Below are positions 1-64,000 of a DNA stretch of 64,000 nt, piece by piece. Position 1 is the stretch's first letter; each line of letters starts with the position of its first letter. The translations under genes and the position numbers were made by a program. The DNA comes from Leucobacter chromiireducens subsp. solipictus (GTDB lineage: Bacteria; Actinomycetota; Actinomycetes; Actinomycetales; Microbacteriaceae), in NCBI RefSeq assembly GCF_016758195.1, contig NZ_QYAC01000006.1:62001-126000 (forward strand). The letters run 5' to 3'. The notes beneath the pieces are model-generated. The model was not told the DNA's origin. It saw only the letters and a program-made list of their open reading frames with translations, and ran no database searches.

Positions 1-407
1 GCGTGGCCGAGCGTGCGGACGCGAAGATCGAGGCCTACGCGATCCACGAGGCGATCGCCGCCGTGTGGGAGCTGGTGGACGCGCTGAACGGCTACATCAC
101 CGAGCAGGAGCCCTGGGCGCTTGCGAAGGATCCGGCACAGCGCGCGCGGCTCGGCACGGTGCTGTACACGACCTCCGAGGGGCTTCGCGTGCTCGCGGAG
201 CTGCTCGCCCCGGTGCTGCCGGAGGCGACGGCAAAGCTGTGGACCGCGCTGGGCGCGGAGGCGGCGCTCGGCGAGCTGAGCGCGCGCCCGATCCGTGAGG
301 CCGGCGCCTGGGGCGGCCTGCCCGCGGGCACTGAGCAGCACGCGCTCGCCGTGCTCTTCCCGCGCATCGAAAGCGAACTGCCGACCACCGGTGGTGCTGC
401 CCAGTGA
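1..407 (+). CDS. metG: Methionyl-tRNA synthetase, C-terminal part (5' end outside window)
   Basis: This is the end of a reading frame that enters from the left edge (codons begin at base 3) and stops at 405-407. The roughly 134 visible residues look like the helical anticodon-binding domain of methionyl-tRNA synthetase: a run EAIAAVWELVDALNGYI followed by EQEPWALAKDP and a segment around LAPVLPEATAKLW. The enzyme charges tRNA-Met with methionine in the cytosol. The catalytic HIGH and KMSKS motifs would lie upstream and cannot be checked. The stop overlaps the start of tatD, so the two are probably co-transcribed and translationally coupled. The metG-tatD-rsmA-ispE order is common in Actinobacteria and supports the call. 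Confidence 0.88.
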   Translation, partial: VAERADAKIEAYAIHEAIAAVWELVDALNGYITEQEPWALAKDPAQRARLGTVLYTTSEGLRVLAELLAPVLPEATAKLWTALGAEAALGELSARPIREAGAWGGLPAGTEQHALAVLFPRIESELPTTGGAAQ

Positions 408-1315
408 TGAGCTCCACCCCCGCGCCCGAGCCGGGGTTGCGGAAGCGCGTCGGCGCGCCCGGCCGGGACATGACCCGGCCGGACGCGCCGGAGCCGCTGC
501 CGATTCCGCTGTACGACAACCACACGCACCTCGAGTTCGAGGACGGGATCGATCAGCTCGAACCGCTCGACTCGCTGGATCGTGCCGCGGCCGTCGGCGT
601 GCGCGGCGTGGTCCAGGTCGGCACCGACCTCGAGACCAGCCGCTGGAGCGCGCAGCTTGCGGCGAGCGACCCGCGCGTGCTCGCGGCCGTCGCGCTGCAC
701 CCGAACGAAGCCCCGAAGCTGTTCGCGCGCGGGGAGCTGAGCGCGCACCTCTCCGAGATTTCGCGGCTCGCCGCGGAACCGCGCGTGCGGGCTGTGGGGG
801 AGACCGGGCTCGACTTCTTCCGCACGGGCGAGGACGGGCGTGAAGCGCAGATCGAGGCCTTCGAAACGCACATCGACATCGCGAAGGCCAACGGCATCGC
901 GATGCAGATCCACGACCGCGACGCGCACGACGAGGTCGTGGCGACCCTGTTGCGCGTCGGTGCGCCGGAGAAGACCGTGTTCCACTGCTTCTCGGGCGAT
1001 GCGAAGCTCGCGCGAATCTGCAACGACCGCGGCTGGTTCATGTCCTTTGCGGGCACCATGACGTTCAAGAACGCGCCCGCCCTGCGCGAGGCGCTCGCGG
1101 TCGCGAGGCCCGAGCTCATCCTCGCGGAAACGGATGCGCCGTTCCTCACGCCCGAGCCGTTCCGCGGCCGGCCGAACGCCCCGTACCTGCTGCCGCACAC
1201 CGTGCGCCGCATGGCGGAAACGCTGAGCATGCCCCTCGACGAGCTGTGCGCGCAGCTCGCCGCGAACACGGAACGCGTCTACGGCTCGTGGGACCCCGAG
1301 GAGGCGGCCGCGTGA
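407..1315 (+). CDS. tatD: TatD family metal-dependent hydrolase/DNase
   Basis: A 302-residue TatD-family TIM-barrel hydrolase. The first metal-binding motif is D-N-H39-T-H41, the bridging glutamate is in VGETGLDFF (E132), further histidines lie in QIHDRDAH and FHCFSGD, and the last metal aspartate is in ETDAPFLTPEP. TatD proteins are metal-dependent nucleases linked to DNA repair and RNA quality control. The ATG at 407 overlaps the metG stop; a GTG at 404 is also possible, and an ATG at 470 would remove a non-conserved N-terminal extension of about 20 residues. It sits between metG and rsmA with overlapping ends, so it belongs to the same operon. Confidence 0.92.
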   Translation: MSSTPAPEPGLRKRVGAPGRDMTRPDAPEPLPIPLYDNHTHLEFEDGIDQLEPLDSLDRAAAVGVRGVVQVGTDLETSRWSAQLAASDPRVLAAVALHPNEAPKLFARGELSAHLSEISRLAAEPRVRAVGETGLDFFRTGEDGREAQIEAFETHIDIAKANGIAMQIHDRDAHDEVVATLLRVGAPEKTVFHCFSGDAKLARICNDRGWFMSFAGTMTFKNAPALREALAVARPELILAETDAPFLTPEPFRGRPNAPYLLPHTVRRMAETLSMPLDELCAQLAANTERVYGSWDPEEAAA

Positions 1316-2268
1316 GCGCGGCACCGGACGCCGGATCCGGCGCCGGCGAGTCCGGCGCTGTCGAGTCCGGCGCTGTCGAATCCGGCACCGGCGGATCTGC
1401 CGCTGGCGGTTCCACCCCGGCGCTCCTCGGCCCCGCCGAGGTGCGGGAACTCGCGGAACGGCTCGGCGTTTCCCCGACCAAGAAGCTCGGCCAGAACTTC
1501 GTGATCGATCCGAATACGGTGCGGAAGATCGTGCGGCTCGCCGGGGTGACCGCGGCGGATCACGTGATCGAGGTCGGCCCGGGACTCGGCTCGCTGACGC
1601 TCGGGATCACGGAGACCGGTGCCGAGGTGACGGCCGTGGAGATCGATCACCGCCTCGCCGCGGAGCTGCCCGCCACCATCGCCGCGATGCAGCCCGCGGC
1701 TGCCGCGCGGTTCCGGGTGATCCGCAGCGACGCGCTTGAGCTGACCGCGGACATGCTTGCCGCGCTGCCGAGCGCACCGCAGCTGCTCGTCGCGAATCTG
1801 CCGTACAACGTGTCCGTGCCGATCCTGATGGAGCTGCTCGATCTCATCCCCGAGCTGCGCGGCGGGCTCGTGATGGTGCAGGCCGAGGTGGGATACCGCA
1901 TCGCGGCGCAGCCCGGCAGCAAGGAGTACGGGGCCCCGAGCGCGAAGGCGGCCTGGTACGGCCCGTGGCGGATCGCGGGGACCGTGAGCCGGCGCATCTT
2001 CTGGCCCGTGCCCGGCGTCGATTCGGTGCTCGTGGGATACGAACGCCGGGACACGCCGCGCGGCACGATCGAGGAACGCGACGTCACGTTCGCGCTCGTG
2101 AACGCGGCGTTCGCGCAGCGCCGCAAGATGCTCCGCCAATCGCTGCAGCCCGTACTCGGCCCGCTCGACACCGTCGTGACGGTGCTGGAGGCGGCGGGGA
2201 TCGATCCCACCTTGCGCGCGGAGCAGCTCGGCATCGACGACTACCTCGCCATCGCCCGCGCACGGTAA
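1312..2268 (+). CDS. rsmA: 16S rRNA (adenine1518-N6/adenine1519-N6)-dimethyltransferase
   Basis: RsmA/KsgA dimethylates two adjacent adenines in the 3' hairpin of 16S rRNA using S-adenosylmethionine. The 318-residue product shows KLGQNF (residues 58-63), the SAM loop EVGPGLGS (87-94), the acidic end of strand 2 (AVEID, E110) and the catalytic NLPY (162-165). The chosen GTG start overlaps the tatD stop as GTGA, which fixes the start and implies coupling. The odd part is the first 50 residues: a Gly/Ser/Ala/Glu-rich low-complexity stretch encoded partly by a 15-bp tandem repeat, about 40 residues longer than usual before KLGQNF. Confidence 0.95.
   Translation: MSAAPDAGSGAGESGAVESGAVESGTGGSAAGGSTPALLGPAEVRELAERLGVSPTKKLGQNFVIDPNTVRKIVRLAGVTAADHVIEVGPGLGSLTLGITETGAEVTAVEIDHRLAAELPATIAAMQPAAAARFRVIRSDALELTADMLAALPSAPQLLVANLPYNVSVPILMELLDLIPELRGGLVMVQAEVGYRIAAQPGSKEYGAPSAKAAWYGPWRIAGTVSRRIFWPVPGVDSVLVGYERRDTPRGTIEERDVTFALVNAAFAQRRKMLRQSLQPVLGPLDTVVTVLEAAGIDPTLRAEQLGIDDYLAIARAR
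1348..1392 (+). repeat. 15-bp tandem repeat inside rsmA 5' end
   Basis: Two identical 15-bp units (1348-1362 and 1363-1377, beginning GAGTCCGGC) are followed by a diverged third unit (1378-1392). They are in frame and encode E/G-S-G-A-V type repeats in the unusual N-terminal extension of RsmA. Period 15 keeps the frame, so slippage would change length without breaking the gene. Confidence 0.85.
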
Positions 2269-2325
2269 CGCGCGAGTGAATGACGTCGTGTGAACGTGCG
2301 GGATTTGGGGGGCCGTGCGGACCAC

Positions 2326-2338
2326 TAGTGTGGTACCT
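2326..2338 (+). promoter_or_regulatory. Putative leaderless promoter of ispE
   Basis: A TAGTGT hexamer (2326-2331) lies exactly 7 nt before the ispE ATG at 2339, with a TTTGGG-like -35 around 2304-2309. There is no Shine-Dalgarno sequence. This spacing is what a leaderless actinobacterial transcript would show. Confidence 0.5.
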
Positions 2339-3274
2339 ATGAGCCCCACTCCGAAGCGCACGGTCACCGTGCGAGCACCGGGGAAGATCAACGTGTTCTT
2401 CCGCGTCGGTGCGTTGCAGGACGACGGTTATCACGACGTTGCCTCGCTCTACCAGGCCGTGTCGGTGTTCGAGGAGGTCACGGCGACGCCCGCCGACGAC
2501 TTCTCCGTGCAGTTCACCGGCCCCATCGACTGCAGCGGTCTCGCGGTCGACGGCACGAACCTCGCGATCGCGGCGGCGAAGGCGCTCGCCGAGCGCACCG
2601 GATACCCGGGCGGCGTCGCCCTGACGATCCTGAAGCGAGTCCCGATTGCGGGCGGCATGGGTGGCGGATCCGCGGACGCCGCCGCGACCCTCGTCGCCTG
2701 TGACGAGCTGTGGGGGACCGGCCTCGGAAGGTCCGGCCTGCTCCCGCTCGCCGCCGAACTCGGAGCTGACGTCCCGTTCGCCCTGGAGGGCGGCACCGCC
2801 GTCGGCACGGGCCGCGGCGACGAGCTGAGCCCGGCGCTCGCGAAGGGCGCGTTCCACTGGGTGCTCGCGCTGTCGGACCTGGGCCTGAGCACGCCGCTCG
2901 TGTACGGCACGCTCGACCAGCACCGCGATGTCTACGCCGACGACCTCGGGCCGCAGCCCGATCTCGTGAAGGTCGACACGGCCGTGCTGCAGGCCGTGCG
3001 GATCGGTGACGCCGACTCGCTCGCCGACGCCATGCACAACGATCTGCAGGTCGCCGCGCTGAAACTCGCCCCCGAGCTCACGGAGCTGCTCGAGCTGGGC
3101 GAATCGCGCGGCGCGCTTGCCGGCATCGTGTCGGGATCCGGCCCGACCATCGCGTTCCTCGTCGAGAGCCCGCAGGCCGCGGCCGAGCTGCGCAGTGTGC
3201 TGGGGCGGCGCGATATTCGTGCGCTGATCGCGACCGGGCCGGTGCCCGGGGCGCGGGTGCTCGACGCGCACTGA
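2339..3274 (+). CDS. ispE: 4-diphosphocytidyl-2-C-methyl-D-erythritol kinase
   Basis: IspE phosphorylates CDP-methylerythritol with ATP in the non-mevalonate isoprenoid pathway. The 311-residue protein has the N-terminal [13 protein letters not shown] motif and the GHMP-kinase ATP loop [14 protein letters not shown] at about residues 101-115, and it ends with the [12 protein letters not shown] segment typical of the family. The ATG at 2339 is preferred over an in-frame codon at 2315 because it gives the family N-terminus and follows a well-placed -10 box. It lies 70 bp downstream of rsmA and seems to have its own promoter. Confidence 0.95.
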
Positions 3275-3362
3275 TCCGGCACCGGGTGTGGGGCGCTGAT
3301 CACGGCGCAACTTTCCGGGTGTCTCGGGGAATAGGCCGCGCAGTCGCCCGGTTGCACTGTGC

Positions 3363-4052
3363 GTGAGTGAAACGATCCGCGTAGACATTTGGTCCGACAT
3401 CGCCTGCCCCTGGTGCTACATCGGCAAGCACCGCTTCGAGGCGGGCATCGCGGCGTTCGCCGCGCAGCACCCGGACGTCACCTTTGAGATCGAGAGCCAC
3501 AGCTACGAGCTCGCCCCCGACACCCCGCTCGACTTCGCCGGCAGCGAGGTCGATTTCCTCGTGACGCACAAGGGCATGCCCGCCGCGCAGGTCGAGCAGA
3601 TGCTGGGGCAGATGACCGAGCTCGCCGCCTCCGAGGGGATCACCTTCGACTTTGGGCGCGTGCGCCACGCAAACACGCAGCGCGCCCACCGCGTGCTCCA
3701 CCTTGCCAAGGCCGAGGGCGTGCAGCCCGAGGTCCAGGAGCGGTTGTTCCGCGCCTACTTCGCCGAGGGGGAGGACATGTCCGACCCGGACGCGCTCGCC
3801 CGACTCGGGGCCGAGGCGGGGCTCGACGCAGACGCCGTCCGCGCCGCCCTCGAGAGCGAGGAACTGGGCGAGGCCGTGCAGCACGACATCACCCGCGCGA
3901 AGATGCTCGGCATCTCCGGGGTGCCGTTCTTCCTGCTCGAGCAGCAGTACGGGGTGTCGGGTGCGCAGACCGCCGAAGCGTTCACCGGCGTCTTCGAGCA
4001 GGTGCTCGAGCTGAAGCAGGCCGCGGCGGCGGCCGAGGCAGCCGCGCAGTAG
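3363..4052 (+). CDS. DsbA family oxidoreductase (FrnE/polyketide-isomerase-like)
   Basis: A 229-residue cytosolic DsbA-like thioredoxin-fold protein. The active site is C15-P-W-C18 right after the first strand, a helical insertion follows, and the cis-proline loop GVPFF lies near residue 187. The FrnE branch is known as thiol-disulfide oxidoreductases linked to oxidative stress; the exact substrate cannot be read from sequence. There is no signal peptide. The start is GTG, 88 bp after ispE, without a visible Shine-Dalgarno. A short gene encoding a cysteine-tailed peptide begins 42 bp downstream and could be a partner. Confidence 0.85.
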   Translation: MSETIRVDIWSDIACPWCYIGKHRFEAGIAAFAAQHPDVTFEIESHSYELAPDTPLDFAGSEVDFLVTHKGMPAAQVEQMLGQMTELAASEGITFDFGRVRHANTQRAHRVLHLAKAEGVQPEVQERLFRAYFAEGEDMSDPDALARLGAEAGLDADAVRAALESEELGEAVQHDITRAKMLGISGVPFFLLEQQYGVSGAQTAEAFTGVFEQVLELKQAAAAAEAAAQ

Positions 4053-4094
4053 CGCCCCCTTTTCCCACCCGTTTCCCCTGTGAAAGGATCCCCC

Positions 4095-4277
4095 ATGAGC
4101 GAGACCACGAAGACCGAGGCCGAGGTATCTCAGGCCGCACCCCACACCGAGTCCGATCCGGCCGCGGGCCTGGACGGGGCCGCGAGCTTCGCCGATGCGG
4201 AGACCCGCGAGATCCTGAACCTCCTGGGCAACACCTCCGCCGGCGGCTCGTGCTGCGGCGGATCCTGCTGCGCGTAG
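4095..4277 (+). CDS. Small acidic protein with C-terminal CC-GGS-CC motif, unknown function
   Basis: A 60-residue protein of no recognised family. The first 45 residues are acidic and rich in Glu, Thr and Ala, with a short predicted amphipathic piece (ADAETREILNLLG). The last residues are G-G-S-C53-C54-G-G-S-C58-C59-A. Two vicinal cysteine pairs at the extreme C-terminus suggest metal or arsenite binding, or disulfide exchange. The start is supported by AAAGGA six bases before the ATG. It follows the DsbA/FrnE-like gene with 42 bp between, so co-expression is likely and a redox substrate or thiol relay role is possible. That is inference only. Confidence 0.6.
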   Translation: MSETTKTEAEVSQAAPHTESDPAAGLDGAASFADAETREILNLLGNTSAGGSCCGGSCCA

Positions 4278-4367
4278 CGGTCTTTCGGGTCCGCGAGCGG
4301 CCCGCGGATTCGCGGATCCGTAGCCCGCGGATCCGTAGCCCGCGGCCCGCGAACCGCGGCCCGGGCG

Positions 4368-6149
4368 CTACTTCGGGAGCGCGGCGCAGTTCGGGGTGGC
4401 GGGTGTCCCGGCCCAGCGGTCGAGCGTCCACTCCACGAGCTGCGGGGTGAGCGGGGAATCGGCCGCGACGAGCGAGAGATGGTCGAGGCCGGGGAACGTA
4501 CGGTAGTCGATCTCCTCGCCCGCGGCGCAGCGCCCGGCGACCCAGGCGCGCTGCTGCGCCGGCTTCACGAGCGGGTCCGAGAGGCCCTGCGCCACGAGCA
4601 CCGGCGCAGGGAACGGGCCCACGGGGGTCTGTTCCTTGAGCAGGTGCCCGAACTTCCCCGCGAGCAGGCTGTCCGGGAAGATCTGGTTGGGCACCTGCGT
4701 GCCGCGCAGGATCGCGGCGAGCACGTCCTTGCCGTTGAAGCAGAGGTTCTGGATCTTCGTGACGGGACCCGCTGAGCCGGGCGTGAGCTGGGACTGCAGC
4801 TCGAGTTCCGGGTAGAGCGTGTTCCAGGTCGCCGCGATGTACGCGGAGACCGTCTTGCCCGGGGCATCGTTCTTGTTCACCTCGGCGAGCCCGTAGAGAT
4901 CCGCCGCCGGGGCGAACGCGGCGATCCCGACCACGGTGAGTTCGGGCGCGTACGATTCGGCGATCTGGCCCGTCCACAGCGAGCCCTGGCCGCCCTGCGA
5001 GTGCCCCCAGACGACGGTGTCGGTGGGGGTGCTCAGCTCGGAGAACTGCTGCACGGCCCGCGCCGCATCGAGCACGTTGCGTGCCTCGGCGTCCCCGATG
5101 AGGTACGGGTGCGTGCCGCTGGTGCCGAGCCCGACGTAGTCGGAGGTGACCGCGGCGAAGCCGTGGCGGGTGACCATCTGTTCGAGCGCCGCCCCGGCAC
5201 CGTCGGCGAACGGGGTTGCGCTGAGCGACGGCGCGCACTTCGCGGCGACCCCGGTGGTGCCGTGCGCGACGGAGAGCAGGGGCAGGGCATCTGCGCCGCG
5301 ATCGCGGGGCGCGAGCAGCGTGCCGCTCGAGATCGCGGGGCTGCCGTCGCTGTGGGTGGTCGTGTACAGAATCTTCCACGCCTGCGCGCCGTGCGGCACG
5401 CCCTCCGTGAGCGGCTCGCTGCGCAGCAACTGGCCGGGCTCGCTCGGCACCTCGGCGGGCGCGGCGTAGAACGTTCCGGGCTCGGGGAGCGGTACGCCGC
5501 CGAGGATCGCGCCGGTGCCGAGGGCGAGCCCCACCGCGAGCACGAGCGCGAGGCTCGCCCCGATGGTGCGCGACCAGCGGCGCAGCCGTGAGCGCGGCCG
5601 GGGGGCGCGCAACACGCTGTCGGTGCGATGGGTGAGCGCGAGCATGACCAGCTGCAGCCCGAAGAACACGAACCACGCCCCGACCCCGAGCCGGAAGAAC
5701 GTGAGCGTGAGCACGGGCCAGGAGAACGTCACGACGCCGATGATGACGCTCGCGAGCGCCCCGATGATGTTCGTGACGCGCTGGTCGCCGCCGTTGCGGA
5801 TCGACTGAATCCCCTGGAAGAGCCCCTGCCCGATCAGGGCCGCGCCCACGACGAAGGCGAGCCACGGCGCCCCCGCGCTCGGCCAGACCGCGATGAGCAC
5901 GCCGAGGGCGATCCCGATCCCACCCAGAATGCGCGCCGAGAACCGGGTGAAGCGATCCGCGGTCGGGAGGAGCAGGGCCGCCACGCCGGCAAGCGCCAGA
6001 CCGATGCCGGTCACGACCGCGATCTGGTGGGTGCTGAGCGGGGCCAGTACGAGGGTGACCCCGAGCCCGACGGCCGCCAAGCCGATGAGCGCGCGCGCCG
6101 GGCCCGCGAGACCGGCGATTCCGGTCGTGACTTCTGCCCTCAGTGACAT
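4368..6149 (-). CDS. Membrane-anchored lipase: DUF308/HdeD membrane domain fused to secretory-lipase (LIP) domain
   Basis: A 593-residue fusion. The first ~190 residues hold about six hydrophobic helices resembling the DUF308/HdeD membrane family (segments such as IGLALAGVAALLL and VIIGVVTFSWPVLTLTFF). Another membrane helix around residues 205-230 leads to an alpha/beta-hydrolase of the secretory-lipase type: nucleophile S384 in GHSQGG, probable acid D525 in GLSDPL, H557 in GLDHLS, and cysteine pairs expected of an extracytoplasmic domain. It probably hydrolyses lipids or esters at the outer face of the membrane. The start is the ATG with GGAGGG upstream; an in-frame GTG lies 9 bp earlier. 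It is transcribed alone, convergent with the cysteine-peptide gene. Confidence 0.82.
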   Translation of the reverse strand: MSLRAEVTTGIAGLAGPARALIGLAAVGLGVTLVLAPLSTHQIAVVTGIGLALAGVAALLLPTADRFTRFSARILGGIGIALGVLIAVWPSAGAPWLAFVVGAALIGQGLFQGIQSIRNGGDQRVTNIIGALASVIIGVVTFSWPVLTLTFFRLGVGAWFVFFGLQLVMLALTHRTDSVLRAPRPRSRLRRWSRTIGASLALVLAVGLALGTGAILGGVPLPEPGTFYAAPAEVPSEPGQLLRSEPLTEGVPHGAQAWKILYTTTHSDGSPAISSGTLLAPRDRGADALPLLSVAHGTTGVAAKCAPSLSATPFADGAGAALEQMVTRHGFAAVTSDYVGLGTSGTHPYLIGDAEARNVLDAARAVQQFSELSTPTDTVVWGHSQGGQGSLWTGQIAESYAPELTVVGIAAFAPAADLYGLAEVNKNDAPGKTVSAYIAATWNTLYPELELQSQLTPGSAGPVTKIQNLCFNGKDVLAAILRGTQVPNQIFPDSLLAGKFGHLLKEQTPVGPFPAPVLVAQGLSDPLVKPAQQRAWVAGRCAAGEEIDYRTFPGLDHLSLVAADSPLTPQLVEWTLDRWAGTPATPNCAALPK

Positions 6150-6282
6150 CTCCAGCACCCCTCCGGTCCGGGCCCCTGGCTCGCCACGCGAGCGGGGGTG
6201 TCGCGGCGCGCGACGCTTCCCAGCGTAGTGGGCGGCGGGGGCGCGGGGGATCCCCACGGAACTGAACTACCATTGAGGAGTT

Positions 6283-8118
6283 ATGGCACATCTTCTGGGG
6301 GCCGAGGCCCTACACCTTGAAGTCCCGACGAAGACCGTGTTCGACTCGGTCACGTTGGGCGTCGCCGAGGGCGACCGGATCGGCATCGTCGGGCGCAACG
6401 GCGACGGCAAATCGAGCTTGCTGATGATGCTCGCGGGGCGGCGCGAGCCGGACGGTGGCAAGGTGACGATGCGTGGGGGGACCACCATCGGGGTGCTGGA
6501 TCAGGCCGACGCATTCCCCGAGGGCGAGACCGTGGGCCACGCCATCGTGGGGGACCGCCCCGAGTACGAGTGGGCGGGGGATCCGCGCACGCGCGACGTG
6601 ATCGCGGGACTCGTGGCGGATCTGGGCTGGGACGCCGAGGTCGCCTCGCTGTCGGGCGGGCAGCAGCGCCGGGTCGCGCTCGCCGCGCTGCTGAGCCGCG
6701 AGGTGGACATGCTGTTCCTCGACGAGCCGACGAACCACCTCGACGTCGAGGGGATCGCCTGGCTGGCCGAGCATCTGAAGCGGCGCTGGCCGCGCGGTCA
6801 GGGCGCGTTGCTCGTCGTGACGCACGACCGGTGGTTCCTGGACGAGGTCTGCACCACGACCTGGGAGGTGCACGACCGCATCGTCGAGCCTTTTGAGGGC
6901 GGCTATGCCGCGTACATCCTGCAGCGCGTGGAGCGCGACCGGCAGGCCGCCACGATCGAGCAGAAGCGGCAGAACCTCGCCCGGAAGGAGCTCGCGTGGC
7001 TGCGGCGCGGGGCGCCCGCGCGGACCTCGAAGCCGAAGTTCCGGATCGACGCCGCGAACGAGCTGATCGCCGACGTCCCCGAGATCCGCGATCGCGTCTC
7101 GTTGCAGTCGATGGCCGTCTCGCGCCTCGGCAAGGAGGTCGTGAATCTCCTCGATGTGGGCGTGAGCTACGGGGATCGGGTGGTCCTCGAAGACATCGAG
7201 TGGCGCCTGGCCCCCGGCGAGCGGACCGGGATCCTCGGCGTGAACGGTGCCGGCAAGTCGACGCTGCTGGGCCTGATCTCGGGCACGGTCGAGCCGAGCA
7301 GCGGCACGGTGAAGCGCGGCCAGACCGTGAAGGTCGCGACCCTCACGCAGCGGCTCGACGAGCTCGAGGAGCACCTGAATGAGCCCGTGCGCACCGTGAT
7401 CGGGCGGCTCCGCACGAGCTTCACGGTGGGCAGCGGCTCGAAGGCCCAGGAGCTCACCCCCGGCCAGCTGCTCGAACGGATGGGCTTCACGAGCGCGCAG
7501 CTCTCGACCCCGGTGAAGGATCTCTCCGGCGGCCAGAAGCGCCGCTTGCAGCTGCTCCTGATCCTGCTCGACCAGCCGAACGTGCTGATCCTTGACGAGC
7601 CGACGAACGATCTCGACACCGACATGCTCGCCGCGATGGAGGACCTGCTCGATTCGTGGCCGGGAACCCTCATCGTCGTGAGCCACGATCGCTACTTCCT
7701 GGAGCGGGTCACGGACCAGCAGTACGCGATTCTGGACCACGGGCTCCGGCATCTGCCGGGCGGCGTGGACCAGTATCTCGAGCTGCGCGCCGCGGAGGAG
7801 CGCGCGGCGTCGGAGGGGGCGGCGAAGCCCGCAGCGCGCGGCGGTGCCGGCATCGCGACCGCGCCGAAGGTCTCGGCAGCGGCGGCCCCCGCGCTGAGCG
7901 GCGCTGAGCTGCGCGCCGCGCAGAAGGAGCTGTCCGCCGTGGAGCGGCGCATGGAGAAGCTGCAGCAGCAGATCGTCGCGGACCGGGAGCGCCTCGCGAC
8001 GCTCGATCAGAGCGACTACCAGTTGCTGAACGCGGAGATGGCGAAGATCGCGGCGTTCGAGGCCGAGGTCGGCGAGCTCGAGGAGCAGTGGCTGGAGCTG
8101 TCCGAGCAGATCGGATAG
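6283..8118 (+). CDS. ABC-F family ATP-binding protein (duplicated ABC domains)
   Basis: A 611-residue soluble protein with two ABC ATPase cassettes and no membrane segment. Cassette 1 has Walker A GRNGDGKSS (K43), signature LSGGQQRR and Walker B MLFLDEPTNHLD. Cassette 2 has GVNGAGKST (K325), LSGGQKRR and VLILDEPTNDLD. The linker between cassettes is charged, and the C-terminus (after about residue 545) is a coiled coil like Uup. ABC-F proteins act on the ribosome or in DNA/RNA metabolism rather than in transport. ATG at 6283 is preceded by GAGGAG and by a TACCAT -10 candidate (6268-6273). It is a frequent neighbour of ispE in Actinobacteria. Confidence 0.92.
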   Translation: MAHLLGAEALHLEVPTKTVFDSVTLGVAEGDRIGIVGRNGDGKSSLLMMLAGRREPDGGKVTMRGGTTIGVLDQADAFPEGETVGHAIVGDRPEYEWAGDPRTRDVIAGLVADLGWDAEVASLSGGQQRRVALAALLSREVDMLFLDEPTNHLDVEGIAWLAEHLKRRWPRGQGALLVVTHDRWFLDEVCTTTWEVHDRIVEPFEGGYAAYILQRVERDRQAATIEQKRQNLARKELAWLRRGAPARTSKPKFRIDAANELIADVPEIRDRVSLQSMAVSRLGKEVVNLLDVGVSYGDRVVLEDIEWRLAPGERTGILGVNGAGKSTLLGLISGTVEPSSGTVKRGQTVKVATLTQRLDELEEHLNEPVRTVIGRLRTSFTVGSGSKAQELTPGQLLERMGFTSAQLSTPVKDLSGGQKRRLQLLLILLDQPNVLILDEPTNDLDTDMLAAMEDLLDSWPGTLIVVSHDRYFLERVTDQQYAILDHGLRHLPGGVDQYLELRAAEERAASEGAAKPAARGGAGIATAPKVSAAAAPALSGAELRAAQKELSAVERRMEKLQQQIVADRERLATLDQSDYQLLNAEMAKIAAFEAEVGELEEQWLELSEQIG

Positions 8119-8189
8119 CGGACCCGGGCGGATCAGGCGTCGCGGACCCGGACGGTTCAGGCGTCGCGGACCCTGGCGGATCAGGCGTC
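8118..8189 (+). repeat. 24-bp tandem repeat, three copies
   Basis: Three 24-bp units (8118-8141, 8142-8165, 8166-8189), each starting GCGGACCC and ending CAGGCGTC, differ at only a few bases; a fourth degenerate start follows. The array begins at the last base of the ABC-F stop codon and runs into the last codons of the convergent tetR gene. Confidence 0.9.
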
Positions 8190-8774
8190 GCTGGCTCGGG
8201 CGGTGGGCGCGGCCCGGAGCGCGGCGAGGGCGAGTTCGAGGCCCCCGGGGAAGGCCGCGGCTTCGACGCCCATGCCGGAGGCCGCGAGCGCGCCCTCGTG
8301 GGCGAGGAACAGGCCGCGGGCGAGCGCCTCCGGATCTCGCGCCCCGGCGTCGCGGGCGATGTCCGCGAAGCGTTCGCGCATCCACCGTTTTTGCCGCAGC
8401 ATCACGGCCGTGGCCGGGTGCTCCGGGTCGCTGATTTCCGCGTGCGCGTTGATTACGGCGCAGCCGCGCGGGCCCCGCTCCGCGCTCCACTCCGCGGAGG
8501 CTTCGAAGAGCGCGCGCAGTCGCGCTTCGGGGTCGGTTCCCGCGGCCGCGAGGCGCGGGGAGAGGACGTCGCGCCATGCGCGATCGCGCTCGTCCAGGTA
8601 CGCGGCGACCAGCTGGGCCTTCGAGCCGAAGCGGTCGTAGAGGGTCTTTTTGGTCACCCCGGCGTGCGCGGCGATCGTGTCCACCCCGACCGCGTGGATC
8701 CCCTCGGCGTAGAAGAGCTCGCTCGCGGCGTCAAGGATCGCGCGCGCTTTGGGGGACCACTGGGTGGGTGTCAT
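8181..8774 (-). CDS. TetR family transcriptional regulator
   Basis: A 197-residue TetR regulator. The N-terminal helix-turn-helix is at about residues 10-56 (TIAAHAGVTKKTLYDRFGSK); the rest is a helical ligand domain. It is divergently transcribed from a DMT-family exporter, and the 34 bp between their start codons contain one of two near-identical inverted repeats, so it almost certainly represses itself and the exporter. The ATG start lies 7 nt after a TATACT -10 box on the minus strand, without a Shine-Dalgarno, implying a leaderless mRNA. Its last codons lie in the third unit of a 24-bp tandem repeat. Confidence 0.92.
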   Translation of the reverse strand: MTPTQWSPKARAILDAASELFYAEGIHAVGVDTIAAHAGVTKKTLYDRFGSKAQLVAAYLDERDRAWRDVLSPRLAAAGTDPEARLRALFEASAEWSAERGPRGCAVINAHAEISDPEHPATAVMLRQKRWMRERFADIARDAGARDPEALARGLFLAHEGALAASGMGVEAAAFPGGLELALAALRAAPTARASDA

Positions 8775-8781
8775 GGTGGCA

Positions 8782-8801
8782 AGTATACCGTTCTGTATAC
8801 T
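8782..8801. promoter_or_regulatory. TetR operator O1 carrying both divergent -10 boxes
   Basis: Inverted repeat AGTATAC-N6-GTATACT. The right arm supplies TATACT (8796-8801), exactly 7 nt before the exporter ATG (8809). The left arm read on the minus strand supplies TATACT (8787-8782), exactly 7 nt before the tetR ATG (8774). A repressor bound here would block both promoters at once. Directly visible in sequence. Confidence 0.88.
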
Positions 8802-8808
8802 CGACGCC

Positions 8809-9723
8809 ATGGGTATACAGATCGGTATACATGCCGTCCGGCAGCTCGGTGCGACCGTGGGATTGGGTGCGCTCTTTGTGCTGTGTTGGTCGTCGGGGTT
8901 TATTGGCGCGAAGCTCGGGGCGGCCGAGGCACCCGTGACCACGGTGCTGATGTGGCGCTTCCTCCCGCTCGCCGTGATCCTGAGTCCGTTTCTGCGACCC
9001 CGCGGTGCGGGGCGGCTCGCGCCCCGGGAGCTGCTGCGGCAGATCGCGATCGGCGTGCTCTCGCAGTCGGGGTATCTGCTGAGCGTGTACGCCGCGATCG
9101 GCCTCGGCGTGAGCACGGGCACGACCGCGCTGATTGACGGGAGCCAGCCCCTCGTGATCGCGGCGCTCGCGGGTCCCCTGCTCGGCGTCGCGGTCCGCGG
9201 GCGGCAGTGGCTGGGGCTCGGGGTGGGGGTGCTCGCGGTGGTTCTCGTGACCGGTGCGGACGCCGCGCACCCGAGCACCGTCGCCCCGCCGTGGGCGTAC
9301 GGCGTACCGTTCCTCGGGATGCTCTGCCTGGTGGCGGCGACCTTCCTGGAGCGCCGCGGCGCTCCGCTGGCACCGATGCGGGTGCTCGCGATCCACTGCG
9401 CGACCTCGGCGGTGGTGTTCACCGGGCTGGCGCTCGCGAGTGGTACCGCCGTGCCTCCAGCGGGCGGCGCCTTCTGGCTCGCGCTCGCGTGGCTCGTGCT
9501 GTTCGCCACGTTTGGCGGCTATGGGCTGTACTGGGGGTTGATCCGGCGGCTCGGCGTGACGACCGTGAACGCGCTGATGTTCCTCGTGCCGCCCGTGACC
9601 GGGGTGTGGGGTGCCGTGATGTTCGGGGAACCGCTCACGCCCGTCACGGTGACCGGCTTCGCCCTGGCGCTGTGCGCGGTGACGCTCGTGAGTCGAGCGC
9701 CGCGCGGAATTGATTTGTCATAG
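8809..9723 (+). CDS. DMT-superfamily (EamA) transporter
   Basis: A 304-residue polytopic membrane protein with about ten hydrophobic helices in two EamA-like halves; the first half contains GALFVLCWSSGFIGAKLG and the second LFATFGGYGLYWGLIRRLGVTT. EamA proteins are mostly exporters of amino acids, metabolites or drugs; the substrate cannot be told. The start is the ATG at 8809, chosen because TATACT ends 7 nt before it. The first codons overlap operator O2. It is controlled by the divergent TetR, so its substrate is probably the TetR ligand. Confidence 0.88.
   Translation: MGIQIGIHAVRQLGATVGLGALFVLCWSSGFIGAKLGAAEAPVTTVLMWRFLPLAVILSPFLRPRGAGRLAPRELLRQIAIGVLSQSGYLLSVYAAIGLGVSTGTTALIDGSQPLVIAALAGPLLGVAVRGRQWLGLGVGVLAVVLVTGADAAHPSTVAPPWAYGVPFLGMLCLVAATFLERRGAPLAPMRVLAIHCATSAVVFTGLALASGTAVPPAGGAFWLALAWLVLFATFGGYGLYWGLIRRLGVTTVNALMFLVPPVTGVWGAVMFGEPLTPVTVTGFALALCAVTLVSRAPRGIDLS
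8813..8830. promoter_or_regulatory. TetR operator O2 inside the first codons of the exporter gene
   Basis: GTATAC-N6-GTATAC again, and its reverse complement matches O1 at 17 of 18 bases. It covers codons 2-8 of the exporter gene and lies 30 bp (arm to arm) from O1. A second repressor dimer here would reinforce repression. Confidence 0.85.
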
Positions 9724-9794
9724 GTCAAACATTACGATGGGCTGTGACGAATCCCGCGCGGCCGCAATCCGGCCCGACCCCGAGAGGTGGACCC

Positions 9795-10463
9795 ATGGCG
9801 CAGCCGCGGCTGTTCGTGCTGGCGACGCGGAACGCGGCCAAGATTGCGGAGTACGCGGACATCGTCCGCGCCCACGCGCCCGAGTGGCGGGCGACCTCGC
9901 CGGCGGGGGAGGAACCCGTCGAGACCGGAACCACCTTCGCGGCGAACGCGCTGATCAAGGCCCGCGCCGCCCACCGGCACACGCGGCTGCCGGTGCTGGC
10001 GGATGATTCGGGCCTCTGCGTCGATGTGCTGGGCGGCGCACCCGGCGTCTTCTCCGCGTACTGGGCGGGGCAACAGCGAGACCCCGCCGCGAACCGCGCG
10101 CTGCTGCTCGACCAGCTCGCAGACATCGCCGACCCGCACCGCGGTGCCCACTTCGCCTCCGCCCTCGCGCTCATCGAACCGGACGGCACCGAGCACCTGG
10201 CCGAGGCCCGCTGGCCGGGACGGCTCGCGCGGACCGCCCGCGGCGACGACGGTTTCCCCTACGACGCGATCTTCGTGCCCGACCCTCCCCGGGGCAGCGC
10301 CGAGCCAGCGCCCGGCGCGGTGCCCCGGAGCGTGGCGGAGTGGGAGGCGCGCACCCGGCACCTGGCCTCCCATCGCGCCCGGGCCTTCCGCGAGCTGCTG
10401 CCGGTGTGGGCCCGCTTGGCGGGTGCTCGGGCCGGGGCGACCCCACCGCCGCCGGCCCGGTGA
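9795..10463 (+). CDS. rdgB: Non-canonical purine NTP pyrophosphatase (RdgB/HAM1)
   Basis: Hydrolyses dITP, XTP and ITP to monophosphates and so keeps them out of DNA. The 222-residue product shows the family N-terminus LFVLATRNAAKIAEY, the DDSGLCVDVL motif near residues 70-79, and the H-R-A-R-A-F end. The ATG at 9795 follows AGAGG and matches the family start; an in-frame GTG at 9744, 5 nt after a TACGAT box, would add 17 residues and is less likely. The stop overlaps the GTG of the permease gene downstream, so the pair is coupled. A proline/alanine-rich tail is unusual but harmless. Confidence 0.92.
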   Translation: MAQPRLFVLATRNAAKIAEYADIVRAHAPEWRATSPAGEEPVETGTTFAANALIKARAAHRHTRLPVLADDSGLCVDVLGGAPGVFSAYWAGQQRDPAANRALLLDQLADIADPHRGAHFASALALIEPDGTEHLAEARWPGRLARTARGDDGFPYDAIFVPDPPRGSAEPAPGAVPRSVAEWEARTRHLASHRARAFRELLPVWARLAGARAGATPPPPAR

Positions 10464-11929
10464 CCGCCCTCCTCGGCGCCGCGCCGGTGTTCGCGGTGGT
10501 GCTCGCGATCGGTCTCCGCGCGAGCTCGCGCACCGCGGCGCTCAGCGGCCTGGCAGTGGCGGCCGTGGTCACCGCGATCGGGTTCCCGGTGTCGTGGCGG
10601 ACGCTCGCGGCCGCGGGCTGGGAGTGGGCCCCCACCGGCGTTGAGGTCATGCTCATCCTCGCCGGCGGCATCTGCTTCGCCGAGGCCGGTCGCGCCACCG
10701 GAATCCAGGACACGATCTCGCGCTGGGTGCAGCGCGCGTTCGGCACCGGCGTGGCCCCCGTCCTCGCGATCGTGCACGGGCTCACGCCGCTGACGGAGAG
10801 CGTGACCGGCTACGGCGTGGGGGCCGCGATCGCGGTCCCGCTGATCCTCGCGCTCGGCGTCCCCGGACCGCGCGCGGCCGCGGTCAGCCTGTGCGGGCTG
10901 TGCACCGTACCGTGGGGGTCGATGGGCCCGGGCACCCTGATCGGCGCCCAGCTCGGTGGCGTCACGCTCGACGAGATCGGCGTCGCGAGCGCGCTCTTCA
11001 CCCTGCCCGTGACGATCGCGACCGGCATCGGCGCCGCGGTCCTGGTGGCGGCCCCGGAGCGGCGCTGGCGCGCCGCCCTCGCCGGTGCGGGCTCCGGCGC
11101 CCTGCTCGCGGCGGGGATCCTGGCCGCGAACCTGGCCGTGGGAACGCCGCCCGCGGGCGCGCTCGGTGCCGTGCTGACCCTGGGCGTGCACGCGGCCATC
11201 CGGCGGCTGCGTGCCCACGCGACGACGGCCGGGTCGGGAGACGTGGGAGGCGCGGGCAGGCCGGAACGGACGGCAGGCGAGCCCGGCGAGCTCTCCCGCG
11301 CGGCCGTCCCCTACGGCGTCGTGCTGGGCGGCATGCTGGTCGCCCACACGGTGTTCCGCCTCGCGCCGTCCGTGCCCGCCGGAGTGCGCGGCGTGCTCGG
11401 ATCGCCCGCCTGGTGGCTCGCCTGCGCAATCGCGGTGATCTTCCTCACCCGCGACGCGGACCGCCGGGAGATCCTGCGCGGCGCCGGCCGCATGTGGGCG
11501 CGCGTCGCACCGCCGACGGCGGTGTTCCTCCTCCTCGGGATCCTGATGAGCACCGCCGGGATGCCGCAGGCCATCGCCGGGGCCCTGGCCGCGCTCGGCA
11601 CGCCCGTGGTCCTGGCCCTGCCGTTTCTCGCGGGCTTCAGCGGCTTCATCACCGGCTCCAACACCGGGGCGAACGCGCTCGCCGCCGCCTCACAGGGGGA
11701 GGTCGCGCGCGCACTCGCCCTGGACGCTCCGCTCGTGATGGGAGCGCACAACGCCGCCGCCTCGGTGGCCGTGATGTCCGCGCCCGCGCGCGTCGAGCTC
11801 GCGGCGCAGCTCGCCCGGGTTCCGGCGGCGCGCACGCGAATCCAGCTGTTCGCCTGGGGAACGGCGCTCGCCGCCTGCGCCGGGATCGCCGGGATGAGCG
11901 CGGCGCTGACCGGCGCGGGGCTGATGTAG
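10460..11929 (+). CDS. L-lactate permease family transporter
   Basis: A 489-residue polytopic membrane protein with about 12 hydrophobic helices. The segment TPLTESVTGYGVGAAIAVPLILALG, read in parts, and SMGPGTLIGAQLGG match the lactate permease (LldP/LctP) family, which imports lactate or glycolate with protons. It is shorter than E. coli LldP (about 550 residues). The GTG start overlaps the rdgB stop as GTGA. A hydrophilic Gly/Arg-rich loop lies around residues 250-280. The substrate could also be another short hydroxy- or keto-acid. Confidence 0.78.
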   Translation: MTALLGAAPVFAVVLAIGLRASSRTAALSGLAVAAVVTAIGFPVSWRTLAAAGWEWAPTGVEVMLILAGGICFAEAGRATGIQDTISRWVQRAFGTGVAPVLAIVHGLTPLTESVTGYGVGAAIAVPLILALGVPGPRAAAVSLCGLCTVPWGSMGPGTLIGAQLGGVTLDEIGVASALFTLPVTIATGIGAAVLVAAPERRWRAALAGAGSGALLAAGILAANLAVGTPPAGALGAVLTLGVHAAIRRLRAHATTAGSGDVGGAGRPERTAGEPGELSRAAVPYGVVLGGMLVAHTVFRLAPSVPAGVRGVLGSPAWWLACAIAVIFLTRDADRREILRGAGRMWARVAPPTAVFLLLGILMSTAGMPQAIAGALAALGTPVVLALPFLAGFSGFITGSNTGANALAAASQGEVARALALDAPLVMGAHNAAASVAVMSAPARVELAAQLARVPAARTRIQLFAWGTALAACAGIAGMSAALTGAGLM

Positions 11930-11988
11930 CGCGGCCGCGGCCGGGCACCCGGCGTCGCGCGGCCGGCCGCCCGGCCGCGCGAGGCGGC

Positions 11989-14286
11989 TCAGCTCGCGGG
12001 CTCCGCCACGCAGACGACGGTGCGCGGGCGGCCCCCGGCGGCCTCCGTCATCCCGTGGGTGAGCGTCTCGAAGCCGGGGAACTTCGCGGTGAACCGCTCC
12101 TCGAAGCGCAGGTAGCGCATGATGGTCGCGTGAATGCGCTCCCCGGGGACCAGCAGCGGGATGCCGGGCGGGTAGGGCGTGAGCAACACCGCCGTGATGC
12201 GGCCCTCGAGATCCGCGAGAGCGACGTGCTCGACGTCACCGGCGGTCATGGCGGTCCAGGCTTCCGTGGGGAGCATGGCCGACTCGACGGGCGAGGTGTA
12301 GATCTCGGTGGTCAGCGCCGCGATGTCGTGCGCGCGATACTCCGCGTGGATCGCCTGGCAGAGATCGCGGATCCCGGTGCGGGCGGTGCCCGGTTGCTCC
12401 GCCGCGAACCGCGGCATCGCCTCGGCGACGGGGAGGTTCGCGTCGTACGCCGCCTTGAACCGGTGCAGTTCGGAGATTAGCGTGTTCCAACGACCGGTTG
12501 TAATGCCGATGGTGAACAGAATGAAGAACGAGTACAGCCCCGTCTTCTCGACGACGATGCCGTGCTCGGCGAGGTAGCGGGAGAGCATCACGGCGGGGAT
12601 GCCGGTGTTCCCGAACACGCCGTGCACGTCCAGGCCGGGGGTCATCACGGTCACCTTGATCGGGTCGAGCATCGTGAAGCCCTCGTCTACGCGCTCGAAG
12701 CCGTGCCAGGGTGCGGACGCCGAGAGCTCCCATTCGCGCCGGTCCGCGAGCCCCTCGCGCGCGGGCGTGTCCGGCCCCCACACGTCGAACCACCAGTCCT
12801 CGGCCGCGCGTGCCCCGGCAGGACCGCGCACCCCGAGCTCCTCGCCGATCCGGATGATCGCGCGCCGGAACTCCAGGGCCTCGGTGATCGCCTCCTCGAC
12901 GAGCGCGTGCCCGCCGGTGCCCTCCATCATCGCCGCGGAGACGTCGCAGCTCGCGATGATCGAGTACTGCGGGCTCGTCGAGGTGTGCATGAGGAATGCC
13001 TCGGTGAACACGGTCTCGTCGAACTCGCGATCCGTCGCTTCGTGCACGAGCACCTGCGACGCCTGCGAGAGGCCCGCGAGGAGCTTGTGCGTGGACTGCG
13101 TCGCGTACACCGTGGTGTCGCGCAGACGCGGCCGGTCGCGGCTGATCGCGTGCATATCGGTGTAGAGCTCGTGGAATGCGGCGTGCGGGAGCCACGCCTC
13201 GTCGAAGTGCAGCGCCGTCACGTAGCCGTCGAGGGTGCGCTGGATCTCCGCGGCGTGGTAGATGATCCCGTCGTAGGTGCTCTGCGTGAGCGCGAGCACC
13301 TTCGGCCTGCGGCTTTTGTCCGTGATCCCGGGGTGCGCGTCGATCTTCGCCTGGATCGACTCGGGCGTGAACTCGCTGCGCGGGATCGGGCCGATGATGC
13401 CCGCCCGGTTCCGCGTCGGGGTCAGGAAGATCGGGATGGCCCCCGTGAGGATGATCGCGTGGAGCACGGACTTATGACAATTGCGGTCCACGACCACGAT
13501 GTCCCCGGCCCCGACGAGCGAGTTCCAGACGATCTTGTTGGAGGTCGAGGTGCCGTTGGTCACGAAGTAGAGGTGGTCCGCGCCGAAGGTCCGCGCCGCG
13601 CGGCGCTCCGATTCGGCGATCGGGCCCGTGTGGTCGAGCAGCTGCCCGAGCTCCTCGACCGCGTTGCACACGTCCGAGCGCAGAAGGTTCTCGCCGAAGA
13701 ACCGATGGAACAGGGTCCCGGTGGGGCTTTTCAGGAACGCCGTGCCGCCGGAGTGGCCCGGGCAGTGCCAGGAGTAGGCCCCGTCGTTCGCGTAGCTCAT
13801 CAGCGCGGAGAAAAAGGGCGGCGCGAGCTGAGCCAGGTACTGCGCGGCCTCCCGAGTGATGGACCTGGCGACGAACTCGGGGGTGTCCTCGAACGCGTTG
13901 ATGCAGCCGCGGACGTGGCGCAGCAGTTCGGTCGGGAGGGTCCGGGCGGTGAGGCGCTCTCCGAACAGGAAGATCGGAAGCTGCTCGGTGCGTGCCCGGA
14001 TCGCCGCGACGATCCGGGCGGCCCGAGCCACGTCCGCGGCGCTCTCCGCGGCGCTTTCCGTGTCCCGCGGCGGGAGGACCGGCACGATCACCGCGGCGAT
14101 CCGGCTGGTCATCGCGCTCACGGTGGCCTCGTGCGCGCCCGGGGCGTGCACCACGTCGATCCCGAGCGCGGTGAGCGCGTCCGAGAGTTCGGCGAGCGCG
14201 GACGGGCCGGCCCCGCGGGCCGCGTCGGCGGCGGGGACGGGATCGTGGTCATCGGTCACGATCATGATCGGGAATTCAAGCTGCAT
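11989..14286 (-). CDS. Large Orn/Lys/Arg decarboxylase (fold-III-like, AdiA/LdcI type)
   Basis: A 765-residue PLP-dependent basic-amino-acid decarboxylase. It has the N-terminal response-regulator-like wing domain (residues ~1-140), a PLP core with the Schiff-base lysine K401 in TQSTHKLLAG, the histidine stacking motif in DRNCHKSVLHA, and a C-terminal domain ending after LTPYPPGIPLLVPGE. Length and layout match inducible arginine/lysine/ornithine decarboxylases, which form CO2 and the diamine or agmatine while consuming a proton. Which amino acid is used cannot be decided by eye. It is the last gene of an operon with an APC permease and an amidohydrolase, which fits amino-acid uptake and decarboxylation. 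GGAG precedes the ATG. Confidence 0.9.
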   Translation of the reverse strand: MQLEFPIMIVTDDHDPVPAADAARGAGPSALAELSDALTALGIDVVHAPGAHEATVSAMTSRIAAVIVPVLPPRDTESAAESAADVARAARIVAAIRARTEQLPIFLFGERLTARTLPTELLRHVRGCINAFEDTPEFVARSITREAAQYLAQLAPPFFSALMSYANDGAYSWHCPGHSGGTAFLKSPTGTLFHRFFGENLLRSDVCNAVEELGQLLDHTGPIAESERRAARTFGADHLYFVTNGTSTSNKIVWNSLVGAGDIVVVDRNCHKSVLHAIILTGAIPIFLTPTRNRAGIIGPIPRSEFTPESIQAKIDAHPGITDKSRRPKVLALTQSTYDGIIYHAAEIQRTLDGYVTALHFDEAWLPHAAFHELYTDMHAISRDRPRLRDTTVYATQSTHKLLAGLSQASQVLVHEATDREFDETVFTEAFLMHTSTSPQYSIIASCDVSAAMMEGTGGHALVEEAITEALEFRRAIIRIGEELGVRGPAGARAAEDWWFDVWGPDTPAREGLADRREWELSASAPWHGFERVDEGFTMLDPIKVTVMTPGLDVHGVFGNTGIPAVMLSRYLAEHGIVVEKTGLYSFFILFTIGITTGRWNTLISELHRFKAAYDANLPVAEAMPRFAAEQPGTARTGIRDLCQAIHAEYRAHDIAALTTEIYTSPVESAMLPTEAWTAMTAGDVEHVALADLEGRITAVLLTPYPPGIPLLVPGERIHATIMRYLRFEERFTAKFPGFETLTHGMTEAAGGRPRTVVCVAEPAS

Positions 14287-14347
14287 GGGATCTCCGGGGT
14301 CTGCGGGGAGGTGGGGGTCGGGGCGGACGGCGTGAGGCGGCGCGGGA

Positions 14348-15877
14348 TCAGGCGATCGACGAATGCACCACGCGGCCGTCGACGACGGTGGCGGCGACCG
14401 CCATCGCGCGGAGCCGATCCGCCGCGGCGGCGGTGTCGTCGCCGGGGAGGTCCAGCGGGTCGGCGTCGAGGAGCACGAGGTCCGCCCGCGCGCCGACCCC
14501 GAGCGCGGCGACGCCGCCCGTGCTCGCCGCGAGGGCCTCGCGCACGGAGATCGCCTCCACCGGGTTCCAGGGGTCGCGGTCGTCGCCGCTGCGGTGCACG
14601 GCGGCGGCCAGCGCGAGCCACGGATCCAGCGGGGACACCGGCGCATCGGAGCCCAGCGTGAGGGTGACGCCGGCATCGAGCATCGAACGCAGCATGAAGC
14701 TGAAGTCGGTGCGGTCGGCCCAGCACTGGTGCGTGACGTCGCGATCGTCCCAGAGGTGCGCGGGCTGCACACTGGCGTGCACGCCGAGTTCGGCCATCCG
14801 GCGGACGTCGTCGCGCATGGTGAGTTGCGCGTGCTCGATACCGCCGCGCGCGCCGCTCGCGGCGAACGCGTCGAGCGCCGCGCCGATGGCGGCGTCACCG
14901 ATGGCGTGGCAGGCGATCTCCAAGCCGGACGCGGCACCCCGGGCGAAGAGGCCGGTCAGCTCCTCGGGCGCCACGTTCGGCGCCCCGCAGGGGTGCTGCA
15001 GCGCCGCCGCGTCCGTGTACGGCTCGCGGCACCACGCCGTGCGCGTGTTGAGCGAACCGTCCGAGATGATCTTGAGCGGGCCCATCCGGATCATGCCCTG
15101 TGTGCCCGGCACGGGGGTGCCCGTGCGCAGCCCCGCGGCGATGGCCTCGTCGAGGGTCTCCGCGTAGGTGGCGGTGCGGACCCGCAGGGTCGTGGTGCCG
15201 GCCGCGTAGCGCTCCGCCCAGGTCTCCCAGCCGCGCCCGAACTCCATATCGGTGAGGCCGACAATGCCCCGGGCGTGCGCCCGGGCGACCATCTCGGCGA
15301 CCTCCCGGGCCTCGCCCGCGGCACCGTCGCGGAGCTCGTCGAGGCGACCGAACACGGGGAACCAGTCGGATTCGGCGAGCACGGAGTCGCGCGGCGGCAC
15401 GCCGAGCCGGTGCAGTGCGGCCGAGTTGAGCCAGCCGTGATGCCCGTCCCCGCTCACGAGGACCACCGGGGTCTCGCCGCTCACGGCGTCGAGCTCGGCG
15501 ACGGTCGGTGCCGCGCTCCAGGACGCGCTCCGGTGTCCCCAGCCGAACAGGGTGCGGTGCGCCGGATCGGGGCGGGACGCCAGGGCGTCGGCGACCCGGG
15601 CGAGGACGTCCTGGGGGTGGGCGGTCCCCGAGGTATCGAGCTGGGTGGCGGTGCGCGCCCACTGGGTGGCGTGCACGTGCTGATCCCAGAGCCCCGGAAT
15701 GACGTATCGGCCGTCGGCGTCGAGCGTTGCCGCACCCGGCGCGGTGGTCGCGAGCGTGCCGCCCGGCGCGAGCTGCGCGATGCGCCCCTCCCGCACGAGC
15801 AGGTCCGCGGGCGCGGCCGCCGACCCGTCGCCCGTCAGCGGGACGACGCGCGCGTTGGTGATGATGAGATCAGGCAT
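14348..15877 (-). CDS. Amidohydrolase family 3 protein (YtcJ-like)
   Basis: A 509-residue metal-dependent amidohydrolase. The metal motif is DQH67VH69; further ligands are in CHAIGDAAI (about residue 345) and GSDAPVSPLDPW (near 440). The N-terminal beta-sandwich (residues 1-60) and the overall length fit the YtcJ/formamidase-like group, which cleaves N-formyl or N-acyl amides. The ATG follows GGAG. Its start overlaps the permease stop by 8 bp, and the decarboxylase begins 61 bp downstream, so the three genes form an operon. A likely job is to release a free amino acid from an imported amide before decarboxylation, but the substrate is unproven. Confidence 0.85.
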   Translation of the reverse strand: MPDLIITNARVVPLTGDGSAAAPADLLVREGRIAQLAPGGTLATTAPGAATLDADGRYVIPGLWDQHVHATQWARTATQLDTSGTAHPQDVLARVADALASRPDPAHRTLFGWGHRSASWSAAPTVAELDAVSGETPVVLVSGDGHHGWLNSAALHRLGVPPRDSVLAESDWFPVFGRLDELRDGAAGEAREVAEMVARAHARGIVGLTDMEFGRGWETWAERYAAGTTTLRVRTATYAETLDEAIAAGLRTGTPVPGTQGMIRMGPLKIISDGSLNTRTAWCREPYTDAAALQHPCGAPNVAPEELTGLFARGAASGLEIACHAIGDAAIGAALDAFAASGARGGIEHAQLTMRDDVRRMAELGVHASVQPAHLWDDRDVTHQCWADRTDFSFMLRSMLDAGVTLTLGSDAPVSPLDPWLALAAAVHRSGDDRDPWNPVEAISVREALAASTGGVAALGVGARADLVLLDADPLDLPGDDTAAAADRLRAMAVAATVVDGRVVHSSIA

Positions 15878-17351
15878 GGTGCTCCTTCTGCGGGTCCGCG
15901 TGCTGCGGGGTGGGGATGATCGGGAGGTGGGAATCGGGCATCGGATGCCGGCGGCGCACGATCTCGTACGCAATGTTGAGCCCGCCGAGCAGGATCACTG
16001 CGCCGCAGAGGCTGTAGTACCAGTGGGGGTTCCGGGTGTCGAACATCATCCACAGGGCGAGCCCCACGAGGAGTGCCAGGCACACGTAATCCACCGCGGC
16101 ACCGCCGGCGCGGAAGGCCGGTGCCGGGATCTCGCCAGCGCGGACCTTGCGCAGGTAGCCGAGGTGCGAGACGAAGATCGTGATCCAGCCGAACAACACG
16201 AACACGGCGACGCCGCCGAGGACGATCTCGAAGGCGGCCATGGCACCCGCGAAGCTGATCAGGATCACGCCGAGGAGGAACACGGCGGACAGGGCGAGCA
16301 GTGAGCCGGCGGGCGAGCCGTGCCGGTTCATGTAGTTGGCGAACCGGGGTGCGCGCGAGTTCGCGGCGAGGTTGCGGAGCATGCGCACCGTCGAGTAGAT
16401 CGTGGCGTTCAGGCCGGAGATGGCGGCGGTGAGCACGATGAAGTTCATCACGCCGCCGAGGCTCGTGACGCCGAGGCTTGCGAGCGCGGTCACGAAGGGC
16501 GACTCCTCGGCGGTGTAGCGGTGCCAGGGCATGAGCACGGCGAGGACGGCGACCGAGCCGACGTAGAAGATGAGGATCCGCGCGACGACGCCGCGGATCG
16601 CCTGGGGGATCGTGCGCTGGGGGTTGGCGGTCTCCCCGGCCGAGGTGGCCACGATCTCGACGCCCGAGAACGAGAACACGACGCCCTGCATCACGAGCAC
16701 GATGCCGAGCATGCCGTTGGGGGCGAAACCGCCCTCGGTCCAGAGGTTCTGCAGGGCGGCGACGGACTCCCCGAGCGGGCGGCCGAAGGCGGCCAGCACG
16801 ACGGCCGCAACGCCGACAATCAGGAAGATGATGATGGCGACGACCTTGATGCCGGAGGCACCGAGCTCGATGATCCCGAACGCCTTCACCGCGAGGAGGT
16901 TCACGCCGATGATCACGACGAGCGCGGCGAGCGCGGGGATCCAGCCGGGCAGTTCCGGGAACCAGAAGTTGACGTACACGCCGATCGCGGCGATTTCCAC
17001 GCAGCCGGCGGTGGCGCAGAGCGCGACGTAGATCCAGCCGGTGAGGAAGGACCAACGGTCGGAGACGAACTCGCGGGCGTAGGAGACGAAGCTGCCGGTC
17101 GTGGGCCGGTAGAGCACCATCTGGCCGAGCGCGCGCATCATCGCGTAGATGAGCGCGCCGGCGACGAGATAACTGACGATGAGTGCCGGGCCCGCGACCG
17201 CGAGCCGGGAGCCGACGCCGAGGAACAGTCCGGTGCCGATCGCGCCGCCCAGGGCGATCATCTGAATATGCAGGTTCGAGAGTCCCTTGTGGAAGTCCGC
17301 GTCGCCGAGATCGACATAGTTCGAGCGCGTGGCGGGGGGATCGGTGGACAC
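15870..17351 (-). CDS. APC-superfamily amino acid permease
   Basis: A 493-residue cytoplasmic-membrane permease with 12 hydrophobic helices. The first helix carries the consensus IALGGAIGTGLFLGVGS of the AAT branch of the APC family, and GVEIVATSAGE is the helix-6-type motif. It imports an amino acid with protons. The GTG start is supported by AAGGAGG five bases upstream. It is the first gene of the permease-amidohydrolase-decarboxylase operon and is divergent from a LysR regulator, which probably controls it. A basic amino acid or amide would suit its neighbours. Confidence 0.88.
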   Translation of the reverse strand: MSTDPPATRSNYVDLGDADFHKGLSNLHIQMIALGGAIGTGLFLGVGSRLAVAGPALIVSYLVAGALIYAMMRALGQMVLYRPTTGSFVSYAREFVSDRWSFLTGWIYVALCATAGCVEIAAIGVYVNFWFPELPGWIPALAALVVIIGVNLLAVKAFGIIELGASGIKVVAIIIFLIVGVAAVVLAAFGRPLGESVAALQNLWTEGGFAPNGMLGIVLVMQGVVFSFSGVEIVATSAGETANPQRTIPQAIRGVVARILIFYVGSVAVLAVLMPWHRYTAEESPFVTALASLGVTSLGGVMNFIVLTAAISGLNATIYSTVRMLRNLAANSRAPRFANYMNRHGSPAGSLLALSAVFLLGVILISFAGAMAAFEIVLGGVAVFVLFGWITIFVSHLGYLRKVRAGEIPAPAFRAGGAAVDYVCLALLVGLALWMMFDTRNPHWYYSLCGAVILLGGLNIAYEIVRRRHPMPDSHLPIIPTPQHADPQKEHHA

Positions 17352-17471
17352 AGTGGCCTCCTTGACGGTTGTCCAACGGCGAGCGCCCGGCAGTGGGCGC
17401 TTTAGCATTGTGCGGCCCCGCTACCCATGCTGTCTAATGCCTGAAAGGTTCCGTATATATACTTTTCAGTT

Positions 17472-18380
17472 ATGACAACGCTGCTGCGCCTCAGCTACTT
17501 CGTGGCCATCATCGACGCCGGATCCATCACCGCGGCGGCCGACGAGCTGCGGCTCACGCAGCCCGCGCTGAGCCGGCAACTCGCGGCCCTGGAACGGGAG
17601 GTCGGCGTGGCGCTGTTCGAGCGCGCGGGGCGGCGCACGAGCCTCACCGCGGCCGGCCGGGCGTTCGAGCGGGAGGCGCGGGGCATGCTGCGCCAGGCCA
17701 GCCAACTCGAGCGCGCCGCACGGGAGCTCCGCGGCGGCCAGCCGAGCGAGCTGACGATCGCCGCCCCGGACTCGACGCTGGCCGAGGTCGTCGCGCCGTG
17801 CCTCGCGACCCTCGCGCACGAGGCGTTTCCCGTGATCGCGCGGACGGTGTCGAGCCTGACGCCCGCCCGGGAAGCGCTGCGCGCGGCCGACCTCGTGGTC
17901 ACCGCCGGGCCCCCGGAGGACGGTCTCGGCACCTGCACGCTCGGCCGCGTGCCGATCTGCGCGCACGTCGCGCCGACCCACCCCTGGGCGCGGGACGGCG
18001 TTACCGCGGTCGACGTCGCCGAGCTCGCGGGGTCCGGGCTCATCGTGCAAACCATCGACAACCGATCACGGGTGCTGCTCGATACCGTCCTCGCCGCGCG
18101 GGGCATCCGGACGACCATCCTCGCGACGAGCGAGCTCGAGAGCGTGGTGCAGGCCCTCGCGGCCTCAGGCTACGGGATCGGCGTGCTCACGGAATCCCCG
18201 AAGTTCGGGGCACACGCCGTGCGCCTGTTCGACGCGGAGCGCCCGCTCGAGGTCGTGACGCGGGCCTCGTGGCAGCCGGAACACTTCGCCGCCGCGGCGA
18301 TCGCGGAGCTCGCCGAACGACTGCGGGCGCAGCTGCAGCAGGCGACCGCGCGGATCGCCGATGCCCAGCGCTGGGAGTGA
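17472..18380 (+). CDS. LysR family transcriptional regulator
   Basis: A 302-residue LysR regulator: winged helix at residues ~1-60 (SITAAADELRLTQPALSRQLAALE) and a periplasmic-binding-like effector domain at ~90-295. It is divergent from the permease-amidohydrolase-decarboxylase operon across a 120-bp intergenic region and is the obvious candidate to control it. A TATACT -10 box (17458-17463) ends 8 nt before the ATG and there is no Shine-Dalgarno, so translation is probably leaderless. Confidence 0.93.
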   Translation: MTTLLRLSYFVAIIDAGSITAAADELRLTQPALSRQLAALEREVGVALFERAGRRTSLTAAGRAFEREARGMLRQASQLERAARELRGGQPSELTIAAPDSTLAEVVAPCLATLAHEAFPVIARTVSSLTPAREALRAADLVVTAGPPEDGLGTCTLGRVPICAHVAPTHPWARDGVTAVDVAELAGSGLIVQTIDNRSRVLLDTVLAARGIRTTILATSELESVVQALAASGYGIGVLTESPKFGAHAVRLFDAERPLEVVTRASWQPEHFAAAAIAELAERLRAQLQQATARIADAQRWE

Positions 18381-18388
18381 TCCACGCG

Positions 18389-19414
18389 CTACGCCCAGTG
18401 CGGTGGCGTGACGTCTCCCGTCGCGAAGCCCGCCGCGTCTACGCGGTGCCCCATCCGCTTGATCCGGCGCATCGTCACGGTCGTCTCCACCACGGTGAGC
18501 TCGGGCACCGCCTGCAGCACCGAGCGCTCGAGCGCGGCGAGGTGCGCGATCTGACGAGCCACCACCGAGAACACGAGATTCGCCTCCCCGGTCAGGCTCG
18601 CGCAGAGCTTCACCTGGGGAATTGACAGCAGCGTGCGGACCACCGAGGGGATCGCGGCACCGGGCACGCGCGCGAGCACGCTGAGCTCGATCGGCCAGCC
18701 GCTCACCTCCGGCGCGGTGTCGAGCCGGATCCGGATCGCGCCGGAGTGCAGGAGGCGATGCAGGCGTCGCCGCAGCGTCGCGGGATGGTCGCCCAGTTCG
18801 CGGGCGAGCTCCGCGACGCTCGCGCGCGGGCGGAGGGCGAGCGCGCCCACGAGCTCCCCGAACTCACCCCCGATCGGCCGCGCGTCTGGATCGTTCGGAC
18901 CCCCGGCGAGTCGCGCCGCGCTGGCGCGCTCCGCGCGGCCGAGGCTGTCCAGCCGCCAGTCCCCGCCCTCGGCGTGCATCTCCGTGACGAGCCGGGTGAC
19001 GGTGCGGGTCACCCCGAGCTCGTCCGCGAGGAGCGTGTCGTGCAGCCGGCGCAGCTCGGCGAAGTCCGCCACGATCACGGTGAGCAGCAGGTCGGCACCG
19101 CCGCTGCTGACGTCGACGCTGGACACCCGGGCGTCGGCGCACACGCGAGCCACGAACGCGCCGCGGCGGTCCGGCAGCACGGAGACCTCGATGAACCCGA
19201 CGGTGAGCCGCATCCGCGCGTGGCTCGGGTAGACGGACAGCCAGGCGAGCCCGTCGCGCTGCAGCGCACTCCAGCGCGCGGCGAGTGTGCCGGGTGAGAC
19301 CCCGACGATGGGCGCGGCGTCGCTCCAGCTCGCGCGTGGGGCGATCTGGAGCAGGTGCAGGAGCCGAAGATCGATCTCGGCGACCTGCCCCGGGCTCGGT
19401 GCAGGATCTGGCAT
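18389..19414 (-). CDS. Two-unit Lrp/AsnC family regulator
   Basis: A 341-residue protein with two Lrp-like units in one chain: a first HTH (about residues 15-60) and ligand half, then a second HTH around SVAELARELGDHPATLRRRLHRL and a second RAM-like domain near the end. Fused double-Lrp regulators are known in Actinobacteria. It is divergent from an M20 hydrolase and MHS transporter and likely controls them in response to an amino acid. The ATG at 19414 follows AGGAGG by four bases; an ATG seven codons upstream is an alternative. Confidence 0.85.
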   Translation of the reverse strand: MPDPAPSPGQVAEIDLRLLHLLQIAPRASWSDAAPIVGVSPGTLAARWSALQRDGLAWLSVYPSHARMRLTVGFIEVSVLPDRRGAFVARVCADARVSSVDVSSGGADLLLTVIVADFAELRRLHDTLLADELGVTRTVTRLVTEMHAEGGDWRLDSLGRAERASAARLAGGPNDPDARPIGGEFGELVGALALRPRASVAELARELGDHPATLRRRLHRLLHSGAIRIRLDTAPEVSGWPIELSVLARVPGAAIPSVVRTLLSIPQVKLCASLTGEANLVFSVVARQIAHLAALERSVLQAVPELTVVETTVTMRRIKRMGHRVDAAGFATGDVTPPHWA

Positions 19415-19540
19415 GTGACCTCCTCGTAGGTGCATGATTCTTCACCGAAGCGCCCCCGACATGCAAACTTCCGCAGATTCGCCGGCCCGCCCGGGTCGGC
19501 GCGGAACACTGAGTCCGACAGTTTCGAACGAAGGAGTTCC

Positions 19541-20815
19541 ATGCGTGTGACGCGAACCCACCCGGCCGCCTCGGCCCTCGACGCGCGGGCGGCGGCTCGC
19601 GAGCTGGCCCCCAGGCTCGAGCGGCTCCGACACGAGCTGCACGCCCACCCGGAGATCGGCCTGCAGCTGCCGCGGACGCAGGAGCGCGTGCTTGCCGAAC
19701 TCGCGGACCTCCCCCTGGAGATCACCCTGGGGGAGCGCTGCAGCTCGATCACCGCGGTGCTCCGCGGGACCGCGCCCGATCGCCCGGAATCGGCCCCCGC
19801 CGTGCTGCTCCGCGCCGACATGGACGGGCTCCCCGTTACCGAGGACACGGGGCTGCCGTGGGCGTCGCAGGTTCCAGGCGCGATGCACGCCTGCGGGCAC
19901 GACCTGCACACGGCGATGCTCGCGGGGGCGGCGCGGATCCTCTCGGAGCACCGCGACCAGCTGCCCGGCGACATCGTGTTCATGTTCCAGCCGGGGGAGG
20001 AGATGCACGACGGGGCCCGGGTGATGATCGAGGAGGGAGTGCTCGACGCCGCGGGGCCGCGCGTGCGCGCCGCCTTCGGCGTCCACGTCTTCGCGAACAC
20101 GCTCGCCCAGCACGCCCTGGTCAGCCGCCCCGGCGCGATGCTCGCCGCCGCGGACGGGATCCGCGTGACGGTCATGGGGCAGGGCGGCCACTCCTCGGCC
20201 CCGCAGCGCGCGGTCGACCCGGTGCCGATCGCGGCGGAGATGATCCTTGCCCTGCAGAGCTTCGTGACGCGCGAGTTCGACGCCTTCGACCCGCTCATCA
20301 TCGGGATCGGTGCGGTGCAGGGCGGCGACCTGGCCGCACCCAACGCGATCCCCGAGGAGGTCCGGTTCGCGGCCTCGGTCCGGTTCTGGTCCGAGGAGAC
20401 GCGGCAGCGCTTCCACACCAGGGTCGACGAGCTGCTCGGGGGGATCGCGTCGGCGCACCGTGCCCGGGTCGATGTGGCACACGTCTCGGGCTACCCGGTG
20501 ACCGTGACCGATCCTGCCGAGACCCGCTTCGCACAGGACACCCTGACCGCGGCGTTCGGGGCTGACGCCTTCACGCTCATGCGTAACCCGCTCGGCGGAT
20601 CGGAAGATTTCTCGCGCGTGCTCGCGGAGGTCCCCGGGACCTTTATCGGCCTGGGGGCGACGCCGTCCGGGGAAGACCCGGCCGTCGCACCCGACAACCA
20701 CAGCCCCCGCGCGCGCTTCGACGACGCGGTCCTCCCCACGGGTGCCGCGGTCTACGCGGAGCTCGGGGCGCGCCGCCTCGTCGAGTTCGCCCACCACACC
20801 CCATCATCGCTGTAG
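19541..20815 (+). CDS. M20 family amidohydrolase (N-acyl amino acid hydrolase type)
   Basis: A 424-residue zinc hydrolase of the M20/amidohydrolase group. HACGHDLHTAM (H116, C118, H120, D121) is the hallmark of bacterial aminoacylases and hippurate hydrolases, with PGEEMHDGA as the catalytic glutamate loop. It likely deacylates N-acyl amino acids in the cytosol. GAAGGAG precedes the ATG. It is followed 28 bp later by an MHS transporter and is divergent from the Lrp regulator, so import and deacylation appear co-regulated. Confidence 0.88.
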   Translation: MRVTRTHPAASALDARAAARELAPRLERLRHELHAHPEIGLQLPRTQERVLAELADLPLEITLGERCSSITAVLRGTAPDRPESAPAVLLRADMDGLPVTEDTGLPWASQVPGAMHACGHDLHTAMLAGAARILSEHRDQLPGDIVFMFQPGEEMHDGARVMIEEGVLDAAGPRVRAAFGVHVFANTLAQHALVSRPGAMLAAADGIRVTVMGQGGHSSAPQRAVDPVPIAAEMILALQSFVTREFDAFDPLIIGIGAVQGGDLAAPNAIPEEVRFAASVRFWSEETRQRFHTRVDELLGGIASAHRARVDVAHVSGYPVTVTDPAETRFAQDTLTAAFGADAFTLMRNPLGGSEDFSRVLAEVPGTFIGLGATPSGEDPAVAPDNHSPRARFDDAVLPTGAAVYAELGARRLVEFAHHTPSSL

Positions 20816-20843
20816 ACCTCCTCCGAGGGAAAGGACACGGGTC

Positions 20844-22193
20844 ATGACCCACACCATCAGCCCCGCACCGCCCGCGAGCGCAGCGCAGCGCTCCGCGGCC
20901 AGGCGCAATCTCGCCGGCACCGGCGTCGGCAACGCGCTCGAGTGGTTCGACTGGTCGATCTACTCGACCTTCGCGCCGTTCTTCGCCGCCAGCTTCTTCG
21001 ACGCCACCGATCCGGTGTCCGCGTTCCTGTCGACCCTCGTGGTGTTCGCCGTCGGGTTCGTCGCGCGGCCCATCGGGGGCGCCCTGTTCGGGCGCCTGAG
21101 CGACCGCGTCGGCCGCAAGCGCACGCTCTCGCTCACCATGGTGACGATCGCGGCCGCCAGCCTCGTGATTGGGATCACCCCGAGCTACGAGACGATTGGC
21201 GTCGCGGCGTCGATCATCCTCGTCGTCGCGCGGCTCGCGCAGGGGCTCGCCTACGGTGGTGAGCAGCCCGCGGCCGGCGCGTTCCTCTCGGAGCAGGCAC
21301 CGCCGGAACGCCGCGGCCTCTGGTCATCGCTCGTCTACTTCTCGGGCACGATCGGCGCAGCGAGCGGGATGGCGCTCGGGGCGATCCTGGCCGCCGTGTT
21401 CGGGACGGAGGCGCTCGGCACCTGGGCGTGGCGGATCCCGTTCATCGTGGCCGGCTGTAGCGGGCTGTTCGCGCTGTACATGCGCTCGCGGATGACGGAG
21501 ACCGAGCAATTCACCGCGACCCTGGAGGTCCCCGTGGCCGCCGCGGGCGGGTCATCGGCCGGGCGCGGCCTGTGGCGGGACTTCTGGCGCATGCGGCGAT
21601 CCGCGCTCACGGTCATGGGCATGGGGGTGGGGCTGACGGTGGCCTACTACTTCTGGGTGGTCGCCGCTGCGGCGTTCTCCATCGCCGTGCTGGGGGCCGA
21701 CGCGACGCAGGTGCTGTTCGCCTCGCTGCTCGCGAACCTCGTGTTTATCGCGGTGTTGCCGCTCTGGGGTCGGTTGTCCGACCGGATCGGGCGGCGGCCC
21801 GTGCAGCTCATCGGTATTCTGGGCACGCTCGTCTCGATCCTCCCGCTCTCCCAGCTGATCGACGGCGACCCTGTGCACCTGTTCGCGGCGATGACGGTCG
21901 CCGGCGTGCTGCTCGCCGCGCCGTGCGCCGTGAGCCCGGCGGTCATGGCCGAGTTGTTCCCGACCCGCGTGCGCACCGCGGGCGTGGCCATCCCGCTGGC
22001 CGTCACCACGGCCGTGTTCGGGGGAACGTCGCTGTACCTCCAGACCTGGATGGCCACGGCCATCGGCCCGAACGCGTTTGCGATCTACGTCATGGTGCTG
22101 CTCACGATCTCCGCGGTCACGGTGTTGCTGATGCCGGAGACCAAGGGGCGGATCCTGACGGACAACGAGCGGGACTTCCAGGCCCGACCCTGA
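20844..22193 (+). CDS. MFS transporter, metabolite:H+ symporter (MHS) type
   Basis: A 449-residue membrane protein with 12 hydrophobic helices. GTGVGNALEWFDWSIYS and FLSEQAPPERRGLWSSL are typical of the MHS branch, which imports organic acids and zwitterions such as shikimate, proline or betaine with protons. The start follows AAAGGA at a slightly long spacing. It is the second gene after the M20 hydrolase and may import its N-acyl amino acid substrate. Confidence 0.88.
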   Translation: MTHTISPAPPASAAQRSAARRNLAGTGVGNALEWFDWSIYSTFAPFFAASFFDATDPVSAFLSTLVVFAVGFVARPIGGALFGRLSDRVGRKRTLSLTMVTIAAASLVIGITPSYETIGVAASIILVVARLAQGLAYGGEQPAAGAFLSEQAPPERRGLWSSLVYFSGTIGAASGMALGAILAAVFGTEALGTWAWRIPFIVAGCSGLFALYMRSRMTETEQFTATLEVPVAAAGGSSAGRGLWRDFWRMRRSALTVMGMGVGLTVAYYFWVVAAAAFSIAVLGADATQVLFASLLANLVFIAVLPLWGRLSDRIGRRPVQLIGILGTLVSILPLSQLIDGDPVHLFAAMTVAGVLLAAPCAVSPAVMAELFPTRVRTAGVAIPLAVTTAVFGGTSLYLQTWMATAIGPNAFAIYVMVLLTISAVTVLLMPETKGRILTDNERDFQARP

Positions 22194-22243
22194 GTGAGCC
22201 CGCGCGCGCCGGTGCGGTTCCCGTGCCGGCACGCGGGGCATCT

Positions 22244-22274
22244 GTTATCCTGTTGTATGAGACAACTAGATAAC
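22244..22274. promoter_or_regulatory. 31-bp hyphenated palindrome upstream of benE-glyA
   Basis: GTTATC-NN-GTTGT-N5-ACAAC-NN-GATAAC: two nested inverted repeats sharing one centre. It lies 90 bp before benE and covers a possible -10 (TATCCT, 22246-22251). The inner TTGT...ACAA resembles GntR-type operators, but the regulator is not in view. Confidence 0.7.
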
Positions 22275-22363
22275 GTTACGCAGTTTTTCCCCGAACCGTT
22301 TTCCCCTGGGGTCGTCGCTTCACGCCACGGGCGGCTCCCGCGGCTCCCGCGGGTCGCGCGGTG

Positions 22364-23656
22364 ATGGCCATGGTCCGCGCGGTCTGGCGCGATCTCTCGC
22401 TCTCGGCCGTGATCGCGGGGTTCCTGTCCGCGCTCATCAACTTCGCGGGTCCCTTCCTCATCGTGCTCGAGGCCACCCGCACCGTCGGGCTGAACGAGGC
22501 GCAGACGGCGTCGTGGGTGTGGGCGCTGTGCATCGGGAACGGTGTGTGCAGCGTGGTGCTCAGCCTCGTCACCCGGATCCCGGTGGTCGTCGCGTGGTCG
22601 ACCCCGGGGGCCGCGCTCCTCATCGCCTCGCTCGGCGGATTCAGTTTTGCCGAGGCGGTCGGCGCGTTTCTCGTGGCCTCCGTCGCGGCCGCCGTGGCGG
22701 GCTTCACCGGCTGGTTCGGCCGGCTGCTCGCGCGCGTGCCCGCGTCGGTGCTGCAGGCGCTCCTCGCCGGGATCCTCGTGCCGTTCATCGTCACCGCGGC
22801 CGGCGCCTTTGCGAGCGCCCCACTGATCGCGGGGAGCATCGCGATCACCTTCTTCCTCGGCAAGCGCTATGCCGACCGCTACGCCGTGCTCGGGGCGCTC
22901 GTGGTCGGGCTGGCGGTGACCTGGGCCACCGGATCGTTCCACGAGGCGGGCCCGGCGCTGACCCTGGGCGGGCCGGTGTTCACGATGCCCGAGTTCACGC
23001 TCCCCGCGCTCGTGAGCGTCGCGTTGCCGCTGTTCATCGTGACGATGGCCTCGCAGAACGCGCCCGGACTCGCGCTGCTGCACTCACAGGGCTACGCGCC
23101 CAACGACCGCCTCCTCGTGGGGTCGATCTCGTCGGTCTCCGCGGCGCTCGCCCCGTTCGGCTGCCACGGCATCAACCTGGGGGCCATCACGGCCGCGATC
23201 GCGCTCGGCCCCGAGTCTCACCCGGACCCGCGCAAGCGGTATATCGCGGGGCTCTCCGGTGGGATCACCTACCTCGTGGTGGGAGCATTCGGCGGCCTGC
23301 TCGTCACGGGCTTCCAAGCGATCCCCTCGGAAACGGTCTCTGTGCTCGCGGCGGTCGCGCTGCTCGCCTCCGCGTTGACGGCGCTCCGTGGCGCAATGTC
23401 CGGCAGCGATGCGCGCTCCGGGCTCGCGGCCCTGACGACCTTCGCGGTCGCCATGTCGGGCGTCGTGCTGTTCAGCGTGGGTGCCGCCTTCTGGGCCCTG
23501 GTCGCGGGCAGCCTCGTCACGCTGTTCCTCAGGCCCCGGCGTGCTCCCGCGCAGGCCGAGCACCCGGCCGCCGCGGTCACCCGGGCCTCCGATCCCGCGC
23601 CCCACGCCGGAACCCCCGCCAGCACTCCCGCAAGCTCCCCGAAAGGAACCCGATGA
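22364..23656 (+). CDS. benE: BenE family (benzoate/H+ symporter-like) transporter
   Basis: A 430-residue membrane protein with about 12 hydrophobic helices. [12 protein letters not shown] and [15 protein letters not shown] match the BenE family of benzoate:proton symporters; the family also includes members of unknown substrate. The start is uncertain: GTG 22361, ATG 22364 and ATG 22370 are all in frame and none has a clear Shine-Dalgarno. A proline/alanine-rich cytosolic tail closes the protein. The stop overlaps the glyA ATG, so BenE and a serine hydroxymethyltransferase are translated together, which suggests a substrate other than benzoate. A palindromic operator lies upstream. Confidence 0.8.
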
Positions 23657-24918
23657 CTCGCGCACTTGATGCCCCGCTCGCCGAGATCGACCCCGAGATC
23701 CTCGCCGTCATGGGCGACGAACTGGCCCGGGAGCGCGACTCCCTGGAAATGATCGCCTCCGAGAACTTCGTGCCGCGCGCGGTGCTCGAGAGCGCGGGAA
23801 GCGTGCTCACGAACAAGTATGCGGAGGGGTACCCCGGGCGGCGCTACTACGCGGGCTGCGAGCCCGTCGACCGGGCCGAATCGCTGGCGCAGGAACGGGT
23901 CGCCGCGCTGTTCGGGGCGGCGTACGCGAACGTGCAGCCGCACTCCGGCGCGAGCGCAAACGCCGCGGTGCTCGCCGCCGTCGCGCGGCCGGGGGATACG
24001 ATCCTCGGTCTCCGCCTGAACCACGGGGGCCACCTCACGCACGGGATGCCGCTGAACTTCTCGGGCCAGCTGTACCGGGCCGAGGCCTACGGGGTGGACG
24101 AGCGGACGCATCGGCTCGACATGGATCGGGTCCGGGACCGGGCGCTCGCCACGCGGCCCCGGGTGCTGATCGCGGGCGGTTCCGCGTACCCGCGCCAGCT
24201 CGATTTCCCGGCCTTCCGCGCGATCGCGGACGAGGTTGGCGCGGTGCTCTGGGTGGACATGGCGCACATCGCGGGCCTCGTCGCCGCCGGGCTGCACCCG
24301 AACCCGGTGCCGATCGCCGATATCGTGACCTCGACGACGCACAAGACGCTCGGGGGGCCGCGCGGCGGATTCATCCTGAGCCGGGACCCGAGCTTCGGCA
24401 AGGCGCTCGATCAGGCGGTGTTCCCCGGTCAGCAGGGCGGGCCGCTCATGCACCTCATTGCGGGCAAGGCGACCGCCTTCCTGATCGCCTCGGGCGCGGA
24501 ATTCCGGGAGCGGCAGCGCCGCACGCTGCGTGGCGCCGCGATCCTTGCGGATCGACTCCTCGCCGCAGACGCGCGCGCGAACGGCGTGAGCGTGGTGAGC
24601 GGCGGCACGGATACCCACCTCGTGCTCGCCGATCTGCGTGCCAGCGCGCTCGATGGCCGCACCGCGGAGGATCGGCTCCACCAGATCGGGATCACCGCGA
24701 ACCGGAACAGTGTCCCGTTCGATCCGCGGCCGCCGCTCGTCACCTCGGGTGTGCGCCTCGGCACGCCCGCGCTCGCGACGCGCGGCTTCCAGGAGGCGGA
24801 CTTCCGCGAGGTTTCGGACATCGTCGCTGCGGCGCTCGGCACCGCCCCCGACCTGCTCGCCCTGGAGGCGCGCACGCGGGCGCTGATCGTGGCGCACCCG
24901 CTGTACCCCGGGCTGTAG
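23653..24918 (+). CDS. glyA: Serine hydroxymethyltransferase
   Basis: PLP enzyme that interconverts serine and glycine with tetrahydrofolate. The 421-residue product shows [10 protein letters not shown], the [20 protein letters not shown] segment, [10 protein letters not shown], and the Schiff-base lysine K231 in [14 protein letters not shown]. It overlaps benE by 4 bp and follows GAAAGGA. It differs from usual SHMT in small ways (LRLNHGG, MDRVRD) and is coupled to a transporter, so it may be a second, catabolic copy acting on an imported amino acid; whether another glyA exists cannot be seen here. Confidence 0.92.
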
Positions 24919-24974
24919 GGGCCGGGGTCGCGGCGGTCCGGGGAACTGCGGCCCCGGGCCGCCGCGGGCCCGGG

Positions 24975-25886
24975 CTACCAGCCGCGCTCAGCGAGGCGGT
25001 GCGGCGCGGGAAGCTCCGCAACGGTGATGCCGACCATGGCCTCGCCGAGCCCGCGCGATGCGGCGGCGATCGCGGCGGGATCGGCGTAGTCGCGGGTCGC
25101 GGCGACGATCGCCGCGGCGCGCTGGGCCGGGTCACCGGACTTGAAGATGCCGGACCCGACGAACACGCCGTCCGCGCCGAGCTGCATCATCATCGCGGCG
25201 TCCGCCGGGGTTGCCACTCCGCCCGCCGTGAGCAGCGGGACGGGCAGCGCACCGCGCTCGGCGACCTCCGTCACGAGATCGAGTGGGGCCTGCAGCTCCT
25301 TGGCCGCGAGGTAGAGGTCCGCCCGATCACGCCCACGCAGGCGCGCGATCTCGCCGCGGATCGTGCGCAGGTGGCGGGTCGCTTCGGACACGTCACCCGT
25401 GCCGGCCTCGCCCTTCGAGCGGATCATTGCCGCGCCTTCGGCGATGCGGCGCAGCGCCTCACCCAGGTTCGTCGCGCCGCACACAAACGGCGCGGCGAAC
25501 GCGTGCTTGTCGATGTGGTGTGCGTAGTCCGCGGGACTCAGCACCTCGGACTCGTCGATGAAATCAATGCCGAGCGATTCGAGCACCTGCGCTTCGACGA
25601 AGTGACCGATGCGCGCTTTCGCCATGACCGGGACGGAGACGGCGGCCTGAATGCCCGCGATCAGATCCGGGTCGCTCATGCGCGCGACGCCGCCCTGGGC
25701 GCGGATGTCTGCGGGGACGCGCTCGAGCGCCATCACGGCGACGGCGCCGGCGTCTTCGGCGATGCGGGCCTGTTCTGCGGTGACGACGTCCATGATGACG
25801 CCGCCGGTCAGATGGTCCGCGAGGCCGCGGCGGACGAGTGCGGAGGGAACGGAAGCGGGCAATTTGGTCTCTGAAGATGTGGACAT
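24975..25886 (-). CDS. pdxS: Pyridoxal 5'-phosphate synthase subunit PdxS
   Basis: PdxS condenses ribose 5-phosphate, glyceraldehyde 3-phosphate and ammonia into PLP. The 303-residue barrel has D33 in GGVIMDV, K90 in [12 protein letters not shown]158 in [10 protein letters not shown] and the phosphate loop [12 protein letters not shown]. The partner glutaminase pdxT, normally adjacent, is not beside it: the next gene downstream is convergent glyA and the one upstream is an unrelated surface protein. Direct repeats upstream resemble PdxR-type boxes. The ATG at 25886 is preferred to a codon 12 residues upstream on family length. Confidence 0.95.
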
Positions 25887-25925
25887 GACTGCCAGCCTGT
25901 CGGACCAAATGGACTCATTCAAGAT

Positions 25926-25955
25926 CCACTTATGTCGAACTCAAATGGACCACTT
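25926..25955 (-). promoter_or_regulatory. Direct repeats AAGTGG upstream of pdxS
   Basis: AAGTGG occurs on the minus strand at 25955-25950 and again at 25931-25926, 24 bp apart, 40-70 bp upstream of the pdxS ATG. Nearby ATTTGA and ATTTGG steps add to the repeat pattern. Such direct repeats recall operators of the MocR-type regulator PdxR; no such regulator is in the window. Confidence 0.45.
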
Positions 25956-26021
25956 GGGGGAGTGTTCCCGGGAACCCGGGCACCGGAGGTGCGGTCACCG
26001 TCCGATGCCCGGGTGTCCGGG

Positions 26022-28028
26022 TCAGGGGCGCGGTGCCCGTCGGCGCTGTGCGAACCGCCCGGTGCCCAGCGCAGCAAGGGCCGCCGCGATCAAGGCCGCC
26101 GCAGCGACCAACACGCCGGTGGGCGCGGCTCCGCCGGTACGGGCGAGGCGGTCGGTGCCGGCCGGCGCAGGCTGGGCGACCGCGGGAGTGCCGGGGCCGG
26201 CCCCCGGGCCAGCGCCGGGATCGCTCCCCGGATCCGTGACCGGCTCCGGGGCCCGGAGTTCGAGCGTGACCGCGGCCTCCGCGGTCACGCGCGTCCCATC
26301 CGGGGCCGTACCGGAGACGGTGACGGCGTTTGACGCTCGAAGCGCGGCGAGCTCTGCCCGGGTCATGGCCGTTGCCACGCGAGCGGTCGCGTTCCCGCCG
26401 ACGGGGAGATCCGCCACCGCGACTGTCTCGGAGGCGTTTCCGGCGCCGTGGTCGAAGCGTGCCGTCACCTCGGCCAGGGGCGTGTTCCCCGGATTCGACA
26501 GCGTGGCCTCCCACGCGATCGGCGCGTCGACCGCGCCCTGCGGGGGTGCGGTGCCCGCGAGGGAGGTGTCAATTCCGGGCGCGGGTGCCGTCGCGACGAC
26601 CGCATCGATCTGGGCCATATCGCCGCGACCGGCCTCACTGTAGGCCGCGACCCGGAAGCTGTACTCCCCGGGTGCCAGCCCGGCGATGGTCGCGTTGGTC
26701 GCGGTGCTGATCTCGCGCGATACGGTGTCCCACGTCATGCCCCCGTCGGCCGACTGCTCGATCACGTAGTCCAGGACGGGCACCTGGCCGGTGCCGTAGC
26801 CGACCTCATCCCAACTCAGCGTGACGCTGCCCGCCGCGGCACCGCTCGCGCCGGTCAGTCCCGTCACGGGGTCCGGGCTCTCCGCGAGAATGCGGAGGCT
26901 ATGGTCGCCCTTCGCGGTCATCACGAGCCACCCCTCGGGCGTGACCGCCAGGTCGCGGGCCTGGGAGTACGGCACGTCGCGCACTTGCACCTCCGCCAGG
27001 AAGTTTCCCTCGTGATCGAAACGCTGGATCGCGCCCGTCTGCGGGATCACGAAGAGCTCGCCGTCGGTCCCGATCACGGTCTCATAGATCATCTGGCCGG
27101 GAAAGCTCAGCGCCCCGTCGGTGCCGAAGGACGTGTCGAGTGCCCACGAATCGGTGTCGGGATCCACGTCCCAGCGCTGCACCATTCCGGTCGCAGGGGT
27201 CCGGGTGAAGCCGAGGTCCGAGGTGTAGATCTGTGTGCCGTCGGAGGAGACGCCGTAGATCTCGTCGAGGCTGCCGGGGCCGTCCGTGCCCGGTGGGTTC
27301 GGCGAGGCGCCCGCCGTCTGGCCGGCCCCGGTCAGGCGGTACAGCGGCGCGCCATCGGGGACGGAGAACACGCTGACGACGTTGCACCCCTCATAGGGCG
27401 CGTAGAGTTCGTCACCGACAAAGCCGAAGTACGGCCCCCAAGCGAGCTCGCCCTGCGCGAGTTGCGTGCAGCCCTGGTCGCCGCCGACGCCGGCGTTGCC
27501 CAGGATCGTGGTGTGGGCGGCGTCATACATCAGGATGGTGCCGACCGGGGTGCTGGTGTTCCCGTTGGTGTCGCTGACCGCGATCCCGCCGCCCGGCAGG
27601 GGTTCGATCCCGCGCGGCTCCGCCCACGCCTGCGATCCACCCGCGGGGTCGGCCGCGGTGCTCTCGCGGTGCGCGTACCGGATCGGGGCCTCCCACGCGG
27701 ACCCCAGGTAGCCCGTTCCATCCGCGTAGTCACCGTCGCCGAGGTAGTCGCCGCCGGTGGGATCGAAGGTGCCGGGCCGGTACTCGACGATGCCACGCTC
27801 GGCGCCGTCGGGGATCGCGTACCAGATGCTGCCGTCCGCATCGAGGGCCACGCCGTAGATGCTGGGCAGCGTCTCCTGGCTATCGCCGATGAGCCCGTAC
27901 TCGCCGCTGCCTTCGGCCTTCCCGGCCGGCAGCGGGTCCGGGGCCGCGGCCGCCGCCTGTGGCGTACACAGGACGGCCGCGATGAGGAGGACGGCGACAC
28001 TGAGGCCGCCCCACGGTTTCGCATGCAT
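26022..28028 (-). CDS. Cell-wall-anchored beta-propeller protein with FnIII domain and LAXTG sorting signal
   Basis: A 668-residue exported protein. It has an N-terminal signal peptide (residues 1-29, ending AAAAAP), then repeated short strands such as IYGVALDADGSIWYA and ARDLAVTPEGWLVMTAKGD that suggest an NHL/SMP-30-like propeller up to about residue 375. A fibronectin type III domain follows (about 380-470), then a CARDB-like beta domain, a Pro/Gly-rich wall-spanning stretch, the sorting motif LARTG (628-632), a hydrophobic helix and a RRRAPRP tail. LAXTG is the signal used by class E sortases of high-GC Gram-positives. It may bind a ligand or partner at the cell surface; the target is unknown. 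GAAGGGA lies 7 bp before the ATG. Confidence 0.82.
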   Translation of the reverse strand: MHAKPWGGLSVAVLLIAAVLCTPQAAAAAPDPLPAGKAEGSGEYGLIGDSQETLPSIYGVALDADGSIWYAIPDGAERGIVEYRPGTFDPTGGDYLGDGDYADGTGYLGSAWEAPIRYAHRESTAADPAGGSQAWAEPRGIEPLPGGGIAVSDTNGNTSTPVGTILMYDAAHTTILGNAGVGGDQGCTQLAQGELAWGPYFGFVGDELYAPYEGCNVVSVFSVPDGAPLYRLTGAGQTAGASPNPPGTDGPGSLDEIYGVSSDGTQIYTSDLGFTRTPATGMVQRWDVDPDTDSWALDTSFGTDGALSFPGQMIYETVIGTDGELFVIPQTGAIQRFDHEGNFLAEVQVRDVPYSQARDLAVTPEGWLVMTAKGDHSLRILAESPDPVTGLTGASGAAAGSVTLSWDEVGYGTGQVPVLDYVIEQSADGGMTWDTVSREISTATNATIAGLAPGEYSFRVAAYSEAGRGDMAQIDAVVATAPAPGIDTSLAGTAPPQGAVDAPIAWEATLSNPGNTPLAEVTARFDHGAGNASETVAVADLPVGGNATARVATAMTRAELAALRASNAVTVSGTAPDGTRVTAEAAVTLELRAPEPVTDPGSDPGAGPGAGPGTPAVAQPAPAGTDRLARTGGAAPTGVLVAAAALIAAALAALGTGRFAQRRRAPRP

Positions 28029-28360
28029 CAGAGAGTCCCTTCACAGGGTCGCGCGTCGACGTCCCTGACTCGTGTGGTTCGCCCACGGTGGAGCGCGATT
28101 TCACGGTATGCGGGCGGATGTCGTGGGCCCTCCGGAACTGAGTGAATTGCGCAGGAATCGTGAGGTGGGGGTGAAAAAAATGAGTGGTGGCCGCCGCCGC
28201 GCCGCGCCGCGAGGTGCGTGTCAGCTCCTGTCTGGCCTCCCAGACGCACGCGGGCCGCGCGGGACTGGCCCCGTGTGAGGCGTTCTCGATAGCCTGGATG
28301 TCCACGACGCGGCCGAGTGGCCCGTCCGTGCGCAAAGTCGCGAGCGTGAAAGGAAGATCT
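28029..28360. other. Divergent intergenic region (332 bp)
   Basis: Lies between the surface-protein gene and mscR and must carry both promoters. A weak TAGCCT -10 (28290-28295) could serve mscR. A GC-rich stretch at 28190-28220 and an A7 run near 28173 are visible. No gene or clear operator was recognised. Confidence 0.5.
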
Positions 28361-29446
28361 ATGGTCTATCGAGTACAGGGTGTCGTGGTCCGGGAGAAGA
28401 ACGCGCCGGCGACAATTGAGACAGTGATCGTTCCGGATCCGGGGCCGGGCGAGGCCGTGGTCGACATCATCACGAGCGGCGTGTGCCACACTGATCTCCA
28501 CTACCAGCAGGGCGGGATCTCGGACGAGTTCCCCTTCCTGCTCGGGCACGAAGCGACCGGTCGCGTCTCCGCCGTGGGCGAGGGGGTCACCGAGGTTGCG
28601 GTGGGCGACCGGGTGATCCTGAACTGGCGTGCCGTCTGCGGCCAGTGCCGCGCCTGCGCGAAGGGCCAGGCCCAGTACTGCTTCAACACGCACAACGCGA
28701 CGCAGAAGATGACGCTCGAGGACGGCACGGAACTCTCGGCAGCGCTCGGCATCGGCGCGTTTATTGAGAAGACGCTCGTCGCCGCGGGGCAGTGCACCAA
28801 GATCGACGAGGAGTCGGACGCCGCGGCCGTCGGCCTCCTCGGCTGTGGCGTCATGGCCGGCATCGGCGCCGCTATCAACACCGGCGAGATCGCGCTCGGC
28901 GAGTCCGTCGCCGTCATCGGCTGCGGCGGCGTGGGCACCGCCGCGATCGCCGGCGCGCAGCTCGCCGGGGCCACGACGATCATCGCCGTCGATATCGACG
29001 ACGCGAAGCTGGAGCAGGCGCGCGGCTTCGGGGCCACCCACACCGTCAACTCGCGGAACACCGATCCGGTCGCCGCGATCCAAGCGCTCACGGGCGGCTT
29101 CGGCGCGGACGTCGTGATCGACGCGGTCGGGCGGCCCGAGACCTACCGGCAGGCGTTCTACGCGCGCGACCTCGCGGGCCGCGTGGTGCTCGTCGGGGTG
29201 CCGACACCCGAAATGACCCTCGAGCTGCCGCTGCTCGACGTGTTCGGCCGCGGCGGCTCCCTGAAGTCGTCCTGGTACGGCGACTGCCTGCCGAGCCGCG
29301 ACTTCGCGATGCTGATCGATCAGTACAAGCTGGGCCGACTCGATCTCGATGGCTTCGTCACCGAGCGCATCGGCCTCGGCGACGTGGAGGCGGCATTCGC
29401 GAAGATGGCCGACGGCACCGTGCTGCGTTCGGTGGTGGAGCTGTAA
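28361..29446 (+). CDS. mscR: S-(hydroxymethyl)mycothiol dehydrogenase
   Basis: A 361-residue class III zinc alcohol dehydrogenase. The catalytic zinc cysteine is in GVCHTDLHY, the structural zinc site is [15 protein letters not shown], and the NAD loop is [13 protein letters not shown]. In mycothiol-using Actinobacteria this enzyme oxidises the formaldehyde-mycothiol adduct to S-formylmycothiol and also reduces S-nitrosomycothiol. AAAGGA lies 6 bp before the ATG. Its stop overlaps the start of a metallo-beta-lactamase-fold hydrolase (TAATG), the usual partner in this pathway. Formaldehyde, or aldehydes released by amine oxidation in this organism, would be its substrate. Confidence 0.92.
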
Positions 29447-30078
29447 TGCCCGGCGCGCAGATCGAACGCCTCGTCACGAGCGGCACCTTCTCGCTGGACG
29501 GCGGAACCTGGGACGTCGACAACAACGTGTGGATCGTGGGCGATGACCGAGAGGTGATCGTGATCGACCCGGCGCACGATACGGCGGCGGTGGTCGCTGC
29601 GGTGGGGGATCGCCGGACCCTCGCCGTGCTGCTCACCCACGGTCACGACGACCACATCCGGGCCGCTCGCGCCACGGCCGCGGCGCTCGGGGCGCCCATC
29701 CATCTGCACCCGGCCGACCGGATGCTGTGGGACGCGGTGTACCCGGACGCGGCCCCCGACGCGGAGATCGCTGACGGGGACGAGTTCGCCGTCGCGGGCG
29801 TCACGCTGAGCGCCGCGCACACCCCGGGGCACTCGCCCGGCTCGGTGAGCTTTGTCGCCCCGGCGCTCGACGCGGTGTTCACCGGGGACACCCTGTTCCA
29901 GGGTGGGCCCGGCGCCACCGGCCGCTCGTACAGCGATTTCCCGACGATCATCGAGTCGATCCGGAACCGCCTGCTCACGCTCCCCGCGGAGACCGTGGTG
30001 CACACGGGGCACGGCGACACGACCACGATCGGGGCGGAGGCCCCGCAGCTCGAGGAGTGGATCGCGCGCGGGCACTGA
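29446..30078 (+). CDS. Metallo-beta-lactamase-fold hydrolase (mycothiol thioester pathway)
   Basis: A 210-residue glyoxalase-II-like protein. The zinc motif is H65-G-H67-D-D69-H70; HTPGHSPGS and FTGDTLF supply the other ligands. It starts one base inside the mscR stop, so it is translationally coupled to it. This gene pair recurs in Actinobacteria, and the likely role is hydrolysis of S-formylmycothiol to formate plus mycothiol. A strong hairpin follows, ending the operon. Confidence 0.85.
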   Translation: MPGAQIERLVTSGTFSLDGGTWDVDNNVWIVGDDREVIVIDPAHDTAAVVAAVGDRRTLAVLLTHGHDDHIRAARATAAALGAPIHLHPADRMLWDAVYPDAAPDAEIADGDEFAVAGVTLSAAHTPGHSPGSVSFVAPALDAVFTGDTLFQGGPGATGRSYSDFPTIIESIRNRLLTLPAETVVHTGHGDTTTIGAEAPQLEEWIARGH

Positions 30079-30084
30079 CCCCGC

Positions 30085-30121
30085 ACAACGCCCCGGACAC
30101 CCGAGGTGCCCGGGGCGTTGT
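30085..30121 (+). terminator. Hairpin terminator after the mscR operon
   Basis: A perfect 12-bp stem (30085-30096 with 30110-30121) starts 7 bp after the stop. The loop is 13 nt with a short inner pairing. There is no U tract, as is common for high-GC actinobacterial terminators. Confidence 0.75.
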
Positions 30122-30272
30122 CGTGCGCGCACACGTCTGGCTCCCGAAAGGTCCATGAGCGCGCTCGCGGCGGGGAGGCATCAGGGGAACCTGCACAGGT
30201 GCTCCTAGGCGGGAGAGCCCATCAGGGAAAGCGTCGGGGAGGCCACAGGCAGCCTGGGGCACCCGGTCTCGC

Positions 30273-30956
30273 CTAGCGGCGGGGGAGCTGCGCCGCGACG
30301 GCGTCCAGGATCGCCTCGGGCGCACCGGCGGCGTCATACACCGCGACCATGACCTGCCGCGGCACGGCGGCGCTCGCGGGGTCGAGCCAGGGCGCATACA
30401 ACCCGGCGACGCGTCGCAGATCCTGCGTCACGGCGCCCGCGGCGTCTCGCACCGAGCCGCGGAGCCAGTCGCGCAGGGTCGCGTTGTGCACCGCGACGAG
30501 TGATGCGGCGAGGGCGGGCGCCACCCAGCCCGGCGTCTCGGCCGGTGCCACCCGCCGGATGAACCGCGCGAACACCCGTTCGTAGCGGTGCGTGATCACC
30601 AGCTCGCGATCCCGCAGTGACGGTGTGACGCGCATCAGCTCAAAGCGCAGCCGGGCGGCCTCGGGATCGCGCGTGAGCAGGCGCAGCACGTCCGCGGTGC
30701 TCTGGACCAGTGCCTCCGCGGGGTCCAGGCTCGTGTCCGCGAGGAACGCCTCGGCCTGGGCGAGCGCGTGGTCGTGATCCGCGAACACCACGTCGTCTTT
30801 GCTGCCGAAACGGCGGAAGAACGTGCTCCGGCTCATCCCGACGGCATCGGCGAGATCCTCCGCGGTGGTCGCCTCGTAGCCCCGCTCGGCGAGGCGGCGA
30901 ATCGCCGCGGGGGCGCTGTGCGGCGCGGGAACGGCGCGTGACGACTTACTGCTCAT
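30273..30956 (-). CDS. TetR family transcriptional regulator
   Basis: A 227-residue TetR protein with the HTH at about residues 30-60 (TAEDLADAVGMSRSTFFRRFGSK) and a helical C-terminal domain. It is divergent from the acyl-CoA-dehydrogenase gene 168 bp away and may control it. A minus-strand TAGCTT box ends 6 nt before the ATG, with no Shine-Dalgarno, so it is probably leaderless. Confidence 0.9.
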   Translation of the reverse strand: MSSKSSRAVPAPHSAPAAIRRLAERGYEATTAEDLADAVGMSRSTFFRRFGSKDDVVFADHDHALAQAEAFLADTSLDPAEALVQSTADVLRLLTRDPEAARLRFELMRVTPSLRDRELVITHRYERVFARFIRRVAPAETPGWVAPALAASLVAVHNATLRDWLRGSVRDAAGAVTQDLRRVAGLYAPWLDPASAAVPRQVMVAVYDAAGAPEAILDAVAAQLPRR

Positions 30957-31056
30957 GCAGCGAAGCTAGCACATTCTGGGCTTGTGGGACTCCGTTTCAG
31001 AACCCTTGCTCCTGGCGGGGTAACTTGTGGAGAACAGAGAGCTTCCGCGCGAGAGC

Positions 31057-31085
31057 TTGACTTGAAACCGAGTCTCAGGCAGTCT
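31057..31085 (+). promoter_or_regulatory. Putative promoter of the acyl-CoA dehydrogenase gene
   Basis: TTGACT, a 17-bp spacer and CAGTCT lie 40-68 bp before the ATG at 31125. The -35 is close to consensus and the -10 is weaker. AGTCTC occurs twice around the -10. Confidence 0.4.
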
Positions 31086-31124
31086 CGGGGCACAGCACCA
31101 GGGCGGTGCGGAGAGGACGATCCC

Positions 31125-32351
31125 ATGTCGCAGACCGGTACTGGACCCATCCCGCAGGGCACTGAGGAGCCCGACTACGAGCTCTGGGAGCCGCTCGATC
31201 CCGACGTTGCCGGGGTGTTCCGGGATGTTCCCGCCGAGGACCGCGCGTATCGGGAGCGTGCGCGCGAGTTCGTGCAGACCGAGGTGCGCCCGGTGATCGC
31301 GGGGATCTGGGATCGTGCGGAGTACCCGCTCGACCTGGCGAAGCGGCTCGGTGAGCTCGACCTGCTGCGCGACGGGGTCGACGTGCCGGGCTTCCCGGAA
31401 CAGAGCCTGCTCGCGGCGAGCCTGACGACCATGGAGCTCGCGCGGGGCGACGGCTCCGTCGCAACCATCGTGGGCGTGCAGGGCGGCCTTGCGCTGCGCT
31501 CCGTCGCGTGGTGCGGATCCGAGGCGCAGCGGGAGCGGTGGCTCGAACCGCTCGCGCGCGGCACCGAGTTGGGCGCGTTCGCGCTGACCGAGCCGACGCA
31601 CGGTTCGGACTCGGTGAGCCTCGAGACGCGGGCGGAAACGCGCGCGGAGGGTTTCGTGCTGAACGGCCACAAGAAGTGGATCGGCTCCGGTAGCGTCGGG
31701 CAGCTCGCGGTGGTGTGGGCGCGCGGCGATGACGGTCAGGTCCAGGGCTTCCTCGTGCCGCAAGACGCCCCCGGCTATCGCGCCACCACGATCGAGGGCA
31801 AAGTCTCGCTGCGCGCCATTTGGCAGGCCCACATCGAACTCGACAACGTCGCGGTGGGGGCGGACGCCCGGATGCCGGGCGCGAACTCCTTCAAAGACAC
31901 CGCGCGGGTGCTCCAGGCCACGCGGCTCGGGGTCGCCTGGGCGGCACTCGGGCAGGCCACCGCGGTCTACGAGTCCTCCGTGCACTACGCGAAGCAGCGC
32001 GTGCAGTTCGGCCGACCGCTCGCGGCGTCCCAGATCGTGCAGGCCCGGCTCGCGGAAATGCTGAGCCAGCTCACGACGCTGCAGGCGCTGCTGATGCAGC
32101 TGACGCGTGCCGAGGAGCGGGGCGAGCTTTCGGGGCCGGGTGCCTCCCTCGGCAAGTTCACCGCGACCCGCACCGCGCGAGACATGGCGCGCAACGCTCG
32201 GGACCTGCTCGGCGGTAACGGGATCCTGCTGGAGAACCGCGTCGCACGGCACTTCGCCGACATCGAAGCGCTCCACACCTACGAGGGCACGGAGACGGTG
32301 CAGGCCCTGATCATCGGGCGCGACATCACGGGCGTGTCCGCCTTCGCCTAG
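31125..32351 (+). CDS. Acyl-CoA dehydrogenase, glutaryl-CoA dehydrogenase-like
   Basis: A 408-residue flavin-dependent acyl-CoA dehydrogenase. FALTEPTHGSDS and KWIGSGS are FAD-binding motifs. The end reads DLLGGNGILLE then EALHTYEGTETVQALIIGR, which resembles glutaryl-CoA dehydrogenase; the catalytic base would be E381. That enzyme oxidises and decarboxylates glutaryl-CoA to crotonyl-CoA in lysine and tryptophan breakdown. A GAGAGGA sequence sits before the ATG. Standing alone with a divergent TetR, it could complete catabolism of lysine-derived cadaverine, but other short-chain acyl-CoAs are possible. Confidence 0.82.
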   Translation: MSQTGTGPIPQGTEEPDYELWEPLDPDVAGVFRDVPAEDRAYRERAREFVQTEVRPVIAGIWDRAEYPLDLAKRLGELDLLRDGVDVPGFPEQSLLAASLTTMELARGDGSVATIVGVQGGLALRSVAWCGSEAQRERWLEPLARGTELGAFALTEPTHGSDSVSLETRAETRAEGFVLNGHKKWIGSGSVGQLAVVWARGDDGQVQGFLVPQDAPGYRATTIEGKVSLRAIWQAHIELDNVAVGADARMPGANSFKDTARVLQATRLGVAWAALGQATAVYESSVHYAKQRVQFGRPLAASQIVQARLAEMLSQLTTLQALLMQLTRAEERGELSGPGASLGKFTATRTARDMARNARDLLGGNGILLENRVARHFADIEALHTYEGTETVQALIIGRDITGVSAFA

Positions 32352-32378
32352 GGTCTGTGCCGCCGCGTGCGGGTCGGG

Positions 32379-33971
32379 TCAGGCCCCCACGCCCGACCCG
32401 GCCCGCGCGGCGGCATCCGGGTCCGGGAGCGCACCGGACTCCAGGGCGAGCCAGATGAGCGCGCGGTCCCCGGGATCATTGAGCGAGATCCCGAGCTCCC
32501 GCTCCGCGTCGCGCAGCCGCGCGTTCAGCGTCTGGCGGTGCACGCCCAACCGCGCGGCCGCCTGTTCCCGGCCGCCGTTCTCGGCGACAAACGCGCGCAC
32601 CGCGGCGAGGAGCCGCGCCGCCGGTGCCGCGTCGAGCTCGGCGAGCCGCTGCCGCCACGCGTCGAAAATCGGGGCCTCGCCGCTGCGACGCAGCCACTCG
32701 GCGAGGTGATCGCTGCGGTCGAGCGCATTCGCGCCGAGCACCCGCGCCTCCGGCCGGGCCGCGGTCGCGCGGTAGGCCCGGCGCGCGTCCGCCGCGAGCG
32801 TCAGCAGCTCCCCGGGCGGACCGGGCTCGCTGAGGCCGGCCCGCCACCGTGCGAGCGAGCCGGTTTCCCCGCGGAGGAAGTGCTCGACGGCCGCGTGGAC
32901 CGGGCCGTCCGCGACGCCCGGGACGACGAGCATGAACCCGTCGTCGACCGTGCTGAGCAGCGGCGTCGTCGGGATGTCCGCGGCGGCGAGGGCGGCGGCG
33001 ACCGCGGACTTGAGGATGAGGCCCGCCGCGGGTTCGCGCGTGCGCCCGGGTCCCGCCGGATCGGGTCCGAAGGCGACGACGGTGCAGCGCGGGACGCCGG
33101 GAAAGAGCGTTTCGAAGAGCCGCGCGTCCGCGGCCATGCGCCCGCTCAGCGCCTCGGTGATGAGCTGTTCGCGGAGCGAAGCGGCGAGCCCCGGCAGCGC
33201 GCTCGTGTCGCGCGAGAGATCGATGAAGGTGGCGAGGGAGCCGATGAGGCCCTGCTCGAGCGGGGTGTACCGCCGCCGCCGGACGACCGCCAGCGGCGAG
33301 CCGGCGGTGCTCGCGAGATGCAGGAAGAGCGTTCCGACGGCGGCCGTGCCGCTCGTGCGCCCCGCGGCAAGGTGCCGGGCGAGTTCGTCGGCGATCGCGC
33401 GGGTGTCCTGGGCGGAGAGGTCGGCCGGACCGGCCGTGGTCCGGCGCATCCCGCCCGGCGCGATCCACACCACGGCCGCGTCGAGTTCCCGGGCCAGCTG
33501 CTCCAGGCCCTCGATCTGCTGGGCGGGGCTCGCCTCGGAATAGGCGAGGCGCTGCTGCACGTCGAGCATGCGGCGCACCTGATCGAGCTGGCGATCCGCG
33601 GTCCGGCGCGACACGAACTCCGAGACGGCGATGTAGGGGGTGTCGAGCGGGATACTCAGGATCGGGATCCCGTGGGCATCGCCCGCGCGGAGCCAGGCCT
33701 CGGGGATGGCATCGAGAATGAGGCCCACGCCGAAGCCCACGGCGGCGACCCCGCGTGCCGCGAGGCCGGCGAAGAGCGCCTCGAGTTGCGCGGGGGAGCG
33801 GTCGACGAGGCCGGTGGTGAGCAGCAGGACACCCGCGGTCAGCCACGGGGTGGGATCGTTCACCTCGGCGACGTGCACGTGGGTGACGGCGCGGTGGAGC
33901 TGCGCGTGCCCCGTGGCACAGCTGAGGCGCAGCGTGGGATCGGCGGTGAGATCCGCGAGCGTGGTGGCCAT
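32379..33971 (-). CDS. PucR family transcriptional regulator
   Basis: A 530-residue PucR-type regulator: N-terminal purine-catabolism-like domain (about 1-120, with NDPTPWLTAGVLLLTTG), a central GGDEF-like region, and a C-terminal helix-turn-helix (AAVRAFVAENGGREQAAARLGVHRQTL, read in parts). PucR-type regulators activate nitrogen-compound catabolism. It is divergent from a ureohydrolase and MHS transporter. The ATG at 33971 is chosen because TACTAT ends 7 nt upstream, giving a leaderless mRNA; that -10 lies within an inverted repeat, so it is probably autoregulated. Confidence 0.88.
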   Translation of the reverse strand: MATTLADLTADPTLRLSCATGHAQLHRAVTHVHVAEVNDPTPWLTAGVLLLTTGLVDRSPAQLEALFAGLAARGVAAVGFGVGLILDAIPEAWLRAGDAHGIPILSIPLDTPYIAVSEFVSRRTADRQLDQVRRMLDVQQRLAYSEASPAQQIEGLEQLARELDAAVVWIAPGGMRRTTAGPADLSAQDTRAIADELARHLAAGRTSGTAAVGTLFLHLASTAGSPLAVVRRRRYTPLEQGLIGSLATFIDLSRDTSALPGLAASLREQLITEALSGRMAADARLFETLFPGVPRCTVVAFGPDPAGPGRTREPAAGLILKSAVAAALAAADIPTTPLLSTVDDGFMLVVPGVADGPVHAAVEHFLRGETGSLARWRAGLSEPGPPGELLTLAADARRAYRATAARPEARVLGANALDRSDHLAEWLRRSGEAPIFDAWRQRLAELDAAPAARLLAAVRAFVAENGGREQAAARLGVHRQTLNARLRDAERELGISLNDPGDRALIWLALESGALPDPDAAARAGSGVGA

Positions 33972-34010
33972 ATTCACGATAGTAGTGAATTGCTCACGAT
34001 CTTTCACGGT
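33972..34010. promoter_or_regulatory. Inverted/direct repeat operator between pucR and the ureohydrolase
   Basis: ATTCAC-N7-GTGAAT (33972-33990) encloses the minus-strand -10 TACTAT (33984-33979) of pucR. Two more TCACG-containing half-sites follow (33993-34000, 34003-34010). Confidence 0.65.
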
Positions 34011-34083
34011 CAGCGCGATTGTGCCGTGCTGCCCGGCGCGTCAGGCTTGAGGGCGTCCCCACCCGCAGACCGAGGAGCACCTC

Positions 34084-34971
34084 ATGTCCGTCCCCACCCG
34101 CCAGTTCGAACTCATCGGCGCCCCCTTCGACGGGGCCTCGACGCTCGGCTTCCCCGGATCCCGGTTCGCGCCGGATCGGATCCGGCACGCCCTCCGCTGG
34201 ATCACGCAGCGCGTGGAGCACGGCGAGGTGTTCTCGCTCGAGAGCGGGCAGCTCCACCCCGCCCCACGCCTCGCGGACGGCGGCGACGCGGAGGTCGTCG
34301 CCCACGACCTGATGACCACCCTCGCGAACACGAGCGCTCGCGTCAGCGACAGCGTCCGCGCCGGGAACGTCCCGATCCTGCTGGGCGGCGACGACTGCTT
34401 CTTGTTCGCGGGGACCCAGGGACTCCACGACGCCACCGAGGGAACCGTCGCGGTGATCCACTTCGACGCGCACCTGGACGTCATGGACGCCAACGTGCAG
34501 CAGGGCACCCACAGCCAGTCGAGCGGCATGCGCCGGTCACTCGAACTGGCCCGTGCCAGCACCGAGCACAGCATCCAGGTCGGCCTGCGCCACTTCAACT
34601 TCCCGTCCTCGCGGGACTACCTGGAGGACTCCGGCCTCGCCCGGATCACCGCGGCGCAGTTCACGGAACTCGGCACGGAGGCCGCCGTCGCCCGGATTCT
34701 GGAACGGATCGCGGGTGCCGATCACGTGCACTTCTCGTTCGACATCGACGCGATCGATCCGGCGCACGCCCCCGGCGCGGGCGCGCTCGAACCGGGCGGG
34801 ATCACCTCGCGCCAGGCCATCGACGCCGTCTCCGCGCTCGCGCCGTACTGCGACTCGTTTGCGGTGACCGAGGTCAACCCGATGACGGACCACCAAGACA
34901 TGACCGCGACCCTCGCGGCCTACCTCTGCTATTACTTCGCGGTGTTCGGGCAGGAACCCGCCGCGCAGTAG
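34084..34971 (+). CDS. Ureohydrolase family protein (agmatinase/arginase-like), atypical metal site
   Basis: A 295-residue member of the Mn-dependent ureohydrolase family. HFDAHLD (H126, D128, H130, D132) and SFDIDAIDPAHAPG (D220, D222) are standard metal-binding motifs. The first motif, however, is GGDDC (101-105), where most family members have GGDHS, so one metal-ligand histidine is an aspartate. It may act on agmatine, guanidinobutyrate, formiminoglutamate or another guanidino/amidino compound, releasing urea or an analogue. GAGGAG precedes the ATG. An MHS transporter follows after 67 bp, and PucR is divergent. Confidence 0.82.
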   Translation: MSVPTRQFELIGAPFDGASTLGFPGSRFAPDRIRHALRWITQRVEHGEVFSLESGQLHPAPRLADGGDAEVVAHDLMTTLANTSARVSDSVRAGNVPILLGGDDCFLFAGTQGLHDATEGTVAVIHFDAHLDVMDANVQQGTHSQSSGMRRSLELARASTEHSIQVGLRHFNFPSSRDYLEDSGLARITAAQFTELGTEAAVARILERIAGADHVHFSFDIDAIDPAHAPGAGALEPGGITSRQAIDAVSALAPYCDSFAVTEVNPMTDHQDMTATLAAYLCYYFAVFGQEPAAQ

Positions 34972-35038
34972 TCGCTCGATCGCCGCGGCACCGACGCCGC
35001 GGCGATCCACCGCATCCCAGCAACGAAGGAGTTACGCA

Positions 35039-36454
35039 ATGCATGAGCCACAGGCGGGGGCCACCCCGCAGCTCGACACCGGAACCGTCAACGTCGTCGA
35101 GAAACGAGACCTTCGCCGCGCGGTCCGCGGCACGTTCGTGGGCAACGTCATGGAGTGGTACGACGTCGGGGTGTTCGGCTACCTGATCGTGACGCTCGGC
35201 CCCGTGTTCCTGCCGGACGCGAACCAGGCTACGCAGGTCATCTTCATGCTGGGCACGTTTGCGAGCACGTACCTGTTCCGCCCCCTCGGCGGCCTGTTCT
35301 TCGGCTGGCTCGGGGACAAGATCGGACGCAAGCGCGTGCTGTTTATGACCCTCACCCTCGTGGCGGTCGCGACGTTCCTGATCGGACTCCTCCCGGGCCA
35401 CGCCACCATCGGCACCACCGCCGCGGTGCTGCTCGTTGCGCTCAAGATCCTGCAGGGCTTCTCCGCCGGCGGGGAATTCACGGGGGCGCTCACCTTCATC
35501 AGCGAGTCAGCGCCGGATCGCCGCCGCGGCTTCTACGCCGCGTTCCTCGACTCGGGCAGCTACCTCGGCTTCGTGCTCGGAGCCGCGATCGTGACCGCCA
35601 TGCAGATCATGTTCGGCCAGCAGGCGATGGAGGACGGGCTCTGGCGCGTACCGTACCTCATCGCCGGGCCGCTCGGGCTGATCGCGGTGTACCTGCGCAT
35701 GCGGGTGGAAGAGACGCCTCACTTTGCCGCGCTCGCCGCGGAGCAGGACGCCGCGGGCACGACGCTCCGGGTGAACCCCCTGCGCGTGTTCGCGGCGAAC
35801 TGGAAGCCGATGCTGCTCGTGATCCTCCTGGTGGCGGCAGCAAACTCGGCCGGGTACGCGTTCACCTCGTATATGCCGACGTATCTCTCCACCGTGTTGC
35901 GCCACGATGCGATCCAGGGGAACCTGTTCTCCCTCCCGCTGATGCTGCTGATGGCGTGCCTGATGCCCTTCGTGGGGATGCTGTCCGATCGTGTGGGACG
36001 CCGGCCGGTCCTGTTCGCGGCCGCCATCTGGATCATCCTGCTGAGCTACCCGGCCTTCGCGCTCATCGGCTCGGATTCGCCCGTGGGCGTGGTCGCGGGG
36101 CTCGCCCTCATCGGGATTCCGGTGGCCCTGTACATGGGGACGCTCGCCGCCACCTACCCGGCGATGTTCCCGACGGCCTCGCGGAACACGAGCCTCGGGG
36201 TCTCGTACAACATCTCGATCGCCCTGTTCGGCGGCACCGCCCCGCTCGTCATCGACTCCCTGGTGCGGGCCACGGGCAGCCCGGCCGCGGCGGCGTTCTA
36301 CCTGATGGGCATGTCCGTGATCGGCCTGATCACGATCTGCTTCCTCCCGGAGACCGCGGGCAAGCCGCTCCAGGGCTCCGAGCCGAACGTCGAGACCGCG
36401 CAGGAGGCGCACGAGATCCATACGGCCCGGCTTCGGGTGAGCGCGGGGGCCTGA
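35039..36454 (+). CDS. MFS transporter, metabolite:H+ symporter (MHS) type
   Basis: A 471-residue 12-helix membrane protein with VGNVMEWYDVGVFGYL and the loop GWLGDKIGRKRVLF between helices 2 and 3, typical of MHS symporters. It probably imports the substrate of the upstream ureohydrolase, as both seem to form one PucR-linked unit. AAGGAG lies before the ATG. A hairpin shared with the convergent permease ends the transcript. Confidence 0.88.
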   Translation: MHEPQAGATPQLDTGTVNVVEKRDLRRAVRGTFVGNVMEWYDVGVFGYLIVTLGPVFLPDANQATQVIFMLGTFASTYLFRPLGGLFFGWLGDKIGRKRVLFMTLTLVAVATFLIGLLPGHATIGTTAAVLLVALKILQGFSAGGEFTGALTFISESAPDRRRGFYAAFLDSGSYLGFVLGAAIVTAMQIMFGQQAMEDGLWRVPYLIAGPLGLIAVYLRMRVEETPHFAALAAEQDAAGTTLRVNPLRVFAANWKPMLLVILLVAAANSAGYAFTSYMPTYLSTVLRHDAIQGNLFSLPLMLLMACLMPFVGMLSDRVGRRPVLFAAAIWIILLSYPAFALIGSDSPVGVVAGLALIGIPVALYMGTLAATYPAMFPTASRNTSLGVSYNISIALFGGTAPLVIDSLVRATGSPAAAAFYLMGMSVIGLITICFLPETAGKPLQGSEPNVETAQEAHEIHTARLRVSAGA

Positions 36455-36466
36455 CACTCACCCCTC

Positions 36467-36500
36467 GGTGGTGGGGCGCACGATGGCGCGCCCCACCACC
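36467..36500. terminator. Bidirectional hairpin between convergent MHS and APC genes
   Basis: A perfect 13-bp stem (36467-36479 with 36488-36500) fills the gap between the MHS stop and the stop of the convergent APC gene, and can serve both. Confidence 0.75.
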
Positions 36501-37930
36501 TAGACGGCGTCGGGGAGCTTCACGGCCGCGGTCAGCGGCCGGCCCGCGCGCAGCAGGCGGCGCTTGGTCACCTGCCACATGATCGCGAGCGCGATGAACC
36601 ACAGCGGCGTGAACATGAGCGGCAGGCGGGTGTCGTCCGCGAGCGCGAGCGTGACCAGGATAAACGCGAAGAACGCGAGCACCAGCCAGGGCACGAGCCG
36701 GGGCAGCGGGGTGCGGAACGCCGAGGAGGCGTGGCGCTCCGGGTGCTTCCTCAGGTACTGAATGAAGCTGATCGCGATCATGCTCCAGATGAACAGGATG
36801 AACGTGGAGGCCACCGAGGTGACAAAGGTGAACGCCTGGATGACACTGTCCCCGAGCAGCAGGATCGGGACCACCGAGAACACGAACACCGTGGAGAAGA
36901 ACACCGCCCGTTTCGGCACGCCGCGGGCGTCGGTGAGCGCGAACGTGCGGGGGGCGTGACCGTCGCGGGCGAGCGCGTGCATCATGCGCGTGCCGGAATA
37001 GAACCCGGAGTTCGCGCTGGAGGCGGCGGAGGTCAGCACCACGAGATTGATCGCGAAGGCCGCGGCCCCGAAGCCGGCGTAGGCGAACGTCGTGACAAAC
37101 GGGCTCTGATCCGGGTCGAGCTTGTCCCAGGGGGTGATCGCCATGATCACGGTGAGGGCGCCGATGTAGAAGATCAGGACGCGGACCACGATCGAGTTGA
37201 TCGCGCGGGGCAGGTTGTGCGTCGGGTCCTTCGTCTCGGCGGCCGCCGTGCCCACGAGCTCGACGCCGATGAACGAGAAGATGCCCAGCTGGAACCCGAG
37301 CAGGAAGCCGCTCGCGCCGAACGGGAACATGCCGCCGTGATCCCACAGGTGGGTGAGGGAGGCCTGCGTCCCGGTGTCGGGGTTGGTGAACCCGGAGACG
37401 ATGAGCACGATGCCGGTGACGATGAGCGCGAGGATCGCGACGATCTTGATCATCGAGAACCAGAACTCGAACTCGCCGAAGAAGCGCACGGGCTGCAGGT
37501 TCAAGATGGTGAGCGCGGCGACGCTGATGAGCGCTGGCAACCAGGCCGGGATATCCGCGTTGATGTAGGCCACGTAGCTGGTGATCGCGATGATGTCGGC
37601 GACGCAGATCACGACCCACGTGATCCAGTACGTCCAAGACACGAAGTAGCCGGCCCACGGCCCGATGAGATCCTTCGCGATATCGCCGAAGGTCTTGTAG
37701 TTGAGATTGGAGAGCAGCAACTCGCCGAGCGCGCGCATGAGCAGGAACATCATGCAGCCGATGACCGCGTAGATGAACAGCACGGACGGGCCGGTCAGGC
37801 TGATGACCTTGCCGGAACCGAGGAACAGGCCCGTGCCGATGGCACCGCCGATCGCGATGAGTTGCAGGTGTCGATTGGACAGGCCGCGCTCGAGTTCGTC
37901 GTGCGTGTCCGCGGGGGCGGTGGTGGTCAT
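36500..37930 (-). CDS. APC amino acid permease, tandem paralogue A
   Basis: A 476-residue 12-helix amino-acid:H+ symporter with IAIGGAIGTGLFLGSGK and SFIGVELVGTAAAET. The features fit the CycA/proline-serine-alanine branch (D-serine/D-alanine/glycine transporter-like). GGGAG lies 5 bp before the ATG; an ATG four codons upstream is possible. A paralogue of exactly the same length lies 138 bp upstream on the same strand, so the pair is a tandem duplication. Confidence 0.88.
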   Translation of the reverse strand: MTTTAPADTHDELERGLSNRHLQLIAIGGAIGTGLFLGSGKVISLTGPSVLFIYAVIGCMMFLLMRALGELLLSNLNYKTFGDIAKDLIGPWAGYFVSWTYWITWVVICVADIIAITSYVAYINADIPAWLPALISVAALTILNLQPVRFFGEFEFWFSMIKIVAILALIVTGIVLIVSGFTNPDTGTQASLTHLWDHGGMFPFGASGFLLGFQLGIFSFIGVELVGTAAAETKDPTHNLPRAINSIVVRVLIFYIGALTVIMAITPWDKLDPDQSPFVTTFAYAGFGAAAFAINLVVLTSAASSANSGFYSGTRMMHALARDGHAPRTFALTDARGVPKRAVFFSTVFVFSVVPILLLGDSVIQAFTFVTSVASTFILFIWSMIAISFIQYLRKHPERHASSAFRTPLPRLVPWLVLAFFAFILVTLALADDTRLPLMFTPLWFIALAIMWQVTKRRLLRAGRPLTAAVKLPDAV

Positions 37931-38012
37931 CAGGTCTCCCATCCCGGAGGGGTCGTTCCGATTGTAGCCACGGCACCGCGTCGCATCGGCGCGCGGCATG
38001 CCGGGATATGCG

Positions 38013-38056
38013 GCCGCCCCGCCCCGGTTCGCGTGAGGGAACCAGGGCGGGGCGGC
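38013..38056 (-). terminator. Hairpin between the tandem APC genes
   Basis: A 12-bp stem (38013-38024 with 38045-38056) continues after one mismatch with a 5-bp stem. It starts 12 bp past the stop of the upstream paralogue, so the two permeases are probably separate transcripts. Confidence 0.7.
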
Positions 38057-38068
38057 GAGGTGATGCGC

Positions 38069-39499
38069 TCAGTGCTCCGAGTCGGGGAGGGGGATCGCGG
38101 CGGTGAGCGGGCGCCCCTCGCGCTGCAGCTTGCGCTTGCGCAGCTGCCACAGGATGGCGAGCAGAATGAACCAGAACGGCGTCGCGAGGAACGGCGGTCG
38201 CGTGTCTTCACCGTAGAGCAGCGTGCCGGCGATGAACACGAAGAACGCGAGCACGAGCCAGGGCGCGATCCGCGCCATGGGCAGCTTGAACTGCGAGGCG
38301 GCGTGGCGCTCCGGGTGGCGCTTCAGGTACACGATGTAGCTGACGACGATCGAGCCCCAGGTGAAGAGGATCATCGTGGCGCACATCGACGACACGAAGG
38401 TGAACGCGGCCACCACGCCGTCGCCGGCGAACAGCAGCGGGATCGCAGCGAACAGGAACACGCTCGTGAAGAACACAGAGCGGCGGGGGACGCCGCGGGC
38501 GTCGGTCAGCGAGAACGATTTCGGGGCGTGCCCGTCCTTCGAGAGGCCGAACAGCATGCGGGTGCCGGAGTACAGGCCGCCGTTCGCGCTCGAGGCGGCG
38601 GAGGTGAGCACCACGAGCTGGATCGCGGCGGCGGCGAGGCCGAAGCCCGCGAGCGCCAGCGTGGTCACGAACGGGCTCTTGTCGGCCTCGATCTGGTTCC
38701 ACGGGGTGACGCTCATGATGATCGCCAGGGCGCCCACGTAGAAGATGAGGATGCGCAGCACGATCGAGTTGATCGCCTTCGGCAGGGTTTTGCGGGGGTT
38801 CTCGGTCTCCGCCGCGGCGGTGCCGACCATCTCGACGCCGATGAAGGAGAAGATGCCCATCTGGAAGCCGAGCACAAAGCCCGAGGCGCCCATCGGGAAC
38901 ATGCCGCCGTGCTCCCACAGGTTCGCGAAGGACGCGGTGGTGCCCTCGGGGCTCGTGAAGCCGGTCAGCACGAGGATGACGCCGACCGCGATCAGGCTGA
39001 GGATCGCCACGATCTTCAGGATCGCGAACCAGAACTCGGTCTCCCCGAAGTACTTCACGGGCTGGAGATTCAGGACGAGGAGCACGCCCGCGGTGATGAG
39101 CGCGGGCAACCAGCTGGGGATCTCCGGGTTGAACCACTGGACGTATGCGGTGATCGCGATGATGTCCGCGACGCAGGCGATCACCCAGGAGAACCAGTAG
39201 TTCCAGGAGACGAAGAAGCCGGCCCAGGGGCCGAGCATATCCTTCGCGATGTCCCCGAAGGTGTGGTAGTTCAGGTTCGACAACAGCAGTTCGCCGAGGG
39301 CGCGCATGATGAAGAAGACGAAGAACCCGATCACCATGTACACGAAGATGATCGACGGGCCGGACACGCTGATGAGCTTGCCGGACCCGAGGAACAGCCC
39401 CGTACCGATTGCACCCCCAATCGCGATGAGTTGCAGGTGGCGGTTTTTCAGACCGCGCTGCATCTCGCCCGTGGGCGAGCTGGTGACTGTCGAGGACAT
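38069..39499 (-). CDS. APC amino acid permease, tandem paralogue B
   Basis: A 476-residue 12-helix permease of the same branch as its neighbour, sharing long segments such as AIGGAIGTGLFLGSGK, ALGELLLSNLNY and TSAASSAN. Differences cluster in loops and the C-terminal half, as after duplication and divergence. GGGAG lies 5 bp before the ATG. It is followed by a terminator and lies just upstream of the convergent-facing end of the second decarboxylase gene (same strand, 76 bp). It may import the amino acid that the decarboxylase uses. Confidence 0.88.
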   Translation of the reverse strand: MSSTVTSSPTGEMQRGLKNRHLQLIAIGGAIGTGLFLGSGKLISVSGPSIIFVYMVIGFFVFFIMRALGELLLSNLNYHTFGDIAKDMLGPWAGFFVSWNYWFSWVIACVADIIAITAYVQWFNPEIPSWLPALITAGVLLVLNLQPVKYFGETEFWFAILKIVAILSLIAVGVILVLTGFTSPEGTTASFANLWEHGGMFPMGASGFVLGFQMGIFSFIGVEMVGTAAAETENPRKTLPKAINSIVLRILIFYVGALAIIMSVTPWNQIEADKSPFVTTLALAGFGLAAAAIQLVVLTSAASSANGGLYSGTRMLFGLSKDGHAPKSFSLTDARGVPRRSVFFTSVFLFAAIPLLFAGDGVVAAFTFVSSMCATMILFTWGSIVVSYIVYLKRHPERHAASQFKLPMARIAPWLVLAFFVFIAGTLLYGEDTRPPFLATPFWFILLAILWQLRKRKLQREGRPLTAAIPLPDSEH

Positions 39500-39575
39500 G
39501 ACACTCCCTTGTGTGGAGACGGCTGCGCCGGGGTGTGGCGCGGGGTACAGGGTGACCTGGAGATTGTAGTGGGCG

Positions 39576-41153
39576 TTACGCGACGACTCTGAACGTCGCC
39601 AGTGCGGGATCGGCGGCGCCGCGGACGTAGCCCGAGGGGGCCGCACCCGTGGCGCGCAGGAAATCGACGACCTCGGCGCTCAGGATCTCACCGGGCAGCA
39701 CGTTGGGGACGCCCGGCGGGTAGGCGGCGAGGGAGTCCGCGGAGATGCGCCCCACGGCCTGATCGAACGGGACCACCTCGACGGGGCTGTAGAACGCCTC
39801 GCCCAGGCCCATCGCCCGCTCGCACGGGGCGGGGAGCACGATCGGGCGCTCGGGTTCGATGGCGGCCTCGGGGAGGGACTGCAGCGCGTTCCAGAAGCGG
39901 TCGACGTCGACGGGGGAGACCGCGCCGACGAGCAGCAGCAGGGCCGACGGCGTGGACAGCTCGGCGTACACGCGGTGATCGCGCAGCAGCTGGTAGTGCG
40001 CGTCGCTGCCGGTGATGCCCGCCCCGCGCGTGTCGATCGCGATCTTGAACGGATCGTTGGTGATCGCGTCGGGGCTCGCGAGGATGTCCGGCGTGGCGTC
40101 GCGGAAACGGCGGTCGGCGCGCACCCGTGCGCGAATATCTTCGGCGGTGGCGAGGGCGCGCTCCACGAGCTCGGGGCGCGTCACAATGTTCTTGCGCGCC
40201 TCGTCGAGCGAGGCGAGCAGCAGCGCACTGCAGCTCGTCGACTGGTGGGAGCGCACCACGCGATCCACGAGCGGTTCGAGGGACGCGGCGTAGGGGCCGT
40301 GGCCGAGCTGGATCATGGCGGACTGGGTCAGCGATCCGACGGCCTTGTGGGTGCTCGACACGATGAGGTCGGCGCCGAGGCGTGCCGCGTTGACGGGCAG
40401 CTTCGGGTGCAGCCCGAAGTGGGAACCCCACGACTCATCGACGATCAGCGGGACGTCGTGGGCGTGGGCGACCTGCGCGATCGCCGCGATGTCGGCGACC
40501 GCCCCGAAGTAGCTGGGGGAGACGATGTACACGGCGGAGCTTTCGGGGTTCGCCGCGAGCACGGTCTCGACCTGCTCGGCGGTGACGCCGTGTGCGGAAC
40601 CGAGCCCGGTGTCCACGTGGCCCGTGACGAAGTGGGGCGTGAGGCCCACGTGCGTGATGCCGTCGATCACGCTCGAGTGCACGCTGCGCTGCACGACGAG
40701 CTCGGTGCCGAGCGCGCGCACCACCGTGGTGGCGACGTGGTTGCCGCCCGAGGCGCCGTTCGTGATGAACCAGGTGCGGCTCGCGCCCCACGCCTCGGCC
40801 GCGAGCTCCTGCGCGCGCATCAGCGGGGTCACGCGACCGGGGGTGACGAGTCGCCAGGTCTCCTGGTCGACCCCGCTGAACAGCATCGGGAAGTCGATGG
40901 ACAGGGCCGCTTCACCCACGAGGTTTGCGACGCCCGGCGCGTGCTCCGGATTGGCCTGGTGGCCGGGAACGTGCAGCCGCTGCCAGTCGTGTCCGGCGAG
41001 CGAGCGGAGCGCGTCCGCGTAGGGCGTCTCGAACTGGTGCGCGGGGATCTCCGCCGTCACGGGGGTCGTGAGTGTGGCGTCCGCGATGGGGTCGGAGGTC
41101 ACGGCGGCGTCGGCGGTCGCGGCCGGAACGGTCGCGGGGGAAACGGTCTGCAT
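39576..41153 (-). CDS. Orn/Lys/Arg decarboxylase family protein (short type)
   Basis: A 525-residue PLP enzyme of the Orn/Lys/Arg decarboxylase major domain, lacking the N-terminal wing domain of the larger enzyme at 11989-14286. The Schiff-base lysine is K270 in SSTHKAVGSLTQSA; other motifs are LHVPGHQAN and the C-terminal AAYPPGVPNVLPGE. The first ~35 residues are Ala/Thr/Val-rich and probably disordered. It converts a basic amino acid to a diamine or agmatine. It is divergent from a LysR regulator. A TACCCT box lies 6 nt before the ATG and a GGAG 2 nt before it, so translation may be leaderless. Confidence 0.88.
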   Translation of the reverse strand: MQTVSPATVPAATADAAVTSDPIADATLTTPVTAEIPAHQFETPYADALRSLAGHDWQRLHVPGHQANPEHAPGVANLVGEAALSIDFPMLFSGVDQETWRLVTPGRVTPLMRAQELAAEAWGASRTWFITNGASGGNHVATTVVRALGTELVVQRSVHSSVIDGITHVGLTPHFVTGHVDTGLGSAHGVTAEQVETVLAANPESSAVYIVSPSYFGAVADIAAIAQVAHAHDVPLIVDESWGSHFGLHPKLPVNAARLGADLIVSSTHKAVGSLTQSAMIQLGHGPYAASLEPLVDRVVRSHQSTSCSALLLASLDEARKNIVTRPELVERALATAEDIRARVRADRRFRDATPDILASPDAITNDPFKIAIDTRGAGITGSDAHYQLLRDHRVYAELSTPSALLLLVGAVSPVDVDRFWNALQSLPEAAIEPERPIVLPAPCERAMGLGEAFYSPVEVVPFDQAVGRISADSLAAYPPGVPNVLPGEILSAEVVDFLRATGAAPSGYVRGAADPALATFRVVA

Positions 41154-41215
41154 GGCTCCAGGGTAAGAAGAAACCCGTCCCCATGCGTACTATCATGTTT
41201 TCGCGCGTGGTCATA

Positions 41216-41228
41216 TAGTATCTATGAC
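41216..41228 (+). promoter_or_regulatory. Leaderless promoter of lysR
   Basis: TAGTAT (41216-41221), overlapping TATAGT (41214-41219), ends 7 nt before the ATG at 41229. No Shine-Dalgarno. Confidence 0.55.
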
Positions 41229-42233
41229 ATGATGTCGCTGCAGCAGTTCCGCGTTCTGCTCGCGATCCGCGAGCACGGCAGCCTCACCCAGGCCGCAGAT
41301 GCGCTCCAGGTCGGGGTGCCCACCGTGACACATCACCTGGGGGCCCTCGAAGCCCACCTCCGAGTGCGGCTCGTCGATCGCGACCGGCGGGGGGCGCACC
41401 TCACGCCGCTCGGCGCGGCGTTCGCGGCGGACATTGCGCCCGTGCTCACTCGCATCGAGCGGGCGGAGCGCGCGGTCGCGGATCAGCGCGACGCGGGCGT
41501 GGTGACGCTGCGCGTGGGGACCTTCTCCTCGATCGGCTCGCGGCTGATGCCCGCCGCGATCGCGCGGTTGCAGCAGCGCACCTCGGTGCGGGTCGAAGTG
41601 GTCGAGGCGGAACCCACGGAGGTATTGCGCCTGCTCCGCGGCGGGGAGGTGCACGCCGGGCTCATCTATGACGTGTCCGACGAGCTCGCGCTCGAGGTGC
41701 CGGACGTGGCGCGCACGACGCTCCTCTCGGAACCCTACCGGGTCATGGTGTCGCGCAGCGGCCCGCTCGGCGCGGGGGACGCACTCGATTTCGCCGAGCT
41801 CGCGGAGGTCGCGTGGGTGTGCAGCCGCAACCCCGATGAGGCCTCGGACCGGGTGCTCCGGCGGGTGTACCACTCGCTCGGCTTACCCGTGCGCGAGGTG
41901 ATGCGCACGGACGACCTCACGATGATCCACGGTCTCGTGGCCGAGGGGCTCGGCTGCGCCCTGACCACGGCCGCCGCCGTCGACGCGGACTTCGACGTGG
42001 TGCTGCGGCCGGCCGTGCAGGATCTGGGGGAGCGGCGAGTTTCCTTCGCCACGCGGCGCGGCCCGGTACCCCCGGCCGTGCAGTGGCTCGGCGAGATTCT
42101 GCGCGACCTCGCCGTGGAGCGGGTCGCGGGGGAGTCCCCGGGTGGGAACTCGCCCGCGACCCGCCCCCGCGACTCCCTATCGCGGGGCGATGCAGGCGGC
42201 CACGAGGACCTCGGCGGCCGGGTCCAGCCGTGA
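41229..42233 (+). CDS. LysR family transcriptional regulator
   Basis: A 334-residue LysR regulator with the winged helix in the first ~60 residues (GSLTQAADALQVGVPTVTHHLGALE) and an effector domain from about 85. It is divergent from the short Orn/Lys/Arg decarboxylase across 75 bp and probably controls it. The first ATG (41229) is chosen on the -10 spacing; the next codon is also ATG. The C-terminus extends beyond the usual family end into a low-complexity tail, and the last 57 bp overlap the convergent M20 gene. Confidence 0.9.
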   Translation: MMSLQQFRVLLAIREHGSLTQAADALQVGVPTVTHHLGALEAHLRVRLVDRDRRGAHLTPLGAAFAADIAPVLTRIERAERAVADQRDAGVVTLRVGTFSSIGSRLMPAAIARLQQRTSVRVEVVEAEPTEVLRLLRGGEVHAGLIYDVSDELALEVPDVARTTLLSEPYRVMVSRSGPLGAGDALDFAELAEVAWVCSRNPDEASDRVLRRVYHSLGLPVREVMRTDDLTMIHGLVAEGLGCALTTAAAVDADFDVVLRPAVQDLGERRVSFATRRGPVPPAVQWLGEILRDLAVERVAGESPGGNSPATRPRDSLSRGDAGGHEDLGGRVQP

Positions 42234-43289
42234 CAGGTCGTAGTGCATCGCGGGGTCGTGGAGGCCGGGCGTCACGTCGGCCCCGACCCCGAGCATGGCC
42301 GCCTGCAGCGTGGGCCGGTGCAGGGTGTAGCAGTGGAAGTCGTCGGACCCGGAGGTGACGGCGCGCGGGGCGAGGGCCGTCGCGCCCGCGACCCGGACGA
42401 TCGCCGCCGCGAGCGCCGCCTCCGCGGCATCGCCGACGATGGCGGCGGGCACGTGGTCCTCCTCCGCGAGGGTGATCTCGACGCCGTGCCGGAGCGCGAG
42501 CGCCCGCCCGATCTGGGTGACCCCCTCGCGCAGCCGCGTCATCGCCGCGTTGTCCTGTGCCCGGAGGTCGATCCCGAAACTCGCGGAGCCGGGAATCACG
42601 TTGAGGTTGCCGGATCCGGCACGGAGTTCCGTGAACTTCGCGGAGGCCGGCACCTGCGGGTCGAGGCGCAGCGCGGCGACCATCCCCGCGAACTCGGCGG
42701 CGACCTCGATGGCGTTGACCCCCTGGTGCGGCCGCGCGCCGTGGTGATCCGATCCGGCGATCTGGCCGCGCACGAAGCAGCAGGCACCGTGCGAGATCGC
42801 GGGCGCAAAGCGGGGCGCGGGCAGCTCTGATCCGGGGCGCAGGTGCACGCCGAAGAGCGTCTGGAGTCCGTCCGCGACGCCGAGGGCCGCGACCGAGGCC
42901 GCGCCGTTGCCCTGCTCCTCGGCGGGTTGGAAGATCGCGCGCACGCCGTGGGGCAGGGCGTCGCCGAGTGCGGCCAGCCGCAGCACCGTCTCGGTGACGA
43001 TCGCGAGGTTCGCGTCGTGCCCGCAGGAGTGGGCGAGCACCGTGCCCGCGGGCGTGTCATGGGCGAGCGCGTCGAGGTCCCCGCGGAGCCCGACAACCGG
43101 GGTCCCGGGCCCCACGTCGACCGTGAAGCCCGGGAAATCCGCAAACGGCTGCGGATCCAGACCCGCCGCCCGGAGCAGGTCCGCGAGATACGCGGCCGTG
43201 CCGTGTTCGCGCCAGCTCGGCTCCGGGTGGGCGGCGAGGTGCGCGCGGATCTCGAGGATCCGCGACGCCGGGGCGACGGAGTCGATCAC
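42177..43289 (-). CDS. M20 family peptidase/amidohydrolase
   Basis: A 370-residue zinc hydrolase with AHSCGHDANLA and FQPAEEQGNGA, the metal and catalytic-glutamate motifs of the M20 amidohydrolase group. The GTG start overlaps the stop of the upstream permease as GTGA, so it is translated with it. It is the third gene of the epimerase-permease-peptidase operon and would hydrolyse an imported dipeptide or acyl-amino acid. Its last 57 bp overlap the convergent lysR. Confidence 0.85.
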   Translation of the reverse strand: MIDSVAPASRILEIRAHLAAHPEPSWREHGTAAYLADLLRAAGLDPQPFADFPGFTVDVGPGTPVVGLRGDLDALAHDTPAGTVLAHSCGHDANLAIVTETVLRLAALGDALPHGVRAIFQPAEEQGNGAASVAALGVADGLQTLFGVHLRPGSELPAPRFAPAISHGACCFVRGQIAGSDHHGARPHQGVNAIEVAAEFAGMVAALRLDPQVPASAKFTELRAGSGNLNVIPGSASFGIDLRAQDNAAMTRLREGVTQIGRALALRHGVEITLAEEDHVPAAIVGDAAEAALAAAIVRVAGATALAPRAVTSGSDDFHCYTLHRPTLQAAMLGVGADVTPGLHDPAMHYDLSRLDPAAEVLVAACIAPR

Positions 43290-44707
43290 GCCGGCACGCC
43301 CCAGATCGCGCCGGCGACGAGCGCGAGCGCCGCGACGACGAGCCACACCGCGATGAGTTTCCAGATGAACTTCACCCAGAGTTCGTAGGGGATCCGTGCG
43401 ACCGCGAGGTAGCCCATGAGCGCGCCCGAGGTGGGGATGATCGAGTTCGTGATCGCGTCGCCGTACTGGAACGCGAGCACCGCCACCTGGCGATCGATCC
43501 CGAGCAGATCGGAGAGCGGCACCATGAGCGGCATCGTGGTGGCGGCCATCCCGCTGCCCGAGGGGATGAAGAAGTTGAGGATCGCCTGGAATACGAACAT
43601 GCCGAGCACGGTCATCGTCGGCGGCCAGTGCGAGATGCCCTCGGCGATGAAGTTCACGATCGTGTCGAGCGTCTGCCCGTCCTGCATCACGACGAGAATG
43701 GCGCGGGCGAAGCCGACCACGAGCGCGCCGAACACGACGGCCCGCATGCCCTCAACGAGGTTCGTGAACGAGCCGTTGACGCCGAGCCCGCCGATGATGC
43801 CCGAGAGCATCGCGACGATGAAGAAGTTCGCGGCCAGCTGGTCGAGGAACCAGCCCCAGTTGAAGACGCCGTACATGTTCACGGCGATCCCGAGCGCGAG
43901 CAGGATCAGCACGATGCTGCGGCGGGCGGTGAGCGGCGGGATCTCCTCGCTCACGGCGTACTCGGTCGAGCCGACGCCGCCGACGCGACCGTAGAGGATC
44001 GACGTCTCGGGGTTCTTCTTGATCCGCGCCGCGTAGCGCATCACGTAGAAGATCGCGAAGGCGAGGATCGGGATGTAGACGGCGGTGCGGAACCAGATTC
44101 CCGAGAACAGCGGGACCTCGGCGATGCCCTGTGCGACGCCCACGGTGAAGGGGTTCATCATGCCGCCGACAAAGCCGGACGCCGCGCCGATGGCGACCAT
44201 CGCGGTGCCGACGATCGCGTCGTAGCCGAGCGAGAGCGCGATGCCAATCCCGATGGGAACGAAGATGATGCATTCTTCCGCCATGCCGGTGGTGAAGCCG
44301 AGCACCGAGAACACGATCATGACGAGCGGGATGATGAACCGCTCGCTCGAGCCGATCTTCTGCACGAGCCGGTTGATCCCCGCGTCGATGGCCCCCGTGG
44401 CGCGGATCACGCCGAACGCGCCGCCCACGAGGAAGATGTAGAACACAATCTGCGCGGCGGCCTGCATGCCGCGGGGGATCGCGGTGAAGATGTCGAACGG
44501 CTGCATCACGGTCTTCGCGATGGTGTCGAAGGTGCCGGGCACCACCATCAGGCGGCCGTCCACGTCGACGCGTTCGAACTCACCCGAGGGGATGACGTAG
44601 GAGAGCACCCCGACGAGGATCACGATCGTCAGGATGATCGCGTAGGTGTGGGGGATTGAGAGCCGATCGCGCAGGCGGCGCTTCGGGGATTCGGTGACGG
44701 TGGTCAT
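43286..44707 (-). CDS. YfcC family (C4-dicarboxylate/basic amino acid type) permease
   Basis: A 473-residue membrane protein with about 12 hydrophobic helices. NFFIPSGSGMAATTMPLMVPLSDLLG, read in parts, is the typical YfcC/DcuC-like signature. The family includes putative basic-amino-acid antiporters and peptide or dicarboxylate carriers, so the substrate is open. ATG overlaps the epimerase stop as ATGA, and the M20 gene overlaps its own stop as GTGA; the three genes form one tightly coupled unit. Confidence 0.85.
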   Translation of the reverse strand: MTTVTESPKRRLRDRLSIPHTYAIILTIVILVGVLSYVIPSGEFERVDVDGRLMVVPGTFDTIAKTVMQPFDIFTAIPRGMQAAAQIVFYIFLVGGAFGVIRATGAIDAGINRLVQKIGSSERFIIPLVMIVFSVLGFTTGMAEECIIFVPIGIGIALSLGYDAIVGTAMVAIGAASGFVGGMMNPFTVGVAQGIAEVPLFSGIWFRTAVYIPILAFAIFYVMRYAARIKKNPETSILYGRVGGVGSTEYAVSEEIPPLTARRSIVLILLALGIAVNMYGVFNWGWFLDQLAANFFIVAMLSGIIGGLGVNGSFTNLVEGMRAVVFGALVVGFARAILVVMQDGQTLDTIVNFIAEGISHWPPTMTVLGMFVFQAILNFFIPSGSGMAATTMPLMVPLSDLLGIDRQVAVLAFQYGDAITNSIIPTSGALMGYLAVARIPYELWVKFIWKLIAVWLVVAALALVAGAIWGVPA

Positions 44708-45819
44708 GCGACGGTCAGCTCCTTCGCTGAGACGGTGAGGCGGTCGATTGCGGCGGGATCGAGGGTGACGCCGAGGCCCGGGCGGTCCGTGATGTCGACG
44801 TACGGGAGGGGGAAATGCAGGTCGCCCGGCTCGTCCGAGAACGCGACGGGGCCGGAGAGCTCGGTGGACACGATGTTCGGGTGCGCGAGGGCGAGGTGGT
44901 AGCCGGCCGCGGACGAGACGCTCGTTTCGAGCATCGACCCCACCTGCACGGCGAGGCCACCGAGCGCCGCCTGGGTGGCGAGGCGCTGGCACGGCAGGAT
45001 CCCGCCGGACTTCATGAGCTTGAGGTTCACCATGTCCACGGACTCGTCGCGGATGAGGCGGGCGAGGTCGCCGCGCGTGATGACGGATTCGTCGGCCATG
45101 ATGACGGCGCTCGTGTGCGGGCGGAGCCGGCGGAAGCCGTCGAGATCGTCGGCCGCGATCGGCTGTTCGATCCAGTCGATGTCGTACGGCTCGATGGCGG
45201 CGATCATGCGGCGGGCGGTGGCGACGTCGCGCCAGCCCTGGTTCGCATCCACCCGGATCCGCACCTCGCTGCCGACCGCGGTGCGGACGGCGGCGACGCG
45301 TGCGACGTCCTGGACGGTGTCGGTGCCCAGCTTCATCTTCAGGTGCGTGAAGCCGTCGGCGATCGCGGCGCTTGCCTGAGCGGCCACCTCTGCGGGGGGC
45401 AGGATGCTCAGCACCTTCGCGATCATGGGCTGCTCGGGCTTCCGCCCGCCCAGGAGCGCGTGGACGGGGAGGCCCGCGTGTTTCCCGAGCAGATCCCAGC
45501 AGGCGATATCGACGGCGGCCTTCGCGGCACCGTTGGCCACGAGCGCGGTGTCCATCCGGTCGTGGACCTGGTTCAGGTTGCGCGGGTCGGTGTCGCGGAG
45601 CGCGGGGAGGAGGTGCTGGCTGAGCGCGGCGACCACGGACTCGACCGTTTCGCCGGTGACGTGTTCGTCGGGGACGGCCTCGCCGATGCCCACGAGCCCG
45701 GTGTCGGTGCGGAGCGTGAGCATCACGCTCGGCATGACGTCGTAGCGCGCGTAGGACACGATGAAGGGCACCTTCAGGGGCACCTCGATCACCCGGATGT
45801 CGGCGCTGACAATTCTCAT
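44704..45819 (-). CDS. Dipeptide epimerase (enolase superfamily, L-Ala-D/L-Glu epimerase-like)
   Basis: A 371-residue member of the muconate-lactonizing/dipeptide-epimerase branch. The catalytic lysines are K161/K163 in HLKMKLG and K270 in KLMKSGG; metal ligands lie in RVDANQGW, IEQP and MADES. Such enzymes epimerise the second residue of dipeptides such as L-Ala-D-Glu from murein. It is followed by a permease and an M20 peptidase with overlapping ends, which fits import, epimerisation and hydrolysis of a dipeptide. A promoter with a near-consensus -35 lies upstream. Shine-Dalgarno is weak (AGGTGG, 11 bp). Confidence 0.87.
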   Translation of the reverse strand: MRIVSADIRVIEVPLKVPFIVSYARYDVMPSVMLTLRTDTGLVGIGEAVPDEHVTGETVESVVAALSQHLLPALRDTDPRNLNQVHDRMDTALVANGAAKAAVDIACWDLLGKHAGLPVHALLGGRKPEQPMIAKVLSILPPAEVAAQASAAIADGFTHLKMKLGTDTVQDVARVAAVRTAVGSEVRIRVDANQGWRDVATARRMIAAIEPYDIDWIEQPIAADDLDGFRRLRPHTSAVIMADESVITRGDLARLIRDESVDMVNLKLMKSGGILPCQRLATQAALGGLAVQVGSMLETSVSSAAGYHLALAHPNIVSTELSGPVAFSDEPGDLHFPLPYVDITDRPGLGVTLDPAAIDRLTVSAKELTVA

Positions 45820-45873
45820 TTGGGGAAATCCACCTCGTCGTTGATTGTGTCGTTTGAGTGTCGGTAATACGAG

Positions 45874-45910
45874 AGAGTAGGGGGCGCACGTGCTCGCTGT
45901 CAAAGCGAGC
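45874..45910 (-). promoter_or_regulatory. Promoter and operator of the epimerase operon
   Basis: On the minus strand TTGACA (45903-45898), an 18-bp spacer and TACTCT (45879-45874) form a good promoter. The -35 is flanked by the inverted repeat GCTCGC-N7-GCGAGC (45892-45910), placed so that a bound protein would cover the -35. Confidence 0.7.
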
Positions 45911-46003
45911 GGCACCCCGGGCTTCCTGTCGCACCCCAGAGACCGGCTGGAGCCGGGGGTGTGTCGGCGCTGAGCGCGGGAATGCTGGGGTCGGGCGCGC
46001 CGA

Positions 46004-47368
46004 TCACGCCCCGGTGCCGGGGAGCGCGGCACCCTCGGCGAGGGTGTTCCGATGCTGCCGAGCCGCGCGCTCGAGCTCGTCGGAGAGCGCGTAAATGGTG
46101 CGCGGCCGCCCCGCGTCGAGCGGTTGCTCCTGCCCGACGGCGGCAAGCGCGCCCGCATCGAGGAGCTTGCGCACGGTGCGCTCAGCGGTACGCGGCGACG
46201 TCTGGCTCGCGACCGCCCACTCGCCCGCGGTGAACGGGGAGAAGTCCCGCGTCGCGAGGAACCCGAGGAGCCGCGTGACCGAGCGCGCCTGCATGCCGGC
46301 CCGGGCGGCGAGCTCGACGAGCCAGGGGGCCGTGTGCCGGGAGTCCGTGGCGGGCTCCGCAGCGTTGCGCAGGCTGTGCACCCGCGCGTCCTCGTCCACG
46401 AGATAGGCGGCGGTCCCGGCGTCGGCGATCGCGCGCCGCAGCGCCTGCAGCGCCCGGTCTTCCGCCTCATAGAGGTGGCGTCCTACGCCGGCCCCGAGGG
46501 CGAGCTCGCCGGGCACCGCGGGGTCGCCGAGTTCCGCCAGGATCGCGGGAAGCTCCGCGTCGAGGGCGCCGCGCGTGGTGGTGAACATGTCGAGCCCGCC
46601 GCGCTGCCAGCTGGCCAGTCGGTGCTGCACGGGGGTGGCGAAGCGCCCCAGGCGGGCGGCGAGCTGGGCGCGGAGCGCCGTGACCGGGGCGTCCGCCGGG
46701 GGCATCGAGGTGAGGGTGATGACCGCGAGCAGGCCGCCCTCGAGGCGCCGCACCGAGACGCGCTGCTGCGCGGTGCGGATGAGATCGAGATCGCGCTGCA
46801 GGGAATCGACCATGAACATCGCCGGGTACCCGGCAGCGCTCAGCCGGTCGTAGACGGCGTGCACGCTCGTGATCGCGAGCTTGGCACCCGCGCTGGCCGC
46901 CCGGGTCTCGTGGAAGGCCACGAGGGCGTCGACGTCGACGGGGCGGGAGTACCGCGACTCGTAGACCCAGCGGTAATCGGTCACCTGCGCCGGATCGAGC
47001 GCGATGCCGGTGTCCGCCGCGACGGTGGCCGGGACGTCGGGGTTCGGCATGTCGAGCGAAAGCTCGGCGATCGTGAGCGCGCTGCCCGCGGTGGCGGCGA
47101 GCAGCGACGCGACGAGGGTGTAGTCGGAAAAGCGACCCACCAGGACGGGGGTCTCCCCGTCGAGTGCGCGATCGCGGTGGTAGTGCGAGATCGTGCCCGA
47201 GAAGCAGACGGCGTCGTTCTCCGCGAGCGCCGCCGCGTACTGGGCCGCGGTGTCGTGCGGGTCCGCGTAGGCATAGCAGCGCAGCGCGACGCCCGGCAGG
47301 AGCGCCTCCGTCCCGGCCAGCCGGGCCACAGAGTGCGCCGAGCCGATGAATCCCACGCGAACGGTCAC
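46004..47368 (-). CDS. Winged-helix regulator with an unassigned sensor region
   Basis: A 454-residue protein of no family I can name. Residues ~1-150 start VGFIGSAHSVARLAG and include a receptor-like SGTISHYHRD segment. Residues ~160-330 contain MVDSLQRD, LLAVITLTS and then GAGVGRHLYEAEDRALQALRRA, which recalls the end of degenerate GGDEF/cyclase-type domains. The C-terminal ~100 residues form a winged helix (ARSVTRLLGFLATRDFSPFTA, then SQTSPRTAERTVRKLLDAGAL). It is separated by 4 bp from an upstream tetR and lies upstream of the dipeptide-epimerase operon, so it is the probable sensor-regulator of that operon. GTG start; no Shine-Dalgarno. Confidence 0.6.
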   Translation of the reverse strand: MTVRVGFIGSAHSVARLAGTEALLPGVALRCYAYADPHDTAAQYAAALAENDAVCFSGTISHYHRDRALDGETPVLVGRFSDYTLVASLLAATAGSALTIAELSLDMPNPDVPATVAADTGIALDPAQVTDYRWVYESRYSRPVDVDALVAFHETRAASAGAKLAITSVHAVYDRLSAAGYPAMFMVDSLQRDLDLIRTAQQRVSVRRLEGGLLAVITLTSMPPADAPVTALRAQLAARLGRFATPVQHRLASWQRGGLDMFTTTRGALDAELPAILAELGDPAVPGELALGAGVGRHLYEAEDRALQALRRAIADAGTAAYLVDEDARVHSLRNAAEPATDSRHTAPWLVELAARAGMQARSVTRLLGFLATRDFSPFTAGEWAVASQTSPRTAERTVRKLLDAGALAAVGQEQPLDAGRPRTIYALSDELERAARQHRNTLAEGAALPGTGA

Positions 47369-47372
47369 GCCC

Positions 47373-47951
47373 TTAGCTTGGCACAGCAGGGGACTCCGGG
47401 CCGAGCCCCAGCCCGGCGAGTGCCCCGCGCACGGCCGCCTGCGCCTGCGTCGCGGAAAGCTGTCCGGTGAGCCAGCGGCCGGAGAGCCCCTCGACGAGGG
47501 CGGTGAGCGTGAGCGCCGTGGCGGTGGCGTCGAGGCTCGGGACCGCCGCGGCGACGAGCGCCGCGACGTCGGCCTCCCACGCGCCCGTCGAGCGGGCCAC
47601 GGCGGCGGCCCGGCTGGCGTCGAAGACCGCGGCGGCGCGGACCTCGTTCCACACGGTGGATCCGGCGCGGATCTCACGCTCGTCACCGAACTCGGAGCAC
47701 AGCAGCGCCGCGAGCCGGGCGGCCGGGGTCCGGGTCTCGGGTACGAGCTCCGCGCGCCGTGTGGCGCTGGCCGTGACCTCGTCGAGGGCGGCCTGGAGGA
47801 GCCCGTCGCGATCGCCGAAGTGGTAGGCGAGCAGCCCGATCGAGACGCCGGCCTCGCGTGCGACCTCGCTCATGCGGAAACGGGCGAGACCGCCCCGGGC
47901 GATCACCGCGGCGCAGGCCGCGAGGATCCGTGCGCGGGTGTCCTCGGCCAT
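47373..47951 (-). CDS. TetR family transcriptional regulator (BetI-like)
   Basis: A 192-residue TetR protein with a BetI-like recognition region (REAGVSIGLLAYHFGDRDGLL) at about residues 30-50. AGGAG lies 6 bp before the ATG. It is divergent from the amidase gene, and a perfect 16-bp inverted repeat lies in between, so it probably represses the amidase. Its stop is 4 bp before the next regulator on the same strand. Confidence 0.9.
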   Translation of the reverse strand: MAEDTRARILAACAAVIARGGLARFRMSEVAREAGVSIGLLAYHFGDRDGLLQAALDEVTASATRRAELVPETRTPAARLAALLCSEFGDEREIRAGSTVWNEVRAAAVFDASRAAAVARSTGAWEADVAALVAAAVPSLDATATALTLTALVEGLSGRWLTGQLSATQAQAAVRGALAGLGLGPESPAVPS

Positions 47952-47989
47952 GTCGGCTCCTCTCGGGTGGGCGCCGGGGCGCGGCGAGC

Positions 47990-48026
47990 TTGACACCGCG
48001 CGGCAAAAAACTGAAACTATTTTCAG
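47990..48026 (+). promoter_or_regulatory. Amidase promoter with TetR operator
   Basis: TTGACA (47990-47995) is followed after 17 bp by GAAACT, which lies in CTGAAA-N4-TTTCAG (48011-48026), a perfect inverted repeat. A repressor bound here would occlude the -10. Confidence 0.72.
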
Positions 48027-48059
48027 GATACCCGAGTCGGGGCTGACATGAGGAGCGGA

Positions 48060-49760
48060 ATGAACGACACCACTGCGCAATTCGAGCTGATGGAAGCGAG
48101 CATCGACGACGTGCTCGCCGCCCTCAATGCCGGCGAGATCACCAGCGTCTGGCTCACGGAGCGCTACCTCGCCCGCGCCGCCGCCTACGACCAGGGCCCC
48201 GAGGGGCTGCACGCGATCATCGTGCCAAACCCCGGCGCGCTCGCCGCAGCCGCCGAGTCCGACCGCCGGTGGGCCGCGGGCGAGGCACGCGCGCTCGAGG
48301 GCGTGCCCTTCACGGTGAAAGACTCGTACATGGTCACGGGGCTCACGGTCGCCTCCGGCTCGCCCGCGTTCCAGACCCTGGTCGCGCAGTGGGACGCGTT
48401 CTCGGTCGAGCAACTGCTCGAGGCGGGGGCGGTGCTCCTCGGCAAGACGAACATGCCCCCGATGGCCGACGGCGGCATGCAACGCGGCGTCTACGGCCGC
48501 GCCGAGAGCCCCTACAACCGGGACTACCTCGCCGCCGCCTACGCGTCCGGATCCTCCAACGGCTCCGGCGTCGCCACCGCCGCGAACCTCGCCGTGTTCG
48601 GGATGGGGGAGGAGACCGTGTCCTCCGGCCGCAGTCCGGCCTCGAACAACAGCCTGTGCGCCTACACGCCGTCCTGGGGCATCCTCTCGATCCGCGGAAA
48701 CTGGCCGCTGTTCCCCGCCCGCGACGTCGTCGTGCCGCACACTCGCACCATGCCCGACATGCTCCGCCTGCTGGACGTGCTCGTGCAGGACGACGCGAAC
48801 ACGCGCGGCGATTTCTGGCGCAACCAGGACACCGTCGAGCTGCCGCTGCCATCAGCGCACCGACCGGAGAGCTACCGCGACCTCGCCGACCCCGAGGCGC
48901 TGCGTGGCAAGCGTTTCGCGGTGCCCGCGATGTACCTCGGCGAGGACCCGCGCTTCCCGATCGCGGTGCGGCCTTCGGTGCTGGAGCGCTTTGCCGTGGC
49001 GCGCGAGCGGCTCGAATCGCTCGGCGCCGAGCTCGTCGTGACGGGCTTCCCGCTGATCGAGCAGTACGAGGGCGACCGCCCCGGCCAGGAGAACGTCGGC
49101 GCGCTGGGCGTGCTCCCCGACGGCTGGATGGACACCGAGTTCACCGACTTCCTCGCGTTCGGCTGGGACGACTTCCTGCGGGCCAACGGTGATCCGGCGA
49201 TCCCGAACCTCGGGGCCGTCGATCCCGATCAGATCTTCCCGCAGCCTGAGGGCACGCTGCCCGACCGCTACGAGGAGGTCGAGGACTACCCGAACCGCTA
49301 CCGGGCGACGGTCGCCATGGCCCAGGTCGAGGGCGGCGTGCCGGATCCCCGCCAGCGCGCCGACTTCGCCGACGGCCTGCGGGCGCTCGTGCGACTGCGC
49401 GAGGATCTCTTCGAGCGCTGGCTGCGCGAGGAAGGGTTCGACGGCGTCGTGTTCCCGGCAAACGCCGACGTGGGGCGTGAGGACGCGGAGCGGGATCCCG
49501 CCGCGGCCGATCACGCCTGGTCGAACGGCGTGTTCTTCTCCAACGGCAACTACGCGCTGCGGCACCTCGGCATTCCCACGGTCACCGTCCCGATGGGCAC
49601 CATGAGCGACATCGGGATGCCGATCGGGCTGACCTTTGCGGGTGCCGCCTACGCCGATCCCGCGCTGCTGGGCTATGCGGCCGCGTTCGAAATCCCCGGT
49701 TCGCTGCGCGAGGTCCCGGCCGCGACGCCCGCCCTCCCGGAGGATCGGGTCTCCCGCTAA
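48060..49760 (+). CDS. Amidase signature family enzyme
   Basis: A 566-residue Ser-cisSer-Lys amidase. K87 lies in FTVKDSY, the cis-serine in ASGSSNGSG, and the nucleophile S189 in GEETVSSGRSP; this last motif is unusual, because most family members read D-T-G-G-S-I-R-x-P. The enzyme hydrolyses amides, possibly a peptide amide or an acylated amine. The ATG at 48060 follows GAGGAG; an ATG at 48048 would add four residues. It is divergent from tetR (47373-47951) and ends in a strong hairpin. Confidence 0.85.
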   Translation: MNDTTAQFELMEASIDDVLAALNAGEITSVWLTERYLARAAAYDQGPEGLHAIIVPNPGALAAAAESDRRWAAGEARALEGVPFTVKDSYMVTGLTVASGSPAFQTLVAQWDAFSVEQLLEAGAVLLGKTNMPPMADGGMQRGVYGRAESPYNRDYLAAAYASGSSNGSGVATAANLAVFGMGEETVSSGRSPASNNSLCAYTPSWGILSIRGNWPLFPARDVVVPHTRTMPDMLRLLDVLVQDDANTRGDFWRNQDTVELPLPSAHRPESYRDLADPEALRGKRFAVPAMYLGEDPRFPIAVRPSVLERFAVARERLESLGAELVVTGFPLIEQYEGDRPGQENVGALGVLPDGWMDTEFTDFLAFGWDDFLRANGDPAIPNLGAVDPDQIFPQPEGTLPDRYEEVEDYPNRYRATVAMAQVEGGVPDPRQRADFADGLRALVRLREDLFERWLREEGFDGVVFPANADVGREDAERDPAAADHAWSNGVFFSNGNYALRHLGIPTVTVPMGTMSDIGMPIGLTFAGAAYADPALLGYAAAFEIPGSLREVPAATPALPEDRVSR

Positions 49761-49854
49761 TTCGGGGTCCGGGCGCCGGGGTTCGGGCCTCCGTAGTCCG
49801 GGGCATCCGGTGCTCCGAGCCTCGGGTCCCCAGGGTCCGGGCCCCGCCACACGT

Positions 49855-49911
49855 CGAAGGGTGAGGGGGACCGGCTTCAGCTCGCGCGAAGCCGGTCCCC
49901 CTCACCCTTCG
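49855..49911. terminator. 24-bp perfect hairpin between convergent amidase and marR
   Basis: 49855-49878 and 49888-49911 are exact reverse complements over 24 bases with a 9-nt loop. It sits 94 bp after the amidase stop and 21 bp from the marR stop, so it can terminate transcription from both sides. Confidence 0.85.
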
Positions 49912-49931
49912 GTGCTCGTGTGGAGCGGCAG

Positions 49932-50459
49932 TTAGTCGTCGTCGACGGGCACGGTCTCCGGCTCGAAGCGGTCCACGCTGAGTGCGAGGCGTCGCAGCAG
50001 CACCGAGAGCCGTTCCCGCTCGGATCGGGGGATCCCGCCGAGCAAGCGCTCCTCGGAATCGCTCAGCCGGGTCATCGCCGCGTCGACGAGCGTGAGCCCG
50101 AGCGGCGTCATCTCCACGAGCACCCCGCGGCCGTCATTCGGGTCCGTGAGCCGCTGCACGAGCCCCCGATCCACCATCCGGTCGATCCGGTTGGTCATGG
50201 TGCCACTCGAGACCATGGTCTGCTGGACCAGCACCTTGGGGCTCTGCCGGAAAGGCTCGCCGCCGCGACGCAGCACGGCGAGCACGTCGAACTCCCAGGA
50301 GGCGAGGCCGGAACGGTCAAAGGCGTGCGCGCGGGCGCGGTCGAGGTGCTTGGTGATCCGCCACAGCCGCGAAAAGATGGCGAGCGGCGTTAGGTCCAGA
50401 TCGGGGCGCGCGGCGCTCCAGTCCGCGATGATCCGATCGACCTCGTCTTCGTGCTTCAT
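49932..50459 (-). CDS. MarR family transcriptional regulator
   Basis: A 175-residue MarR protein with a winged helix in the middle (VQQTMVSSGTMTNRIDRMVDRGLV, read in parts). Its target is unknown; no obvious operon partner adjoins it. A minus-strand GATAAT box ends 6 nt before the ATG and no Shine-Dalgarno is seen, so it is probably leaderless. It is a common neighbour of the tRNA-Gln/glmU backbone in related bacteria. Confidence 0.9.
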   Translation of the reverse strand: MKHEDEVDRIIADWSAARPDLDLTPLAIFSRLWRITKHLDRARAHAFDRSGLASWEFDVLAVLRRGGEPFRQSPKVLVQQTMVSSGTMTNRIDRMVDRGLVQRLTDPNDGRGVLVEMTPLGLTLVDAAMTRLSDSEERLLGGIPRSERERLSVLLRRLALSVDRFEPETVPVDDD

Positions 50460-50552
50460 CCATCCATTATCGCGTCCGCGCCGCCAAATATTGTGAGCGT
50501 ACGCGAGAGGTCCCGGAGTCTGACAGAATGTATCCGTGCTGAACTGGCACGG

Positions 50553-50624
50553 TCCGCCTTAGTGTAATGGCAGCACGACAGCCTTTGGAGCTGTGAAGTC
50601 TAGGTTCGAATCCTGGAGGCGGAA
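50553..50624 (+). tRNA. tRNA-Gln (anticodon TTG)
   Basis: A 72-nt cloverleaf: acceptor TCCGCCT with AGGCGGA, D stem GTG/CAC, anticodon stem ACAGC/GCTGT with loop CTTTGGA giving anticodon TTG, and T loop TTCGAAT. The discriminator is A at 50624 and CCA is not encoded. The anticodon reads CAA, with wobble to CAG. Confidence 0.95.
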
Positions 50625-50696
50625 CAACGCGGCGGGCGGGGAAACCCGTGGCTGTTGCCGCAGAATGGGCCTCGCGTCCGGAGAAAGGGAATGCAC

Positions 50697-52133
50697 ATGG
50701 CAGAACGCTCACTCGCGGTCGTGATCCTCGCCGCGGGCCAGGGAACACGCATGAAGTCTTCGCTCCCGAAGGTGCTGCATCCCATCGGCGGACGCTCGCT
50801 CATCGCTCACGTGCTCGACACGGCGGCCGGCTTGCAGCCCCAGCGTGTGCTCGCCGTGGTGCGCCACGACCGTGACCGTGTTGCCGAGCATATCCTCGAT
50901 CACGCGCCCGACACCACGATCGTGGACCAGGACGCGACGCCCGGAACGGGTCGCGCCGTGGAGCAAGCGCTGGAAGCCCTCCCCGAGGACTTCGACGGCA
51001 CCGTGGTCGTGCTGTCCGGCGACGTGCCGCTCGTGGACACCGCCACGCTTGAGCGTCTCGTCGGCGGCCACCTCGAGGGTGCCCGCGCCATGACGATGCT
51101 GTCCGCGGTGTTCGAGAACCCCACGGGGCTCGGCCGGATCCTGCGCTCGCCCGAGGGCGCCGTCACCGGCATCGTCGAGGAGAAGGACGCCGACGAAGCC
51201 CAGCGCCGCATCACCGAGATCAACGGCGGCATCTACGTGTTCGCCCGCCGCGCGCTGCAGGACGCCCTCGCGCAGATCGACACCAACAACGCACAGGGCG
51301 AGAAGTACCTGACCGACGCCGCCGCGCGGATCCTCGCCGAGGGTGGCCGGGTTGAGGCGATCGCGACCAACGACCCGTGGCTGATCGCGGGCGTCAACGA
51401 CCGCGCCCAGCTCGTGCAGGCCGGCCGGGAGCTCAACGCGCGGATCGTGCGCGAGCACCTCCGGGCGGGTGTCACGATCCAGGATCCGGCGACCACGTGG
51501 ATCGACGCGGACGTCTCCATCGCCGCCGACGTGGAGATCCTCCCCGGCACGTTCCTGCACGGTGCGACCACGATCGCGGCGAACGCGATCATCGGACCGG
51601 ACACCACCCTGACCGACTGCGAGGTCGGCGAGGGGGCGCACATCCGACGCAGCGAGGCGAGCCTCGCGGTCATCGCGGCAGCGGCAACCGTGGGACCCTT
51701 CGCCTACATCCGGCCCGGCACCGAGCTCGGTGCCGGCGGCAAGATCGGGGCCTTCGTCGAGGCGAAGAACGCGAAGATCGGCGACGGCAGCAAGGTGCCG
51801 CACCTCAGCTACGTGGGCGACGCGACGATCGGGACCGACAGCAATATCGGTGCGGGAACCATCTTTGCCAATTACGATGGCGTGCAGAAGCATCAGGCAA
51901 CGGTGGGAGATGGGGTGCGCGTGGGGTCAAAGAACGTCCTGATCGCGCCCGTTACCATTGCAGACGGGACCTACACGGCAGCGGGTACGGTCGTCCGGAA
52001 GAACGTTCCCTCGGGGGCGCTGGCGCTGAACGTAGCGCCGCAGCGCAACATCGAGGGATGGGTGGCCGAGCATCGGCCGGGGACGAGCACCGCGGACGCG
52101 GCTGAACGCTCCGGTCGCGCGAACGCCGAATAA
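50697..52133 (+). CDS. glmU: Bifunctional UDP-GlcNAc pyrophosphorylase / GlcN-1-P acetyltransferase
   Basis: GlmU makes UDP-GlcNAc for peptidoglycan. The 478-residue protein starts with the nucleotidyltransferase motif VVILAAGQGTRMKSSLPKVL, then has a left-handed beta-helix with hexapeptide repeats from about residue 265 (for example ADVSIAADVEI and GDATIGTDSNIGAGTIFANYDG). ATG at 50697 follows AAAGGGA; the ATG two codons earlier is too close to it. tRNA-Gln lies 72 bp upstream and prs 45 bp downstream. Confidence 0.95.
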   Translation: MAERSLAVVILAAGQGTRMKSSLPKVLHPIGGRSLIAHVLDTAAGLQPQRVLAVVRHDRDRVAEHILDHAPDTTIVDQDATPGTGRAVEQALEALPEDFDGTVVVLSGDVPLVDTATLERLVGGHLEGARAMTMLSAVFENPTGLGRILRSPEGAVTGIVEEKDADEAQRRITEINGGIYVFARRALQDALAQIDTNNAQGEKYLTDAAARILAEGGRVEAIATNDPWLIAGVNDRAQLVQAGRELNARIVREHLRAGVTIQDPATTWIDADVSIAADVEILPGTFLHGATTIAANAIIGPDTTLTDCEVGEGAHIRRSEASLAVIAAAATVGPFAYIRPGTELGAGGKIGAFVEAKNAKIGDGSKVPHLSYVGDATIGTDSNIGAGTIFANYDGVQKHQATVGDGVRVGSKNVLIAPVTIADGTYTAAGTVVRKNVPSGALALNVAPQRNIEGWVAEHRPGTSTADAAERSGRANAE

Positions 52134-52178
52134 GCGCGGAACCGCGGGAGAACAACGAGTGAGGACGAATCAGCACTG

Positions 52179-53156
52179 ATGAGCACGATCGAGATGGCGG
52201 GGCAGAAGAAGCTCGTCTTGATTTCGGGCCGGGCATACCCCGAGCTCGCCGAGCAGGTGGCCGCCGAACTCGGCGCCGAGCTCGTTCCGACCGACGCACG
52301 CACCTTCGCCAACGGTGAGCTGTACGCGCGGTTCGACGAGAGCGTGCGCGGATCCGACGCCTTCGTCATCCAGTCGCACACGAACCCGATCAACGAGTGG
52401 CTCATGGAGCAGCTCATCATCGTCGATGCGCTGAAGCGCGCCTCGGCGAAGCGGATCACCGTCGTGGCGCCGTTCTACCCCTACTCGCGTCAGGACAAGA
52501 AGGGACGCGGCCGCGAGCCGATCTCGGCACGCCTGGTCGCGGACCTCTTCAAGACCGCCGGCGCGGACCGCATCATGTCGGTCGACCTGCACGCCCCGCA
52601 GATCCAGGGCTTCTTCGACGGCCCGCTCGATCACCTCTTCGCGATGCCCGTGCTGCTCGATCACTTCGAGAAGCACCTGAACCGTGACGACCTCACCGTC
52701 GTCTCGCCCGACATGGGCCGTGTGCGCGTCGCCGACGTGTGTAGCGACCGCCTCGGTGCCCCGCTCGCGATCATCCACAAGCGCCGCGACCCGTCGGTGG
52801 CCAACCAGGCCTCGGTGCACGGCATCGTGGGCGATGTGAAGGACCGGTGGTGCGTCATGGTCGACGACATGATCGACACGGGCGGCACGATCTCGAAGGC
52901 CGCGATGGCGCTCAAGGAGGCGGGTGCGCGCGGCGTGACCATCGCCGCCACCCACGCGATCTTCTCCGGCCAGGCGACCACGCACCTCTCCGCGGACTTC
53001 ATCGACCAGGTCGTCGTCACCGACACGCTGCCGGTGCCCGAGGAGAAGCGCTTCGACAAGCTCACCGTGCTCTCGATCGCACCGCTGCTCGCGAAGGCGA
53101 TCCACGAGGTCTTCGAGGACGGCTCCGTGACCTCGATGTTCGAGGGCGCCGCCTAA
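52179..53156 (+). CDS. prs: Ribose-phosphate pyrophosphokinase
   Basis: PRPP synthetase makes phosphoribosyl pyrophosphate from ribose 5-phosphate and ATP. The 325-residue product has the FANGELYARF segment, VVAPFYPYSRQDKK, DLHAPQIQGFF, and the PRPP loop VMVDDMIDTGGTI. It follows glmU by 45 bp, the usual actinobacterial order. There is no strong Shine-Dalgarno. A hairpin follows the stop. Confidence 0.95.
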   Translation: MSTIEMAGQKKLVLISGRAYPELAEQVAAELGAELVPTDARTFANGELYARFDESVRGSDAFVIQSHTNPINEWLMEQLIIVDALKRASAKRITVVAPFYPYSRQDKKGRGREPISARLVADLFKTAGADRIMSVDLHAPQIQGFFDGPLDHLFAMPVLLDHFEKHLNRDDLTVVSPDMGRVRVADVCSDRLGAPLAIIHKRRDPSVANQASVHGIVGDVKDRWCVMVDDMIDTGGTISKAAMALKEAGARGVTIAATHAIFSGQATTHLSADFIDQVVVTDTLPVPEEKRFDKLTVLSIAPLLAKAIHEVFEDGSVTSMFEGAA

Positions 53157-53188
53157 GCGCCTCGGCCGCGGCCCCGCGCCGCGCACGC

Positions 53189-53237
53189 CACCTCCCGGAC
53201 GGGACCCGACGCCCTGCGTTGGCCCGGCCGGGAGGTG
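53189..53237 (+). terminator. Probable terminator after prs
   Basis: A perfect 10-bp stem (53189-53198 with 53228-53237) starts 32 bp after the prs stop, with a GC-rich 29-nt loop. Confidence 0.55.
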
Positions 53238-53286
53238 TCGTCGTTTTCGGGCCCCGCGGTCCGGCGCGCCGGCCCGGCCGCCCGGC

Positions 53287-53332
53287 CCTGCCGCTGCCGC
53301 CTGCCGCTGCCGCCCGGCGCCTGCCGCTGCCG
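53287..53332 (+). repeat. 13-bp GC-rich repeats
   Basis: CCTGCCGCTGCCG occurs three times exactly (53287-53299, 53300-53312, 53320-53332) just before copy 1 of the 73-bp repeat. Confidence 0.85.
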
Positions 53333-53346
53333 CCCGGCTGCATCTC

Positions 53347-53419
53347 AACCGACGCAATTTATCCAGCGGGAGCCATTTTCTGCCGCATTTGGGTCGGTCC
53401 AGATAATTTGACTCGGTTT
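53347..53419. repeat. 73-bp intergenic repeat, copy 1
   Basis: First of three copies that align without gaps over 73 bp (others at 58920-58992 and 59096-59168). It begins AACCGACGCAATTT and ends AATTTGACTCGGTTT, which are near-inverted ends; the AT-rich ends and a conserved GAGC-N2-TTTTC core stand out in GC-rich sequence. It lies between convergent prs and an APC gene. Confidence 0.8.
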
Positions 53420-53423
53420 CGGT

Positions 53424-53475
53424 GGGGGATCGGGGGTGGGGTGGCACCGGGGCTGGGGTGGTGCTGGGGCTGGGG
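53424..53475 (+). other. G-run cluster, potential G-quadruplex
   Basis: Seven runs of four or five G on the plus strand within 52 bases, separated by 1-7 bases. It directly follows copy 1 of the 73-bp repeat, in the convergent prs/APC gap, which contains no gene. Confidence 0.75.
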
Positions 53476-53516
53476 CGTACGCCGGATCCCGGATCCCGGG
53501 GCGCGCAGAAATGTCG

Positions 53517-53556
53517 ACGGCCCCGCCTCCCGCGCGGTGCGGGGAGGCGGGGCCGT
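53517..53556 (-). terminator. Terminator of the APC gene at 53570-55111
   Basis: A perfect 15-bp stem (53517-53531 with 53542-53556) and 10-nt loop, 14 bp beyond the stop on the minus strand. Confidence 0.75.
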
Positions 53557-53569
53557 ACGTGAGTACCCG

Positions 53570-55111
53570 CTACGGGCGTTCGAGCTCCACGACATCGACA
53601 AGCTCCGTGCCGTACGCGCCGGGCTCGGTACCGTGCCCGATCTGCGCGTAGGTCGCGGGCTTTCGCGCCTTGATCGCCAACGCCCAGATCACGCCGATAA
53701 TACCGGCCGCGAAGATGAGCCCCGGAAGCACGAAGGTGGACGCGCTGGGCTCGTCCTGGTCGAGCATCAGCTGGAAGTTCATCAGGATCATGACGAACAC
53801 CCAGAGCAGCGCGATGCCAGACACGAGCGGAGCGACCACGGTGGTCCACACGCTGAGGCCCCGACGGTTCCGCCGGAAGAAGCCGATCACGGCGGCGGCG
53901 ATCACTGCCATGAGGAGCACGAGCCCCATCGCGCCGGTGTTCGTGAGCCAGGTGAACATGGTCAGCACCGGGTAGAGGAATGCGGCGTCCCCGAGCGCCG
54001 CGGCACCGCCGAAGGCATCCGCCGCGAGCGCGAAACCGATCACCACCACGAGCGCGATGATGGTCTGCGCGACCGAGCCAGCCCACGGGGCACCGGCGCG
54101 GCTGGTGCGTCCAAACCACGCGGGGAGCACCCCCTCGCGTCCGAGGGAGAAGAAGTAGCGCGCGACCGCGTTGTGGAACGACTGCTGCGCGGCGAAGAGG
54201 CTCGTCAGGAACAGCAGCGTCATGATGTCGGAGAACAGTACCCCTACATGGTCGGTCATGAACACGAACATGAGATCGGGGCCGAACTCCTGCGACGACG
54301 CGACGATCTCGGAGGGCCCGATGCCCACGGAGAACGCCCACGCGCTGAACGCGTAGAAGACGCCAATGATGGCGACCGCGGCGTAGGTTGCGCGCGGCAC
54401 GGTCCGCTTCGGGTCCTTGGCTTCCTCGCCGTAGATCGCGGCACCCTCGAAGCCCATGAAGGCGGCGACGCCGAACACGAGGATGATGCCGAGCGACGGG
54501 CCGAACAGGGCGCTCGGGTTGAGGGTCGCGGTCGAGACGCCCTCGGGAGCCGCGGCGATCGCGACGATGTCGAAGATGATGACCACGAGGAACTCGAGCC
54601 CGACCAGGATGCCGAGCACCTTCGCGGAGAGATCCACTCGGTTGACGCCGAGCACGCCCACGACGACGATGCAGAGCAGGATCCAGAGCCACCACGGCGA
54701 GGCGAAGCCGAACTTCGCCTCGAGGAACATGGAGAGCTGGAAGCCGAAGAGACCGTAGATGCCGATCTGCATGGCGTTGTAGGACACGAGGGCGATCAGC
54801 GAGGCCCCGACGCCGAGGGGTCGGCTCAGGCCCTGCGACACGTAGGCGTAGAACGCGCCCGCGTTCGTAATGTGGCGGCCCATCGCGGTGAAGCCGACCG
54901 CGAAGACGGTGAGGATCACGGCGATGAGGAGGAAGCCGAGGGGCACACCCAGCGACTTGGTGACCGCGAAGGACGTGGTGACGCCGCCCGCCACGACGGT
55001 GAGCGGCGCGGACGCGGCGATGATCATCAGGGTGATGGCCGGCACGCCGAGCGTGCGACGACTGAGGCCCGGAGCCTGTCCGGCCTCGGGCGTTGAAGCG
55101 GTGGTGGTCAT
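53570..55111 (-). CDS. APC-superfamily amino acid permease
   Basis: A 513-residue membrane protein with 12-14 hydrophobic helices. SAPLTVVAGGVTTSFAV and GFEGAAIYGEEAKDPKRTVPRATY, read in parts, mark the APC family; the ending differs from the three permeases at 15870-39499 and resembles the permease at 56608. GGAGG lies 8 bp before the ATG. It is transcribed alone from a minus-strand promoter (TTCACC, 18-bp spacer, TAGACT ending at 55183) with an inverted repeat just after the presumed start of transcription. Confidence 0.87.
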   Translation of the reverse strand: MTTTASTPEAGQAPGLSRRTLGVPAITLMIIAASAPLTVVAGGVTTSFAVTKSLGVPLGFLLIAVILTVFAVGFTAMGRHITNAGAFYAYVSQGLSRPLGVGASLIALVSYNAMQIGIYGLFGFQLSMFLEAKFGFASPWWLWILLCIVVVGVLGVNRVDLSAKVLGILVGLEFLVVIIFDIVAIAAAPEGVSTATLNPSALFGPSLGIILVFGVAAFMGFEGAAIYGEEAKDPKRTVPRATYAAVAIIGVFYAFSAWAFSVGIGPSEIVASSQEFGPDLMFVFMTDHVGVLFSDIMTLLFLTSLFAAQQSFHNAVARYFFSLGREGVLPAWFGRTSRAGAPWAGSVAQTIIALVVVIGFALAADAFGGAAALGDAAFLYPVLTMFTWLTNTGAMGLVLLMAVIAAAVIGFFRRNRRGLSVWTTVVAPLVSGIALLWVFVMILMNFQLMLDQDEPSASTFVLPGLIFAAGIIGVIWALAIKARKPATYAQIGHGTEPGAYGTELVDVVELERP

Positions 55112-55147
55112 GTGGATTCCCTCCCGGTCTTGCGGCGTTGCCGACCT

Positions 55148-55168
55148 TGCCAGCGACCCTTGCTGGCA
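55148..55168. promoter_or_regulatory. Inverted repeat in the leader of the APC gene
   Basis: TGCCAGC-N7-GCTGGCA lies about 40 bp upstream of the APC ATG and just downstream of a minus-strand TAGACT box (55188-55183). It could be an operator or an RNA hairpin. Confidence 0.5.
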
Positions 55169-55223
55169 GCACATGCGACTTGAGTCTAGGTACGGGAACG
55201 GGGGAGGTGAAGCGAGAAGCTGT

Positions 55224-55260
55224 GCCGTGCGCGCACGGGACATGACCGCGCGCGCACGGC
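55224..55260 (-). terminator. Hairpin after the dmpA-like gene
   Basis: A perfect 11-bp GC-rich stem (55224-55234 with 55250-55260) and 15-nt loop, 62 bp past the stop of the minus-strand gene at 55322. Confidence 0.6.
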
Positions 55261-55321
55261 TATCCAAATGGACAGTGCGTGCAGCTGAGTGCCTCGGTGG
55301 TGAGGGCTGAGTGGAATCGCG

Positions 55322-56497
55322 CTAATTGCCGCCGAATGCCGCGCGCACCTCTCCGTGTGGGAGCGCAAAACTCGTGTGTCCGGCACGGCCGACCGTGTCA
55401 CGCGCCGCGACCAGCGCGTTCACCACGGCCTCCTCGGTGGCCTCGACAACAGCGGCGAAGAACGGGTCGATGCTGCCCCATGCGACATGCTCCACGGACT
55501 CGGTGATCACCGCATCGGACCCCATGCGCGAGCCGAGCCCACCCACGTTGGCGGTCGAGAATGCCAGGAAGATGTCGCCCGAGAAATGGCTGCCGGTGGT
55601 CCCCGTGCGCGCCAGCCCGAGTGGCACACGGCGAGCGAGGGCGCGGCACTGGTCGGGGAGCAGGGGGGCGTCCGTCGCGACGATCACGATCACGCTGCCC
55701 GCGCCCGGGGTGGCGCGTGCGACCGGCAAGCTGCCGGGTTCTGCGGTGCCGGATCCGGCACCCTGCAGATCCAGCTGGAACCAGTTCTCGGTCTCCATCG
55801 GATTGGGGACCTGCGATTCCCGCCCGAGTGGGCGGCCCTGCACGCGAAGCTCGGTGCGGGAACCGAAGTTTGCCTGGAGGAGGACGCCGACGGTCCAGTG
55901 CTGCGACCCGGAGCGGACCACGCGCGAGGCGGTGCCCGTGCCGCCCTTGAAGCCGTAGCAATTCATGCCCGTGCCGCCCCCGACATTGCCCTCCGCCAGC
56001 GGCCCCCCGCGCGCGTCGTCCAGGGCGCGCGCCGCGTGCTCGGGGTGGACCGTGTTCGCGTTGATGGAGTTCAGGTAGCCGTCCCAGGTCTCGCCCACCA
56101 CGGGGAGCATCCAGGCGGCGGCGCTCTCCGGGTGATGCTCGGCCATCCACGCGTCCACGCCGCGATGCACGGCGCCGACGGCGTGCGAGTTGGTGAGCGC
56201 AATCGGGGCCTGGAGCTGCCCGGACTCCTCGATCCAGCTGCGGCCGGTGAGTTCGCCATTGCCGTTCAAGACCGCGACGCCCGCGGCGCAGGGGCTGCCC
56301 GCTCGTTCGCGGCCGCGCGGCAGGATCGCCGTGACGCCGGTGCGGACAGTGACGGGGGAGTCCTCGATGAGTGTGACGAACCCCACCTCGAGGCCGGGCA
56401 CATCGGTGATCGCGTTCCAGGCCCCCGGAGTGCCGTCGAAGGGGACACCGAGCTCGCGAGCCCGTGGTGCGGGGGTGCGGCGTTCATCATTGAACAT
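55322..56497 (-). CDS. P1 family peptidase (DmpA/L-aminopeptidase D-esterase type)
   Basis: A 391-residue N-terminal-nucleophile-like peptidase of the DmpA/OAT superfamily. The conserved core GNVGGGTGMNCYGFKGGTGTASR, read in parts, and the autoprocessing serine S268 in GSVIVIVATDAPL are present. DmpA cleaves N-terminal L- and D-amino acids from peptides, amides and esters; some relatives cleave beta-peptides. It is divergent from an APC permease (56608), so a peptide or amide may be hydrolysed and an amino acid taken up under shared control. Confidence 0.88.
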   Translation of the reverse strand: MFNDERRTPAPRARELGVPFDGTPGAWNAITDVPGLEVGFVTLIEDSPVTVRTGVTAILPRGRERAGSPCAAGVAVLNGNGELTGRSWIEESGQLQAPIALTNSHAVGAVHRGVDAWMAEHHPESAAAWMLPVVGETWDGYLNSINANTVHPEHAARALDDARGGPLAEGNVGGGTGMNCYGFKGGTGTASRVVRSGSQHWTVGVLLQANFGSRTELRVQGRPLGRESQVPNPMETENWFQLDLQGAGSGTAEPGSLPVARATPGAGSVIVIVATDAPLLPDQCRALARRVPLGLARTGTTGSHFSGDIFLAFSTANVGGLGSRMGSDAVITESVEHVAWGSIDPFFAAVVEATEEAVVNALVAARDTVGRAGHTSFALPHGEVRAAFGGN

Positions 56498-56527
56498 TGT
56501 TCTATCCGTTCACTCGTGCCTAAACTA

Positions 56528-56545
56528 CGGAACACAAAAGTTCCG
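56528..56545. promoter_or_regulatory. Inverted repeat between dmpA and APC genes
   Basis: CGGAAC-N6-GTTCCG lies near the middle of the 110-bp divergent region. A second smaller palindrome, GAACATTGTTC (56492-56502), covers the dmpA start codon. Both are candidate operators for the downstream TetR at 58188. Confidence 0.55.
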
Positions 56546-56607
56546 CGGTGAAATTCGATCGTTGTTCAAACATTACCCGGATCTCGTGGAGAGACAAAGG
56601 AGTCCGT

Positions 56608-58110
56608 ATGTCCAGCTCACCCGCACCACCGATTTCCTCCGACGTGGGGTCGGCGGCGAGCTCCACCCAGCTCGCCGCCGGCCGCCTCGGCACCTGGGAC
56701 ATCATCTTCTTCGTGGTGTCCGCGGCCGCGCCGCTCACCGTTGTCGTGAGCGGTGCCGCGACCTCATTCCGGCTCGGCGGGCTCGGCGCCCCGGGCGCGA
56801 TGGTGTTTAGCGGGATCGTCCTCATCCTCTTCGCGCTGGGGTTCACCGCGATGTCCAAGAGCGTGCGCAACGCCGGGGCCTTTTACGCCTACGTGTCCCG
56901 CGGCCTCGGAAAACCATTCGGACTCGGAGCCTCCTCGGTCACCGTGTTCGCCTATATCGCGCTCGTGATCTCCTTCTACGGTTTCATCGGCTTCTTCGCC
57001 CAGTTCACCTTCGCCGAACTGCTCGGCATCGACCTGCCCTGGGGTGTGTGGTCACTGATCGCGGTCGCCATCGTCGCGTTCCTGGGCTACCGCAAGATCG
57101 ACGTCGGCGCGAAGGTTCTCGCGGTCCTGCTCACGCTGGAGGTCGGGATCCTGCTCGTGCTCGCGATCGCGACGATCGCAAACGGCGGCCCCGAGCCCTG
57201 GAGCGCCGCGCCGTTCAGCCTGGACAACGTGTTCTTCGCGCCCACCGCGGGGGCACTGTTTGTGGTCGGATTCGGCGCCTACCTCGGCTTCGAGAGCACC
57301 GCGATCTACGCCGAGGAAGCGAAACGTCCGGAGCGCACCGTGCCGCGCGCCACGATCATCGCGGTGGTGTTCCTCGCCGTGTTCTACGGCTTTACGTTCT
57401 GGATTCTCACCGTCGCCTTCGGCGTCGACGGGATCCTGCAGCTCGCCGCGAGCGACTCCTTCGAGACGATGGTGATCGACGGCACCGAGCAGATCGCGGG
57501 AGCCTGGGCGAGCTATGTGATGAAGATCCTCATCGTCACGAGCTTCTTCGCGTGCGTGCTGTCCTTCCACAACGCGAGCACGCGCTACCTGTTCGCCCTC
57601 GGCCGGGAGGGCCTGCTGCCGCGGGCGCTCGGCCGCACCACTGCGCGGACGCAATCGCCGGCGGTCGCCAGCCTCACGCTCTCCGTGTTCTCCGCGATCG
57701 GAGTGCTGATCGCGATCATCCTCGGCGCGGACCCGTTCCTCGGGCTTGCGCTCTGGACCTACGCGACGGGGGTGCAAGGCCTGGTGTTCGCGCAGGCGCT
57801 CGCGGCGATTGCCGTGGTGTGGTACTTCCTGCGGGATCGCCGCGGCCACAGCATCTTCCGGGTGGTCATCGCCCCCATCCTGGGTGCGATCGGGCTGGTG
57901 GTCGGCTTCACCCTGATCGTCACGAACTTCGAAGTCGTAACCGGCCTCGAGGGCCCGATCAATCAGGTGCTCCTGTTGCCAACGCCGATCCTCTTCATCG
58001 CCGGGATCATCGTGGGGCTCGTCATCAAGGCGCGCCGCCCCGAATACTACGCCGGGCTCACCGAGTCGGTCACGGTGCCCGTCGAGGCGCTGCCTGAGGA
58101 GCGAAGCTAG
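56608..58110 (+). CDS. APC-superfamily amino acid permease
   Basis: A 500-residue 12-helix permease. SAAAPLTVVVSGAATSFRLGG and GFESTAIYAEEAKRPERTVPRAT, read in parts, closely resemble the same regions of the permease at 53570-55111, so the two flanking permeases around dmpA are paralogues. AAAGGAG lies 5 bp before the ATG. It is divergent from dmpA and followed 77 bp later by a TetR gene. Confidence 0.88.
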   Translation: MSSSPAPPISSDVGSAASSTQLAAGRLGTWDIIFFVVSAAAPLTVVVSGAATSFRLGGLGAPGAMVFSGIVLILFALGFTAMSKSVRNAGAFYAYVSRGLGKPFGLGASSVTVFAYIALVISFYGFIGFFAQFTFAELLGIDLPWGVWSLIAVAIVAFLGYRKIDVGAKVLAVLLTLEVGILLVLAIATIANGGPEPWSAAPFSLDNVFFAPTAGALFVVGFGAYLGFESTAIYAEEAKRPERTVPRATIIAVVFLAVFYGFTFWILTVAFGVDGILQLAASDSFETMVIDGTEQIAGAWASYVMKILIVTSFFACVLSFHNASTRYLFALGREGLLPRALGRTTARTQSPAVASLTLSVFSAIGVLIAIILGADPFLGLALWTYATGVQGLVFAQALAAIAVVWYFLRDRRGHSIFRVVIAPILGAIGLVVGFTLIVTNFEVVTGLEGPINQVLLLPTPILFIAGIIVGLVIKARRPEYYAGLTESVTVPVEALPEERS

Positions 58111-58187
58111 TGCCGTATGCGGGGCCGGTCGTGGGTTCTCGATCCGGCCGACCCCGGTGACGCGCCGGATCCTCTAGGCTGAGCCTC

Positions 58188-58814
58188 ATGAATGCGACCG
58201 CGCGACGCCGACTGGAGCGCCGAGACGAGATCGTCCAGGCCTTCTGGCGGGTCGCGCGGACGCGGCCGCGCGGGGGCGTCAACGTCCGGGCCGTCGCAGC
58301 CGAGGCAACGATGAGCCCCGCGAACGTGCTGCACTATTTCGGCAGTTTGAACGAGCTGCAGATCACCGCGCTCGCCGGGGCGATGGAAGAATTCGCGGAG
58401 CGGCGGCAGGCGATCCTCGACCGTTCCGAAAGCGCGTCGGCCCGGGTCGCCGCCATGATCGAGGCTGGCGTCCCGGACGAGATCAGCGACGAGTTGCGGC
58501 ACGTCTACGAGAGCGTCGCGATCCTGGCCGATCACCCGGAGTACCGGCCGGCGCACCGCGCGCTCGTGGAACGCCAGATCATGCTCTACCGCACCCTGAT
58601 CGAGATCGGCGCGGGCACGGGGGAGTTCACGCTCGCCTCGCCGCCCGGCGTGATCTCCCGGAACCTGGTCGCACTCGAAGACGCCTACGACCTGTACCCG
58701 TTGATCGGCGACCGGACCCCGCGCGAAGAGTGCCGCGCCGCGGTGCGCAGCTACGCGGAACTCGCCCTGGGGCTCGCCCCGGGCGCTCTCCCCGCGGCGG
58801 CGAGTCGGCCGTAG
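58188..58814 (+). CDS. TetR family transcriptional regulator (BetI-like)
   Basis: A 208-residue TetR protein with the HTH at about residues 30-55 (RAVAAEATMSPANVLHYFGSLNEL). It follows the APC permease on the same strand but has its own leaderless promoter: TAGGCT (58175-58180) ends exactly 7 nt before the ATG. It is the likely regulator of the dmpA/APC divergent pair. Confidence 0.9.
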   Translation: MNATARRRLERRDEIVQAFWRVARTRPRGGVNVRAVAAEATMSPANVLHYFGSLNELQITALAGAMEEFAERRQAILDRSESASARVAAMIEAGVPDEISDELRHVYESVAILADHPEYRPAHRALVERQIMLYRTLIEIGAGTGEFTLASPPGVISRNLVALEDAYDLYPLIGDRTPREECRAAVRSYAELALGLAPGALPAAASRP

Positions 58815-58831
58815 CCGCCCGCCCGGGGCCG

Positions 58832-58901
58832 AGCTCCCGGCCCCGGACTCCCGGCCCCGGACTCCCGGCCCCGAGCTCCCGGCCCCGAGCTCCCGGCTCC
58901 G
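58832..58901 (+). repeat. 14-bp tandem repeat, five copies
   Basis: Five 14-bp units with the frame (AG/GA)CTCCCGGCCCCG follow the TetR stop; the fifth has one change. It ends 18 bp before copy 2 of the 73-bp repeat. Confidence 0.9.
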
Positions 58902-58919
58902 GCCCCAAGCCACTGCCCA

Positions 58920-58992
58920 AACCGAGTCAATTTCGCCAACACGAGCTGTTTTCGGCGGAATTATCATCGTCCTAGATAATTTGCCTCAGTTT
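58920..58992. repeat. 73-bp intergenic repeat, copy 2
   Basis: Begins AACCGAGTCAATTT and ends AATTTGCCTCAGTTT. With two flanking bases the ends read CCCAAAC...GTTTGGG, so the inverted repeat extends beyond the 73 bp here. It lies in the 366-bp gap between convergent tetR and a membrane-protein gene, which holds no gene. Confidence 0.8.
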
Positions 58993-59095
58993 GGGCGAGC
59001 CGGCCGGCCAGTGCGGCCAGGATTGGGTGCGCCCGGGAAGCCGGCGCCCGGTGCCCGGGTGGCCGGTGGCCGGCCCCGGCACACCTGGGCAGCCT

Positions 59096-59168
59096 CCCCG
59101 AGGCATTTTCCCCAGACCGAGCGATTTTCCGCGGTATTTTGCTCGGGAGAGATAAATTGGCTCAGTAT
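59096..59168. repeat. 73-bp intergenic repeat, copy 3
   Basis: The most diverged copy. It still aligns without gaps to copies 1 and 2, keeping CGAG-N-CA-N-TTTTC, CGAGC-N2-TTTTC and AGATAA-N-TTG-N-CTCAGT. It lies 103 bp after copy 2, just before the end of the convergent membrane-protein gene. Confidence 0.75.
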
Positions 59169-59180
59169 GGGTGGGGGCGC

Positions 59181-59912
59181 TCAGCCGTGGCCCGCGAGCA
59201 TCGCGAGCAGCATTGCGGCCATACCCCCGGCCTCCGCGGCGGAGAGGGCACGCCGGTCCCGGATGGCGAGCATCCCCAGCCCGAGGAGCGCGGCCACCAA
59301 CATGACGACCGCTGCGAGGGGGAGTGCCGCGGTGAGTGTCGCCGCACCGTGATGCCCCGGAACTGCGGCCGCACCAGGAGAGGACCCCGCGCCGTCGCCG
59401 TGGCCGAGCACGAGCCAGGCGGTTGCGGGATATGCGAGTGCCGCGGCAACCATCACCGAGCGTGGCAGCCATGCGTACCGCCGAATCGGCGCTGACTTCC
59501 GCGCGGAGGGCAGGCGCGGATGGCGGATCAGCGCAGACCCCGGCGCTGGTACGGTTCCCGCTGCCCCCGGCCCCGGCCCCGCCGCCGGCCCCGCCGGCCC
59601 CGGCCCCTGCACCGCTGCCCCCGGCACCGCCGGCCCCGGCACCGCCACCCCCGGCACCGCCGCCGCATGAACCGGTGTGGAATCCGGCCTCACCGCACCG
59701 TCGCGCCGCAGCCCGAGACCCAGCAGCACCGCCGCCGCGATCAGAGCCCCAGCCCAGAGCACCGGCGCAACGATCCGGCTCACGGTGAGGTCGATCATGG
59801 CGAGCAACATGACGGTCGAGGCCAGGATCCCGATCCACCGCCTTCCGATGACGGCGCCGCCGAGGCAGAGCGCCCCGGCGGCGACCATCACGACCCCTGG
59901 GAGGAGCCCCAC
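59181..59912 (-). CDS. Membrane protein of unknown function with Pro/Gly-rich linker
   Basis: A 243-residue protein I do not recognise. It has about three hydrophobic helices in residues 1-70, a central proline/glycine/alanine-rich linker (about 75-120, repeating P-G-x-A-V type steps), and two or three more helices near the end, one after ARKSAPIRRYAWLPRSV. The GTG start is 3 bp after the aldehyde-dehydrogenase stop, preceded by AGGGG, so it is the third gene of the amine-oxidase operon. A role in amine uptake or in support of the oxidase is possible but unsupported. Confidence 0.65.
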   Translation of the reverse strand: MGLLPGVVMVAAGALCLGGAVIGRRWIGILASTVMLLAMIDLTVSRIVAPVLWAGALIAAAVLLGLGLRRDGAVRPDSTPVHAAAVPGVAVPGPAVPGAAVQGPGPAGPAAGPGPGAAGTVPAPGSALIRHPRLPSARKSAPIRRYAWLPRSVMVAAALAYPATAWLVLGHGDGAGSSPGAAAVPGHHGAATLTAALPLAAVVMLVAALLGLGMLAIRDRRALSAAEAGGMAAMLLAMLAGHG

Positions 59913-59915
59913 GGG

Positions 59916-61325
59916 TTACCCCTGGATGACCTGCGGCTGCGACACCGACTTCAACCCGGCGGTCCCGAACTCCTGGCCGTAGCCCGACTGCTTGGCACCG
60001 CCGAACGGGACCGCCGGGTGGATGCTGCCGTGCGAGTTGATCCACACCGTGCCCGCGGTAATGCGGGCGGCCACCTCGCGCGCGCGGTTCTTGTCCGCGG
60101 ACCACACGGAGCCGCCGAGGCCCACGTCCAGCGCGTTGGCGAGCCGCACGGCCTCGTCGAGGTCGGTGTACCGCACGATGGGCAGGGCCGGGCCGAACTG
60201 CTCTTCGACCACGAGCGCGGCCGCGGGATCGATGTCGGCGACGAGGGTCGTCGGGTAAAAGAAGCCGGTCGCGTCCCGATCCGGCGTCCCGCCCATGACG
60301 ACGCGGGCACCGGACGCCTTCGCCGACTCGACCAGGCGATCCACGACATCGAACTGCATCTGGTTCTGCAGCGGCCCCAGGAGATTCTCCTCCGACAGGC
60401 CGACACCCATGGGGACATTCGCGGCGAACTCCGCGAGCGCCGCGACGACCTCGTCGTAGATCGCGTTGGGAACGTAGAGCCGTTTCAGCGCCGCACAGGT
60501 CTGTCCCGTGTTGATGAACGCGCCCCAGAACAGGCCCTCGGCGATCGCCTTCGGATCGACGTCGTCGAGCACGATGCCGGCGTCGTTGCCGCCGAGCTCC
60601 AGGGTGAGGCGTTTCAGGTTGCCGGAGCTCGCCTCGACGATGCGCTTGCCGGTACGGGTTGACCCCGTGAACATGATCTTGTCGATGCGCTCGCTCGCGA
60701 CGATCCGCGCCCCCAGCTCGCCGCCGCCGGAGACGGCGGTGAGGACGCCCGCGGGCAGCTCGGTGTTCAGCACGTGCACGAGGGCGAGCCCCGACAGCGG
60801 GGTGTACTCGGACGGTTTCTGCACCACGGTGTTCCCCATCCGGAGGGAGGGCGCGATCTGCCAGATCGCGATCATCATGGGCCAGTTCCAGGGGGTGATC
60901 GCACCGACGGTGCCGAGCGGGCGATAGTGCATCTCCGCGTAGGTGTCGCCGTCGTCAATGACGGTCTCCACGGGCAGTGGGGTGTCGGCGGTGACGCGGA
61001 GCCAGGTGACACACGCGCCCACCTCGAAGCGGGCGTTCGGGCCGTTGAGCGGCTTGCCTTGCTCGCGCGACAGGATCTCGACGAGCGCCTCGGCGTTCGC
61101 CTCGACCGCGTCAGCCGCGCGGTGCAGGATCGCCACGCGCTCGTCATTGCTGAGGCCGGCCCAGGATGCCTGCGCGGCGACCGCGGTGTCGATGGCCCGG
61201 TCGACGTCGGCATCGGTGTTGACGGGGGCGCGCCCGATCAGTTCGCCCGTCGCCGGGTCGAAGATCTCGCGGGAGTCGGGGCCGTCCGCGGTGATGGCGG
61301 CGAGCAGGGTGGAAGCGGTAAACAT
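59916..61325 (-). CDS. Aldehyde dehydrogenase family protein
   Basis: A 469-residue NAD(P)-dependent aldehyde dehydrogenase: catalytic C277 in NTGQTCAALKR, general base glutamate in LELGGND, cofactor segment FTGSTRTGKRI. It lies directly after a copper amine oxidase on the same strand and would oxidise the aldehyde that the oxidase releases to the carboxylic acid. AAGGA lies 7 bp before the ATG. The exact aldehyde (phenylacetaldehyde, aminobutyraldehyde or other) is open. Confidence 0.92.
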   Translation of the reverse strand: MFTASTLLAAITADGPDSREIFDPATGELIGRAPVNTDADVDRAIDTAVAAQASWAGLSNDERVAILHRAADAVEANAEALVEILSREQGKPLNGPNARFEVGACVTWLRVTADTPLPVETVIDDGDTYAEMHYRPLGTVGAITPWNWPMMIAIWQIAPSLRMGNTVVQKPSEYTPLSGLALVHVLNTELPAGVLTAVSGGGELGARIVASERIDKIMFTGSTRTGKRIVEASSGNLKRLTLELGGNDAGIVLDDVDPKAIAEGLFWGAFINTGQTCAALKRLYVPNAIYDEVVAALAEFAANVPMGVGLSEENLLGPLQNQMQFDVVDRLVESAKASGARVVMGGTPDRDATGFFYPTTLVADIDPAAALVVEEQFGPALPIVRYTDLDEAVRLANALDVGLGGSVWSADKNRAREVAARITAGTVWINSHGSIHPAVPFGGAKQSGYGQEFGTAGLKSVSQPQVIQG

Positions 61326-61366
61326 GAGGGATCCTTTCGGTCAGTCTCTGGGTAGGGGTGGAACGG

Positions 61367-63424
61367 CTACTTGCCGCACCCGCAGCTCGGGCTGCCGCAG
61401 GCGCAGCGCTCGCCGCCGCAGCAGCCGCAGCCGCCGCTCGAACAGCAGCCGTCCTCGTCCATCGCGCAGGAGGAGCGGGATTCGGCGGGCAGATCGAGGG
61501 TCGGATTCTGATCAAAGAAGCCCTGCGGCTTGAACCAGAACCCGGAGTAGTCCACGGGCATCACCGGCCAGTCCTCGGTGCGCGGGAAGTGCGTGAGCCC
61601 GAAGGAGTGCCACATGACGATGTCTTCGCCGTCGAGGCTGCGATCCGCTTTCGTCCAGGTGGGGAGGCCGTCCCAGCCCGAGCTCTGGTTCGGGTACAGG
61701 CCCGCCGGGTACAGCTCACCCTCCGCGAACTGGGTGCCCCACAGGTGCTTCGTGGCAAACGCGGCGCGCGCGTACACAGACGACCCCGGCTGCGCGAGGA
61801 GCAGCGATTTCTCCTCGGGGATCAGCCAGTACGCGGTGGGCTTGCCCACGATGTTCGTGCGATGGGCGCTCGCGACCTGCCAGACGCGGCTCATCGGTCC
61901 GTTGGCGAGGCGCTGAGCGCCCTGCTCGGTCGTCAGCTGAGTGTTCGACCAGGTGAAGGCATTGCCGTAGGGGTTGTCGGGACCCATGGGAATCTGCACC
62001 GCCTCGATCTCGTGCAGCGTGTTGTCTTCGCCGTCGATCGCGACGTCGAGCCGCGCGGAGAAGATGTGCTGGTGGATCGGCGTGAAGATCCCGGGGGAGA
62101 TCTCGGTGTTGTGGGCGTTCGGGGTGCCCGGGATCCCGGCACCGGGGAACACGATGCCGGTGGCCTTGGCCTCGAACTGGATCGCGCCATCGAGGTAGAA
62201 GTACCAGAAGAAGCCGTAGTCGTAGTTGCCGATCGTCGCAAAGTAGCTGATGACCAGGCGGCGGCTGCGACGGGTCTCGGTCTCACCGTCGTCGTTCGTG
62301 TGCTTCCACTGGATCCCGTAATCTTCCTCGTGCATGCAGATCACCTGCGGAATCTTGACCGCGTGCCCGTGGTCGTCGTTCACGAAGCCGTCGAAGTAGT
62401 GGATCACCCCGAGGCAGTCGCAGCCGAGCGCGAGGGAGTTGGCGCAGCGGCTGAGCAGGTACTCGCCCGCGTCGAAGTAGCTGATCCAGTACCGGGTTTC
62501 GTCGGTGTCCCCGTAGGGGACGACCATCTCGGGCACGCTGGCGCGGGTCAGAATGGGGCGAAGCTCCTCGCCCTGGTGCCAGCCGATGTTGTTCAGGACG
62601 AGGCCCTCGCGGGAGTTGAAGCCGACGTGAAGGTCCCAGTTTTCCCACCGGACCCGGTTGCCGTCGACGGAAAAGCTCGGCCCCTCCGGCATCGTGATGT
62701 CGATGGGCTTCAGCGTGGTGCGGGCGGGGCCGTGCGCGTCGAGGCCGTAGTTGCCGTTGCGCATCGGCGTCGGGACATCGCCCTCGTCGAAGACGTCGAT
62801 GACGCGCTGCGTGGTGAGATCGACCCGCACCAGCATGCCCTCGACCGGGTGCGCCCAGGGGCTGTCGCCCTCGTTGGGGGTGAGGTATACGAGCGAGCGC
62901 ACGAAGCGGCGTCCCTGCTCGTCCTCCCGGCCGAAGTAGCCGGGCGCGAGCGGGGAGCAGTACGCGGTGTCGATGTACTCGCCCAGGCCGCGGCGCTCCA
63001 TCGCGGCGCGCCACTCGGGGGACGCCTTCACGATGTCGCCGACGCCCGTGAACTCTTCCATGAGCACGGCGGCCTGGCCGTAGGGGGCTTCGGTCGTGGG
63101 GAGCGTTCGGGAGGATTCGATCTGCTCGGTGACGAGGGACACCACCACCTCGGTGTGCTCGATGGTGGCGCGATCGAGCAGTGTGAAGACCACTCGGCGC
63201 GGGATCGGATCACCCGGCTTCCACGCCGCGAGTTCGGGCTTCGGCGGCTCCTGCAGAAGGAGCATCGCGACGCGGACGTGCTCGGTGAGGAGGCCTGCCG
63301 CCTCGATCACGCGGCGGGCCGCCGTAATCTCCGCCTCGTTCAGCGGGTCGAGGGGATGCATCGCCGTGACGGGCGTGCTCACCCGCTTCCCGTGGGTGTG
63401 CGTCGTGTCGGGTGCGTGCGTCAT
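61367..63424 (-). CDS. Copper-containing primary amine oxidase with cysteine-rich C-terminal tail
   Basis: A 685-residue TPQ amine oxidase. The cofactor tyrosine is Y401 in GNY401DYG, copper ligands are H451 and H453 in PIHQHIF and H612 in FGLTHFPRTEDWP, and the catalytic base is D318 in YFDAGEY. It oxidises a primary amine to the aldehyde with release of ammonia and hydrogen peroxide. The start is an ATG after GAGGGA; a GTG four codons upstream is possible. Oddly, residues 651-685 contain ten cysteines, including C-C, C-G-C-C and C-x-C motifs, like a small metallothionein. Aldehyde dehydrogenase and a membrane protein follow in the operon, and an AraC regulator lies upstream. Confidence 0.93.
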   Translation of the reverse strand: MTHAPDTTHTHGKRVSTPVTAMHPLDPLNEAEITAARRVIEAAGLLTEHVRVAMLLLQEPPKPELAAWKPGDPIPRRVVFTLLDRATIEHTEVVVSLVTEQIESSRTLPTTEAPYGQAAVLMEEFTGVGDIVKASPEWRAAMERRGLGEYIDTAYCSPLAPGYFGREDEQGRRFVRSLVYLTPNEGDSPWAHPVEGMLVRVDLTTQRVIDVFDEGDVPTPMRNGNYGLDAHGPARTTLKPIDITMPEGPSFSVDGNRVRWENWDLHVGFNSREGLVLNNIGWHQGEELRPILTRASVPEMVVPYGDTDETRYWISYFDAGEYLLSRCANSLALGCDCLGVIHYFDGFVNDDHGHAVKIPQVICMHEEDYGIQWKHTNDDGETETRRSRRLVISYFATIGNYDYGFFWYFYLDGAIQFEAKATGIVFPGAGIPGTPNAHNTEISPGIFTPIHQHIFSARLDVAIDGEDNTLHEIEAVQIPMGPDNPYGNAFTWSNTQLTTEQGAQRLANGPMSRVWQVASAHRTNIVGKPTAYWLIPEEKSLLLAQPGSSVYARAAFATKHLWGTQFAEGELYPAGLYPNQSSGWDGLPTWTKADRSLDGEDIVMWHSFGLTHFPRTEDWPVMPVDYSGFWFKPQGFFDQNPTLDLPAESRSSCAMDEDGCCSSGGCGCCGGERCACGSPSCGCGK

Positions 63425-63740
63425 GGGGTCCCTCACTCTTCATTGATGATCCGGATGGTCCCAGTATCGAGGTGACGCTGCCTCGGGGCGCGCGGTTCTG
63501 CACGCTCGTGCGCCGGGAGTCAAGAGCATCACGCCAGGAGGTGACTCCGGAACTGTCGGTGTCGGATCCTGCGCCGGCGCCACCTGCAAGCGCTCAGTCG
63601 GCAGACCGCCGCCAGCCGCCAGTTGCCCTCAGCTGTCGGCTGTCAGCCGACGGCTTCCGACAGCCGCCACCCGCGAGCTGTGAGCCGCCACCCGCGAGCT
63701 GTGAGCCGTCAGCCGCCGTGAGCCGGCCCCGGCCTCGCCG
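63425..63740. other. Intergenic region between araC and the amine oxidase gene (316 bp)
   Basis: Holds the promoter of the amine-oxidase operon: a minus-strand GATACT box (63468-63463) lies 38 bp before the ATG, without a good -35, as expected of an activated promoter. The araC gene points in the same direction, so its terminator should also be here. A 21-bp tandem repeat lies at 63662-63703. No gene was seen. Confidence 0.5.
63662..63703 (+). repeat. 21-bp tandem repeat, two exact copies
   Basis: Units 63662-63682 and 63683-63703 (starting AGCCGCCACC) are identical; a degenerate third piece follows. They lie in the araC/amine-oxidase gap. Confidence 0.9.
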
Positions 63741-64000
63741 CTACCCCGCGGCCGCCTCCGTGCGCAGCTGCCGCGGGGAGACGCCGTACGCGGCTCGGAA
63801 ATTCCGGCTGAAGTGGGCCGCATCCGGAAACCCCCAGGAGGCGGCGATCGCGGCAATCCCCGTGCCGGCGTGCGCGGGATCCAGCAGATCCGCCCGGCAT
63901 TTTTCGAGCCGGCGCTCCTTGATCCACGCGGAGACGGAGGTGCCCGTCTTCTGGAACAGCGTGTGCAGGTGACGGGTGGAGATGAAGTGCGCCGCGGCGA
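63741..64000 (-). CDS. AraC family transcriptional regulator, C-terminal part (5' end outside window)
   Basis: The frame runs from the right edge of the window to a TAG at 63743-63741, giving 85 complete codons and the last two bases of another at the edge. The translation shows STRHLHTLFQKTGTSVSAW, LEKCRADLLDP and then SWGFPDAAHFSRNFRAAYG with SPRQLR, which is the double helix-turn-helix DNA-binding domain of AraC/XylS regulators. The ligand-binding half lies beyond the window. It is upstream of the amine-oxidase operon on the same strand and is a good candidate for its amine-responsive activator. Confidence 0.85.
   Translation of the reverse strand, partial: AAAHFISTRHLHTLFQKTGTSVSAWIKERRLEKCRADLLDPAHAGTGIAAIAASWGFPDAAHFSRNFRAAYGVSPRQLRTEAAAG

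Follow-up and report, generated by a model that had tools for sequence, protein, structure and literature searches.

Leucobacter chromiireducens subsp. solipictus carries a family of 84-bp intergenic elements in which two tandem 19-bp words face two inverted ones. The element occupies 47 places in the 3.54-Mb genome (among the matches listed in our whole-genome scans), favors gaps between convergent genes, keeps its positions in a second species, is constrained toward its consensus, and recurs in other Micrococcales with lineage-specific words. We give about an even chance to the reading that it is a four-site platform for a putative DNA-binding protein that changes in specificity from lineage to lineage and would play a boundary role at gene ends. 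Three of the 47 places lie in the stretch of 64,000 nucleotides analyzed here (the window), copy 1 in a gap bounded by stops at 53156 and 53570 and copies 2 and 3 together in the gap 58814-59181:

52179..53156, plus strand: prs, ribose-phosphate pyrophosphokinase, left neighbor of copy 1
53184..53248, plus strand: strong hairpin and then a T-rich stretch, 3′ of prs (−42.9 kcal/mol, z = −5.5)
53341..53424, no strand: copy 1, 84 bp, dyad between 53382 and 53383, between prs and the amino acid permease gene
53344..53362, plus strand: copy 1, word 1 (outer left, 19 bp)
53363..53381, plus strand: copy 1, word 2 (inner left)
53384..53402, minus strand: copy 1, word 3 (inner right, inverted)
53403..53421, minus strand: copy 1, word 4 (outer right, inverted)
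53515..53560, minus strand: strong hairpin 3′ of the permease gene (−42.8 kcal/mol, z = −6.4)
53570..55045, minus strand: amino acid permease, right neighbor of copy 1
58188..58814, plus strand: TetR_N-like gene, left neighbor of copies 2 and 3 (20.6 bits, below the Pfam cutoff of 24 bits)
58914..58997, no strand: copy 2, dyad between 58955 and 58956
58917-58935, 58936-58954, 58957-58975, 58976-58994: copy 2, words
59090..59173, no strand: copy 3, dyad between 59131 and 59132
59093-59111, 59112-59130, 59133-59151, 59152-59170: copy 3, words
59181..59912, minus strand: predicted gene without a Pfam match, right neighbor of copies 2 and 3

A preliminary description of the window had reported three 73-bp copies aligning without gaps and had taken them for an unrecognized dispersed element. 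The three are real, with pairwise identities of 51 to 52 of 73 positions, while nothing else in the window matches a copy without gaps at more than 35 of 73 positions (copies and reverse complements set aside). The right-end word said to be shared has five matches at up to three mismatches, against 0.03 expected in shuffled sequence, and the copies are indeed AT-rich islands (GC, 0.44 to 0.52; window, 0.71). The same description would have given up the idea had the genome held no further copies; the 47 places bear it out. Rfam covariance models searched against positions 53000-59600 (E up to 5) returned two weak matches, none at the element, and the glmU-prs region compared with plasmids found distant homologs only. 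Among the titles and abstract openings covered, few of them from subscription journals, no description of this element was found.

Two further claims, of constant length and of near-inverted ends, proved right with corrections. Copies are gap-free, 46 of 47 over 88 alignment columns, but conservation spans 84 rather than 73 bp; the ends are near-inverted (self reverse-complement matches of 46, 43, and 42 of 73), but the inner part is also a dyad, giving four words. The consensus combines dyad symmetry with an internal 19-bp direct repeat. By eye, the consensus word contains no hairpin, and the outer ends mostly read C-R-Y-C. The mean divergence between copies is 31 of 84 positions, and only 3 of 1,035 pairs have fewer than 15 differences. 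One natural variant is missing exactly 10 bp at the center. The short variant (C8:327844) was left out of several alignment, pairing, coupling, and ortholog analyses, and C9:238915 and C9:239119, near-duplicates at a contig end, were also left out of the word-coupling and target-duplication tests.

All elements are intergenic, and among 43 evaluable copies 26 lie in convergent, 15 in tandem, and 2 in divergent gaps; the statement that all copies are convergent thus holds for the three in the window and not for the family. The convergent share (26 of 43) compares with 5 of 22 window gaps longer than 84 bp, two of which are themselves element gaps, and in other genomes with 50 of 90 element gaps versus 18 of 241 comparison gaps (all gaps longer than 84 bp minus element gaps). 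In other Micrococcales, the median distances between element and stop codons are 41 and 37 bp. Gene positions, here, elsewhere, and in the hairpin comparison below, come from our own simple codon-usage caller rather than a standard annotation. No recurrent neighbor gene stood out: annotated neighbors are mostly metabolic or transport genes, the largest cross-species cluster of neighbor proteins has six members, and no common gene, such as a regulator, was seen by eye beside the divergent exceptions (two here and six elsewhere). Elements are clustered, with 11 neighbor distances below 5 kb versus 3.0 expected and doublets in single gaps. Of 13 genes between close pairs, 10 were scanned and include no transposase; they are Maf, TfoX_N, enolase-like, VIT1, enoyl-CoA hydratase, amidohydrolase, Peripla_BP_3, alanine dehydrogenase, isochorismatase, and one without a match.

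Positions are conserved in Leucobacter sp. 7(1) (G060): of 29 elements examined there, out of about 41 or more (at least 82 matches), 25 have the neighboring genes of an element in our genome, with a long common flank. Between these orthologs, substitution falls with the information of the alignment column (rho = −0.69, p = 4e-7; 7.8% versus 32%). Element similarity is 0.78 for orthologous and 0.61 for non-orthologous pairs, the former figure being raised by the use of 18 of 23 pairs after five with more than 26 differences were dropped; the 40-nt flanks of orthologs are near background (0.52 versus 0.43 for non-orthologous pairs). A three-copy model had matched 1 of 40 genomes, our own included, and the restriction to one species that it suggested was overturned by a 46-copy model, which matches 14 of 53 congeners at E ≤ 0.1, our own genome aside. 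The element is patchily distributed. In congener G065, 8 of 19 elements have any BLAST partner and approximately one locus is clearly common (C11:99982/100570 with L126), and congeners G013 and G001 have the prs-permease pair without the element.

Beyond the genus, the CCGAG core, the 19-bp period, and the dyad are also found, among the matches listed, in Cellulomonas, Microbacterium, Naasia, Brevibacterium, and others (at least 119 stretches in the cross-taxon pattern scan, whose taxon counts cover part of the collection). The spacing is specific to 19 bp: 17 of 396 genomes contain 77 such sites, and an 18-bp control yields 4 sites in 4 of 396. One control match (G389) resembles, by eye, a real element of 18-bp period. 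A family-level run with R3, a weak test in which 11 candidates per genome were scored, matched 14 of 398 genomes. On inspection, several R3 matches beyond the genus resemble chance similarity. Elsewhere in the Micrococcales, one tail is common to all four words of an element and varies from lineage to lineage. At one orthologous gap (L203/L234), where both flanking proteins match, the element is kept, one species having the tail ATCGG in three of its four words and the other ATAGG in all four. A Cellulosimicrobium genome holds two tail types, 9 and 3 of the 12 elements read, without mixing.

The same layout with its own version of the word in each relative points to a protein that binds the elements, and of the options in the preliminary description a protein-binding structure is the best fit. 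We propose that a sequence-specific protein acting in trans binds the four words, two tandem in each arm and the arms inverted, as double-stranded DNA, and that this putative protein prefers the tail found in a genome's set of words or in a subset of them. When its specificity shifts, the words of the set would shift with it at fixed chromosomal positions, a step for which the support is the single orthologous gap L203/L234. Sites are retained immediately beyond gene ends, chiefly in convergent gaps, and are rare in divergent gaps that hold promoters. The most likely job of a symmetric, multisubunit complex there would be that of a two-sided boundary, which might block residual read-through or anchor topology or chromosome structure. 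More tentatively, at somewhat less than an even chance, such four-site platforms may be order-wide and served by a putative protein family of fast-evolving specificity, with dozens of sites per genome rewritten in concert at fixed convergent positions and two or more protein/word pairs in some genomes. If the elements are bound as proposed, they constitute a chromosome-wide gene-end system in part of a large bacterial order, and their sequences are ready-made baits that make the question testable; they would also be a natural record, in several lineages, of one DNA-binding specificity changing together with dozens of sites.

Coupling between the outer arms and clustering of copies keep other readings alive. 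The element could be a bidirectional transcription terminator or an RNA-processing hairpin, transcribed from either side, as its placement close to convergent 3′ ends and the strong hairpins predicted in other Micrococcales (species means, −46 to −68 kcal/mol) would suggest. The outer words show coupling across the two arms (z = 3.7), arms in their natural pairing fold more stably than swapped arms (−35.6 versus −32.5, SD 0.76), and the compensatory changes for which the preliminary description had called are present but modest, with 70.0 versus 67.1% of cells paired, above all 500 shuffles. In one ortholog pair (C9:173865/L103), three matched changes occur in both arms. The palindrome excess shrinks without the most symmetric copies, a selection that uses the statistic itself, and no coupling is seen between the inner words or between outer and inner words (z from −0.6 to 1.1). 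Against a transcript-level role, RNAalifold on 46 copies gives zero consensus pairs, the window copies fold with z between −3.6 and 0.0 on both strands, and the likeness of words 1 and 2 is unneeded for RNA pairing. On this empty consensus fold, an RNA hairpin is disfavored as the main constraint. The arm-arm excess is real, and together with the matched changes it could equally reflect template switching or a hairpin in DNA or RNA. Genes facing an element have a hairpin ahead of it no less often than other genes do: 64% versus 49% (n = 44 and 41, p = 0.37) here, and 62% versus 51% elsewhere (n = 60 and 163), where the test is weaker because many gaps are too short for a separate hairpin. Copy 1 itself is flanked by two strong hairpins, 53184..53248 and 53515..53560, probably the terminators of prs and of the permease gene. 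Bidirectional termination as the main role is therefore not supported, and we regard this reading as improbable.

It is also rather unlikely, but less so, that the element is a non-autonomous mobile element of MITE or REPIN-like kind, each end comprising two 19-bp transposase sites, mobilized by a transposase in trans and now mostly fixed, with lineage bursts accounting for lineage-specific words. Copies are dispersed, numerous, and built of inverted arms; genomes hold several subfamilies with one word type within each element; doublets and clustering fit copying; and the distribution is patchy, down to the two congeners that have the prs-permease pair alone. Yet target duplication scores z = 2.7 against 3.5 for shuffled partners (44 copies, k of 3 to 9, offsets 34 to 55), and 274,210 bases, overlaps included, contain neither a solitary arm, at a cutoff that keeps about 90% of true arms, nor a related full-length or autonomous element. 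Divergent copies nevertheless keep their length and consensus, orthologs are constrained and hold their positions, and viral contigs gave zero exact-pattern matches. For transposases of the Y1 type, Y1_Tnp (PF01797) is absent from all 10 element-bearing genomes (0 of 1 here and 0 of 9 other carriers), in a search that was positive in 5 of 14 control genomes. Of the readings covered by the earlier suggestion of a REP/MITE-like unit, neither a REP-like unit with a RAYT nor a MITE as a current process thus finds support, the latter given gap-free copies without target duplication or, in the stretches scanned, solitary arms; a MITE as the origin of the element is possible. If mobile instead, the elements would form a transposon class with four-word ends whose enzyme is not known. 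Convergent location, multiple sites, and dyad symmetry would also suit a BIME-like site for gyrase or a nucleoid protein, at which positive supercoils arising between convergent genes would be relaxed. Lineage-specific words are unexpected for a conserved enzyme, however, and the element is patchy among close relatives; we regard this reading as very improbable.

The proposed protein-binding platform resembles several known repeats in part. MITEs are short, have inverted arms, and lack coding capacity, as does the element; unlike them, it has no target duplication and no related full-length element in the scanned stretches. According to two articles (PMC3116915, PMC3733652), REP and REPIN-RAYT systems are likewise dispersed intergenic repeats with inverted doublets and several groups per genome, mainly in convergent and tandem gaps. 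REPs are 20- to 40-bp hairpins with a GTAG or CGTC tag, however (PMC3733652), whereas the element is 84 bp long with four 19-bp words, no hairpin within the word by eye, no Y1 transposase in its genome, orthologous positions kept between two species, and gap-free, constrained copies. The class of REPs with a CGTC tag and a CCA tail, as PMC3733652 describes it, likewise has no dedicated transposase known and lies near the 3′ ends of convergent ORFs; the five phyla named there for CGTC repeats do not include Actinobacteria, a word that occurs zero times in the main text. The stoperators of cluster A mycobacteriophages, as PMC6550527 and PMC9283540 present them, are phage-genome sites of 13 bp, most of which share one orientation, in contrast to four-word dyads in bacterial chromosomes without an exact-pattern match in viral contigs. 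Like the element, they are many dispersed, asymmetric sites whose motif varies between relatives; in their case, one protein binds, the motifs differ along with the repressor, and the repressor blocks elongation (PMC6550527, PMC9283540).

Three intergenic segments in the window had been reported in the preliminary description to align over 73 bp without a gap, and this was borne out (51 to 52 pairwise identities; the best other match of any copy within the window, copies and their reverse complements excluded, was 35/73). Further copies elsewhere in the genome, named there as a check, are also present. A model built from the three copies gave 91 matches in the assembly (3,537,946 bases, 11 contigs), corresponding to 47 places, 3 of them inside the window, which spans C8:62001-126000, and most found on both strands; a 46-copy model recovered the same 47 places, every one on both strands, with best-strand E-values of 5e-21 to 8e-13. 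Centered on their dyad, 46 copies align without gaps over a conserved zone from −42 to +42, whose strongest columns include C at −39 (98%) and C at −42 (91%). Each arm holds a pair of words in tandem, repeating every 19 bp (CCGAG at −34 to −30 and −15 to −11), and the arms are inverted, with 20 bases from the inner CCGAG to CTCGG; the W positions of the word are A or T nearly without exception. Copies differ on average at 31.3 of 84 positions on the better strand, with fewer than 15 differences in 3 of 1,035 pairs, and are old. One variant (C8:327844, L046) is a near-perfect palindrome (35/37) whose center lacks exactly 10 bp, close to one turn of the helix. Short GC-rich repeats that vary between species adjoin elements at window positions 58820-58905 and 53290-53335.

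Using gene positions from our own gene caller, we classed the 47 elements by the orientation of flanking genes. All 47 are intergenic (gene overlap of at most 12 bp), and the placement of all copies in convergent gaps, as first described, holds for the family only in part: 26 lie in convergent, 15 in tandem, and 2 in divergent gaps, and 4 at contig ends. Window gaps longer than 84 bp, element gaps included, comprise 5 convergent, 7 tandem, and 10 divergent; compared with these, the Fisher test gives P = 0.005 for the convergent class and P = 0.0002 for the divergent class. Elements are also clustered, with 11 neighbor distances below 5 kb versus 3.0 expected (maximum of 10 in 2,000 simulations). 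Their spread seems uneven, with 11 elements in 399 kb of contig C7 and 1 in 222 kb of C10. Closely similar element pairs occur at two contig ends (C7:398224 and 398429; C9:238915 and 239119; L039, L045), suggesting a longer duplicated stretch at contig breaks.

Among congeners, 14 of 53 match the 46-copy model at an E-value of ≤0.1, with a strong match in Leucobacter sp. 7(1) only. Of 29 elements examined in that genome, 25 have one or more long stretches of flanking sequence in common with an element of the window's genome; the other four comprise one weak match, one match via the element alone, and two without a match. The median difference across 23 ortholog pairs is 20/84, whereas pairs that are not orthologous differ at 33.7 positions on average. 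In the 18 ortholog pairs with at most 26 differences, the more informative columns are substituted less (rho = −0.69, P = 4e-7), from 32% in columns below 0.6 bits to 7.8% in columns above 1.2. Flanking 40-mers are little more similar than background (0.52 versus 0.43 non-orthologous; 17 pairs), while the elements themselves reach 0.78 versus 0.61; with columns conserved and flanks near background, the copies were therefore constrained while their surroundings drifted. In each of four gaps aligned between species, one species has one element and the other has two. Downstream of prs, two congeners with the same gene pair (G013, G001) have a hairpin without the element (30 loci compared). The prs gaps of two others (G018, L141; G004, L138) hold other long palindromes of different sequence. 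The Leucobacter sp. 7(1) copy downstream of prs (L140) is broken off after ~40 bp, and the sequence that follows resembles an IS30-type insertion sequence.

The layout extends beyond the word found here. In another congener (G065), the layout recurs at 19 places with a different word, GARACCGAGCCNATTGTTC. In a collection of 84,980 species, the pattern CCGAG-N14-CYGAG-N10..22-CTCRG-N14-CTCGG found at least 119 stretches, and by record titles, the matches listed comprise 102 of Micrococcales type, 3 of them uncertain (two from MAG PROP3, one from an Actinomycetales MAG), and 17 from other taxa. Eight matching genera were checked, and all belong to Micrococcales; Microbacterium, Cryobacterium, Curtobacterium, and the other remaining genera presumably do as well. 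Among the matches listed, the inner gap is 22 in 88/102 of Micrococcales type versus 2/17 others, where it is spread as for chance. The 102 lie in convergent (50), tandem (35), and divergent (5) gaps, within a gene (3), or at an edge (the edge tally of 13 includes 4 matches from other taxa). The pattern matched 17/396 genomes of the order (77 sites), compared to 4/396 (4 sites) for an 18-bp-period control. In the class, it matched 3/197 genomes, all of the same family, and 0/181 from other orders. These fractions are lower bounds, since all four cores must match exactly. Palindromes with the same 19-bp period and other cores or central spacing occur in other genera of the family (L169, L184, L170), suggesting a class broader than the CCGAG pattern. 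In any one genome, the four words have a common core and tail, and the tail differs by lineage:

Word tails, by lineage
Cellulosimicrobium: ATAGGACC
Cellulomonas hominis: ATCGGTGC
Actinotalea caeni: TTCGCACCGT
Naasia: TGCGCCC

The 12 Cellulosimicrobium elements read are of RTAGGACC type (9) or CGCGG type (3), none mixed, though single words deviate; genome G650 has several word types too. In a single orthologous gap, where the flanking proteins match at 85 and 97%, the element is present in both C. hominis and Cellulomonas sp. ACRRI, with ATCGG in 3/4 words of the former and ATAGG in 4/4 of the latter.

Dyad symmetry could reflect a folded RNA or a DNA site, and the compensatory changes proposed as a check gave a divided answer: pairing and double changes are in excess, weakly, but the RNAalifold consensus for 46 copies is empty (zero pairs). 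In palindromic pairing, 70.0% of cells pair versus 67.1% (SD, 0.7) when shuffled (500/500 shuffles lower), with 145 double changes versus 115.5. Natural arm pairs fold at −35.6 versus −32.5 (SD, 0.76) for swapped pairs on one strand and at −34.4 versus −30.6 (SD, 0.86) on the other. The match surplus per copy drops from 1.1 to 0.4 without the five most symmetric copies and vanishes without ten, figures biased by selection on the statistic itself. Across 44 copies, coupling is found between outer words (z = 3.7) rather than inner words (1.1) or outer and inner words (−0.6 to 0.9). In 62 elements from 11 other species, there are 30.0 matches versus 28.9 (4/500 permutations equally high), an excess due partly to at least two of these species holding more than one word type. 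The chief signal is consensus dyad symmetry, as for a protein site. Outer-arm coupling is weak but real and only partly explained; template switching in palindromes is a possible cause.

Of the roles first proposed, protein binding fits best, and the data do not support a terminator as the principal function here or a REP unit with a RAYT. Copy 1 is flanked by two strong hairpins, and among genes that face an element, the frequency of strong hairpins (≤ −22 kcal/mol) ahead of it is similar to that in other genes (64% versus 49%; n = 44 and 41; P = 0.37; 62% versus 51% in other species; n = 60 and 163), so that the element is not a needed terminator here. A REP/RAYT system was rejected, as Y1 transposase is absent from 10/10 genomes searched. 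Nothing points to recent insertion, with no target duplication at the copies and no solitary arms in 274 kb scanned. The remaining reading, recognition by a putative DNA-binding protein acting in trans, fits the uniformity of the words, the dyad, the constraint, and the lineage-specific words; such a protein might block read-through, anchor topology, or insulate.

Titles and abstract openings of the literature searched contained no description of a four-box element. In PMC3733652, REPs likewise favor gaps between convergent or tandem genes, and those of the CGTC class lack a transposase, so location alone cannot separate the element from REPs; what sets it apart is its own word structure and constraint. 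The closest working model for the four-box element is provided by the stoperators (PMC6550527).
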